The position numbers and the translations under genes are program-made. DNA of 40,506 bases, taken from positions 1-40,506 of the forward strand of contig NZ_CADEFI010000005.1 in the NCBI RefSeq assembly GCF_902826555.1, given 5' to 3'. This DNA is from an uncultured Hyphomicrobium sp. (GTDB lineage: Bacteria; Pseudomonadota; Alphaproteobacteria; Rhizobiales; Hyphomicrobiaceae). Every line of letters begins with the position of its first letter. Position 1 is the first letter of the stretch. The notes beneath the pieces were generated by a model that did not search any database, was not told the origin of the DNA, and worked only from the letters and a program-made list of their open reading frames with translations. Positions 1 through 40,506 of the stretch are shown piece after piece.

Positions 1-1510
1 CCGCCTTGGCGTGGTTGATCGCCTCCACCGTCTGCGGCATGACGCCGTCGTCGGCAGCCACCACGAGCACCACGATGTCGGTCACTTTGGCGCCGCGCGC
101 ACGCATGGCCGTGAAGGCTGCGTGGCCCGGCGTATCGATGAACGTCACCTTCGAGCCCGACGGCGTCGTCACCTGATAGGCGCCGATATGCTGCGTGATG
201 CCGCCGGCCTCGCCCGAGACGACATTGGTCTGGCGGATGGCGTCGAGCAGCGATGTCTTTCCGTGATCGACGTGACCCATGATGGTGACCACGGGCGCGC
301 GCGATTGCAGGTGCTCATCGACATCCTTGTCGCCGATGAACCCGGTCTCGACGTCCGCTTCCGAAACACGCTTCGGCGTGTGGCCGAATTCGGTGACGAT
401 CAGCTCTGCCGTGTCCGCGTCGATCACGTCCGTGATCTTGTGCATCGCGCCTTCCTTCATCAGGAACCTGATGACGTCGACGCCGCGCTCGGTCATGCGG
501 TTGGAAAGTTCTTGAATGGTGATCGCTTCGGGAATTATCACCTCGCGCACGATCTTGTCCCTCGGCTGCTGAATGCCCATCGCCTTGAGCTTCTCGCGCT
601 CTCGCTTGCGCTTGAGCGACGCAAGGGAGCGCTCGCGCTGCTGCTCGTCGAGAGCATTGTTGATGGTCAGCTTGCCGCGTTCGCGCTTCTCGTCGACGGA
701 GGGTGCCTTGACGGGGACGCGCACCAGCTTACCGCCGCGCTTGATGGCCCGGCTCTCCTCGTCTTCCGCCTCGACGGCGACGGGACGCGGACGCGCGTCG
801 TCCTTCCGGACGATCTTGGTCACCTCGCCGGTGCTGCGATCTGCGACGGGAGGCGCACCGGCCGGACGAGGCAGCTCGATCTGCTTCGGGCGGCCGCCTT
901 CGCGAGGAGCAAAGCGTGTGTCGTTGCTTGACGGACGCGGGCGCGTCGAGCCTGCACCATGACGGGGAGCGCCGCCATCGTGCGACGGGCGCGACGGCTG
1001 GGGCCGCTCGGCCACCACCGGACGTTGAGGCGCGGCCTCCGGAGCAGCTGGCGCGGCTTGCACAACGACCTCGGCGACCGGAGCTGGCGGCTGTGCCACC
1101 GGCTCCTGAGCCGCAGTACGCTGCTCTTCGACGCGCTGCGCTTCCTCGATGGCGTTCCGGCTGCGGGCCTCCGCCAGCGCACGCGCACGCGCATCGCGCT
1201 CTTCCGGACGCAGAAGATCGGCCTTCCCGGCGTCGCCGCGCGGCGCATCGGTGCGGGTCGGCGCTTTGGGAGCTGGCTTCGCCTCGACCTTTGCGGCCAG
1301 CGGAGCGGCTGGCGCGGGTGCGGCTTCCGCGGCGCCGCCACCCGGGGCTGCCAGCTTGCGCGTTTTCCGCTTCTCGACCACCACAGACTTCGAGCGCCCA
1401 TGGCTGAAGCTCTGCCGGACGTGGCCCGATTCAACGGTGCGCTGGAGCGACAGTGGTTTGCGCCCGCCCCCGGTCAGCGTCTTGTCGGCAGTGTCCTTGG
1501 TTTCGCTCAT
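1..1510 (-). CDS. infB: Translation initiation factor IF-2, 3' end outside window
   Basis: IF-2 is the GTPase that brings initiator tRNA to the 30S subunit and promotes subunit joining. About 503 N-terminal residues are visible; the reading frame is still open at the left window edge, so the C-terminal part is missing. The start ATG (1508-1510) opens [12 protein letters not shown], followed by the [16 protein letters not shown] stretch typical of alphaproteobacterial IF-2. An Ala/Pro/Glu/Arg-rich linker fills roughly residues 50-300, then the IF2_N segment and the G domain. G1 is [11 protein letters not shown] near residue 411 and G3 is DTPGHAAF; the NKxD motif lies beyond the edge. It is the last visible gene of rimP-nusA-ylxR-infB, 10 bp after ylxR, and is probably expressed from the promoter before rimP. 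The Shine-Dalgarno is weak (GGA, 6 nt before ATG), so translational coupling to ylxR is plausible. Confidence 0.97.
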
Positions 1511-1520
1511 TCGATATCCG

Positions 1521-2216
1521 TTAAACCTCTAGATCCTGGGCATTTTCCGGCACGTTGAATGCACCGCCGGATGCGGCAGAGCCTGACCGATAGCGGTGGA
1601 ACCGCTCGGCCTCTTTCAGAAAACGTTGGGCGGCTCCGCCTTGTATGAGGGCAGCATGTACCACATTTGACCGCCCCATGGCCAAGCTCAATTGTTCTGT
1701 AGATAGACTGGTTACCACAGCCACTTCACGGCCGTTGGCACGCGCAACTGCAGCAAATTTACGGGCTAGCTTCTCCCGCCCCCCATCGGCCGCATCCCCA
1801 CCCTGAACGAGAGCCACGGCCGCGCCGGATTCGACCAGTTCGGCCACCTGCTGGAACCCGGTCGTGACGAGACCGGCCTTGTTGGCGATCGCCAGGGCCT
1901 CCAGAACGCGCTTTTCGAACAGGCGTTCAATGCGCTCGGGAAGTTCGCTGTCGGCTTTTACCGGCCGCTTGAGACTCTTGGAGAAAACGTTGGCACGGAC
2001 AGCCTGCGCGACGACCGCCTTATCCGCCTTCACCCACACCCCGCGCCCGGGCAGCCGCCGCGCCAGATCTGGCACCATCGAACCGGACGGATCGGCGACG
2101 AAGCGGATCAGATCGCCGGGATCGAGAGCTTCCCGCGTGGCCGCACAGAGACGCTGCCCGCCGTCGGATTCGACGGCAGGCTCGGCATCGTCATGCTGGC
2201 GGCGGCGTTCAGCCAA
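1521..2216 (-). CDS. ylxR: YlxR-family RNA-binding protein (DUF448 plus L7Ae-like domain)
   Basis: A 231-residue protein with an N-terminal DUF448/YlxR domain ([26 protein letters not shown], about residues 20-90) joined to a ribosomal L7Ae-like domain (about 105-205: [22 protein letters not shown]). Proteins of this two-domain type sit between nusA and infB in alphaproteobacteria. Bacillus YlxR (RnpM) binds RNase P RNA, but the function here is not shown. The only start codon between the upstream in-frame stop and the conserved domain is TTG at 2214-2216. It is preceded by a perfect GGAGGT at 2226-2231 with 8 nt spacing, so the TTG start is well supported. The canonical family motif usually contains a Cys/Ile/Val before TRE or TGE; here it reads CAATRE. 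Gap to nusA is 42 bp. Confidence 0.9.
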
Positions 2217-2225
2217 AGCCCGACA

Positions 2226-2231
2226 ACCTCC
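2226..2231 (-). promoter_or_regulatory. Shine-Dalgarno fixing the TTG start of ylxR
   Basis: GGAGGT on the minus strand, 8 nt before the TTG at 2214-2216. No ATG or GTG occurs in frame between the nearest upstream stop (2259-2261) and this TTG, so this site decides the start. Confidence 0.8.
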
Positions 2232-2258
2232 AAAACGTGTGTGCGCGGTGCCACGACC

Positions 2259-3908
2259 TTAAGCGTCCGAACCGGCAGCAGGGGCATCTTCCCCGTCGCC
2301 CGCCTCGTCGCTCAACTCACTCTCGGGCTGCGCGAGATCCTCGGCCGTGATCCAGCCCGCGAGCACACGCGCCGCCATGATCAGATCCTCGGCCTCCTTG
2401 CGGCCCACCTCGAAGCCGTCAAGCACGCCCTTGTGCCGCACCGGCTCCACTTCCTTGTTCTTCGAACGCTCGGTCCAGCCGATGAGATCGTCCGTTGCGC
2501 AGTCCGCAAGATCCTCGAGCGTCTTGATGCCGTTCTCGCCGAAGGCGACCAGCATCGCCGTCGTCACGCCTTCCACCTTGGTGAGATCGTCGGAGACGCC
2601 GAGCTCGCGCCGGCGCGCGTCGCGCTCCGCTTCGAGCTTCTCGAGATACTCGCGCGCACGCGTCTGGATCTCGCCGGCGGTATTCTCGTCGAAGCCTTCG
2701 ATGTGGGCAATTTCCGCCAGATCGACGTAGGCCACCTCCTCGACCGAGGCGAAGCCTTCGGTCACCAGAAGCTGTGCGATCACCTCGTCCACATCCAGCG
2801 CTTCCATGAATACCTGACTGCGCTCCGCGAACTCCTTCTGACGCCGCTCGCTTTCCTCCTGCTCGGTCAGGATGTCGATATCCCAACCCGTGAGCTGGGA
2901 GGCGAGTCGCACGTTTTGGCCGCGCCGTCCGATGGCCAGCGAAAGCTGGCTCTCCGGCACCACGACCTCGATGCGGTTGCTATCCTCGTCGAGCACGACC
3001 TTCGACACCTCGGCCGGCGCGAGCGCATTGACGATGAAGCTCGCGGCGTCCTTGTTCCACTGGATGATATCGACCTTCTCGCCCTGCAGCTCGTTGACCA
3101 CCGCCTGCACGCGCGCGCCCCGCATGCCGACACAGGCACCGACCGGATCGATCGAATTGTCGTTCGAGATGACTGCGATCTTGGCGCGCGAACCGGGATC
3201 GCGCGCAACCGACTTGATCTCGACCACGCCGTCGTAGATTTCCGGCACTTCTTGCGCGAAGAGCTTCGACATGAACTCGGGCCGAGCGCGCGACAGGAAG
3301 ATCTGCGGACCGCGCTGCTCGCGGCGCACATCGTAGATGTAGGCACGGATGCGGTCGCCGTAGCGCACGTTCTCGCGCGGGATCATCTCGTCGCGCCGAA
3401 TGATGCCTTCCGCGCGTCCGAGGTCGACGATGACGTTGCCGTACTCGGCGCGCTTCACCGTGCCGTTGACAATCTCACCGACGCGGTCCTTGTACTCGCC
3501 GAACTGGCGATCGCGCTCCGCTTCGCGCACCTTCTGCACGATGACCTGCTTGGCGTTCTGCGCCGCCACGCGGCCGAAATCCAGGGGAGGCAGGCCCTCC
3601 GCGATGAGGTCGCCGACCTTCGCCTCGGGGTTGCGCCGCTTGGCATCCGCGAGCGTGATCTGCGTCGCCTCGTTCTCCACGTCGTCGACCACCGCCAGCA
3701 CGCGCGAAAGACGCGTCTCGCCGGTCTTGGGATCGATCTCGCAGCGAATGTCGTTCTCGGCGCCGTAGCGGGATTTCGCGGCCTTTTGGATCGCGTCCTC
3801 CATGGCCTGGATCACGATCTTGCGATCGATAGTCTTCTCGCGCGCGACGGCATCCGCAATCTGCAGAAGCTCGAGCCTGTTGGCGCTAATGCCTGCTACG
3901 CCTGCCAT
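2259..3908 (-). CDS. nusA: Transcription termination/antitermination factor NusA
   Basis: NusA binds RNA polymerase and nascent RNA and modulates pausing, termination and antitermination. The 549-residue protein has the N-terminal polymerase-binding domain (about 1-130), an S1 domain (about 140-210, from [11 protein letters not shown]), two KH domains (about 230-380; [15 protein letters not shown] and [17 protein letters not shown]) and C-terminal helix-hairpin-helix acidic repeats ([34 protein letters not shown]). The tail is acidic, as in other alphaproteobacteria. The open frame extends upstream, but the ATG at 3906-3908 ([16 protein letters not shown]) has GGAGGG 9 nt before it and matches the family N terminus. 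It starts 2 bp after the rimP stop, so the two are translationally linked. Confidence 0.97.
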
Positions 3909-3910
3909 AG

Positions 3911-4537
3911 TCAGAGACCCTCCACGTCGTCGGTCTTGAGTTCGTCCGGATCGGCTTCCGCGCCGTCTCCGAGTTGTCCTTTGCCCTTGGCCTTTGCCCG
4001 GCTCAGGGCTTCGCGAATAAGCTCGTCCGTCAAGACCAGCCGCGCACTGGCGATCAGCCCGACGGCGAGCCCGATGATCTTGTGGCCCTCTTCGCCGAGG
4101 TCTGCCTCGATCAGCACCTCGCCGTCCTCGAAGCCTTCGAGGCGCCCTTTGAAGCGCTTCCGCCCTTCGATCGGCGCCTTGAGTTCGACCTTGGCCTCCG
4201 AGCCTGCCCAATCCACGAAATCGCTGGCCCGCACCAGCGGACGATCGATGCCGGGCGAGGAGACCTCGAGCCGGTAGCTGTCGGACACGATGTCTTGCAC
4301 GTCGAGCAACGGCGAGATGGCCTTGGAGACCGCCTCGCAATCGTCGATGGTCATCGACCCGTCCGGCCGCTCGGCCATGATCTGAACCGTCTTGCCGTCG
4401 CGACCGGATACTTCGATACGCACGAGCCGAAATCCAAGACTGTCGAGCACCGGCTCGACAAGCTGGGCGAGTTCCGATGCGAGACCGGTCTCCTGAATGA
4501 AGCGGTCGCTTGACGCGACCTCGTTCGAGCTATGCAT
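3911..4537 (-). CDS. rimP: Ribosome maturation factor RimP
   Basis: RimP assists 30S subunit maturation. The 208-residue protein contains the N-terminal RimP domain (about 18-95: [50 protein letters not shown]) and the C-terminal SH3-like domain (about 100-170). It has a basic then acidic C-terminal tail (RAKAKGKG, then [11 protein letters not shown]) that is longer than in the roughly 150-residue enterobacterial protein but usual for rhizobia. Start ATG 4535-4537; its Shine-Dalgarno is weak. It is the first gene of rimP-nusA-ylxR-infB. A promoter and a terminator-like hairpin lie upstream, so expression may be controlled by premature termination. Confidence 0.95.
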
Positions 4538-4571
4538 ACCGAGTTGTTTCCGGCGGCCGACTTAGGCTACC

Positions 4572-4605
4572 AAAACAAAAAGAGCGGACCCTTGAGGGCC
4601 CACTC
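4572..4605 (-). terminator. Intrinsic terminator / candidate attenuator before rimP
   Basis: On the minus strand an 11-nt arm (GAGTGGGCCCT, 4595-4605) faces its complement (AGGGTCCGCTC, 4582-4592) with two G-T pairs, giving a 10-bp stem with a TCAA loop, followed at once by TTTTTGTTTT (4572-4581). This is a textbook intrinsic terminator. It lies 115 bp past the trmB stop, downstream of a good promoter (4635-4663), and 35 bp before the rimP start. It may end read-through from trmB, or attenuate the rimP-nusA operon. A short competing pairing (ACTC/GAGT, within 4601-4612) uses the 5' base of the terminator stem. Confidence 0.85.
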
Positions 4606-4634
4606 TCAGAGTTGAGATGATCATGAGCAAGCGA

Positions 4635-4663
4635 ACAATACGTGACTATGACAGCCCTGGCAA
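4635..4663 (-). promoter_or_regulatory. Sigma-70 type promoter upstream of rimP operon
   Basis: Minus-strand TTGCCA (4658-4663; 5 of 6 to TTGACA), 17-bp spacer, TATTGT (4635-4640; 4 of 6 to TATAAT). The expected transcript start is near 4628, about 25 nt before the terminator hairpin at 4572-4605 and 90 nt before the rimP start. No experimental support; judged from match and spacing only. Confidence 0.55.
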
Positions 4664-4719
4664 GCGTATTTGCTAGCGCTTATCGCCCCGAAAATTGCGC
4701 ACACCCCGCGCATGTCCCG

Positions 4720-5424
4720 CTACGTCCGGACAAAGCGGAAAAAATAGCAGCGGCGGCCTTCGCGGCCGGCCTTGGCCTCGTAGCGCGTGCCCGGCCAATC
4801 GGCGGGCCGCACCCGCCAATCCGACGGCCCGTCCGCCGTCCATCGAAACTCCGGTGCAGCAGCAACCGCGAGCAGCGCCGTTCGCGCGTAATCGCCGATA
4901 TCGGTGGCGAGCCTGAGCTCCGCCCCGGACCTCATGACGCGCGCCAGAAGACGCAGAAGATCCGGCGAGAACAGCCGCCGCTTCTGATGCCGCTTCTTCG
5001 GCCACGGATCCGGAAACAGAATGAACACGCGCGAGACCGACGCCGCCGGCAACCACCGGAGAAGCGGCCGCACATCGTCGCCGAGCAAGCGGACATTCGC
5101 CAACCCACCCTCGTCGATCGCCGACAGCGCCTTGACCAGCCCTTCCTCGAAGGGCTCGCATCCGATGAGCCCGACGCTTGGGTTCGCCTTCGCCTGCCAG
5201 ATCAGATGCTCCGAACCCCCAAATCCGATCTCGAGCCACACGGATGAGATGTCGGGCGCGAACAGACCGCCAAGATCGCGCGGAGGCGGGCTCGAAGGAT
5301 CGACGGCGACCCGCGGCATAAGCTCGGTGAGCAGCCCTGCCTGCCGCGCGCTGATCTTGCGCCCCCTTCGCCGCCCGAAGGATCGCAGCTCGAACTGCGC
5401 CACCGGGGATTTGACCGGATCCAC
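4720..5424 (-). CDS. trmB: tRNA (guanine-N7-)-methyltransferase TrmB
   Basis: TrmB makes m7G46 in the variable loop of tRNAs using SAM. The 234-residue protein has RSFGRRRGRKIS near the N terminus, the SAM-binding WLEIGFGGSEHL (about 62-73), the GCEPFEEG segment, and the family signature FPDPWPKKRHQKRR (about 137-150). The C terminus ends TRYEAKA...YFFRF, with the TxYE motif. A longer frame begins with TTG at 5443-5445, but that codon lies inside the T-run of the metK terminator. The GTG at 5422-5424 has GAGGAG 6 nt upstream and is chosen. It sits downstream of metK, which makes its cofactor, but a terminator separates the two. Confidence 0.93.
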   Translation of the reverse strand: MDPVKSPVAQFELRSFGRRRGRKISARQAGLLTELMPRVAVDPSSPPPRDLGGLFAPDISSVWLEIGFGGSEHLIWQAKANPSVGLIGCEPFEEGLVKALSAIDEGGLANVRLLGDDVRPLLRWLPAASVSRVFILFPDPWPKKRHQKRRLFSPDLLRLLARVMRSGAELRLATDIGDYARTALLAVAAAPEFRWTADGPSDWRVRPADWPGTRYEAKAGREGRRCYFFRFVRT

Positions 5425-5437
5425 GCTGCACTCCTCG

Positions 5438-5467
5438 AAAAACAAACGGCCGCAGTGACTGCGGCCG
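5438..5467 (-). terminator. Intrinsic terminator after metK
   Basis: A perfect 9-bp stem (CGGCCGCAG/CTGCGGCCG, 5447-5467, loop of 3) followed on the minus strand by TTTGTTTTT (5438-5446). It ends metK transcripts 27 bp after the metK stop and lies just before the trmB Shine-Dalgarno. Confidence 0.85.
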
Positions 5468-5493
5468 CCTGCGAGCTCGAAAGAACCTGGGGC

Positions 5494-6696
5494 TCAGACC
5501 GCCTTCTGGATCGCGTCGGCGAGGTCGAGCTTCTCCCACGAAAACCCGCCGTCGTTGTCCGGCTTGCGGCCGAAATGGCCATAGGCCGACGTGCGGGCAT
5601 AGATCGGCCGGTTGAGATCGAGCTGCTGGCGAATGCCGCGCGGCGTGAGATCCATGGCCTTGTCGAGCGCCAGCTCGATGGCCGCCTCCTCCACCTTGCC
5701 GGTGCCGTGGGTATCCACGTAGATCGACAGCGGGCGCGCAACGCCGATGGCATAGGAAAGCTGGATCGTGCAGCGATCCGCCAGGCCGGCAGCCACCACG
5801 TTCTTAGCCAGGTAGCGCGCCGCATAGGCTGCGGAGCGATCCACCTTCGTCGGATCCTTGCCGGAGAAGGCGCCGCCCCCGTGTGGAGCCGCACCGCCGT
5901 ACGTATCGACGATGATCTTGCGGCCCGTGAGGCCGGTGTCGCCGTCGGGACCGCCGATGTAGAATTTGCCCGTCGGATTGATGTGCCAAACCGTGTCTTT
6001 GCCGATCCAGCCGTCCGGCAACGCCTCGCGCACATAGGGCTCGATGATGTCGCGCACCTGCTTGGAGCTGAGATCCTCGACCACATGCTGGTGCGACACC
6101 ACGATCTGCGTCACGCCAACCGGCTTGCCATCCTGATAGCGCACCGTCACTTGGCTCTTGGAGTCGGGACCGAGCTTCGCCGCGTCCCCGTTCTTCGTCT
6201 TGCGCGCCCGGGCCAGGTCCTCAAGAATCTTGTGCGCATAGTAGATAGGTGCCGGCATCAGCTCCGGCGTCTCGCGGCAGGCATAGCCGAACATGATGCC
6301 CTGATCGCCTGCGCCCTCTTCCTGGTTGGCCGGCTGCTTGGCATCGACACCTTGAGCGATATCGGCGGACTGCCCGTGCAGCAGCACCTCGATGTTGGCG
6401 TTCGCCCAGTGGAATCCTTCCTGCTCGTAACCGATGTCCTTGATCGCTGATCTCGCGATATCCTGGATCTTCGCGACCGTCACTGCGCGCGGACCGCGGT
6501 ACTCGCCCGCAATGATCACGCGATTGGTCGTCGCCATCGTTTCGCAGGCTGCACGGATAGCCCAGGGATCGAGCCCTTCCGAAAGGCCGTCGCGAAAAAA
6601 TGCATCGACGACCTCGTCCGAGATCCGATCACAGACTTTGTCCGGATGGCCTTCGGAAACGGATTCGCTCGTGAAGAGAAAAGACTTGCGTGCCAC
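5494..6696 (-). CDS. metK: S-adenosylmethionine synthetase
   Basis: MetK makes SAM from methionine and ATP in the cytoplasm. The 400-residue protein carries the N-terminal [13 protein letters not shown] (methionine/ATP site), the signature [12 protein letters not shown] (about 121-132) and the phosphate loop [16 protein letters not shown] (about 266-281), so all family motifs are intact. The start is taken as GTG 6694-6696 ([11 protein letters not shown] follows), with GAGGGG about 5 nt upstream. A TTG 45 nt further upstream is less likely. The 225-bp gap upstream shows no SAM riboswitch that I can recognise. The XRE regulator gene lies next upstream on the same strand, as in rhizobia. Confidence 0.97.
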
Positions 6697-6921
6697 TTGG
6701 TCCCCTCGATCTCGTTCTTGCCCGTGCAGTTCCGTAGGCACACGCTTTATGAAAGCACGATGACGGCTCGATACCGGGCGCCGTGGGTGTTGTGGGCAAT
6801 TCGCGGCGTGTCTTGCCGGTTTTGCGGGTTTCGGTCAAGCGCTCGGGGCAGAAAAGCTTAGAACCTGTGCCGGAATGGACAGGCGAGGCGGCCAGCTACC
6901 CTGCATAGGTGGAGACGCGGT

Positions 6922-7380
6922 TTATTCCGCCGGATCCTCGCCGCCAAGCGCCCTTACAAGTTCCACAACCGAACGGCGCACCCGCGGATCGGCGATTTTC
7001 ACGAACGCCTTGTTGAGTTCCAAGCCTTCTCGAGTCGAAAGAAATTCGATGACATAAGTTTCGGTGGGTCGTTCCGAGAATCCCGGTGTCGTTGATGTGT
7101 CGACAAGTTCGGATGGGGCCTCGTCGTAAAAGAATTGAACCGGCACCCCGAGAACTCGGGACAAATCAAACAATCGGCTCGCGCCAATACGATTGACGCC
7201 TTTCTCGTATTTTTGCACCTGCTGGAAAGTGAGACCCAGATGCTCGCCGAGTTTTTCCTGGCTCATGCCAAGTAGCATGCGACGCAGACGGACCCGCGTC
7301 CCCACGTGCGCGTCGATCGGATTGGGCTTGCGTGAACCGCGTTCGCTGTCGTCGTCGTCGGTGGCTTCATCTTTCGACAT
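6922..7380 (-). CDS. XRE/Cro-CI family transcriptional regulator (PraR-like)
   Basis: A 152-residue DNA-binding protein. After an acidic N terminus (DEATDDDD) comes IDAHVGTRVRLRRMLLGMSQEKLGEHLGLTFQQVQKYEKG, a helix-turn-helix of the Cro/CI type (about residues 25-80; helices split around SQEKLGEHLGL and TFQQVQKYEKG). The rest is a short C-terminal region ending in an acidic tail. The N-terminal HTH and its place between lnt and metK match the conserved alphaproteobacterial regulator called PraR in rhizobia; this identity is from memory of the family. The ATG at 7378-7380 is preferred over an upstream start, with GGGAG 11 nt upstream. The AT-rich region 7440-7586 upstream is the likely promoter and operator area. 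Confidence 0.9.
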   Translation of the reverse strand: MSKDEATDDDDSERGSRKPNPIDAHVGTRVRLRRMLLGMSQEKLGEHLGLTFQQVQKYEKGVNRIGASRLFDLSRVLGVPVQFFYDEAPSELVDTSTTPGFSERPTETYVIEFLSTREGLELNKAFVKIADPRVRRSVVELVRALGGEDPAE

Positions 7381-7439
7381 CAGATTCGCAACTCCCTGCC
7401 CTGCACGACCTCGCCGGCACACTCTGCCTATGGAACTCG

Positions 7440-7586
7440 GGCTCTGGGGTCAATAATTTACCAGCATGAAACAAATTTCACGTCATATTTGCGTTATATC
7501 TGTAATTGAAACGTAATTCTATGCGCAACCAAAAGGCGCATTAAATGTAATACGGACGATCCGGGTCGGGATTAATTGCTCGACGC
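7440..7586 (-). promoter_or_regulatory. AT-rich spacer upstream of the XRE regulator
   Basis: This stretch is far richer in A and T than its surroundings. It contains GTAATT repeated directly 11 bp apart (gtaattgaaacgtaatt, about 7501-7517), a GAAA-CAAA-TTTC dyad (about 7469-7480) and a 6-bp hairpin ATGCGC/GCGCAT near 7530-7550 that may act as a weak end to lnt transcripts (no U-run). It probably holds the promoter and operator of the XRE gene; I could not fix a -35/-10 pair. Confidence 0.4.
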
Positions 7587-9233
7587 TCAGCTTGCGCGCT
7601 CCAGCGTGCGGAAAAACCAAAGTGTTCCCGCTATTAATAGTGCCGCGAGCAAATAAATTACATCACCCAGAACTGCGTATGGCGGGGCCGAGCGCGCCAA
7701 CGGCAATAAAGAATCTACCGAGCCTCTTAAATTTATTCCGAGCGCACCCAAGATATTGCCGCTCGAATCCACGACAGCCGATATCCCATTGTTGGCGGCC
7801 CGCACAAGGGGCAGTCCCTCCTCCACAGCTCTCACGCGCGCCTGATGGAAATGCTGACGTGGACCAGTCGTGTTGCCGAACCAGCCGTCGTTGGTGACGT
7901 TGAGAAGCAAGCCGGGACGCGATGCGCTCGCCCGCCCCACACCGGGGAAGATCGCCTCGTAGCAAATCAATCCGCCGACAGATGGAAGTCCCGGAATTCT
8001 GAGTATTGGCCTCGGAGTATCGCCGACCGAGAACCCACCCCGTAGGCGCGTCAGCTGTTCGAGCCCGATGGCCTCGAGCGTCGATTGCCACGGCAGGTAC
8101 TCTCCGAACGGCACCAGATGCGTCTTGTCGTAGACGGCATCGAGTGTGCCCGCGCTATCGAACACCATGAGGCTGTTGTAGGCGCGGGCCGGCTTTACAC
8201 CGACGGCACCTGCTGCATTTCCCTCTCGCCTCAGCGCGCCCGTGAGCAGGAAGGCTCCGTCGGGCAGCAGGTCGCCGATCGCCGCCAATGCCTCCGGGTG
8301 CTCGAGCGGGAGAAACGGCATGGCCGCCTCGGGCCACACCACGTGCGTAATGCCCGCAAGATTGTCGCGCTGGCCCGACGCATCCATCTCCGAGAGAGCG
8401 AGATGATCCTGGAAGATGGAGGCCTGTTTGTCGGGTAGCCACTTCTCCCTCTGGGGAATGCTCGGTTGCACGATCCTGATCTTGACCCCGTCCACCACGC
8501 CGGTCGGGCTCGTTGCGAGGCGAACGGCGCCATACCCGACGAGCACGGCGAGCGGCAAACCGGACATCGCAAGGATCGCGATCCAGGAACGGCGCCCCGG
8601 CGCCTCCCTCTCCGCATCGGCTAGGCGCACGAGCGGAGCCGCGAACACCGGCACCGCAACGAGCGTCAGCCCGTAGATACCGAGAAGGCCTGCGCTCTGC
8701 ATCATCACCAGCGGCCACGTGAGCGCGTACCCCAGCACGTTCCATGGAAAACCGGTCAGGATGTGCCCGCGCAGCCATTCGGCAGCGGAAAGAGCGAGCG
8801 CCAGCACGAGAATGCGCGCGAGATCAGGCCGCCAAAGCAGCGCCGCGACCGCAGCAGCCACCGCCCAAAACAACGCCAATCCGGCCGGCATCAGCGTCAC
8901 CGCGAACGGCAACAGCCACCCGAACTTGTCGGCTTCGACCAGAAACGCTTCCCCGATCCAGAACAGCCCGAACAGGAAATAGCCGAAGCCGAACCACCAT
9001 CCGGCAAACGCGGCCGCACGCGCCACGTCTCGCGGCCCGCCCGGCCGGGACGCAGCCTCGTCGATCAGCCACACCAGAACCGGCAGCGTGAAAAACAGGA
9101 TCGGTGAGATAAAGAACGGCGCCATGGCGAGGTTCGACAGCGCCCCCGCCGCGAACGCCGCCGCCCCCCGGCGCCAACCGCGCGCCGCCCTTACAGCGTG
9201 ACGCCAGCCTCCGATTGCCTCCTGCGCCGCCAT
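7587..9233 (-). CDS. lnt: Apolipoprotein N-acyltransferase Lnt
   Basis: Lnt transfers the third acyl chain to the N-terminal cysteine of lipoproteins in the inner membrane. The 548-residue protein has about six N-terminal membrane segments (residues 25-230) and then a periplasmic carbon-nitrogen hydrolase domain (about 240-510). It ends in a last membrane segment (YAVLGDVIYLLAALLIAG). The catalytic Glu-Lys-Cys triad is visible in WPEAAMPF, YDKTHLVPFGEYLPW and LICYEAIFP. Start ATG 9231-9233, 7 bp after the corC stop, so it is in one operon with phoH-ybeY-corC. Confidence 0.96.
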   Translation of the reverse strand: MAAQEAIGGWRHAVRAARGWRRGAAAFAAGALSNLAMAPFFISPILFFTLPVLVWLIDEAASRPGGPRDVARAAAFAGWWFGFGYFLFGLFWIGEAFLVEADKFGWLLPFAVTLMPAGLALFWAVAAAVAALLWRPDLARILVLALALSAAEWLRGHILTGFPWNVLGYALTWPLVMMQSAGLLGIYGLTLVAVPVFAAPLVRLADAEREAPGRRSWIAILAMSGLPLAVLVGYGAVRLATSPTGVVDGVKIRIVQPSIPQREKWLPDKQASIFQDHLALSEMDASGQRDNLAGITHVVWPEAAMPFLPLEHPEALAAIGDLLPDGAFLLTGALRREGNAAGAVGVKPARAYNSLMVFDSAGTLDAVYDKTHLVPFGEYLPWQSTLEAIGLEQLTRLRGGFSVGDTPRPILRIPGLPSVGGLICYEAIFPGVGRASASRPGLLLNVTNDGWFGNTTGPRQHFHQARVRAVEEGLPLVRAANNGISAVVDSSGNILGALGINLRGSVDSLLPLARSAPPYAVLGDVIYLLAALLIAGTLWFFRTLERAS

Positions 9234-9240
9234 CCCGCGC

Positions 9241-10302
9241 TCAGCCGGAGGCTGCGCTATTGGCCGACGGCGCCGCCGGCAGATGAATCTTCAGTCGCTT
9301 CACGCGCCGCGGATCGGCGTCCAGAACTTCAAACTCGACACCCGACGCGGCATGACGGATCAGCTCGCCGCGGGCGGGAACGCGCCCGACGATGGTGAAG
9401 ACCAAACCGCCGAGCGTATCGATATCGGCTTCCTCCTCGGGCTTGAGCAGCTTCTGGCCCAGCCGCGTCTCGAGCTCCTTCACCGGAGCACGACCCGATG
9501 CGACCAGCCCGAGCTTGGGATCGACGGCGATGAGGTCGGCCTCTTCCTCGTCGTGCTCGTCTTCGATGTCGCCGACGATCTGCTCGACGAGATCCTCGAT
9601 CGTCACCAGTCCATCGGTCCCGCCGTACTCGTCGACGATCAGCGCCATGTGGATGTGCGTAGCCTGCATGCGGACCAGAAGGTTCATGGCCGGCATCGAC
9701 GGCGGAATGTAGAGCACCGGTTTCCTGATCTTGAGCACGGCGATAGGCCGCGTGAGATCGATGCGGCTGAGATCCGGCTTGTTGTCGCCCTGCGCCGGCG
9801 GGCGCGCACCCGTACCGTCTTTGGCAACCTCTGCCGGCACCAGCCGCTGCTTCGTCGGCTCGCGCAACGCACGTCCCGCCACCTCCGCCGAAACCCAACG
9901 GAACAGATCCTTGATGTGCAGCATGCCGCGCGGATCATCGAGGGTCTCGTGATAGATCGGGATGCGCGACACGCCCGACTCTTCGAACAGCCGGATCAGC
10001 GCGCCAAGCGTTTCCATCTCCTCGATGGCGATGATGTCCGCACGCGGCACCATGATTTCATCGACGCGCGACGCCCCGAAACGCAACAGGCCCGAAAGCA
10101 TCTTGCGCTCTTCGGGCGAGAACCCGCCGCTGACCTTGGCTTCCTCCTTGAGCAGCACCTCGAGTTTGTCGCGCAGCGTCGGCTGCTCGGCGAGACCCAG
10201 CCGCGTCCAGAGATGCTGAAGCCAGCCGCTGGCACTCTCGCGCATCGTCCGGCGCTCGGCGTCGTAGCTTATATCGTCCATCTGATCGTCGTCGTTGCTC
10301 AT
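9241..10302 (-). CDS. corC: CorC/HlyC family CBS-domain protein
   Basis: A 353-residue cytoplasmic protein of the CorC (hemolysin C-like, magnesium/cobalt efflux-associated) family. It has a conserved entry segment ([27 protein letters not shown], about 63-90), two CBS domains (about 85-235, with [24 protein letters not shown] and [31 protein letters not shown]) and the C-terminal CorC_HlyC domain (about 250-335). There is no membrane domain, unlike YrkA/YtfL-type paralogues. A 25-residue insert rich in charge and glycine (about 150-172) separates the CBS repeats. It overlaps ybeY by 4 bp (ATGA) and is followed by lnt, the usual order in proteobacteria. The exact function remains debated for the family. 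Confidence 0.93.
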
Positions 10303-10850
10303 AGGCTTTGAATGGGGTGTTCGTCGCCGCCATAGGGATTGGGGATACCGAGGTCCGCCAGAACCTCGATTTCGATGCCCTCCATCTCCTGGGCTTCCTC
10401 CTCCGTCTCGTGATCGAACCCGAGAAGGTGAAGCAAGCCGTGTACGACGAGATGTTGAAGGTGATGAGCCGCCGCCACGCCCTGCTCGGCAGCTTCTCGC
10501 TCCACGGTCTCCTGAGCCAGCACGATGTCGCCAAGCGGCTGCGGGCTCGACGCGCCGAACCGCTCGAGAGCCGGGAACGACAGCACGTTGGTTGGCTTGT
10601 CCTTGCCGCGAAAACGCGCGTTCAATCCGCGCACGGTCTCATCGTCGCTGAGCGCCACACAGGCTTCGGCGGGAGGGCGCGCGACGAACCGGGCATCCGC
10701 CGCCAGCGCACGCCCCGCCGCCTCGATCAACGCATCGCGCTCGCCGAGTCGCGACCAGTCGCCCGCTTCGTGCAGAATGTCGAGGCTGAGCCAGAGGGGT
10801 GCCTCGCGGCGCCCCTCGCTCCGACTTCGACTGTCCGCAGAATCGGGCAT
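10299..10850 (-). CDS. ybeY: Endoribonuclease YbeY (rRNA maturation factor)
   Basis: YbeY is a metal-dependent endoribonuclease needed for 16S rRNA 3' processing and ribosome quality control. The 183-residue protein has the conserved GLNARFRGKDKPTNVLSFP block (about 87-105) and the zinc-binding H-x3-H-x5-H motif (HGLLHLLGFDH, about 138-148). The ATG at 10848-10850 is chosen (MPDSADSRS) with AGGA 9 nt upstream. A start further upstream would overlap phoH by over 60 bp. It begins 1 bp from the phoH stop codon (10852-10854), and its own stop overlaps the corC start, so phoH-ybeY-corC-lnt is translationally coupled. Confidence 0.95.
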   Translation of the reverse strand: MPDSADSRSRSEGRREAPLWLSLDILHEAGDWSRLGERDALIEAAGRALAADARFVARPPAEACVALSDDETVRGLNARFRGKDKPTNVLSFPALERFGASSPQPLGDIVLAQETVEREAAEQGVAAAHHLQHLVVHGLLHLLGFDHETEEEAQEMEGIEIEVLADLGIPNPYGGDEHPIQSL

Positions 10851-10851
10851 G

Positions 10852-11868
10852 TCAGGGTTTCCTCGTCCCGGTGCCGACGCGGTCGTAAGCTTCCACGATC
10901 TTGGCCACGAGGTCACGCCGCACGACGTCGACGCTCGTAAACCGCACGGCCGTGATGTCCGAAACGTCGGCCAGCAATCGCACGGCTTCCTCGAGCCCGG
11001 ACGTCATGCCGGGCGGCAGATCGATCTGCGATGGATCGCCGGTCACGACCATCTTCGAGTTCTCGCCGAGCCGCGTCAGAAACATCTTCATCTGCATGCT
11101 GGTCGTGTTCTGCGCTTCGTCCAGAATGACGAAGGCATTGGCCAGCGTGCGCCCGCGCATGAACGCAAGCGGCGCGATCTCGATCACGCCTTGCTCCAGG
11201 TCGCGTTCCACCTTCTCCGGCGGCAGCACGTCGTAGAGCGCGTCGTAAAGCGGGCGCAGGTAGGGATCGACCTTCTCGCGCATGTCGCCGGGAAGAAAGC
11301 CGAGGCGCTCGCCCGCCTCTACGGCAGGACGCGACAGGATGATGCGCTCGACCAGCCCACGCTCGAGGCATTGCGCGGCGAACGCTACCGCGAGGTAGGT
11401 CTTGCCGGTGCCGGCCGGGCCGATACCGAACACGAGGTCGGTTTTCTCGAGCGCACGGATATAGGTGCTCTGAGCCGGCGTCCGCGCCTTGACGACCTTG
11501 CGTCGCGTGGCGATCTGCGCCTGCCCGTCCGGGGACGGCACATCCTGCTGGCGCGCGTGGCGGATCAGACCGTCGAAATCTCCGGGTCCCACATGCTCAC
11601 CTTTCGTCACGCGGTCGTAGAGTTTCTCGAGGACCTCACGCGCGATCTCGCAGGCGGTTTCTGGGCCGGACAGTATGACCACGTTGCCGTGCGCATGCGC
11701 CTCGATCCCGAGACGATCCTCGATCAGCGCCAGATTGGCGTCGAATTCGCCGAGGAGGCGAGTGAGGTGCCGGTTATCCTCGAAAGGAACCACGACGCGC
11801 TTACTGGGAATGGAAGATTTAGGCACTCGCCTTTGACCTATCGCCGTCTGGCTGCGTGTGGCTGTCAA
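10852..11868 (-). CDS. phoH: PhoH-like ATPase
   Basis: A 338-residue PhoH-family P-loop NTPase. An N-terminal KH-like segment (about 27-110) precedes the ATPase domain with Walker A GPAGTGKTYL (about 149-158), Walker B AFVILDEAQN and the sensor MVVTGDPSQIDLP. PhoH proteins co-occur with ybeY and are linked to RNA metabolism; the precise substrate is not known. The frame opens with TTG at 11866-11868, which has AGGAG 9 nt upstream. A GTG 42 nt downstream (PKSSIPSK follows) has only a close AAGG, so the TTG start is preferred with moderate certainty. The 122-bp gap to miaB probably holds its promoter, though I found no convincing boxes. Confidence 0.93.
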   Translation of the reverse strand: MTATRSQTAIGQRRVPKSSIPSKRVVVPFEDNRHLTRLLGEFDANLALIEDRLGIEAHAHGNVVILSGPETACEIAREVLEKLYDRVTKGEHVGPGDFDGLIRHARQQDVPSPDGQAQIATRRKVVKARTPAQSTYIRALEKTDLVFGIGPAGTGKTYLAVAFAAQCLERGLVERIILSRPAVEAGERLGFLPGDMREKVDPYLRPLYDALYDVLPPEKVERDLEQGVIEIAPLAFMRGRTLANAFVILDEAQNTTSMQMKMFLTRLGENSKMVVTGDPSQIDLPPGMTSGLEEAVRLLADVSDITAVRFTSVDVVRRDLVAKIVEAYDRVGTGTRKP

Positions 11869-11990
11869 TCGCGTCGTCTCCTGAAATCTTTGAGAACCGA
11901 CTCGGGGTACGTCTGAACAAGACTAGCATAGGCGCCAGCGCCATCTAATCAACGCCTTGGACCTGGGCCGAACCGTTAACAGGTTCATGA

Positions 11991-13547
11991 TTATGCGCAT
12001 ATGACGCCTGCGAGACTGTTGGCTCGGGTAGCCCGGATCTCCACGTCGACGATTTGGCCGAGGCGAGAGGGGTCCGCATCTGCATGCACCAGTTGCAGGT
12101 AGGGCGACCGCCCGACGAGCTGACCGGCATGCCGCCCGGCTTTCTCGAACAGGACCGGCATGACCTTGCCGACGCAGGCGCCGTTGAAGCGGGCAAACCC
12201 GGCCTCGATCGCCGTCTGCAGCCGCTCGAGGCGCTCCCGCTTGACCTCCTCAGCAACTTGCCCGTCCATCGTGGCGGCGGGCGTGCCCGGACGCGCGCTG
12301 TATTTGAAAGAGAACGCGTGCGCGAAGCGCACCTCCTCGACCAGCCCGAGCGTCGCCTCGAAATCCGCATCCGTCTCGCCGGGGAAGCCGACGATGATGT
12401 CGGTTGAAAGCGCGATGTCGGGACGCGCTGCGCGGATGCGCCCGATAAGGTCCAAATACTCCGCCGCCGTATGTTTGCGGTTCATGGCGGCGAGCACGCG
12501 GTCCGAGCCGGCCTGGAACGGCAAATGCAGATACGGCATCAGCTTGTCTTCGTGCGCGTGCGCCTGAATGAGATCGTCGCTCATGTCGCGCGGATGGCTC
12601 GTCGTGTAGCGAATGCGCTTCAAGCCCTCGATCGAGGCAAGCCGGCGGATGAGCCCCGCGAGCGTCGTCGCATCTCCATCCTGGCCTTCGCCGTGGTAGC
12701 CGTTGACGTTCTGCCCGAGCAGCGTGAGTTCCGCAACCCCGCGTGCGACCAGCCGCTCGGCTTCCGCCACGAGAGCCGAAACGGGGCGCGAATATTCCAT
12801 GCCGCGTGTGTAAGGCACGACGCAGAACGTACAGAATTTATCGCAGCCTTCCTGAACCGTCAGAAAAGCCGAGACGGCCCGCGGCGGCGCACGCTCCGGC
12901 AACGCCTGGAACTTGTCCTCGTCGGGAAATGCCGTCTCGACGAGTCCCGTCTCGCCGCCTTTGAGACGCCCGATGAGTTCTGGCAGGCGGTGATAGCTCT
13001 GCGGGCCCAGCACGAGGTCGACCGCGGGCGCACGCCGCACGATCTCCGCACCCTCTGCCTGCGCGACGCAACCGGCGACGGTGATCAGCGTTTCTTTGCC
13101 CGCCTTCGCGCGCTCGCGTTTGACGTCGCGCAAACGGCCGAGGTCCGAATAGACCTTCTCCGCGGCCTTCTCGCGAATATGGCACGTGTTGAGGATTGCA
13201 AGATCGGCATCCCCCGGCTCCTGCGTCTCCACATAGCCCTGCGCCGCCAGCGCCTCGCTCATGCGCTCGGAATCGTAGGCGTTCATCTGGCAGCCGAAGG
13301 TCTTGATGAAGACGCGCTTGGCCTCAGGCGAAGGCTCACGCTCCGCCGGCCCCTGCTGAAGCGTCGTGTCGTCGAGAAGCGATGAATCGAGATCGTCCAA
13401 GAGGCTTTGCGTTCCCGGCTGTCGAGCAGTCCCCCGCGCAGTCGCGGTATCACAATTCGCTCGCGGCTGCACCCCCACGCCGCTGCATTGCAGCATTGCG
13501 ACCCCGTTTTGTCCAGCGTCACGCTGGCGATAGGGCAATAGGCTCAT
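11991..13547 (-). CDS. miaB: tRNA-2-methylthio-N6-dimethylallyladenosine synthase MiaB
   Basis: MiaB is a radical-SAM enzyme that adds the 2-methylthio group to i6A37 in tRNAs, using two 4Fe-4S clusters. The 518-residue frame has the UPF0004 domain (about 77-190; [41 protein letters not shown], giving the three cluster cysteines), the radical-SAM motif [11 protein letters not shown] (CxxxCxxC, about 235-245) and a C-terminal TRAM domain. About 75 residues precede the first conserved motif, longer than usual; this part is low-complexity. The start may be ATG 13545-13547 (AGGTGG just upstream) or an internal codon. The 5' end is overlapped by a 7-bp inverted repeat at 13548-13571. Confidence 0.95.
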
Positions 13548-13571
13548 TCTACCACCTAAGCCGCTGGTAGA
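13548..13571 (-). repeat. Inverted repeat around the miaB ribosome binding site
   Basis: On the minus strand TCTACCA (13565-13571) pairs with TGGTAGA (13548-13554) around a 10-nt loop, ending directly at the miaB start codon. The AGGTGG Shine-Dalgarno lies partly in the loop and partly in the 3' arm, so the hairpin could limit ribosome access. Seen directly; any regulatory role is inference. Confidence 0.5.
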
Positions 13572-13614
13572 GGCCGTTAACGCTACCGGGCGTAGGGAAT
13601 CAACGGGAAAGGAC

Positions 13615-14499
13615 TCAGCGGAAAAGCGCTCCGCTGCTCGCCGGACGCGGTACGGTGCGAGCCTCCGCCGCAGGTACCGCCACCGTAATCGGAAGATCGG
13701 CCGGATAGTTCCTCAGGATCCTAACGACATTCTCGCGGATCTCGTTCTCGCTTCGGCGCGCGAGATCCTTGCGGTCGGCGAAGGCGTCGAGCGAAATTGG
13801 CGCCCCGATACGGATCTGCACATCCAAGGGCCCGGCCTTGAGAAGCTCCCAGGCATGGCTCTGCATTTCCATGTCGCCGAACCAGCCGACGAGCGGGCGC
13901 GCAGAACGGTTGAGCGGCACACCGTGCAGCCGCGTGTAGACAAGCGACAGCGTCTGCACCACCACGTCGGATGCACGCGCCTGCTCTCCACCGGGCTTAG
14001 CGGTGGGTTTCGCCGCAGCGAACAGCGAGGTCTTGAACGGCAGCACGCGGTTTCCGTCGCTCGACGTCCCTTCCGCGAACAGCACCACCGTATCCCCTGT
14101 CGCGAGCCGCGCCATGATCTCGTTCGTCGTCTCCCCGACCGCGCTGCGCCGCTCGCGGTCGACAAAAACCGTGCGCTGCAGTCGTGCGAGCGAAGAAACG
14201 AAAGGCCACCGCGCGACATCCTTCTTGGCAACGAACGAGAGCGGCGCCACGGCGCTCAAGACGGTGATATCGAGCCATGACGTATGGTTCGAGACCAGGA
14301 GCACGGGCCTGTCCTGGACGACAGAGCCCTCGATATTGAGCCTGATACCGAACAGCTTGCAGACTTGGCGGTGATACCAGTGCGGAAAGCGGCGCGCGCC
14401 CTTGGGCGACACCTTGAGAAGCAGCGCCTGCACCGGCATCAGCGGCACGGTCAGTGCGAAAAATCCCGTCAGGATGGAGGCGGCTCTGAACGTTCCCAT
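13615..14499 (-). CDS. plsC: 1-acyl-sn-glycerol-3-phosphate acyltransferase (PlsC family)
   Basis: This 294-residue membrane-bound acyltransferase would make phosphatidic acid from lysophosphatidate, or acylate another lysolipid. It starts with a membrane segment ([23 protein letters not shown]). Family blocks are NHTSWLD (HX4D catalytic motif, about 71-77), [20 protein letters not shown] and FAEGTSSDG (about 141-149, glycerol-phosphate binding). The C terminus beyond about residue 250 is variable. The ornithine-lipid acyltransferase OlsA has the same fold and cannot be excluded. The gene lies between fur and miaB, 26 bp after fur, as a likely co-transcribed member. Confidence 0.9.
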
Positions 14500-14525
14500 A
14501 CGTCCGACCTTGCTGGCCGCGCGAA

Positions 14526-14978
14526 CTAGCCTTTGCGCGCGGGCTTCTTCTTGTCGATCGGCTCACCGTAGAGCTCGAGCCGGTGCCCGACCAGCGTAAA
14601 GCCGAGCTCACGCGCGATCTTCTCCTGCAGCTTCTCGATCTCCGCGCTATGGAACTCGATCACACGCCCGGTCGCGATGTCGATCAGGTGGTCGTGGTGG
14701 CCGCGTGTCGCCTCCTCATAGCGGCCGCGCCCACTTCCGAACGCATGACGCTCCAGAATGCCCTTCTTCTCGAGCAAATTGACGGTGCGATAGACGGTCG
14801 ACAGCGAAATATGCGAATCGACCAGATGCACGCGCCGGTGCACTTCTTCCACGTCGGGATGGTCGCGGGCCTCCGACAGCACGCGCGCGATGACACGGCG
14901 TTGACCGGTCATGCGAAGCCCGTGCTCGGCGCACAGCACTTCGAGCCGGGTCAGGCTTTCGATTTTCGAGACCGCCAT
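14526..14978 (-). CDS. fur: Fur-family metalloregulator (Fur/Mur type)
   Basis: A 150-residue Fur-family repressor. The winged helix is at about 10-80 (LRMTGQRRVIARVL, HPDVEEVHRRVHLVDSHISLSTVYRTVNLLEKKG) and the dimerisation/metal domain includes HHDHLID and VIEFHSAEIEKLQ. The CxxC zinc motif that follows HHDHLI in enterobacterial Fur is absent. That is typical of alphaproteobacterial Fur/Mur, which in rhizobia respond mostly to manganese. The start ATG 14976-14978 is chosen because MAVSKIESLTRLEVLC matches the family start; the open frame extends far upstream without conservation. It lies downstream of rimI with a 153-bp gap, where its own promoter may be. Confidence 0.92.
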   Translation of the reverse strand: MAVSKIESLTRLEVLCAEHGLRMTGQRRVIARVLSEARDHPDVEEVHRRVHLVDSHISLSTVYRTVNLLEKKGILERHAFGSGRGRYEEATRGHHDHLIDIATGRVIEFHSAEIEKLQEKIARELGFTLVGHRLELYGEPIDKKKPARKG

Positions 14979-15131
14979 GGCATATCCCGAGCAGGCTTCA
15001 AGGTCGCGCAACGCGCGACGGAGTCGTGTTTCGTCTACTCGATTTCGGACGGGAATTCTACAAGGCAACCAAGGCCATGATAGTGCCGGACCACATCCGC
15101 TCAAGGCTCGTGCCACGCTCGCGAAATCGGT

Positions 15132-15617
15132 CTAGAGCTTGAGAGCCAGCGTCACCGCGTCGACCGCATCCCCCCCGGATCGCGCATAGTAACCGCGCCG
15201 CAGCCCGGTCCCCAGGAAACCGGTACGCCGATAGAGCTCCATGGCCGCATCGTTGTCGGCAGCCACCTCCAGGAACAGCTTCTTGGCCTCCGCCCGTTGC
15301 GCGGCCCGCGCGACACCTTCCACCAGCCGTTTGCCGACCCCTTTGCGCTGCCAGTCCTTGGCCACACCGATGGACAGGATCTCCGCCTCGTCTGCCGCCA
15401 GTTGCGCCATCACGAAACCAATGCAGGTCTTGGGCGATCCCCCGACCATGGCCATGAACGCCGTCGATGCGGGATGGTCGAGAAGCGCCCGGACGCTTTC
15501 TTCGGACCACGCCGGCGAGAACAGCTCCGCATGCAGCCGCGCGATATCGCCGGCTTGCTCGGGTCCCGCCCAAAGCAGCGACACGTATTTGGGATCGAGC
15601 GGCGTCGCCCCTGTCAT
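15132..15617 (-). CDS. rimI: Ribosomal protein S18 alanine N-acetyltransferase RimI-like
   Basis: A 161-residue GNAT acetyltransferase. Visible are the AEILSIGVAKDWQRKGVGKRL acetyl-CoA loop (Q/RxxGxG/A as QRKGVG, about 84-89), LEVAADNDAAMELYRRTGF (about 113-131) and RRGYY, all usual in RimI. RimI acetylates the N-terminal alanine of ribosomal protein S18. The ATG at 15615-15617 has CGGAG 5 nt upstream and is chosen over a start 24 nt earlier. Its usual partner tsaB is not next to it; a nitroreductase gene is upstream instead. Confidence 0.92.
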   Translation of the reverse strand: MTGATPLDPKYVSLLWAGPEQAGDIARLHAELFSPAWSEESVRALLDHPASTAFMAMVGGSPKTCIGFVMAQLAADEAEILSIGVAKDWQRKGVGKRLVEGVARAAQRAEAKKLFLEVAADNDAAMELYRRTGFLGTGLRRGYYARSGGDAVDAVTLALKL

Positions 15618-15767
15618 GGTATCTCCGCGAGTGCAGACCACGCCGGCACATTGCCGTCAGCGCACTATAGGCGCAGCGCTAGTCATCGATAAACCGAGTA
15701 TTCCTGAGGCGGAGCATATCGCGCTGAGCCGGTCTTGCAATGCGAGCTTTCGCCCGAGCCTCCCGCC

Positions 15768-16358
15768 TCAGAGAATTTGCGCCAGCTCCTCGAAGGCGAG
15801 ACGCGGCGAGCGCGGCTTCAGCGCCGACGCATCGCCGTATCCGAGGTTGCAGAGAAAATTCGCTTTGATCGGCGTACCGGCAAAAAACTCCGCCGTCACA
15901 CCCGCCTGATCGAAGCCCGACATCGGCCCGCAATCGAGCCCCAGCGAGCGTGCGGCAATGATGAAATAGGCGCCCTGCAGCGAACCGTTGCGGAACGCCG
16001 TTTCAACGATGTGCTCGGGCTTGCCGGTAAACCAGCTCCTGGCATCCGTGTGCGGGAAAAGCCGCGGCAGCTTCTCGTAGAATTCCAGGTCGTAGCCGAG
16101 GATCGCGGTCACCGGCGCCTTGAGCGTCTTGTCGAGGTTGCCGGCCGAGAGGAACGGCTTCAGCCGCGCCTTGGCCTCGGGAGACTTCACGAACACCACG
16201 CGCGCAGGCGAGCAGTTGGCGCTCGTCGGGCCCAGTTTCATGAGATCGACGACCCTCACCAGAAGCTCGTCCGGAACCGGCTTGTCGAGCCAGACGCTAT
16301 GCGTTCGCGCAGAAAGGAAGATCTGCTCCAGCGCAGCTTGATCGATCACGGCGGACAT
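15768..16358 (-). CDS. rutE: Malonic semialdehyde reductase-type nitroreductase (RutE/HadB family)
   Basis: A 196-residue flavin enzyme of the nitroreductase superfamily. It matches RutE in length and nearly every block: [81 protein letters not shown]. RutE reduces malonic semialdehyde to 3-hydroxypropionate at the end of the Rut pyrimidine pathway. No other rut gene is in the window, so its role here may be general aldehyde or quinone reduction. ATG 16356-16358 with GAGGA 6 nt upstream is chosen over a TTG two codons earlier. It is bounded upstream by the nfu terminator. Confidence 0.88.
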
Positions 16359-16382
16359 CGGCAATCCTCGAGCGTAACGGGC

Positions 16383-16413
16383 AAAAGAAAAACCCCGCCG
16401 GGGAGGCGGGGTT
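16383..16413 (-). terminator. Intrinsic terminator after nfu
   Basis: A perfect 9-bp stem AACCCCGCC/GGCGGGGTT (16391-16413, 5-nt loop) followed on the minus strand by TTTCTTTT (16383-16390). It lies 14 bp past the nfu stop and separates nfu from the nitroreductase gene. Confidence 0.88.
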
Positions 16414-16427
16414 CCGAAATCAGGATC

Positions 16428-16982
16428 TCAGACGGCCTGCACTTCCTCCACTTCGGGGCAGAAGTGCTTGAGCAGGTTCTCGATGCCGTGACGCAGCGTC
16501 GCCGTCGAGCTTGGGCAACCCGAGCACGCGCCGCGCATATGCAGATAAACGATGCCGTCGCGGAAGCCTGCGAAGGTGATGTCGCCGCCATCCTGCGCCA
16601 CCGCCGGGCGCACGCGCGTCTCGAGCAGCTCCTTGATGGTCGCGACGACGTCCGCATCCTCGGCGTCGTAGGCGCCATCGGCCGCATCGTTGGCCCCGTC
16701 GCCGTCCACGACCGCCGCACCCGACATGTAGTGCTCCATGATCGCACCGAGGATCATGGGCTTGAGATGCTGCCACTCGGCATCGGTCTTGGTCACCGAG
16801 ATGAAGTCCGAACCGAGAAACACGCCCGAGACGCCCTCGATATCGAACAGACGGCGCGCGAGCGGCGAGGCGTCGGCATCACCCTTGGCGCGGAAATCGG
16901 CGGTCCCATCCTCCAGCACCGTTTTGCCCGGGATGAACTTCAACGTCTGAGGGTTCGGCGTCGCCTCGGTCTGAATAAACAT
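16428..16982 (-). CDS. nfu: NifU/Nfu-type iron-sulfur cluster scaffold protein
   Basis: A 184-residue Nfu protein that carries and delivers Fe-S clusters. The N-terminal Nfu_N domain (about 1-88: MFIQTEATPNPQTLKFIPG, GVSGVFLGSDFISVTK) is joined by an acidic linker (about 90-108) to the NifU C-terminal domain (about 110-180), with VRPAVAQDGGDI and the cluster-binding CxxC in GACSGCPSS. This is the mitochondrial NFU1-like architecture, not the A-type/NifU fusion of E. coli NfuA. Start ATG 16980-16982. The gene stands alone between terminators, 106 bp downstream of the stress-protein gene. Confidence 0.94.
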   Translation of the reverse strand: MFIQTEATPNPQTLKFIPGKTVLEDGTADFRAKGDADASPLARRLFDIEGVSGVFLGSDFISVTKTDAEWQHLKPMILGAIMEHYMSGAAVVDGDGANDAADGAYDAEDADVVATIKELLETRVRPAVAQDGGDITFAGFRDGIVYLHMRGACSGCPSSTATLRHGIENLLKHFCPEVEEVQAV

Positions 16983-17088
16983 GTCGTCATCTCCTGGGGA
17001 CCGACCCGCCCCGCGTCTTTAGAACTGTTCCAGAAAATAGGAATGTCGATGCGAATTGTCTAGCCCTAGCGTCGGAGTTCTCGCAAGC

Positions 17089-17601
17089 TCAGGCGAGCGC
17101 GACAATATCGTCGAAGGCCAGATTGCCGGGGACGACGGTCACCGGAATGGGAAATTGCCCGGCCGCTGGCCCAGCGGCCAAGGCGGAGACGAGCGGCCCG
17201 GGCCCTTTGGGGCTGGTCGAAGCGCCAAGCACCAGGATCGAAACGTCCTCGTCCTCGGCGATGGTTTTCATGATCTCTTCTTCCTTGATCCCTTCCCGGA
17301 TCAGCTCCTCGCAAACGAGGTTCTCAAAACCGACGTGATGCAGCTTGCGGCGCAAGAGGCGGAACAGCGCCTTGGCTTTCGTCGTCTCTTCGTCGATCTG
17401 CACCTGGCGCACCCCCGCCCAGTGCTGGAAATCCTGCGGCTCGATGACATAGAGCATAAGGATGGTACCGGACGAGCGCACCACGCGCGCCGCCGCGTAA
17501 TACAGCGCGCTCTCGACCTCCGGGCTCTCGTCGACAACGAGCAGGAATTTCCGTACATGGCCCGGCTCGAACGAGCGGCGTTTGCGGTATGTGAGCGTCA
17601 T
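17089..17601 (-). CDS. Universal stress protein (UspA family)
   Basis: A 170-residue single-domain Usp: FLLVVDESPEVESALYYAARV at about 21-41 (beta-1 with the ADP/ATP-site Asp) and ILVLGASTSPKGPGPLVSAL at about 123-142 (the G-x2-G-x9-G/S nucleotide-binding region in altered form). The protein ends with the strand IPVTVVPGNL. The ATG at 17599-17601 is chosen; the open frame extends upstream into low-complexity Arg/Ser that looks like a shadow of trpS. It sits between trpS and nfu, as in rhizobia. The ligand and role cannot be told from sequence. Confidence 0.88.
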   Translation of the reverse strand: MTLTYRKRRSFEPGHVRKFLLVVDESPEVESALYYAAARVVRSSGTILMLYVIEPQDFQHWAGVRQVQIDEETTKAKALFRLLRRKLHHVGFENLVCEELIREGIKEEEIMKTIAEDEDVSILVLGASTSPKGPGPLVSALAAGPAAGQFPIPVTVVPGNLAFDDIVALA

Positions 17602-17653
17602 GCTGCGATGCTGCCACGTGATCTCGAAGACCACAACACGCGCGATGGCCCCC

Positions 17654-18691
17654 TCACGACCTGATGAAGCCGACGATGTCCTTGACCTCGTCCATGATCG
17701 GCGCCGCGATGGCCCGCGCCCGCGCCGAGCCGTCCGCAAGCACGCGATCGATCTCCGCCGGATCGGCCGTAAGGCGGCGGATCTCATCGCCGATCGGACC
17801 GAGACGCTGCACAGCCACCTCCGCCAGCGCCTTCTTGAAGCCGGAGAACTGCTGCCCGCCGAACTCAGCCACGACGGCCGCCTTCGTCTTTCCCGCGAGC
17901 GCCGCGTAGATGCCGATCAGGTTGTCCGCCTCCGGGCGCGCAGCCAGGCCAGCTTCCTCCGTCGGCAGCGGCTCGGGATCGGTCTTCGCCTTCTGGATCT
18001 TGCGCGCGATCGTATCCGCATCATCCGTGAGATTGATGCGCGACAGGTCCGAGGGATCCGACTTCGACATCTTCTTCGTGCCGTCGCGCAGGCTCATGAC
18101 CCGCGTCGCCGGCCCCGTGATGACCGGCTCCGGCTGCGGGAAAAACGCACCGTCGTTGTAGCCCTTGGCCTCGATCTCGGCACGAAAGTCGTTGTTGAAC
18201 TTCTGCGCGATGTCGCGCGCCAGCTCGAGATGCTGCTTCTGGTCCTCACCGACCGGCACGTGCGTCGCCCGATAAGCGAGAATGTCCGCCGCCATGAGGT
18301 TCGGATAGGCGTAAAGGCCGACGGACGCCGCCTCGCGGTCCTTGCCCGCCTTCTCCTTGAACTGTGTCATGCGATTGAGCCAGCCCAGCCGCGCGACGCA
18401 ATTGAAAATCCATGCCAGCTCCGCATGCGCAGCCACCTGGCTCTGATTGAACAGAATGCTCGTCTTGGGATCGAGGCCAGACGCGATATAGGCGGCCGTC
18501 ACCTGCCGGATCGCCTGCTTGAGCTCCTTGGGATCCTGCCAAACGGTGATCGCATGCAGATCGACGACGCAATAGATGCACTCGTGCGTCTTCTGCATCT
18601 CGATCCACTGCACCATGGCGCCGAGATAGTTGCCGAGATGCAGGCTGCCCGTGGGCTGCATGCCTGAGAAAACACGCTCTGTGAGTTTCAT
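17654..18691 (-). CDS. trpS: Tryptophanyl-tRNA synthetase
   Basis: Charges tRNA-Trp. The 345-residue class I synthetase has the HIGH-type motif in [12 protein letters not shown] (about 15-26), the tryptophan-site region DLHAITV and the KMSKS loop in [13 protein letters not shown] (about 204-216). Length and motifs are as expected. Start ATG 18689-18691 with GAGG 4 nt upstream. The gene follows murJ by 72 bp and may be co-transcribed with it. Confidence 0.97.
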
Positions 18692-18763
18692 TGTCCCTCG
18701 TCCGGGCGTCGAACTGTCAGGCGCGGGTTATGGCGCGCCAAGGCCCACCGCGCAAGGCCGGAG

Positions 18764-20341
18764 CTAGCCGCGCCCGAACAGTTTGCGCAGCTGACGGAGA
18801 TTGATCGTTCCCGTGGCGAGAACAATAAGGCCATAGACCGCAAGGCCCGCCCCGACCAGCGCCGCCAGTGCGAGCACGTGCACGGCGAACCCCTGGCCGG
18901 ACACGAAATAGCGGGCCAGGAAATGCGCCGCCGCGATCAGCGCCGCACCCATCACCACCGATGACAGGAGAATGCTCGCGAACGCGCGCGCCATCCGCCG
19001 GTCCAGTACGAAATGCCCGCGCCGGACCAGCGTCGTCCATAGAAGTCCGGCATTGAGCCACCCGCCGAGTGTGGTCGCCACCGCGATGCCGAGCTGCGGC
19101 AGCCAGCCGATCTCCCGGAACAGGAAGAAGAGCCCGATCGACCCGAGCGTGTTGGCGATCAGGCTGATGGTCGCGTAGCGCATCGGCGTCTTGGTGTCCT
19201 CGCGCGCGAAGTAAGCCGGCGAGAACACCTTGATCATCACGAACGCCGGCAGCCCGAGCGCAAACACGGAAAGCACGGCCGCTGTGTTGGCGGTATCCGC
19301 CGCCGTGAAGGCGCCGCGCTCGAACAGAACCTTGACGATCGGGATCGGCACCACGGCAAGCGCCACCGCCGCCGGCACCGTCAGCAGCATCGCGAACTCG
19401 AGCGAGCGGTTCTGGCTGTCGAGAACGCCCGCATGATTGCCGGCCCTCAGTTGCCGTGCCACGTCCGGCAGCAGCACCACGCCGATAGCGATACCGACGA
19501 TGGCGAGCGGAAGCTCATAGAGCCGATCCGCATAGTAGAGCTGCGACACGGCCCCCGGCTCCTGCGAGGCGATCACGGTGCCGATCATGATGTTGATTTG
19601 CGTCACGCCGCCCGCAATCACCCCCGGAATGCCGAGCGCGATCAGGCGGCGCATGCGGTCCGTCATACGCGGACGACGGAGCCTGAGCGAAAAGTTGTTG
19701 CGGCGAAGGCCGTCGATCAAGAGCCAGAGCTGCAGCACGCCCGCCACGAACACGCCAACGGCCTGCACGATGCCGCCGCCCGGCTCGTTGCGGTATCCAA
19801 GCCAGAACCCGACGAAGATCGCCGCCAGCAGTGTGAGATTAAGCACGATGGAAACGGACGAGCTCTCCACGAAGCGGCCGAACGTGTTGAGCACACCCGA
19901 GAACAGCGCCACCAGCGACATGCAGAGGAGATACGGAAACGTGATCTGCGTCAGCAGCACCGCGAGATCGAATTTCTCGGGCTGCGCGCTGAAGCCCGGC
20001 GCAAGAAGGTACATGAGCCACGGCATGGCCAGGATGGCGACGATCGTCAGCGCCACAAGCAGCGCCGCGAGTCCGCTCATGGCCTCCTCGGCAAAGGCCC
20101 GCGCCTCCTCGCGTCCGTTGCCTTCCAGCTCCTTGGCGAACAGAGGGATGAAGGCTGAGTTGAAAGCCCCTTCGCCGAACAGGCGCCGGAAGAGGTTCGG
20201 AAACCTGAAAGCGACGTTGAAGGCATCCGCCACCCAGCCGGCACCGAACGCCCAGGCGAAGGCGATATCACGCATGAAGCCGAGCACGCGGCTGACGAGC
20301 GTCAGGCTGCCCACGGTGGCAAAGGCGCGGTAGAGCTTCAT
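18764..20341 (-). CDS. murJ: Lipid II flippase MurJ (MviN)
   Basis: MurJ moves lipid II across the inner membrane for peptidoglycan synthesis. The 525-residue protein has about 14 membrane segments and the family blocks near the N terminus: SRVLGFMRDIAFAWAFGAG (residues about 18-36), FRFPNLFRRLFGEGAFNSAFIPLF (about 46-69). These contain the essential Arg residues of the hydrophilic groove. Start ATG 20339-20341. The upstream 166 bp, which separate it from the NicO gene on the same strand, hold two copies of a palindromic repeat. Confidence 0.96.
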   Translation of the reverse strand: MKLYRAFATVGSLTLVSRVLGFMRDIAFAWAFGAGWVADAFNVAFRFPNLFRRLFGEGAFNSAFIPLFAKELEGNGREEARAFAEEAMSGLAALLVALTIVAILAMPWLMYLLAPGFSAQPEKFDLAVLLTQITFPYLLCMSLVALFSGVLNTFGRFVESSSVSIVLNLTLLAAIFVGFWLGYRNEPGGGIVQAVGVFVAGVLQLWLLIDGLRRNNFSLRLRRPRMTDRMRRLIALGIPGVIAGGVTQINIMIGTVIASQEPGAVSQLYYADRLYELPLAIVGIAIGVVLLPDVARQLRAGNHAGVLDSQNRSLEFAMLLTVPAAVALAVVPIPIVKVLFERGAFTAADTANTAAVLSVFALGLPAFVMIKVFSPAYFAREDTKTPMRYATISLIANTLGSIGLFFLFREIGWLPQLGIAVATTLGGWLNAGLLWTTLVRRGHFVLDRRMARAFASILLSSVVMGAALIAAAHFLARYFVSGQGFAVHVLALAALVGAGLAVYGLIVLATGTINLRQLRKLFGRG

Positions 20342-20384
20342 GGTTCCCTAGCAGCGTCTGAAGTCAGGACGCGCAACCCATAGA

Positions 20385-20427
20385 GTGCTTCCGGAAAAGT
20401 GGAAACCGGTTTTCCGACGAGAAGCAC
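20385..20427. repeat. Palindromic intergenic repeat, full copy
   Basis: The outer arms GTGCTTC (20385-20391) and GAAGCAC (20421-20427) and inner arms CGGAAAA (20392-20398) and TTTTCCG (20410-20416) form an imperfect two-part hairpin around GTGGAAACCGG. The core CGGAAAAGTGGAAACCGGTT resembles extragenic palindromes common in Hyphomicrobiales genomes, a point made from memory. A second, shortened copy follows at 20441-20469. Confidence 0.75.
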
Positions 20428-20440
20428 GACAAACCTCAAA

Positions 20441-20469
20441 CCGGTGCTTTCGGAAAAGTGGAAACCGGT
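20441..20469. repeat. Palindromic intergenic repeat, truncated copy
   Basis: Repeats GTGCTT-T-CGGAAAAGTGGAAACCGGT of the copy at 20385-20427 in the same orientation, but lacks the right-hand arms. Between the two copies AAACCGGTG occurs again (20438-20446), so the short element is flanked by AAACCGGT on both sides. Confidence 0.7.
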
Positions 20470-20507
20470 CATGGCGGAGCCATACGCATGATGGCCCCGC
20501 GCCAAGC

Positions 20508-21662
20508 CTAAAGCGGAGACATCGTTCCGCCCTGCAGCGACGCGACGAAAAAGGCAGCCCCCATCAGAAAGACGAGCGTCGAGCCGAGCAGGCCTGCACC
20601 CGTGGCGACCGCTCCGGCGAGCCGGCTTTCGCCACCGGCCATGCGCGTCGCGAGTTCCCGCGAGCCGACGGCGAGCGATGCCAGGACCGACACCGTGATC
20701 GCCGTGCCGAGCGCCATCGCAAACGTCGCGAACACGCCCGCGATCAGGAGACCCTGGCTCATGGCGAAGATCAGGACCAGGATAGCGCCCGTGCAGGGCC
20801 GGATGCCGACCGATAGCGCAATCGCGATGGCCTTGCTCCACGACAGGTGTCCTTCGAGCTGCCTCGGATCCGGCATGTGGGCATGCCCGCAGCATGCCCC
20901 GTCCGCATCATGGTGATGATGATCATGCGCGTGGGCATGATGATGCGGCTCGTGAGCAGGCGCAGGGCTGTGCACATGAGCAGGCCCGTGGTCGTGCCCG
21001 CACGCACAGCCGCCGTGATCATGAGAATGAGCATGAGTATGGACATGTGCATGAGCGTGCGCCGCGTCGTGGTCGGACGTCTCGGCAGAGCCGCGGCGAA
21101 ACAACTTGCCGAGCTGCCCGTAAAGCAACCAGATGCCAATCAGCGCCACGAAGCCCCAGCTCACCGTCTCGATCCAGCGCTCGGTGGCCGAAATCTCGAG
21201 GCTCGTCGCCTTGAGCGCGATGGCAAGCACGCCGACAATCGTAATGGCCGACAGCGCTTGAAAGAATGCCGACAGGAACGACAGCATGATGCCGCGCTTG
21301 ACCGTCTTCTCGTTGGCGAGCACGTAGGACGAGATCACCGCCTTGCCATGCCCCGGCCCCGCCGCGTGCAACACGCCGTAAGTGAAGCTCAAGAATGCGA
21401 GCAGCAGCGTCGCATCCAGCACATTGCCCGTCTTCAGTTGCTTCACCGCGCCCGCAAGCTCGCGGTTGATGCGCTGTTGCTGCATGAGCACATACGACCA
21501 GACGTCACCGAGAAAGCTGCGCTCCGCCTTCTGCGGGGACGATTGGCCTGGCGCCAGTGGCAGCCCGAACGGCGATTTCTGCGGCTCGGATTGAGCGAGC
21601 GCGCCGAAGGAGACCATGAGGCAAAGCAGAAGCGCACCGAGCGCGGCCAGGGATCGGGTCAT
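20508..21662 (-). CDS. NicO-family nickel/cobalt (divalent metal) transporter with His-rich loop
   Basis: A 384-residue membrane protein of the NicO/RcnA-like family. A signal-like N terminus (about 1-23) and a soluble part lead to membrane helices with the family motif HAAGPGHGKAVISSYVL (about 99-115). A second family motif, LSVGIRPCTGAILVL, is near residue 288. Between them a cytoplasmic or periplasmic loop (about 195-272) is packed with His, plus Cys pairs (CACGHDHG, ACCGHAH), fit for metal buffering. RcnA exports Ni/Co in E. coli; direction and metal here are unknown. Its start overlaps the end of the DUF1007 gene (ATGA), the usual pairing. The divergent znuA suggests a zinc-linked role. 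Confidence 0.9.
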   Translation of the reverse strand: MTRSLAALGALLLCLMVSFGALAQSEPQKSPFGLPLAPGQSSPQKAERSFLGDVWSYVLMQQQRINRELAGAVKQLKTGNVLDATLLLAFLSFTYGVLHAAGPGHGKAVISSYVLANEKTVKRGIMLSFLSAFFQALSAITIVGVLAIALKATSLEISATERWIETVSWGFVALIGIWLLYGQLGKLFRRGSAETSDHDAAHAHAHVHTHAHSHDHGGCACGHDHGPAHVHSPAPAHEPHHHAHAHDHHHHDADGACCGHAHMPDPRQLEGHLSWSKAIAIALSVGIRPCTGAILVLIFAMSQGLLIAGVFATFAMALGTAITVSVLASLAVGSRELATRMAGGESRLAGAVATGAGLLGSTLVFLMGAAFFVASLQGGTMSPL

Positions 21663-22324
21663 GATTTCTTGCAGCCCAGCGTCACTGTTTTCGCGTATCC
21701 GAGGCCCATGCCGGCATTCTGATCGCCAGTCGTCAGCTGCCCCCCGAACGACTCGTTGAGCTTCTGCAGCTCGGCGAGCTCATTCTCGGGGATGCCGATA
21801 TTGGCGTGACAGCCCTGCGGCGCCCCCTCGCTGAGCTGCACCGGGTTGTCCTTGTCGAAGTCGAAGGCAATGAAGAACGACTCGTCGAACACCGCGAAAT
21901 TGAAGCCCTGCGCTTCGGCGAGCACCGGCTGCTCGAACGGCAGCGTGAAATGCAGCGAGAGCAGGTTGTCTTTGTATTCGAGATAGTAGTCGATGGGCGG
22001 CTTGGCCTTGACCTCCGCCTTCCCGAGCTTGGCTTGGGTGAAATATCCGAACTCCTTGAGCCCATCGATATTGACTTGCGCCAGCTCCTTGAGCTCCTCG
22101 CGCGAGTACTGACCGTCGCCGTTGGTATCGAGGCCCTGGATCGCCATCGCCGTGTACATGTCGTCGAAGGTCCACTTGTGCTTGAGGCCGGTGATCTTGC
22201 CGCCGTCGTAAAGCACCGTCGTCTCGACCGTGACCCAGACATGCGGATGCGCCGCCGCAGGCAGCGACAGGCACGCGAACGCCGCTCCCAGCGCCAGGAG
22301 CCAACGCCCCAAAGCTCGCGACAT
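21659..22324 (-). CDS. DUF1007 family secreted protein
   Basis: A 221-residue protein with an N-terminal signal peptide (RALGRWLLALGAAFACLSLPAAA, cleavage before HPHVW). The mature part begins HPHVWVTVETTVLYD, the family hallmark, with His residues suited to metal binding. An EF-hand-like loop DTNGDGQYSREE (about 82-93) could bind calcium. DUF1007 proteins are found paired with NicO transporters and are thought to be their periplasmic partners; the function is unproven. The ATG at 22322-22324 is used; a TTG at 22331-22333 sits 5 nt after GGAGGG and may be the real start, adding three residues. Overlaps the NicO gene by 4 bp. Confidence 0.85.
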   Translation of the reverse strand: MSRALGRWLLALGAAFACLSLPAAAHPHVWVTVETTVLYDGGKITGLKHKWTFDDMYTAMAIQGLDTNGDGQYSREELKELAQVNIDGLKEFGYFTQAKLGKAEVKAKPPIDYYLEYKDNLLSLHFTLPFEQPVLAEAQGFNFAVFDESFFIAFDFDKDNPVQLSEGAPQGCHANIGIPENELAELQKLNESFGGQLTTGDQNAGMGLGYAKTVTLGCKKS

Positions 22325-22513
22325 CGAGATCAAGCTTCCCTCCACGCTTCGCCCCCAGGCACCGGATGAAAGGTGCACGCACTCTCTAGCATAGGGATCA
22401 GAACATCTCGCTGGCCTGACATATTTGTAAGGTGCGGAGGCCAGCAGATCCTCGGCACACGATCCAAAAAATGGAGCAGAACCAAGGCACGCTCGCCCTC
22501 GTTGCGCCTGATT

Positions 22514-22529
22514 GGATGTTATAGTATCC
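22514..22529. promoter_or_regulatory. Candidate Zur operator between DUF1007 and znuA
   Basis: GGATGTTATAGTATCC is an imperfect 16-bp palindrome (GGAT/ATCC arms) with the GTTATA half-site known from alphaproteobacterial Zur boxes. It contains TATAGT, a possible -10 for znuA, and lies 33 bp before the znuA start, so a bound repressor would block it. It may also act on the divergent DUF1007-NicO operon. No matrix scan was possible. Confidence 0.5.
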
Positions 22530-22562
22530 ACAAATGAGTCAAAACGAGGAGTTTCCCTCAGC

Positions 22563-23555
22563 ATGCCGACATCCCAGGCCATAGCCCCGTTCCGAATGAG
22601 GTGCGCCGCTCTGGCGGTTGCCCTCTTTGCGGCGGCACCTGCGTACGCCGAGCTCAAGGTCACGGCCACCATTAAACCCATCCACGCGCTGGTCGCCCAG
22701 GTGATGGAAGGGGTCGGCACACCCGACCTGCTTGTCCAGGGAGCTGCCTCGCCGCACACCTACGCGCTGAAGCCATCAGACGCCCGGGCGCTCAATCGCG
22801 CCGACGTCTTCTTCCGCATCTCGGAAACCGTCGAGCCGTTTACGCGCAAAGTCGTGTCCGCGTTGCCCGCTTCCGTACGCACCATCACGTTGGCGGACGC
22901 CCCTGGCATCGAGCTGCTGAACGTGCGCACGGGTGAAACTTTCGAAAAGCACGACCACGCGCACGAGGCCGGCGACGGGCACGACCACGATAAGCACGAT
23001 CATACCCACGACCACGACGATCACGCTCACGAAGCCCGTGACGGCCACGTGTGGCTCGATCCCGAGAACGCACGCAAGATGGTCGCCGAGATTGCCCGCG
23101 TCCTCTCCGAAGCATCGCCCGCGGACACAGAAAAATTCAAGACCAACGCCGCCCGCGCCGATGCCGCGCTGAGCGCGCTCGAGACCGAGATCGCCCGCGA
23201 TCTCGAGCCGGTCAAAGGCAAGCCCTTCGTGGTGTTTCACGACGCGTTCCAGTATTTCGAGCGCCGCTTCGGCCTCGCCGCCGTGGGCTCGATCACCATC
23301 AGCCCCGACACGCAGCCCTCCGCCAAAAGGCTGACCGAGATCCGCCGCAAGCTCGCGACACTCTCCGCGGCCTGCGTCTTTAGCGAGCCTCAGTTCCAGG
23401 CCAAGCTCGTCGCTGCCGTGACCGAAGGCACCAGTGCCCGGTCTGGCACCCTGGACCCCGAAGGAGCCCTGGTCGAGCCAGGCCCTCGCGCATACGAGAC
23501 GCTGCTCCGCAACCTCGCCGGCGGTCTCGGATCCTGCCTCGCCCAGGGAAGCTGA
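22563..23555 (+). CDS. znuA: Zinc ABC transporter substrate-binding protein ZnuA
   Basis: A 330-residue periplasmic zinc-binding protein. The signal peptide is AALAVALFAAAPAYA (cleavage near residue 30), then KVTATIKPIHALVAQVM and GAASPHTYALKPSDARAL with the first metal His (about 63). A 35-residue His/Asp/Glu-rich loop (about 130-165) follows, then DGHVWLDPENARKM (second His) and FVVFHDAFQYFERRFGL (third His). SPDTQPSAKRLTEI and FSEPQF complete the fold. The ATG at 22563 is chosen, with GAGGAG 11 nt upstream; a TTG at 22512 would add 17 residues before the signal peptide. The permease and ATPase genes (znuB, znuC) are not in the window. Confidence 0.95.
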   Translation: MPTSQAIAPFRMRCAALAVALFAAAPAYAELKVTATIKPIHALVAQVMEGVGTPDLLVQGAASPHTYALKPSDARALNRADVFFRISETVEPFTRKVVSALPASVRTITLADAPGIELLNVRTGETFEKHDHAHEAGDGHDHDKHDHTHDHDDHAHEARDGHVWLDPENARKMVAEIARVLSEASPADTEKFKTNAARADAALSALETEIARDLEPVKGKPFVVFHDAFQYFERRFGLAAVGSITISPDTQPSAKRLTEIRRKLATLSAACVFSEPQFQAKLVAAVTEGTSARSGTLDPEGALVEPGPRAYETLLRNLAGGLGSCLAQGS

Positions 23556-23590
23556 GGAAAGCTGACCGCATCCACAGACCCGGAACGAAA

Positions 23591-23621
23591 ACGGGCGGCT
23601 TGCATCATGCAAGCCGCCCGT
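23591..23621. terminator. Bidirectional terminator between znuA and the L,D-transpeptidase gene
   Basis: A perfect 14-bp stem (ACGGGCGGCTTGCA and its complement, 3-nt loop). Towards znuA the run after the stem is TTGTGTGTT; on the minus strand it is TTTTCGTT, a better U-run for the L,D-transpeptidase transcript. It lies between the two convergent genes. Confidence 0.85.
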
Positions 23622-23650
23622 TGTGTGTTCAGTCGATTGCGCGCCGCGTC

Positions 23651-24601
23651 TTACTCGACGGCGGAAGCCTGGGCTGAGCGCGAGATCGCGCCGGCGCCGA
23701 CCTTGCGACCATAACGCGTGGCCATGCCCTCGACCGGCCGCGGAGCATCGGTCCGCGGCGAAGGAGAGACGGTATCGGTCGAAGGAGCATCCTCGACGAC
23801 GTCCTCGCCGTTGGTGATCGTGTGAACCACCATATCCTCTTCCGGACGCAGCGGGTTGGCCTCGTCGTCCGGATAGATGAAGAATCCGGCCTTCGGTGCG
23901 CTCGCGACGGAGCGCGACTTGCCCTTCTTCGACTCAGGCTCGACCGCAGCAGGGGCGGAGGCTGAGCCAGAGCCGGCTTTCTCACGATCGAACTCGGCGA
24001 TGGTTGCACCGGTCTTGAAGCGCTCCCAGGTCACGACGACCTTAGTGCCGACCGGAACCTTCGGATAGAGCTCGATCACGTCCTCGTTGAACATGCGGAT
24101 GCAGCCCTTGGACACGTTCTGTCCGATGGTCCAGGGCGCGTCGGTTCCATGAATACGGTAGGTGCTGGAGCCGAGATAGAGCGCGCGCACACCGAGCGGA
24201 TTCATCGGATGCCCGCCAGGCACCCAGCTCGGCAGCTTCGGGTTCTCTTTCAGCATGTCGGGCGTCGGGCGCCAATCGGGGTTCTCGCGCTTCTGCGACA
24301 CCACGGTGTTGCCCTGCCAGCGGCTCTGTTCGCGCGGAATGGCGATGGGGTAGCTCATCGCCTGACCGGCCTTGGTGATGTGATACAGGCGCCGATCGCC
24401 AAAGCTGACGATGATCTGCCCTGCGGAAAACTTCGAATCGAAGCCCACGAGCTGCCGCTTGCCGCCGCCGTACTCCGGCTCGCCGCCCCAGAGAAATTCG
24501 ATCAGGCCTTGCGCATTGGCCGCGCCAGGAACGCCCGCCAGCGTAGCCGCCGCGGCTACCGCTGCCAAAACCCCGCTTACCTTTGCCGTCCACACCGACA
24601 T
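23651..24601 (-). CDS. L,D-transpeptidase (YkuD domain, ErfK/YbiS-like)
   Basis: A 316-residue secreted enzyme that would crosslink peptidoglycan or attach proteins to it. A signal peptide (VSGVLAAVAAAATLAGVPGAANA, about 8-30) is followed by a YkuD domain (about 60-195). It has IIVSFGDRRLYHITKAG at its start and HGTDAPWTIG...SKGCIRM (catalytic His and Cys, about 150-169). The C-terminal third (about 200-316) is low-complexity, rich in Ala/Ser/Pro/Asp, and of unknown role. Start ATG 24599-24601 with GGGAG 8 nt upstream. It is convergent with znuA and monocistronic, with a leader hairpin at 24638-24662. Confidence 0.93.
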   Translation of the reverse strand: MSVWTAKVSGVLAAVAAAATLAGVPGAANAQGLIEFLWGGEPEYGGGKRQLVGFDSKFSAGQIIVSFGDRRLYHITKAGQAMSYPIAIPREQSRWQGNTVVSQKRENPDWRPTPDMLKENPKLPSWVPGGHPMNPLGVRALYLGSSTYRIHGTDAPWTIGQNVSKGCIRMFNEDVIELYPKVPVGTKVVVTWERFKTGATIAEFDREKAGSGSASAPAAVEPESKKGKSRSVASAPKAGFFIYPDDEANPLRPEEDMVVHTITNGEDVVEDAPSTDTVSPSPRTDAPRPVEGMATRYGRKVGAGAISRSAQASAVE

Positions 24602-25411
24602 TTACGAAACTCCCGCTGCTTCAAAGCTGTGAAGACCGAAACCGGTTCCCTCTGCCGGTTTCACCCGTCACTGGCATGTTGCGTCCGCCTGTATGAACGC
24701 TCCGTATAGACCAGCCGGAAATTCGGCGGCAGAGCATGCCGGTCACACTACCGTCACTGACGCACCTGTGGCGCGACTTCCGGCTCGACCGATGCACTGC
24801 AGCAACGCTTGCCGATTTGTGAGGCGGATCGGAAGTTTGGTAGGCACAGCAACCCACTTACCGGATGATACGGCGCACAAAGTCAGTGAGAACAAAAAAA
24901 GAACAAAATCGATCGGCATAACGGTCACCATGAGCACTTCACCGAAGGTTGGCTGCTCAGAAATGTAAGTTGCGTCGTCCACTCGACAAGGAGCTGCGTA
25001 TCGGCCCTCATCGCGCGGACGCTTGGAAGACGAGTGCGCGTTGCGTTTGTTGCGTCTTTGAGTTGTGCCGACGGCGATCCGGATCCCTCGTCCAAATCCC
25101 GGCGGCTTACGTTCCCCCTGCATACTTTTTGTGGCGCCAGCCCGCGTTCAAGTTGCGTCCCCCCTTGGTCTGGTCCCCACGGCCGGAATGGAGCCCCCGC
25201 CATTCCGGCCGATTTTTTTTTAGAATCCACCGCCCTCGCTGTTCGCGCGAAAGGTATCAACGATCGCGAGCACGCTACTCCGCGTCAGCGGCACCGGAAC
25301 ATGGAGGTTTTCAATCCCGCGTCCGCCCCTATAGAACGGTGATGACGCGCCGAGGCGCGGCGAGAGGCCCGCCGAATCCGCAGGGTCCGCATCCAGAGGT
25401 CCGGAGAGGAA
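24602..25411. other. 810-bp intergenic region with leader hairpin and orphan terminator
   Basis: No convincing protein gene. From left to right: an 8-bp inverted repeat GAAACCGG/CCGGTTTC at 24638-24662 in the leader of the L,D-transpeptidase gene; an A-rich run (about 24888-24908); GC-rich sequence of unclear role; and a strong plus-strand intrinsic terminator at 25181-25220 with no gene ahead of it. The last 190 bp lead into ggt, whose ATG at 25412 has GGAGAGGA directly upstream. A weakly pairing stem (GGACGC near 25017 with GCGTCC near 25155) hints at a structured RNA before the terminator. Confidence 0.5.
25181..25220 (+). terminator. Orphan intrinsic terminator on the plus strand
   Basis: A perfect 11-bp stem GGCCGGAATGG/CCATTCCGGCC (25181-25210, 8-nt loop) followed by GA and nine T residues. 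No coding gene ends here on the plus strand, so it probably ends a non-coding transcript, or acts as an upstream attenuator for ggt, about 190 bp downstream. Confidence 0.85.
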
Positions 25412-27232
25412 ATGTCCGAAATTTGCCTCCACGGACCCATCGAAAGGAAAAGGCGCACGTGCGGCCTGCGACCGGCCGCGGCAGCAGTCGGCGCCGCTCT
25501 CCTGCTTGCCATGCTCCCGAACAGGGGGCTCGCCCAGGACGTGAGCCTGCCCCGCGCGCAGCTCGAGCCCGAAGCCGGCGCAGGGCGCACTGAGAAATCT
25601 CTGGCCGTAACGAAAAAATATTTGATCTCGACCGCGAACCCCCTGGCCTCCGAAGCGGGCCGCGAGATGCTGCGCGCCGGCGGCTCAGCAACCGATGCCG
25701 CCATCGCCGCCCAACTCGTGCTGGGTCTCGTCGAGCCCCAGTCCTCGGGTCTCGGCGGAGGCGCCTTCCTTCTCCATTGGGACGAAGGAAAAAAGGCGCT
25801 GTTGGCCTATGACGGCCGCGAGATGGCACCCGCCGCCGCCAAGCCTGACCGTTTCATGGCAGCCGGCAAGCCGATGGACTTCGACCGCGCCGTACATTCG
25901 GGCCTGAGCGTCGGAACCCCGGGCCTGCCTCGTCTTCTGGAGCTGGCCCACAAACGCCACGGCAAGCTGCCGTGGGGCAAACTGTTCGAGCCGGCATTGA
26001 AGCTGGCCCGCGACGGCTTCGAAATCTCGCAGCGCCTCTATTTCATGCTGCGGTGGTTCGGCCCCGACAGTCTGTCGCCCGCCGCGCATCGCTACTTCTT
26101 CGATTCCAACGGCAGCCCGCTCCCGATCGGCCATCGGCTCAAAAACCCTGACTATGCCAGGACGCTGGAAGCGCTCGCCGAGAGAGGCCCCGAGGCCTTC
26201 TATTCCGGCCCCATCGCCGACGCCATCGTATCCGCGGTCAGGGAAGCGCCGAATGGCGCCGGCGATCTCACGCTCGAGGATCTTGCCGCCTACAAGGTGG
26301 TCGAACGCCCGCCCCTTTGCTTCGAGTACCGCAAGCGCCGCATCTGCGGCATGGGCCCGCCGTCATCCGGCACCGTCGCCGTCGGACAGACGCTTGGAAT
26401 GATCGAGCGCTTCGACCTCGGCCAGAGCCCGGCTGCCGCCATGAAGATCCCAGCCATGCATCTCGTCGTCGAAGCCGAGCGCTTGGCCTACGCCGACCGC
26501 GACCGCTACCTCGCCGACCCGGACTTCGTGCCGGTGCCCGCAGGCCTGCTCGACCCGACCTACATCGCAACTCGCAGCGCCCTGATCGATCCTGCAAAAG
26601 CGATGCTGCGCGCCGAGCCCGGTGACCCGCCCGCAGCCGACAAGCGCGCCTTCGGCATCGACGCAACGCGCGAGAACGTCGGCACGAGCCACCTGTCCGT
26701 CATCGATGCCGACGGCAATGCCGTGGCTCTGACGACCACCATCGAAGGCCCGTTCGGCTCCGGTCTTTTCGCGGCCGGCTTCCTGCTCAACAACCAGCTC
26801 ACCGACTTCTCCTTCCGTCCCGAGGATGAAAGCGGCCGTCCGGTTGCCAATCGCGTCGAGAGCGGCAAACGCCCCAGAAGCTCCATGACGCCCACCTTCG
26901 TTTTCGATGAAAAAGGCAACCTCTTCGCGGCACTTGGCTCGCCCGGAGGCAGCCGCATCATCCTGTTCGTCGTCAAGACGCTTGTCGGCCTCATCGACTG
27001 GCAGCTCGACGCCCAAGCCGCCATCGACCTTCCGAACTTCGGCAGCACCGGCAAGTCTCTGGAGCTGGAGTACGGCTGGTCCACAATCTGGCAGGCCCTT
27101 ATGCTGAGGAGCTACGGGCATGCGATCACACCTGACCTCATGAACTCCGGCGTGCATGTCGTGTCCCGGCGCAATGGCGTGCTGGAAGGCGGCGCCGACC
27201 CGCGGCGGGAAGGAATAGCCCTTGGCGATTGA
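25412..27232 (+). CDS. ggt: Gamma-glutamyltranspeptidase
   Basis: A 606-residue Ntn-hydrolase precursor that cleaves glutathione and other gamma-glutamyl compounds in the periplasm. A signal sequence (AAAAVGAALLLAMLPNRGLA) is followed by the large-subunit region with GLVEPQSSGLGGGAF (about 108-122) and GMGPPSSGT. The autocleavage site precedes the catalytic Thr of GTSHLSVIDADG (Thr about 429). The small subunit contains NNQLTDFSF, RSSMTPTFVF and GSPGGSRI. Start ATG at 25412 with GGAGAGG just upstream; residues 1-15 extend before the usual signal peptide. It overlaps the next gene by 11 bp. Confidence 0.95.
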   Translation: MSEICLHGPIERKRRTCGLRPAAAAVGAALLLAMLPNRGLAQDVSLPRAQLEPEAGAGRTEKSLAVTKKYLISTANPLASEAGREMLRAGGSATDAAIAAQLVLGLVEPQSSGLGGGAFLLHWDEGKKALLAYDGREMAPAAAKPDRFMAAGKPMDFDRAVHSGLSVGTPGLPRLLELAHKRHGKLPWGKLFEPALKLARDGFEISQRLYFMLRWFGPDSLSPAAHRYFFDSNGSPLPIGHRLKNPDYARTLEALAERGPEAFYSGPIADAIVSAVREAPNGAGDLTLEDLAAYKVVERPPLCFEYRKRRICGMGPPSSGTVAVGQTLGMIERFDLGQSPAAAMKIPAMHLVVEAERLAYADRDRYLADPDFVPVPAGLLDPTYIATRSALIDPAKAMLRAEPGDPPAADKRAFGIDATRENVGTSHLSVIDADGNAVALTTTIEGPFGSGLFAAGFLLNNQLTDFSFRPEDESGRPVANRVESGKRPRSSMTPTFVFDEKGNLFAALGSPGGSRIILFVVKTLVGLIDWQLDAQAAIDLPNFGSTGKSLELEYGWSTIWQALMLRSYGHAITPDLMNSGVHVVSRRNGVLEGGADPRREGIALGD

Positions 27233-28277
27233 GCCCACCCGGCGTCGCACGCAGACGCCCCTCGCCATCACCGTCGTCGGCGCCGGCATCCTCGGCCTGT
27301 GGCAGGCGCTCACGCTGTCGCGCGCCGGCTACGCCGTGCGCCTCATCGAAAAAAGCGCCACACCCTTCACCGGGAGCGCCAGCCGTTTCGCCGGCGCCAT
27401 GCTTGCGCCCGGGTGCGAAAGTGAAACCGACCCCGCCATCCGCCACATGGGCGCACGCGGCCTTGCCCTGTGGCGCGCCGTCTACCCGCACCTCATCAAC
27501 GCTGGCAGCCTTGTTGTCGCCGCCGCGCGCGACTCCGCCGAGGCAACGCGCTTTGCACGCGCCACCGACCCGCCGCAGACGCTGGACGCCCGCGGCATCG
27601 CCGCGCTTGAGCCCGATCTCGCCGAACGCTTTCCGCGCGGCTTCTTCTTTCCCGACGAAGCGCACATGGAAACCCCCCACGCGCTTTCCTTCCTGCTCGA
27701 CGCCGTGCGGCTGGCAGGCGCGACCGTCGAACTTGGGGCCGCCTGGGTGGCGCCCTCCGCCTCCGACATCGTCATCGACTGTCGCGGCATGGCAGCGGCC
27801 CACGAGCTGCCGGACCTGCGCGGCGTGCGCGGCGAGCGCCTTGTCGTGAGGACGAACGAGATCCATCTCGCCCGTCCCGTGCGTCTCCTGCATCCGCGCC
27901 ATCCGCTCTACGTCGTGCCATGGGGAGACGGCCAGTTGCTCGTCGGCGCAACCGTCATCGAGAGCGAAGATACCGGCGCCATCACCGTCCGCTCGGCCCT
28001 CGAGCTTCTCGGCACCGCCTTCGCCTTGCATCCGGCGTTCGGCGAGGCCGAGATCATCGACACCGGGGCCGGCGTGCGCCCGGCATTCCCCGACAACATG
28101 CCCCGCATCGAGATCCGCGATGGCGGCGCGCGCATTTTCGTCAACGGCGCCCATCGCAACGGCTTCCTGCTGGCGCCCGTTCTCGCAGAGGCCGTGGCAG
28201 ACCACATCGCTAACCAAACGCTGCACCCGCTCCTTGTCACATCGGAGCGGTTGGCGCACGACGGTCATTCCGTCTAA
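27222..28277 (+). CDS. FAD-dependent oxidoreductase of the DAO family (glycine oxidase-like)
   Basis: A 351-residue flavoenzyme. The FAD-binding motif [20 protein letters not shown] (GxGxxG) sits at about 18-37, followed by VRLIEK and the DAO fold; substrate-domain features are [18 protein letters not shown] and [13 protein letters not shown]. The second FAD site is [14 protein letters not shown]. It resembles glycine oxidase ThiO and small D-amino-acid oxidases; no thiS/thiG genes are nearby, so a role in thiamine synthesis is not supported. The start is TTG at 27222 with AAGGA 7 nt upstream; no ATG occurs near the N terminus. It overlaps ggt by 11 bp, so translational coupling is likely. 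Confidence 0.85.
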
Positions 28278-28287
28278 GGTCACCCCC

Positions 28288-29061
28288 ATGTCGAACGAAC
28301 CCAACGACCCCGGCTCCACAACCAGCTTCGGCTTCCGCCAGGTCGCCGAAGGCGAGCGCCAAGGCCTCGTCAACGCGGTGTTCTCCTCCGTCGCGTCGCG
28401 CTACGACCTCATGAACGACCTCATGTCGGGCGGACTGCACCGTCTTTGGAAGGCCGAGTTCGTCGCCATGATCGGTGCGCCGCGCGGCGACACCCCGTTC
28501 CGCCTGCTCGACGTCGCCGGCGGCACCGGCGACGTGGCGATCCGCTACGCAAGAGCATCGGGGCCCAACGCCACCGCCGTGCTCGCCGACATCAGCCCCG
28601 AGATGCTGGAGGAAGGCCGCACCAAGGTAGCCGCCGAAGGGCTGGCGGCACGCATCACCCTGACCCAGGGCAACGCCGAGGCCCTGCCGTTCCCCGACCG
28701 CGCGTTTGATGCCTACACGATCGCCTTCGGCATCCGCAACGTGACCCACATCGACGCCGCGCTGAAAGAAGCCCACCGCGTGCTCAAGATCGGCGGCCGC
28801 TTCCTGTGCCTCGAGTTCTCCGAATGTCAGGTGCCGCTGCTCGACCGCCTGTACGATTTCCATTCCTTCGAGGTGATCCCGCGCCTCGGGCAGATCGCGG
28901 CTGGATCCGCCGAGCCCTACCGCTACCTCGTCGAGAGCATCCGCCGCTTCCCGAAGCAGGAGGCGTTCGCCAGCATGATCCGCGAAGCGGGCTTCGAGCG
29001 CGTCTCCGTGCGCAACCTCACGGGCGGCATCGCCGCCATTCATTCCGGCTGGAAGCTCTAG
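28288..29061 (+). CDS. ubiE: Ubiquinone/menaquinone methyltransferase UbiE
   Basis: UbiE is the SAM-dependent C-methyltransferase of ubiquinone synthesis. The 257-residue protein has the family start [22 protein letters not shown], the block [23 protein letters not shown] motif [13 protein letters not shown] (about 70-81), [24 protein letters not shown] (about 129-152) and the closing [12 protein letters not shown]. The ATG at 28288 is chosen, 10 bp after the upstream gene, with AAGG about 8 nt upstream. ubiB, a common neighbour, is not present. Confidence 0.96.
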
Positions 29062-29090
29062 ATCATGATCGTTTCATGCCCTATCAGCCT

Positions 29091-29150
29091 GAAGCGTGAA
29101 TCATCGGTCTCATCAAAGACCCAATGTGGCTCGGCTCTTCTTCACGCTTC
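29091..29150. repeat. Long-range inverted repeat at the ubiE / HHH gene junction
   Basis: GAAGCGTGAA (29091-29100) and TTCACGCTTC (29141-29150) are exact 10-bp arms around 40 bp that hold a smaller hairpin (GGTCT/AGACC). A perfect palindrome GATCATGATC lies just left at 29061-29070. The right arm overlaps the last codons of the HHH gene. There is no U-run, so it is not a normal intrinsic terminator; it may be a repeat element or a Rho-independent end without U-tail. Confidence 0.5.
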
Positions 29151-30674
29151 TCCGCGGTCGACGCGGCGTGAGAACTCAGTCTGGCCACCGGACGCGAGAA
29201 TGCGCGCCTGCTCGATCCAGTTCTCGCGCTCGATGCGACCCTTGAAATCGAGAATCTGGCTCATGCGGTCGATGTCGCCGCGCGTCCAGTTGGCGACCTG
29301 CTCGTAAGCGGTGATGCCGAGCGAGTTGAGCTTCTTCTCGATGAGAACGCCGATGCCGCGAATGCGCTTGAGATCGTCGATAGGCCCGGCAGAAATGCCG
29401 CCGAAACCATCGCCGCGTAACGCTTCCGACTTGACCGAGCGAAGCCCCGAGTAGCTCTCGACGCGCGGTGCACTAACGACGACTGGAGCCACTTGAGCCC
29501 CGGCCGGCGGTGCGGGCGTCTCGCTGATGACCTCGGGCTCCGGCGCTGGAGGCGCACGGCCGGTGAGAAACAGCGCCTGCTCCACCCAACTCTCGTGCGC
29601 AATCCGGCCAGGCGAGCCGATCAACCCCTCGAAACGGGTCACATCCGCCGCGCTCCACGACGCGATCTGATCCAGCTGCGAAATGCCGTTGGCCCGCAGG
29701 ACGGCTTCGGACTGCGGATCGACGCCAATGATGCGATGTAGCCGGTCGCCATCGACCGGCACGGGTCCGGCAACCACGGTCGCGGACTTGAGAGCGACGG
29801 CGGGAGAGCCGCCGGCCGCCAGAATGCCGGCCTGCTCGACCCAGTTCTCGCGCTCGACGCGCCCCTGGAAGCCCAGCGTCTGGTTCACGGCCCGCACGTC
29901 GTCCGGCGTCCACTCCGCGATCTGTGAGAAGCGATGCACGCCGTAGCGGACAAGCCGCTCCTTGAGATCGGTGTCGATGCCGCGAATGCGGGTGAGGTCG
30001 TCCACTGCGTCCCCGAAACCTCGCTCGAGCGGCGAAACTTCGGCCGGCGTGCCGAAACGTGACGGTCCGTCGTCGTCTGCTGGTCCCGGCGCCGGAGCGC
30101 GGGCCTCGGCAGCTTTTTGAGCGGCAGCCGCATCAGCCTCCGCCTTGAGCTTGGCCGCGGTGGCCATCGCGGCCGCAGCGACCGCAATCTGGGTATAGCT
30201 CTCCCCGTCGCCCGCCGGAGCGGGCGCTGGACGCACAACCGGCGCGGGCTCCACGGACTTCGGCTGCGGAGCGGGCGCCGGTGCCGGTGGCAACACCACG
30301 CGCTGCGGCGGCGCGGGCGACGGCGAAGGCGCCGCTTGTGGAGCAGACTGCGGAGCTGGACGCGTGACGGGCTGCGGCGCCGGAGCAGAAACCGGCTTCG
30401 GCTGCACTTCGATCACCGGCTGGCCTGCGAGCACGGGAGGCACACCCGGATCCTGGCCGCCGGAAAGCGCGCGGCCAAAGCGGTCTGTTTCCGCAGCCAC
30501 GACCACCGCCGGCGGCGCCGCCACGGCCACCCCTGTGAGGGCTGTCTCCGCTGCTTCGCTGACGGCGTCATCGCGCGAGGCGGTGAAGCCGCGCCGGATC
30601 AGACAGGCGAGCGACGCGCCGAGCAGGAACGCTCCGAGCATCAGCAAGAAAGTCTGCACGAGCAAAATCGTCAT
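29142..30674 (-). CDS. Helix-hairpin-helix repeat membrane protein
   Basis: A 510-residue protein of unknown function. A single N-terminal membrane anchor (about 1-25) is followed by a Pro/Ala-rich linker (about 50-155) and an Ala-rich helical stretch (about 160-195). Three repeats of about 65 residues follow (roughly 225-290, 308-372, 433-497). Each has the shape D-L-x-R-I-x-G-[VI]-x12-G-[VI]-x3-[QE]-[IV]-A-x-W-[TS]-x2-D-[VI]. Repeats 1 and 3 also share a G-R-[VI]-E-R-E-N-W-[VI]-E-Q-A core; repeat 2 has HESWVEQA instead. The first part of each is an HHH motif, known from DNA-binding and bacterial complex I accessory proteins. Start ATG 30672-30674, with GGGAG 9 nt before it. Lies downstream of a small membrane protein gene and an OmpA gene. 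Confidence 0.85.
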   Translation of the reverse strand: MTILLVQTFLLMLGAFLLGASLACLIRRGFTASRDDAVSEAAETALTGVAVAAPPAVVVAAETDRFGRALSGGQDPGVPPVLAGQPVIEVQPKPVSAPAPQPVTRPAPQSAPQAAPSPSPAPPQRVVLPPAPAPAPQPKSVEPAPVVRPAPAPAGDGESYTQIAVAAAAMATAAKLKAEADAAAAQKAAEARAPAPGPADDDGPSRFGTPAEVSPLERGFGDAVDDLTRIRGIDTDLKERLVRYGVHRFSQIAEWTPDDVRAVNQTLGFQGRVERENWVEQAGILAAGGSPAVALKSATVVAGPVPVDGDRLHRIIGVDPQSEAVLRANGISQLDQIASWSAADVTRFEGLIGSPGRIAHESWVEQALFLTGRAPPAPEPEVISETPAPPAGAQVAPVVVSAPRVESYSGLRSVKSEALRGDGFGGISAGPIDDLKRIRGIGVLIEKKLNSLGITAYEQVANWTRGDIDRMSQILDFKGRIERENWIEQARILASGGQTEFSRRVDRGEA

Positions 30675-30718
30675 ACGCCCCTACTCCCTGTTCAAAGACT
30701 GATCGGCCCCTTCCCGGC

Positions 30719-30817
30719 TCAGTCTTCGACTCGTCCGCAACTGATCCACCCGACGACGAGACCCAGAGCGAACGCCACCGCCAGATACCAGAACAGTTTC
30801 ACGACCAGGTAATCCAT
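30719..30817 (-). CDS. 32-residue membrane microprotein between OmpA and HHH genes
   Basis: A small minus-strand frame: ATG 30815-30817, stop TGA at 30719-30721. The product is one hydrophobic helix (VVKLFWYLAVAFALGLVVGW, about residues 5-24) with an N-terminal MDYL and a short C-terminal ISCGRVED tail containing one Cys. GGGGGA lies 7 nt before the ATG. It begins 26 bp after the OmpA stop and ends 44 bp before the HHH start, so the three are likely one transcript. Small single-helix proteins of this kind are seen next to HHH proteins in alphaproteobacteria, but the function is unknown. Coding is supported by the ribosome-binding site and operon fit only. Confidence 0.65.
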   Translation of the reverse strand: MDYLVVKLFWYLAVAFALGLVVGWISCGRVED

Positions 30818-30843
30818 CTCGCGTCCCCCAGTGCCCCATCCGC

Positions 30844-32094
30844 CTAATTCGTAAATACCTTGAACTCGATGCGCCGGTTACGCGCCATTCCCTCGCGGGT
30901 GTCGTTCGGCGCAACCGGCCGGCTCGCACCGTACCCCACCGACGACAGCCGGTCTTTGTCGACGCCCGCAAGGCCAAGACTGTTGACCACCGCGCGCGCG
31001 CGCCGCTCCGACAGGTTCTGATTGCGCTCATCGGTGCCCTCGGCATCCGTGTGCCCTTCCACCTCGACGCGTGAACCCGGACACGTCTTGATGATCTCCG
31101 CCAGCCTGGCGATCGTCAGCGAGCTCTTGGGATCGATGTCCGCACTGGCGCGGTTGAACAGGATCACACCTTCCGAGGCAGCGGCCGCGAGGCGCTTCTC
31201 GCACGCGGCGGTCGCGGCCGTGGTCTTGCGCTTCGCCGCTTGCTCCTCGGCAGCCTTCCGCGCCTGAGCCTCGGCATCGGCCTTGGCTTCGGCCGCCATG
31301 TCTGCTTCCTGCTTCGCCTTCTGGGCCGCGGCCGCCTCGGCATCTTCCTTCGCGCGCTGAGACGCCTCGGCCTCCTCCTTGGCCCTCAGAGCCGCGGCGG
31401 CCTCGGAATCCTCTTTGGCCTTCTGCGCCGCGAGTCCCTCGGCTTCTTTCGCCTTCAGCGCCGCATCCGCTTCGGCCTCCTGCTTGGCCTTGAGCTCGGC
31501 CGCCTCGGCTTCCGCCTTGCGCGCTGCCTCGGCCTCATCCTTGGCACGTTGTGCAGCCGCGGCGGCGGCTGCGTCAGCTTCGTCCTTGGCCTTCTGCGCG
31601 GCCGCTGCCGCTACCGCGTCGGCTTCAGCTTTGGCCTTGGCGGCCAGCGCGGCTTCCGCGTCCTGTTTCGCCTTGAGAGCCGCGGCCTCTTCTTCGGCCT
31701 TGCGTGCTGCGGCGGCGGCAGCCGCCTCGGCCGCCTTCTTCTCCGCGGCTCGGGCGGCCTTCTCCTCGTCCGTCAATTGCGGGCCGATGCCCGCGGGGGC
31801 CGCCGCCGCACCGGCGAGATCCGTCTTGAGCTGAACCGTGCGGATGCCCCACACGCCGCGCACGATATCGAGCGCCGCCTTGGGCTCGCCATCCTTCTTG
31901 GCGCGGCCGGTGATCACGGCATCGCGGCCCGTCAGTGTCACCTTAGCCCACGGCTGTCCGCCCTTGAGCAGGGCTTCGGTCGCGCGTACGGCCAGATCCG
32001 CTTCCACGTGGGGGCGTTCCTTGTAGTAGGTCCCCCAACTCAGCATCGCGATCGGAATGAGACCCCAAAGCCACCGCGAAGGATTACACCTCAT
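30844..32094 (-). CDS. OmpA-family protein with BON domain and long coiled coil
   Basis: A 416-residue envelope protein. Residues 1-25 look like a membrane anchor or signal (WLWGLIPIAMLSW) without a lipobox Cys. A BON-like segment follows (about 30-95; VTLTGRDAVITGRAKKDGEPKAALDIVRGVWGI). An Ala/Lys/Glu-rich TolA-like coiled coil (about 105-285) has repeats such as KAKEEAEA, then the OmpA/MotB peptidoglycan-binding domain (about 310-416). The latter shows ILFNRASADID, VEVEGHTDAEGTDERNQNLSERRARAVVNSL and GYGASRPVAPN. It would tether the inner membrane to the cell wall. Start ATG 32092-32094 with AAGGG just upstream; a promoter lies at 32195-32223. First gene of a probable three-gene operon. Confidence 0.92.
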   Translation of the reverse strand: MRCNPSRWLWGLIPIAMLSWGTYYKERPHVEADLAVRATEALLKGGQPWAKVTLTGRDAVITGRAKKDGEPKAALDIVRGVWGIRTVQLKTDLAGAAAAPAGIGPQLTDEEKAARAAEKKAAEAAAAAAARKAEEEAAALKAKQDAEAALAAKAKAEADAVAAAAAQKAKDEADAAAAAAAQRAKDEAEAARKAEAEAAELKAKQEAEADAALKAKEAEGLAAQKAKEDSEAAAALRAKEEAEASQRAKEDAEAAAAQKAKQEADMAAEAKADAEAQARKAAEEQAAKRKTTAATAACEKRLAAAASEGVILFNRASADIDPKSSLTIARLAEIIKTCPGSRVEVEGHTDAEGTDERNQNLSERRARAVVNSLGLAGVDKDRLSSVGYGASRPVAPNDTREGMARNRRIEFKVFTN

Positions 32095-32517
32095 CCCGCC
32101 CTTAACTCCCCAATACGCGCCGCCGCACGCTTAAACCGGCGAAACGCAGTCCGCCATCGCTGGCCCGGCCCCCCGACCAGCCCTGGCGCGCCGCACTATA
32201 GACAAGCCTTCCTGTGTTTCCAAGTTGCAGCAAACCCGGAGCCTGGACCACTAAACCGCTCAAACTGCGAAGCCCTCTAACATGAGGTGCACTGCGAAAA
32301 ATTAAGCCTGACGGTGGTCCCACGGCGCTATCCGCCACCGCCGCGGCATACGGTAAACGGGTGCATCCGGCGCGCAGACTTTTCCCTTGCCAACCCCGGC
32401 GCCCCGGTCTCAACTGACCGCATCGAGATGCCAGAATGGATTCTCGGACTTGAACAATCCAAGAAACGACCGCACCGCGTCAGGGAGCGCCGGGCAGCAC
32501 GAGTTGGGACACCCGGA
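32095..32517. other. Divergent intergenic region between OmpA and response regulator genes
   Basis: A 423-bp gap. It contains the minus-strand promoter at 32195-32223. The plus-strand side (32287-32517) is open in the frame of the response regulator, so the real start could be upstream of 32518, but the added residues show no conserved block. I see no terminator, tRNA or repeat. The promoter of the response-regulator gene could not be identified. Confidence 0.5.
32195..32223 (-). promoter_or_regulatory. Sigma-70 type promoter for the OmpA operon
   Basis: Minus-strand TTGGAA (32218-32223, 4 of 6) and TATAGT (32195-32200, 5 of 6) spaced by exactly 17 bp. The start point is expected near 32188, leaving a leader of about 94 nt before the OmpA ATG. 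Match judged by eye. Confidence 0.6.
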
Positions 32518-33204
32518 ATGACGGTCAGGTTCTTGATCGTCGACGATCATCCCCTCTTTCGCGAGGCTCTTCAGCTCGCCATTGAATCGGCCTACCCGGA
32601 AGCCGAGATCGTCGAAGCTTCGTCCATCGCCGCTGCCCAGGAGGCGCTGGCGAGCGAGCAGCCGTTCGATCTCTTGCTTCTCGACCTCACGATGCCGGGC
32701 ACACGGGGGTTCGACGGGCTGATCGAGCTGCGCGCAGGCCGCCCCAAGCAGCCGATCCTGGTCGTTTCCGCCCACGAGGATCCGCGCATCGTTCATGAGG
32801 CCATGACCTGCGGCGCCGCGGGCTACATCTCGAAGTCCGTGAAAAAACGCGATCTCGCCGAAGCGATCCAGGACGTGATGGCCGGACTCGTGGTGCTACC
32901 GAAGGGCTATTCCCCTCCGCTGGCCGATGGCGGCCCCTCGCGCGAGACGGACCTCGCCGCCCGTGTCGCCTCCCTGACCCGCCAGCAACTTCGCGTCCTC
33001 CAGATGGTCCGCCAGGGCATGCTGAACAAGCAGATCGCCCATGAGCTCGGAGTCGGCGAAACAACCATCAAGGCGCACGTGTCCGAGATCATGCGCAAGC
33101 TCAACGTCGTCTCGCGCACCCAGGCCGTGATCGAGGTAGCGCGGCTCGACTTCGATGCCGTGCTCGCCAACGCCGCCGCCAAGGAAGCCGGCAAAGGCTC
33201 CTGA
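32518..33204 (+). CDS. LuxR-family response regulator (AgmR/NarL type)
   Basis: A 228-residue transcription factor. The receiver domain (about 3-120) has the acidic pair in LIVDDHPLF, phospho-acceptor Asp56 in LLLLDLTMPG, the signal Ser in VVSAHEDP and the Lys in GYISKSVKK. The C-terminal LuxR helix-turn-helix (about 155-215) reads LTRQQLRVLQMVRQGMLNKQIAHELG and ETTIKAHVSEIMRKL. It resembles AgmR/ErbR regulators, which are fed by sensor-less hybrid kinases like the one next door. ATG 32518 is taken because MTVRFLIVDDHP matches the receiver start. It is tail-to-tail with the kinase gene, 27 bp apart, with no terminator between. Confidence 0.9.
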   Translation: MTVRFLIVDDHPLFREALQLAIESAYPEAEIVEASSIAAAQEALASEQPFDLLLLDLTMPGTRGFDGLIELRAGRPKQPILVVSAHEDPRIVHEAMTCGAAGYISKSVKKRDLAEAIQDVMAGLVVLPKGYSPPLADGGPSRETDLAARVASLTRQQLRVLQMVRQGMLNKQIAHELGVGETTIKAHVSEIMRKLNVVSRTQAVIEVARLDFDAVLANAAAKEAGKGS

Positions 33205-33231
33205 CCTGCGTCGGCTCAACCCGCGATCGCC

Positions 33232-34614
33232 TCAACCGATGAGATGCGTGACGAGCGCGCGCAGCTCCGCCGGCTTCACAGGCTTGCGCAAAAGCTCGCA
33301 ACCGGCCGCGGCAACAGCTTCGGACGCCTCGCGCGACTGGTCGGCAGTGATGACGATGGCCTGGATCTGCGTATCCTTGGCATCCCTCAGCGTTGCCACC
33401 GCCGTAAGCCCGGAATCTCCGCCGTCGAGATGGTAATCGGCCAGAATGATATCTGGACGATACTCGGGCTCCAGCGCCAGCACGGCCTCGACGTCGGCCA
33501 GTCCCGAGAAGATCCGTGCCTCGCACCCCCACCGCTCGAGCAGCGCCCGCATGGCATCGCGCACCACGCTGTCGTTGTCGATGACCACGATCTTCATGCC
33601 TTCGAGGCCGTAGGCACGCGCGGCGGCATACTTGCTGTTGCCCGCCGTCTTCCGAAACGCAATGGCGACGTCCACGACCGGCACATAGACCGAGAACCGC
33701 GTACCGCGCCCGGTCTCCGAGCAAAGCTCGATCCTGTGCCCGAGCGCTTCGCTCATGCGCGCGATGATGGCAAGTCCGACGCCGAACCCGCGCGCATGCG
33801 ACTTGAGGCCGGCCGCGCCGCGATGGAACTCCTCGAAGATCTTCGTCTGCTCGGACGGCGCGATTCCCGGGCCCGTATCCCACACGTCGATCCTGAGCTG
33901 CGATCCCCGCTTGCGGGCAGCGAGTAGCACCCGCCCGCGCTCGGTGTACTGCACCGCGTTGGCCAGCAGGTTCTGCAGAATACGACGCAACATCAAGGGA
34001 TCGGAGGTCACCAGGACGTCGCGCGCGCGCATGGAGAGCGCGAGCCCCTTGTTGCGCGCGATAGGCTCGATGTCGACCAGCACCGAACGGAACAGGTCCA
34101 GGAGCTCGACGGACTGGAACGACGGCCTCAGCGCACCCGACTCGAGCTTCGAGATGTCGAGAATGGTGCGCAAAAGTTCCTCGATGGTCGACAACGCGTG
34201 ATCCACCTGCCCGATCAGCCGCCGGTGCTGCTGGTCCTCGCGCATCTCGCCGAGCGCCGAAAGCGAAAGCCGCGCCGCATGCAACGGCTGCAGGAGATCG
34301 TGGCTTACGGCCGTGAAGAAGCCAGTCTTGAAACGGTTGGCACGCTCCGCGCCGTCGCGCGCGCTCGTCAGCTGCTCGTTGGTGCGCTCGAGGCGGTTGA
34401 GCGCCGCCTTGAGTTCCTCCGTGCGCGCGCGCACCTGCGTCTCGAGACCGATCGCGGTTTGAAACATGGAATAAGCGTTGGCCTGATAGTCCATGCTGCG
34501 TTCGACGCGTTGCATCAGCGCCGCGTTGATTTTGGCAAGCTTCTCGTTACGCCGCTCGAGCTCCTCGAGCGCATCGTGATGCGAGAGATAAGCTGGGCGC
34601 GAGCCGTTGGTCAT
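33232..34614 (-). CDS. Hybrid histidine kinase without sensor domain (NahK-like)
   Basis: A 460-residue cytoplasmic hybrid kinase. The N-terminal 100 residues are a coiled coil (LEELERRNEKLAKIN; RARTEELKAALNRLERTNEQL) with no PAS, GAF or membrane segments. HisKA has the phospho-accepting His in FTAVSHDLLQPLHAARL (about 100-116). HATPase_c has LQNLLANAVQYT (N box), DVWDTGPGIA (G1), FEEF and GFGVGLAI (G2). A receiver domain (about 342-458) has IVVIDNDSVV, acceptor Asp in ILADYHLD and the Lys of LLRKPVKP. The gene overlaps the FIST gene (ATGA), so the FIST protein is the probable sensory input, as in NosP/NahK of Pseudomonas. P. aeruginosa NahK resembles this domain order; this is recalled, not searched. 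Confidence 0.92.
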   Translation of the reverse strand: MTNGSRPAYLSHHDALEELERRNEKLAKINAALMQRVERSMDYQANAYSMFQTAIGLETQVRARTEELKAALNRLERTNEQLTSARDGAERANRFKTGFFTAVSHDLLQPLHAARLSLSALGEMREDQQHRRLIGQVDHALSTIEELLRTILDISKLESGALRPSFQSVELLDLFRSVLVDIEPIARNKGLALSMRARDVLVTSDPLMLRRILQNLLANAVQYTERGRVLLAARKRGSQLRIDVWDTGPGIAPSEQTKIFEEFHRGAAGLKSHARGFGVGLAIIARMSEALGHRIELCSETGRGTRFSVYVPVVDVAIAFRKTAGNSKYAAARAYGLEGMKIVVIDNDSVVRDAMRALLERWGCEARIFSGLADVEAVLALEPEYRPDIILADYHLDGGDSGLTAVATLRDAKDTQIQAIVITADQSREASEAVAAAGCELLRKPVKPAELRALVTHLIG

Positions 34615-35777
34615 CCCGACCCCCGCCGCGCCCCGAACGCCACTCCCGTCAACGTTTGGTTGAGGTGCATCGAATTGAGCTGCTCGCCATAGGTATGAAA
34701 ACCGACCACGCCGTACGTGCGATAAAGGTCTTCCATCTGGCGGCGGATTTGCCGGTTCTCCGCATCGAGCCGCCGCAGGACGCAGTCGAAACCCAGCACG
34801 ATGTCGATACCGCCGAGCGCCCGGTCCAGATCCTCGAGCGCACGCTCCGTCGAGCTTAGCATATCCTTGGGCCGCGCCACCGTGAACACGAGCCCTTCGT
34901 CGATAGCACAGAAGAAGGAGAGGCTGCCGTCGGCATTCATATTGCGGATCGAGCGTGGATAGTAATCGCCGCCCACTTTGACCACGAGCGGATAGGACGC
35001 AAAGCTGAAAGGTCCGAGCTCGTCGGGCAGGAGGCCGATCGCCGCCGCATATTCCCGCGCCGCAGGCTCGGCGTTGAGCTCCTGCACGGTGCGGCCCTCG
35101 GTATCCGCCGCCGTGACCACGAGCTTGATCTGCGTAGGCTCGAAGTTCGAGGTCTGAAAGATGCGGAACGGGTAATCGCTCTCGATCATCATCAGAATGG
35201 CGCTTCGCGTCAGCACGCGTCCCTGGTGAATGAGAGACGTCTGCCGGAACGCAAGCCCATCACCCGCCGATCCTCCGATGAGTTGCATGCCGCCGAAGGC
35301 CCAATGAACGGCCGCGACCAGGGTCTCCTCGGCGTTGGAAAGACCGTCGACAAGCATCACTCCGAACACCCGTTCGGCAAGCTGGTCGCAATGTTGCAGA
35401 CCCATGCGGGCCTTGAGGTCACGCACGATTTCGCCGGCCCGCTCGACGCCGAACGCCGTCACGTCCTCGATGACACCCGTATGAATGCGAAAGCCTGCCC
35501 GCGGAAAGGCGATCAGCAGCACGCCGCTTTCCATGATGCCGCTGGGTCCGATCCCGCCCGAGGTCGAGCATCCGTTGATTTCCACGCCCTCGAAAGCGTT
35601 GGACAACTCCACGGCGAGCTGCGCCGCGTCGTAGTCGACCGAAAAAAACGCCACGATCTGCTGGAAGTCGCCCACCAAGGCGGCCTTCAGTTTCGCAACG
35701 GCATCCTTGATGTCCGGAGCCCGCGTGCTCGCAACTCCGATCCCGCACGAGCTTGCGGAGGCAACTGCGCGCCCCAC
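34611..35777 (-). CDS. FIST-domain sensory protein (NosP-like)
   Basis: A 388-residue soluble protein with an N-terminal FIST_N domain (about 10-215: VAFFSVDYDAAQLAVELSNAF, INGCSTSGGIG, GGSAGDGL) and a C-terminal FIST_C domain (about 215-370). The latter ends in the typical VVGFHTYGEQLNSMHLNQTLTG. FIST proteins bind small ligands; those paired with sensor-less kinases (NosP) bind haem and sense nitric oxide. The start is GTG at 35775-35777 with GGAGG 5 nt upstream; a TTG 105 nt further upstream has no such support. It overlaps the kinase by 4 bp. Haem binding cannot be read from sequence, so the ligand is open. Confidence 0.9.
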   Translation of the reverse strand: MGRAVASASSCGIGVASTRAPDIKDAVAKLKAALVGDFQQIVAFFSVDYDAAQLAVELSNAFEGVEINGCSTSGGIGPSGIMESGVLLIAFPRAGFRIHTGVIEDVTAFGVERAGEIVRDLKARMGLQHCDQLAERVFGVMLVDGLSNAEETLVAAVHWAFGGMQLIGGSAGDGLAFRQTSLIHQGRVLTRSAILMMIESDYPFRIFQTSNFEPTQIKLVVTAADTEGRTVQELNAEPAAREYAAAIGLLPDELGPFSFASYPLVVKVGGDYYPRSIRNMNADGSLSFFCAIDEGLVFTVARPKDMLSSTERALEDLDRALGGIDIVLGFDCVLRRLDAENRQIRRQMEDLYRTYGVVGFHTYGEQLNSMHLNQTLTGVAFGARRGSG

Positions 35778-36154
35778 GCTATCCTCCCTGACGCCGACCT
35801 TACGTGTCCATGACAAAACCCGGACACACGGCAGCAATTGTTGTCGAACCGTTATTCGACGAAGCTGCCATAGCTTCGGCAAGCCAGCAATTGGTGATGT
35901 GGTAAATGGGGATGGCTGCAGACCGCATCAAGCCGGAAACCGCTCGCGCTCGAGCCTGATCCAATCGACGATCGCTTCCAACCCCAGCCCCCCCCACGAA
36001 CGACCGCCGCCCGGGCGTGGCACGAGCGCCTCATCTGTCGCGCTGTCATCTCCATGTCGCCGATCGGTTGCTTCGCCGTCGCACGCGGCTGCTAGCCACG
36101 ACAGATGCGCGCCACCTTGCGGCCGCTGTCGGCCTCATGCGTCGGGGGACGCAG
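35778..36154. other. Divergent region between FIST and glycosyltransferase genes
   Basis: A 377-bp gap. Its left part holds the dyad cluster at 35832-35893. The right part (35900-36154) is open in the frame of the glycosyltransferase, but has no family match. I see no tRNA or terminator, and no confident -35/-10 boxes for either operon. Confidence 0.5.
35832..35893. promoter_or_regulatory. Nested dyads upstream of the FIST-kinase operon
   Basis: CAGCAATTG occurs twice in direct orientation (35832-35840 and 35885-35893), 53 bp apart, close to five helix turns. Between them lie two adjacent inverted repeats, GTCGAA/TTCGAC (35843-35860) and CGAAGCT/AGCTTCG (35860-35878). The cluster starts 55 bp upstream of the FIST GTG. 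It is likely an operator or promoter array; no known regulator motif is recognised. Confidence 0.5.
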
Positions 36155-37684
36155 ATGGATATGCAGACGAAGTACGCCAGCGCACCAGCCCGCGCGCCTC
36201 GTAGCGACGCGCCGGAGCGAATCGCGACGGGGCGCTTCTCGATTTTCTTGAGTCTGCTTCTGCTGATCGCCGCGCTTCGGCTCGTCGCACTCGCCGCAAA
36301 CGGCACTGACCTCTACATGGACGAAGCCCAATACTGGGCCTGGTCGCGCGAGCTGGCGCTCGGCTACTTCTCGAAGCCGCCGCTGATCGCCTGGATCATT
36401 CACGGCACAACGGCAGTCTGCGGCGATGGCGAGGCCTGCATCCGCTTGCCATCGGTCATTCTCCACAGCATGACGGCGGCGCTGATCTACGGTATCGCAG
36501 CCCGCCTTTACTCCGGCAAGGTCGCGTTCTGGTCGGGCCTCGGCTACGCACTCCTCCCGGCCGTATCGCTATCGAGCGGCATCATCTCCACCGATGTGCC
36601 GCTGCTCGCGGCCTGGGCGCTGGCGTTGCTCGCATTCGCCGGCCTCATGCAGAAACCGACGATGCGCGACACGGCCCTCCTCGCCCTCGCGCTCGGCCTT
36701 GGCCTCAACGCGAAGTATGCGATGGCCTACTTCGTGCTGTGCGCGGCGATCTATTTCGCGCTCGCGCCCGAGCACCGCGTGCGCCTCAAGGGATCGCATC
36801 TGTGGCTCGCGCTTGCGGGCGGGATGGCGCTCATCGCGCCAAACATTCTCTGGAACGCCGCAAATGGCTTCGTCACTTTCGCCCACACGGCCGAGAACGC
36901 GAATTGGCGCGGCGTACCCTTCCACCCGGAGAAGGCCGCCGAGTTCCTGCTCGCACAGTTTGGCGTCTTCGGCCCGATCCTGTTCGGCACCCTACTCGTT
37001 GTCGTGTGGCGCGCCGCAAGGCATCCGGCAGATCTGTCATCCTCGGACAAGCTGCTTCTCGCGTTCTCGATCCCGGTTCTTGTCGCCGTAACCGCTCAAG
37101 GGCTGATCTCGCGCGCTCACGCCAATTGGGCGGCACCGGCCTACGTGGCGGCGATCGTCCTTGTCACGGCCGCGATGATCCGCAATCGCGACTGGGCTTG
37201 GATGCGCACCTCGCTCGCGTTGCACGTCGCGCTTGCTCTTGGCATCGGGCTCGCCACATGGCAGGCAGGCCGTTTCGCCCTCCCCGGCGTGGGCGACCCC
37301 TTCGCCCGCACCCTCGGCAATCGCGCGCTGGCGGAAGAACTGCGCCGCGAGCTCACCACGGCCGCACAAAGAGGAATGCCCATCGGCTCCGTCCTCACCG
37401 AGGATCGCGAGCTGGCGGCCGCTCTCGCCTACTACGCGCGCGATGTCGCCGTGCCCAGTCTTTCGTGGCGCGGAGCCGCCGCGCCGCGCAGCTACTTCGA
37501 GATGACGCGCCCGTATACGCCGTCGGCGCCGACTCCGGTTCTTCTGGTGAGCGCGAACCGGAATTCGCCCGTCACCAAAAGCTTCTCCCGCATCTCGGCG
37601 GAAAACTCCTGGTTGATCCCGGCCGGAGAGCACGCGACGCGCACCGTCTTCTTCTCCCTTCTCGAGCGCAAAGGTGAGCCATGA
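36155..37684 (+). CDS. GT39/ArnT-like polyprenyl-phosphate-dependent glycosyltransferase
   Basis: A 509-residue inner membrane protein with about 10-12 membrane segments. The first periplasmic loop has ALAANGTDLYMDEAQYWAW with the catalytic Asp-Glu pair (about 65) and GYFSKPPLIAW, the hallmark of the GT39/ArnT/dolichol-phosphate-mannosyltransferase group. Such enzymes move a sugar from an undecaprenyl or dodecaprenyl phosphate carrier to lipid A, glycan or protein. ATG 36155 is chosen with GGGGGA 5 nt upstream; an earlier ATG at 36137 is possible. It overlaps the PAP2 gene by 4 bp (ATGA). The GT2 gene downstream is a natural maker of its carrier-linked sugar. The acceptor is unknown; lipid A or its core is favoured by the neighbours. 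Confidence 0.88.
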   Translation: MDMQTKYASAPARAPRSDAPERIATGRFSIFLSLLLLIAALRLVALAANGTDLYMDEAQYWAWSRELALGYFSKPPLIAWIIHGTTAVCGDGEACIRLPSVILHSMTAALIYGIAARLYSGKVAFWSGLGYALLPAVSLSSGIISTDVPLLAAWALALLAFAGLMQKPTMRDTALLALALGLGLNAKYAMAYFVLCAAIYFALAPEHRVRLKGSHLWLALAGGMALIAPNILWNAANGFVTFAHTAENANWRGVPFHPEKAAEFLLAQFGVFGPILFGTLLVVVWRAARHPADLSSSDKLLLAFSIPVLVAVTAQGLISRAHANWAAPAYVAAIVLVTAAMIRNRDWAWMRTSLALHVALALGIGLATWQAGRFALPGVGDPFARTLGNRALAEELRRELTTAAQRGMPIGSVLTEDRELAAALAYYARDVAVPSLSWRGAAAPRSYFEMTRPYTPSAPTPVLLVSANRNSPVTKSFSRISAENSWLIPAGEHATRTVFFSLLERKGEP

Positions 37685-38475
37685 GCGGCATCGACCCCTA
37701 TGCACCGCATGAGATCAAGTTCCGGCGCGAGTTCCTGGTTGGCGCGGCTCTGCTTTCAGTCCCGCTCGCAGTGCTCATGGTCTCGAACCCGGGCATCGAC
37801 CTCGCCATTTCGAACGCCTTCCAGCAGGCTTGCGCCATTCCGCCGATCGCCAAAGGAGCACCGTGGTGCCCCACCGACGCAGTCGCGATGACGCGCAAGA
37901 TCTTCATGGGTGTTTTCCTGCTCGTCGTCTTCGCGACCCTCATCGTAAGCATCAGAACCTTCCTCGCCGGGCGCAAGCTCTTCGGCGCCGAGCAGGCCCG
38001 CTGCCTGTTCATGATAGCCGTCCTCGTCGTTGGACCGGGCGTGGTTGCCAATCTCGTCTTGAAGGAAAACTCGGGCCGCGCACGCCCGCGCGACGTCATT
38101 GAGTTCGGCGGCACGAAGGCCTTCACCCCGCCGCTCGTTCCTTCCGGAGAGTGCCAGCGCAATTGCTCGTTCGTCAGTGGCGAGGCCTCCTCGATGTTCG
38201 CCGCATTTTTCGCCCTCGCGTTGCTGTTGCCTCGGTATCGCATCGGCATGTTGGCCACGGCCATAGCCATGGGTACGCTGGCGGGACTCGTCCGCATCCT
38301 GCAAGGCGCACACTTCCTGAGCGACGTCGTCTTCGCCGGCATCTTCATGGCGTTGACCGTAAGCCTGTTGCACATCGCGATCATCGGCCTGTGGCGCGAT
38401 CCGCGGCGCACGCTGAATGCCGTAACGGCCCCACTGATGCCGTTGATGCGCGTCGCAGCCGCGAGGATACGCTGA
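37681..38475 (+). CDS. PAP2-superfamily lipid phosphatase (LpxE-like)
   Basis: A 264-residue membrane phosphatase with about six hydrophobic segments. The catalytic motifs are KENSGRARP (KX6RP, about 128-136), SFVSGEASSMF in the PSGH position and RILQGAHFLSD (RX5HX3D). The middle motif has Glu where His is usual, while the other two catalytic parts are intact. Rhizobial LpxE removes the 1-phosphate of lipid A and lies in lipid A modification clusters; other members act on undecaprenyl pyrophosphate or phosphatidylglycerol phosphate. It overlaps its upstream neighbour by 4 bp and its downstream neighbour by 1 bp, so it is coupled to both. Confidence 0.88.
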   Translation: MSGIDPYAPHEIKFRREFLVGAALLSVPLAVLMVSNPGIDLAISNAFQQACAIPPIAKGAPWCPTDAVAMTRKIFMGVFLLVVFATLIVSIRTFLAGRKLFGAEQARCLFMIAVLVVGPGVVANLVLKENSGRARPRDVIEFGGTKAFTPPLVPSGECQRNCSFVSGEASSMFAAFFALALLLPRYRIGMLATAIAMGTLAGLVRILQGAHFLSDVVFAGIFMALTVSLLHIAIIGLWRDPRRTLNAVTAPLMPLMRVAAARIR

Positions 38476-39266
38476 TGGATCGCCGCACCACCAGCGCCCC
38501 GCTCGCCGTTGTGATCCCGGCCTTCAACGAGGCCGGAAACATCGGCAATCTTATCCGCGAGACGGCCCAGTGCGTCCCGGATGGCACCTTGCGCGAGATT
38601 GTCGTCGTGGACGACGCAAGCTCCGACGCCACGCCCTCGGAGATCCAGGCCTTGCTCGGCACGATCCCGCAGCTTCGCTACATCCGCCACGCGCGGCGCG
38701 CCGGCCAGAGCGCCGCCGTCCGTTCGGGCGTACGCGCGGCAACCGCACCCCTGATCGCCACCATGGACGGCGACGGGCAGAACGACCCGCGCGACATCGC
38801 CAAGCTGTCGGCACTCATCGAGGCATCCTCCAATCCCGACGTTGTGCTCGCCGGCGGTATCCGCGTCACGCGCCGCGCCGAATCCTCGAAGCGCCTGGCG
38901 TCCAAATTCGCCAATTGGCTGCGCATGCGCATTCTCGACGACCGCTGCCCGGACACGGGCTGTGGCATCAAAGTTTTCCGGCGCGATATCTTTCTCGATC
39001 TCCCCTACTTTTCCGGCATGCACCGCTATCTGCCGGCTCTCGTGCAGGCCTACGGCCACGAAGCCGTCTACGCACCCGTCAACGACCGCCCCCGCCGTGC
39101 CGGCGTCTCGAAGTACACCAACCTCGGCCGTGGCCTGATCGGCATCCACGACCTCATCGGCGTCCGCTGGCTGATCAAGCGAACAACCCTCCCCCACGCT
39201 CAACGCGCAGCGTCCGAAATCAAAAACCCTTCATCGAGCGAGGAACACCCGTGCTTGCAAAGCTGA
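38475..39266 (+). CDS. GT2 polyprenyl-phosphate glycosyltransferase (DPM1/RgtE-like)
   Basis: A 263-residue cytoplasmic GT-A enzyme. It has VVIPAFNEAGNIGNLI at about 11-26, VVVDDASSDATP at about 42-53, and MDGDGQNDPRDI (the DxD metal motif) at about 97-108. The acceptor region CPDTGCGIKVFRRDIF, RYLPALVQAYGHEA and RRAGVSKY match the dolichol/polyprenyl-phosphate mannosyltransferase group. It has no C-terminal membrane helices. It would load a sugar (mannose, galacturonate or 4-amino-arabinose type) onto a polyprenyl phosphate for the GT39-type gene upstream. ATG at 38475 overlaps the PAP2 stop by one base; its end overlaps the LAB_N gene by 16 bp. Confidence 0.9.
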   Translation: MDRRTTSAPLAVVIPAFNEAGNIGNLIRETAQCVPDGTLREIVVVDDASSDATPSEIQALLGTIPQLRYIRHARRAGQSAAVRSGVRAATAPLIATMDGDGQNDPRDIAKLSALIEASSNPDVVLAGGIRVTRRAESSKRLASKFANWLRMRILDDRCPDTGCGIKVFRRDIFLDLPYFSGMHRYLPALVQAYGHEAVYAPVNDRPRRAGVSKYTNLGRGLIGIHDLIGVRWLIKRTTLPHAQRAASEIKNPSSSEEHPCLQS

Positions 39267-39592
39267 CCGCATGGTGGGCCGCCCTCTCGCCCGCCGAGGT
39301 GATGTGGCTGCTCATTGGCCTGACGGGTCAGGCCATGTTCTCGGCCCGTTGGCTCATCCAATGGGTCATGACCGAGAAATCGCGCCGCTCCACGATGCCG
39401 GACACGTTCTGGTATTTGAGCCTTCTCGGCGGCCTACTCGTCTTCGCCTATGGCTTGCATCGCTTGGATCCGGTGATCCTGCTCGGCCAGTTCGGCATCA
39501 TCATCTACGCCCGCAACTTGTTCTTCATCCGCCAGGAGAAGCAAACGGCAGTCCCTCCGGGAGCGTCCGCAACGGCTCCCGCTGGAAGCTAG
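39251..39592 (+). CDS. LAB_N-domain (lipid A biosynthesis N-terminal) membrane protein
   Basis: A 113-residue protein with three membrane segments (about 11-32, 46-64, 66-83) and the LAB_N hallmark FSARWLIQW (about 29-37), then TFWYLSLLGGLLVFAYGL and GIIIYARNLFFIRQE. The domain lies at the N terminus of some lipid A synthases and also occurs alone beside polyprenyl-sugar enzymes in rhizobia (RgtF-like, from memory). The GTG at 39251-39253 has GAGGA 6 nt upstream and lies inside the 3' end of the GT2 gene, overlapping it by 16 bp. The C terminus is low-complexity. It is the last gene of the four-gene run. Confidence 0.85.
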   Translation: MLAKLTAWWAALSPAEVMWLLIGLTGQAMFSARWLIQWVMTEKSRRSTMPDTFWYLSLLGGLLVFAYGLHRLDPVILLGQFGIIIYARNLFFIRQEKQTAVPPGASATAPAGS

Positions 39593-39691
39593 AACCAAAT
39601 CACGCCGCCTGTCATTAACCCGTCATGGAGCTCGCCGAAACAAGCGGGGCGAACATCAATTTGCGGCTCACATCATGCTCGAGGCGTGTCC

Positions 39692-40506
39692 ATGACCCAA
39701 CGCGATCCGATCTCCGCGAAAATCAAGGCCGAGATGCTCGACAGCTTCGACGAGGAGCTCGAGCTGGAGCTCGAGGACGAGCGCCCGGAAGGCGCCGAAG
39801 GGAGCACGGAGCTCTCGGGCCTCGACCGCAAGGTCTACTTCAAGGAGCTGTTTCGCCTCCAGCGCGAGCTGGTCAAGCTGCAGGACTGGGTCGTGCAGGA
39901 GAAGCTCAAGGTCGTCGTCATTTTCGAAGGCCGTGACGCGGCCGGCAAGGGCGGCGTCATCAAGCGCATCACGCAGCGGCTGAACCCGCGCGTCTGCCGC
40001 GTTGCCGCGCTTCCCGCACCGAACGAGCGCGAGCGCACACAATGGTACTTCCAGCGTTACGCCTCTCACCTCCCGGCCGCCGGCGAGATCGTGCTCTTCG
40101 ATCGCAGTTGGTACAATCGCGCCGGCGTCGAGCGTGTCATGGGTTTCTGCTCGGAAGCCGATGTCGAGGAGTTCTTCCGCTCTTGCCCTGAGTTCGAGCG
40201 CATGCTGGTCCGCTCCGGCATCAAGCTCGTCAAATACTGGTTCTCGATCACCGACGAGGAGCAGAACTTCCGCTTTTCGATGCGCATCCGCGATCCGCTC
40301 AAGCAGTGGAAGCTCTCGCCGATGGACCTCGAGTCGCGCCGCCGCTGGGAAGCCTACACCAAGGCCAAGGAGGCGATGCTCGAGCGTACGCACATTCCCG
40401 AAGCGCCCTGGTGGGTGGTCGAAGCCGATGACAAGAAGCGCGCACGCTTGAACTGCATCAGCCACTTCCTGAACCAGATCCCATACGGCGAGGTCGACCG
40501 CACGGA
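39692..40506 (+). CDS. ppk2: Polyphosphate kinase 2, 3' end outside window
   Basis: PPK2 moves phosphate between polyphosphate and nucleotides (GDP or ADP to NTP). About 271 residues are visible and the frame is still open at the right edge. Residues 1-45 are an acidic lead, then the P-loop EGRDAAGKGGVIKRI (Walker A, about 90-104), the base/metal site in RSWYNRAGVERVMGF (Walker B region, about 141-155) and RDPLKQWKLSPMD (lid region, about 205-217). These place it in the single-domain class I PPK2 group. ATG 39692 is chosen, with GAGG 7 nt upstream. The 99-bp gap to the lipid operon suggests an independent promoter, but none was recognised. Confidence 0.95.
   Translation, partial: MTQRDPISAKIKAEMLDSFDEELELELEDERPEGAEGSTELSGLDRKVYFKELFRLQRELVKLQDWVVQEKLKVVVIFEGRDAAGKGGVIKRITQRLNPRVCRVAALPAPNERERTQWYFQRYASHLPAAGEIVLFDRSWYNRAGVERVMGFCSEADVEEFFRSCPEFERMLVRSGIKLVKYWFSITDEEQNFRFSMRIRDPLKQWKLSPMDLESRRRWEAYTKAKEAMLERTHIPEAPWWVVEADDKKRARLNCISHFLNQIPYGEVDRT

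Follow-up and report, generated by a model that had tools for sequence, protein, structure and literature searches.

Among the closest described systems, NosP/NahK has been studied as an NO and biofilm switch; AgmR/PedS1 are known as regulators for alcohols and Afd/Rfd/Flh as regulators for formaldehyde. In Pseudomonas, nosP–ercS'/nahK (pedS1)–erbR/agmR (PA1975-PA1976-PA1978; PP_2663-2665) are reported as a FIST gene, a hybrid kinase gene and then a gene for a LuxR-type regulator; in the same report AgmR activates PQQ-ADH and pqq genes, and deletion of pedS1 alters pedF promoter activity (PMC12997753). The reported target of NahK in P. aeruginosa is HptB (PMC11784011). AfdRS with afdT, RfdRS with rfdT (Rhodobacter sphaeroides) and FlhRS with orf2 (Paracoccus denitrificans) have a third ORF between the regulator and kinase genes; the mode of formaldehyde sensing by AfdRS and RfdRS is stated there as unknown, and in the cited text neither seems to have conserved cysteines (PMC4776306). 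FIST proteins also control kinases in NosP-NosK-NosR of Burkholderia and NosP-NahK-NarR of Legionella. The ErdR/CrbR proteins are acetate/alcohol regulators; the partner kinase of CrbR is reported to be fused to a solute-transporter domain (PMC5715377).

The trio described here was found in the window, i.e., the whole analysed stretch of 40,506 nucleotides from a methanol-using kind of bacterium, with the following features:

32518..33204, + strand: REC-LuxR (NarL-type) response regulator, 228 aa (Pfam, NCBIfam, residues)
33205..33231, no strand: 27 bp gap separating the stop codons of the convergent regulator and kinase genes (sequence)
33232..34614, - strand: hybrid histidine kinase, 460 aa, HisKA-HATPase_c-REC, H105, without sensor domain
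33250..33591, - strand: kinase C-terminal receiver domain, aa 342-455 (Pfam)
34135..34329, - strand: kinase HisKA phospho-acceptor domain, aa 96-160 (Pfam)
34330..34575, - strand: kinase N-terminal helix, aa 14-95, to which FIST is proposed to dock
34611..34614, - strand: ATGA shared by the FIST stop and the kinase start (sequence)
34611..35777, - strand: FIST/FIST_C protein, 388 aa, GTG start, NosP/GfdT-like
34665..34667, - strand: FIST His371 codon, nearly invariant (>=90% of 42 divergent FIST proteins)
34683..34685, - strand: FIST Glu365 codon, invariant in 42/42 divergent FIST proteins
34782..34784, - strand: FIST Cys332 codon, invariant in 42/42 divergent FIST proteins

The ATGA overlap of the FIST and kinase genes and the tail-to-tail regulator, 27 bp from the kinase stop, had been pointed out in an earlier note on this DNA; both were confirmed in the sequence, as were the coordinates and reading frames of the genes. 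The 4-base overlap recurs in many relatives, and translational coupling of FIST and kinase through it is likely. GGAGG is located 5 bases upstream of the FIST GTG start at 35777, which broadly agrees with the start positions in close relatives. Strong Pfam matches were obtained for all three proteins: FIST (6.5e-38) and FIST_C (1.5e-18) in the FIST protein; HisKA (3.1e-10), HATPase_c (3.2e-24) and REC (1.2e-13) in the kinase; REC (3e-24) and GerE (1.3e-18) in the regulator, in which residues D9, D10, D56, S84 and K106 are in place. Matches to NCBIfam models were highly significant but below the curated cut-offs, with 395 bits for the FIST protein against NosP (cut-off 450), 389 bits for the kinase against near_NosP_CTERM (cut-off 400) and 186 bits for the regulator against ErdR, its best match. 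With a cut-off of 390 bits, the regulator was rejected as ErdR itself.

As the earlier note had proposed, the trio belongs to the NosP/NahK superfamily as a single module. We read it as the Hyphomicrobium version, with a short kinase, of the Pseudomonas nosP–ercS'/nahK/pedS1–agmR/erbR trio, to which it corresponds, and of the trios that Rhodobacterales have in the order regulator–FIST–kinase. A convergent LuxR regulator beside the FIST-kinase pair is common to the PedS1/AgmR type and the window. Loci L138-L142, which appear to be Pseudomonas-like, have the regulator convergent as well, and the L140 proteins share 36/39/40% identity (FIST/kinase/regulator) with those of the window. The window kinase has 460 aa and no PAS domain, whereas those of L139, L140, L142 and L144 have 846-870 aa (PAS shown for L140).

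Afd, Rfd and Flh, which are formaldehyde/methanol regulators, are probable counterparts of the trio. Plasmids of Rhodobacterales carry a FIST gene between the regulator and kinase genes, in one case under the annotation GfdT, and by gene order and name afdT, rfdT and orf2 would encode FIST proteins too. With the third ORF so taken, regulator, FIST and kinase genes of Afd/Rfd/Flh are all present in the window, in a different order and with the regulator convergent. The trio of Paracoccus sp. TOH, whose kinase has PAS domains, is 39/40/40% identical to that of the window. A trio at the same place on plasmid 1 of P. denitrificans was rejected; it is absent from the stretch 480000-510000.

In the Burkholderia and Legionella systems the FIST protein controls the kinase, as proposed for the window, and the Burkholderia kinase is likewise described as having no recognised sensor domain (PMC12570481). 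The window kinase is, unlike theirs, a hybrid with a C-terminal REC, and the reported HD-GYP or GGDEF/EAL outputs contrast with the LuxR DNA-binding regulator of the window. The gene trio suggests that NosP/NahK, AgmR/PedS1 and Afd/Rfd/Flh are largely one family. If the T subunit of AfdRS/RfdRS is a FIST protein, an invariant cysteine is present, and the question of sensing becomes directly testable.

Linkage was surveyed in 127 related loci; one of the searches contributed its best 80 out of 317. Independent genomes are fewer than loci (L149 and L150 share one; L130, L131 and L157 share one), and the FIST C-termini are identical in three pairs (L014/L033, L068/L122, L074/L075). L073, L150 and L157 lie outside the FIST clusters because of their length. 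Some gene starts were script-called and are rough. FIST and kinase genes, counted as adjacent if a kinase match lay within 600 bases, are adjacent on the same strand in 115 of the 127 loci.

The earlier note had described the kinase as lacking a sensor domain of its own and the FIST protein as its probable input. The first statement was borne out: neither Pfam nor the AlphaFold model (mean pLDDT 77.7, pTM 0.45) shows a sensor domain in the kinase, and a hidden PAS domain was rejected on the same grounds. Instead, the model has one helix at aa 12-122 that continues into the phospho-acceptor helix. The first 80 or so residues (aa 15-95) match the N-terminal part of long NahK-type kinases with PAS domains and, with 49% over 81 aa, the segment behind FIST in a natural fusion. 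This fusion (L150) is a single protein of 1172 aa, FIST-PAS-kinase-REC; a convergent regulator and an aldehyde dehydrogenase are encoded beside it. The N-terminal segment (aa 14-92) has one copy in the own genome at E<=10, and we propose it as the segment on which FIST docks. The adjacency in 115/127 loci and the natural fusion support the FIST protein as input. The 460-aa kinase, a minimal version with docking helix, catalytic core and receiver, is well suited to biochemistry.

From the computed proteins, gene order, conserved linkage, docking-helix match and fusion, we infer docking, phosphotransfer and target genes as follows. The FIST protein would be an input subunit in its own right and would dock on the N-terminal helix of the hybrid kinase, whose activity it would set. 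Phosphate would go from the kinase to the REC-LuxR regulator of the convergent gene, either in one step or by way of a separate Hpt protein. This regulator would in turn control the transcription of genes located elsewhere in the genome, for PQQ-dependent oxidation of alcohols (methanol) and for the oxidation of aldehydes. For such a three-protein module in control of these genes the balance tips slightly in favour.

Across Proteobacteria, the surrounding genes point towards PQQ-dependent oxidation of alcohols and aldehydes; alcohol and aldehyde oxidation genes were the commonest among the neighbours tested. PQQ-system or aldehyde dehydrogenase genes occur within 8 kb in 17 of the 27 kinase-bearing FIST clusters (the queries may also catch aldehyde dehydrogenases with other roles), and PQQ-system genes near 12 of the 27. 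With flanks of 8-10 kb at most and many contigs ending sooner, the neighbour counts are lower bounds. For nirK, norB and nosZ the same search within 8 kb gave 0/127 loci and 0/27 clusters. Since relatives adjoin alcohol-oxidation enzymes far more often than NO enzymes, the trio more likely helps control alcohol/formaldehyde oxidation than biofilms. In five single-contig genomes with both genes the nearest PQQ dehydrogenase lies closer than expected by chance (single p 0.002-0.07, combined 1e-6; circular genomes assumed, three of the five from one family), and in three genomes the nearest norB does not (combined p 0.92). The own genome encodes eight PQQ alcohol dehydrogenases over the cut-off, none of them on the contig of the trio. 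Neither PQQ-system nor aldehyde dehydrogenase genes were found around the trio in the window, and in its FIST cluster a PQQ dehydrogenase adjoins the trio in just 2 of 30 loci (28 without, the window among them). The output of the trio in the window is thus extrapolated, because no PQQ dehydrogenase adjoins it there or in most close relatives. A PQQ dehydrogenase (E<=1e-120) is absent from 8 of 24 NosP-type-positive genomes of the same class; five of these eight belong to a single genus, which has seven such NosP-type-positive genomes. One family of the phylum has 17 NosP-positive genomes without PQQ dehydrogenase, 5 with norB; in the 8 of these 17 that were looked at, no NahK-type kinase stands beside FIST.

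The FIST protein might alternatively be a NosP proper, which binds haem, senses NO and inhibits or activates the kinase, so that biofilm or denitrification genes would be coupled to NO through the module. NosP is the best NCBIfam model of the FIST protein, although its 395 bits fall short of the cut-off, and we suggest the conserved His371 as a possible haem ligand. Haem-bound NosP with NO-dependent kinase control is reported from Burkholderia and Pseudomonas, and NO-dependent control by NosP from Legionella (PMC12570481, PMC11784011, PMC8846402). NosP-type genes co-occur weakly with norB across genomes (odds ratio 2.5, p 0.018; weak NosP matches G027, G142 and G178 and a partial norB match, G139, left out), and NosR-like genes are near FIST in 5/127 loci. 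Against this stand the lack of nirK, norB and nosZ among the neighbours and the own genome, where neither nirK nor norB gave a match and nirS gave weak partial cytochrome-d1 matches at most, none convincing. Moreover, the adjacent output is a LuxR-type regulator and not a c-di-GMP enzyme, and a GGDEF motif occurs within 8 kb in 8/127 loci. Haem-NO sensing is accordingly considered doubtful here. Of the suggestions in the earlier note, methylotrophic genes proved a good guess; NO from the denitrification of the host and a biofilm output were not supported here.

The same note had left the LuxR regulator as a conjectured partner of the kinase. A related regulator is present within 4 kb in 80 of the 127 loci, 53 of them convergent as in the window (window included), 15 divergent upstream, 11 on the same strand upstream and one beside the fusion; FIST and kinase without a related regulator at this distance were found in 36 loci, some cut by contig ends. 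Both FIST and regulator are carried by 8/8 genomes of the genus, own genome included, so the finding is not due to chance. The own genome has a single FIST gene. The regulator may nevertheless be a mere neighbour, with the kinase signalling through its REC and a stand-alone Hpt protein to another regulator, as NahK does via HptB. The own genome does contain one stand-alone-sized Hpt gene, a 154-aa ORF with an Hpt domain. However, three different gene orders all retain a regulator of this subfamily next to FIST-kinase, the own genome has no second ErdR-like regulator (E<=1e-20), and the regulator occurs in all 8 genomes of the genus. A mere neighbour is hence improbable, and partnership of kinase and regulator is probable.

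Reversible formation of a hemithioacetal by FIST Cys332, aided by Glu365, with formaldehyde or another PQQ-enzyme aldehyde would also switch the kinase, and is the least probable of the alternatives. The invariant Cys/Glu pair suggests such an aldehyde-sensing alternative to haem-NO, but its invariance may be structural, as FIST proteins that lack a NahK-type neighbour have the pair too. Sequence searches of solved structures with FIST gave chance-level matches at most, and a viral fold library gave nothing at E<=0.001; a relative among solved structures was found by fold comparison only. This best match is human FBXO22 (Foldseek E 1.5e-7), a remote one with 12% identity, TM of about 0.5 and rmsd of 6.5-7.7 A. 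Its FIST residue Cys326, with Glu362 beside it, is reported to react with synthetic aldehydes (PMC13316043), and the cited text of another study reports no obvious ligand pocket in its FIST domain (PMC11185555). The Cys-Glu spacing is 36 in FBXO22 and 33 in the window, and equivalence of the two pairs is putative. PQQ/ALDH genes neighbour relatives of the trio and related systems control formaldehyde oxidation, but an rfdT mutant is described as unchanged in adhI expression with formaldehyde (PMC4776306). It is equally improbable that FISTs paired with NahK-type kinases are aldehyde sensors by origin, with Cys332-Glu365 adducts of formaldehyde or acetaldehyde from PQQ alcohol dehydrogenases driving the trio and NO/haem as a second chemistry on the same fold. 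If true, aldehyde sensing by FIST would fill a gap in the Afd/Flh systems, in which the step that senses formaldehyde is missing.

A promoter and terminator scan gave nothing clear in the trio; two promoter-like sites were both upstream of the next gene, and five terminator-like sites were counted (3.0 expected). No clear inverted repeat emerged upstream of the regulator or FIST gene when the window and four close relatives were compared by footprinting. A conserved TGGCAGC-like stretch was observed upstream of FIST in the same comparison.

Three genes, here called the trio, occupy window positions 32518-35777.

32518-33204, + strand, REC-LuxR regulator (Pfam REC/GerE)
33232-34614, - strand, hybrid kinase (Pfam HisKA/HATPase_c/REC)
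34611-35777, - strand, FIST protein (Pfam FIST and FIST_C)

All of the Pfam matches have strong scores, including those to the FIST, HisKA and REC domains predicted in the earlier note. The arrangement described there also stands: the FIST stop and the kinase start overlap in ATGA, and 27 bp separate the regulator stop from the kinase stop. GGAGG is located five bases 5' of the FIST GTG start. Residues in place are H105 and D393 (the probable receiver acceptor) in the kinase, and D9, D10, D56, S84 and K106 in the regulator. The best NCBIfam models are NosP for the FIST protein (395 bits, cut-off 450), the NahK-family C-terminal model for the kinase (389 bits, cut-off 400) and ErdR for the regulator (186 bits, cut-off 390). 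By sequence, the three proteins are clearly related to these models, yet each falls below the curated cut-off; the NosP label is fair for the superfamily. A conserved TGGCAGC-like element upstream of the FIST gene (upstream of 35777, - strand) is found in the window and in four Hyphomicrobium-type relatives.

Conservation was assessed in 127 loci, made up of the window, 80 relatives from named genomes (the best of 317), 6 plasmid regions and 40 regions taken from a survey of 249 genomes of the phylum. FIST and kinase genes adjoin on one strand in 115 loci, and 80 loci have a related regulator no more than 4 kb away: it is convergent in 53, the window's arrangement, upstream in 26 (divergent in 15, same-strand in 11) and beside a fusion in 1. 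FIST and kinase occur with no such regulator near in 36 loci. The separate kinase is absent in 12, one of them being the fusion, L150, from another class of the phylum, where FIST, PAS domains, kinase and receiver form one protein of 1172 aa (L150:6997-10515, - strand) with a convergent LuxR regulator and an adjoining aldehyde dehydrogenase. The rearranged yet retained linkage, together with the fusion, is the best evidence that the three proteins work together. The trio is a real, conserved module with a minimal kinase, of a kind already known. Seven Bradyrhizobium-type loci (L074-L078, L081, L120) carry two tandem LuxR regulators behind the kinase, followed by a XoxJ-like protein and a PQQ dehydrogenase.

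As previously noted, the kinase lacks a sensor domain; in its AlphaFold model (mean pLDDT 77.7, pTM 0.45), residues 12-122 make up one helix. The N-terminal ends of long kinases in Rhodobacterales and Pseudomonas-like genomes match residues 14-95, as does the stretch behind FIST in the L150 fusion (49% over 81 aa). In L082, L140 and L150, the PAS-bearing kinases that were scanned, the PAS domains follow this segment and precede HisKA; the L143 kinase (464 aa) is short and PAS-free like that of the window, which appears to be a minimal form. Residues 14-95 are the putative FIST-docking helix. A two-hybrid interaction of Burkholderia NosP and NosK is reported (PMC12570481).

The Pseudomonas trio consists of nosP (PP_2663, alias GfdT), pedS1/ercS'/nahK and agmR/erbR. 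According to the review PMC12997753, AgmR is an activator of PQQ alcohol dehydrogenase genes and of pqq genes, pedS1 deletion alters pedF promoter activity, and PP_2663 and PedS1 may act via NO instead of, or besides, alcohols. The Rhodobacter and Paracoccus systems AfdRS, RfdRS and FlhRS, regulators of formaldehyde and methanol oxidation, have a further ORF (afdT, rfdT, orf2) located between their regulator and kinase genes (PMC4776306, PMC8879981). The gene in this place is FIST in the Rhodobacterales loci compared, so that by position the afdT/rfdT/orf2 product is probably FIST. NosP-dependent NO control has been reported for Pseudomonas, Burkholderia and Legionella. Among the matches listed in the open-licence literature, the Pseudomonas ped review is the one case of NosP and PQQ together.

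PQQ-system genes (dehydrogenase, pqqBCE, SoxYZ-like carrier, zinc hydrolase, PedF, beta-propeller, XoxJ) lie within 8 kb of the trio in 25 of the 127 loci, or in 33 when aldehyde dehydrogenases are included. Per kinase-bearing FIST cluster at 60% identity, the counts are 12/27 and 17/27. Queries for nirK, nosZ, napA and nosR were named by NCBIfam, those for norB, norQ and norD were backed by Pfam domains and gene order, and one of the two nnrS queries had no Pfam family match. Within 8 kb, nirK, norB or nosZ was found in 0/127 loci and any nitrogen-oxide query in 5/127, all NosR-like. NosR-like proteins adjoin FIST at L070:5643-7778 (Rhodoblastus) and L071:5676-8570 (another Hyphomicrobiales bacterium), with 530 and 544 bits against a cut-off of 1000, and are either an NO clue or an unrelated flavoprotein; L051, L072 and L080 have similar matches.

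Among the 249 genomes, NosP-type genes occur in 56 and PQQ dehydrogenases in 52, with both in 26 (odds ratio 5.6, p 8e-7, uncorrected for relatedness); norB occurs in 46, 17 of them with NosP-type genes (odds ratio 2.5, p 0.018, likewise uncorrected). Of the 26 genomes with both, 12 have a PQQ dehydrogenase no more than 15 kb from the NosP-type gene; for norB this holds in 0/17, the nearest being at about 19 kb (genome G060). In single-contig genomes, linkage exceeds chance for PQQ (5 genomes, single p 0.002-0.07, combined 1e-6) and not for norB (3 genomes, combined 0.92).

Hyphomicrobium, a genus of methylotrophs, supplies the FIST protein's named close relatives among the best 80 of 317 (82% in H. 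zavarzinii), and FIST and regulator are both present in 8/8 genomes of the genus. The host genome (3.72 Mb, 81 contigs, 99.9% complete) contains one FIST gene, one ErdR-like regulator at E<=1e-20, one copy of the kinase N-terminal segment, one 154-aa ORF with an Hpt domain, and eight PQQ alcohol dehydrogenases above the family cut-off, none on the contig of the window. Contig C16 (L175-L178) carries, within about 50 kb, five such genes that pass the cut-off and a sixth that narrowly misses it.

The earlier note suggested that NO from denitrification could be linked to biofilm or methylotrophic genes. No match was found in the host genome for copper nitrite reductase, or for norB at E<=1e-30 (6/7 candidates scored). 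Six cytochrome-d1 matches exceed the low family cut-off, some of them only together with neighbours. Each scores 20-31 bits, or as much as 45 when neighbours are added, over about one third of the profile or less. The ORFs concerned are 326-373 aa long and belong to two contigs on which PQQ dehydrogenases are present as well; they are read as beta-propeller proteins rather than NirS. Thus no convincing respiratory-denitrification source of NO was found in the host genome, although NO may reach the host from neighbours or side reactions. For this host, a role in nitric-oxide, denitrification or biofilm signalling finds no support; a GGDEF motif lies within 8 kb of the trio in 8/127 loci. Regulation of PQQ-linked oxidation of alcohols and aldehydes is the more likely role. 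For the host it is extrapolated from relatives, because the trio lies off the PQQ-dehydrogenase contigs, only 2/30 loci of the window's FIST cluster have a PQQ dehydrogenase close by, and some NosP-positive genomes have no PQQ dehydrogenase: 8/24 same-class genomes with a NosP-type gene lack the dehydrogenase at E<=1e-120 (including 5/7 of one genus), and in one family of the phylum none of 17 NosP-positive genomes has it and 5 have norB. None of the 8 of these 17 genomes that were compared has a NahK-type kinase beside FIST.

Concerning the ligand, a set of 42 divergent FIST proteins has two invariant residues, Cys332 and Glu365, and two nearly invariant ones, Cys70 and His371, of which His371 could be a haem ligand. 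The best solved-structure match (Foldseek) of the FIST model (mean pLDDT 80.8, pTM 0.84) is human FBXO22, a remote one (E 1.5e-7, 12% identity, TM 0.46-0.55), followed by cyanuric acid hydrolase-type folds. In FBXO22, synthetic aldehydes react to hemithioacetals with Cys326 of FIST, which has Glu362 next to it (PMC13316043). The Cys-Glu spacing, 36 there vs 33 in the window, is suggestive of a possible residue equivalence. This likeness and the alcohol/aldehyde gene context give rise to the hypothesis that FIST could detect aldehydes, but an rfdT mutant had no effect on adhI expression with formaldehyde (PMC4776306) and no obvious ligand pocket is described in the FIST of FBXO22 (PMC11185555). 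Among the matches listed in the open-licence literature, none ties bacterial FIST to aldehyde sensing.

Divergent from the FIST gene, a PMT_2 glycosyltransferase, a PAP2/LpxF-like phosphatase and a LAB_N-domain protein lie in a row (36017-39592, + strand), resembling a lipid A modification cluster. The protein encoded at 29142-30674 (- strand) matches helix-hairpin-helix (HHH_5); in addition, the L21, S2, NuoE and phasin models of NCBIfam each match three stretches of it, probably through a shared repeat.
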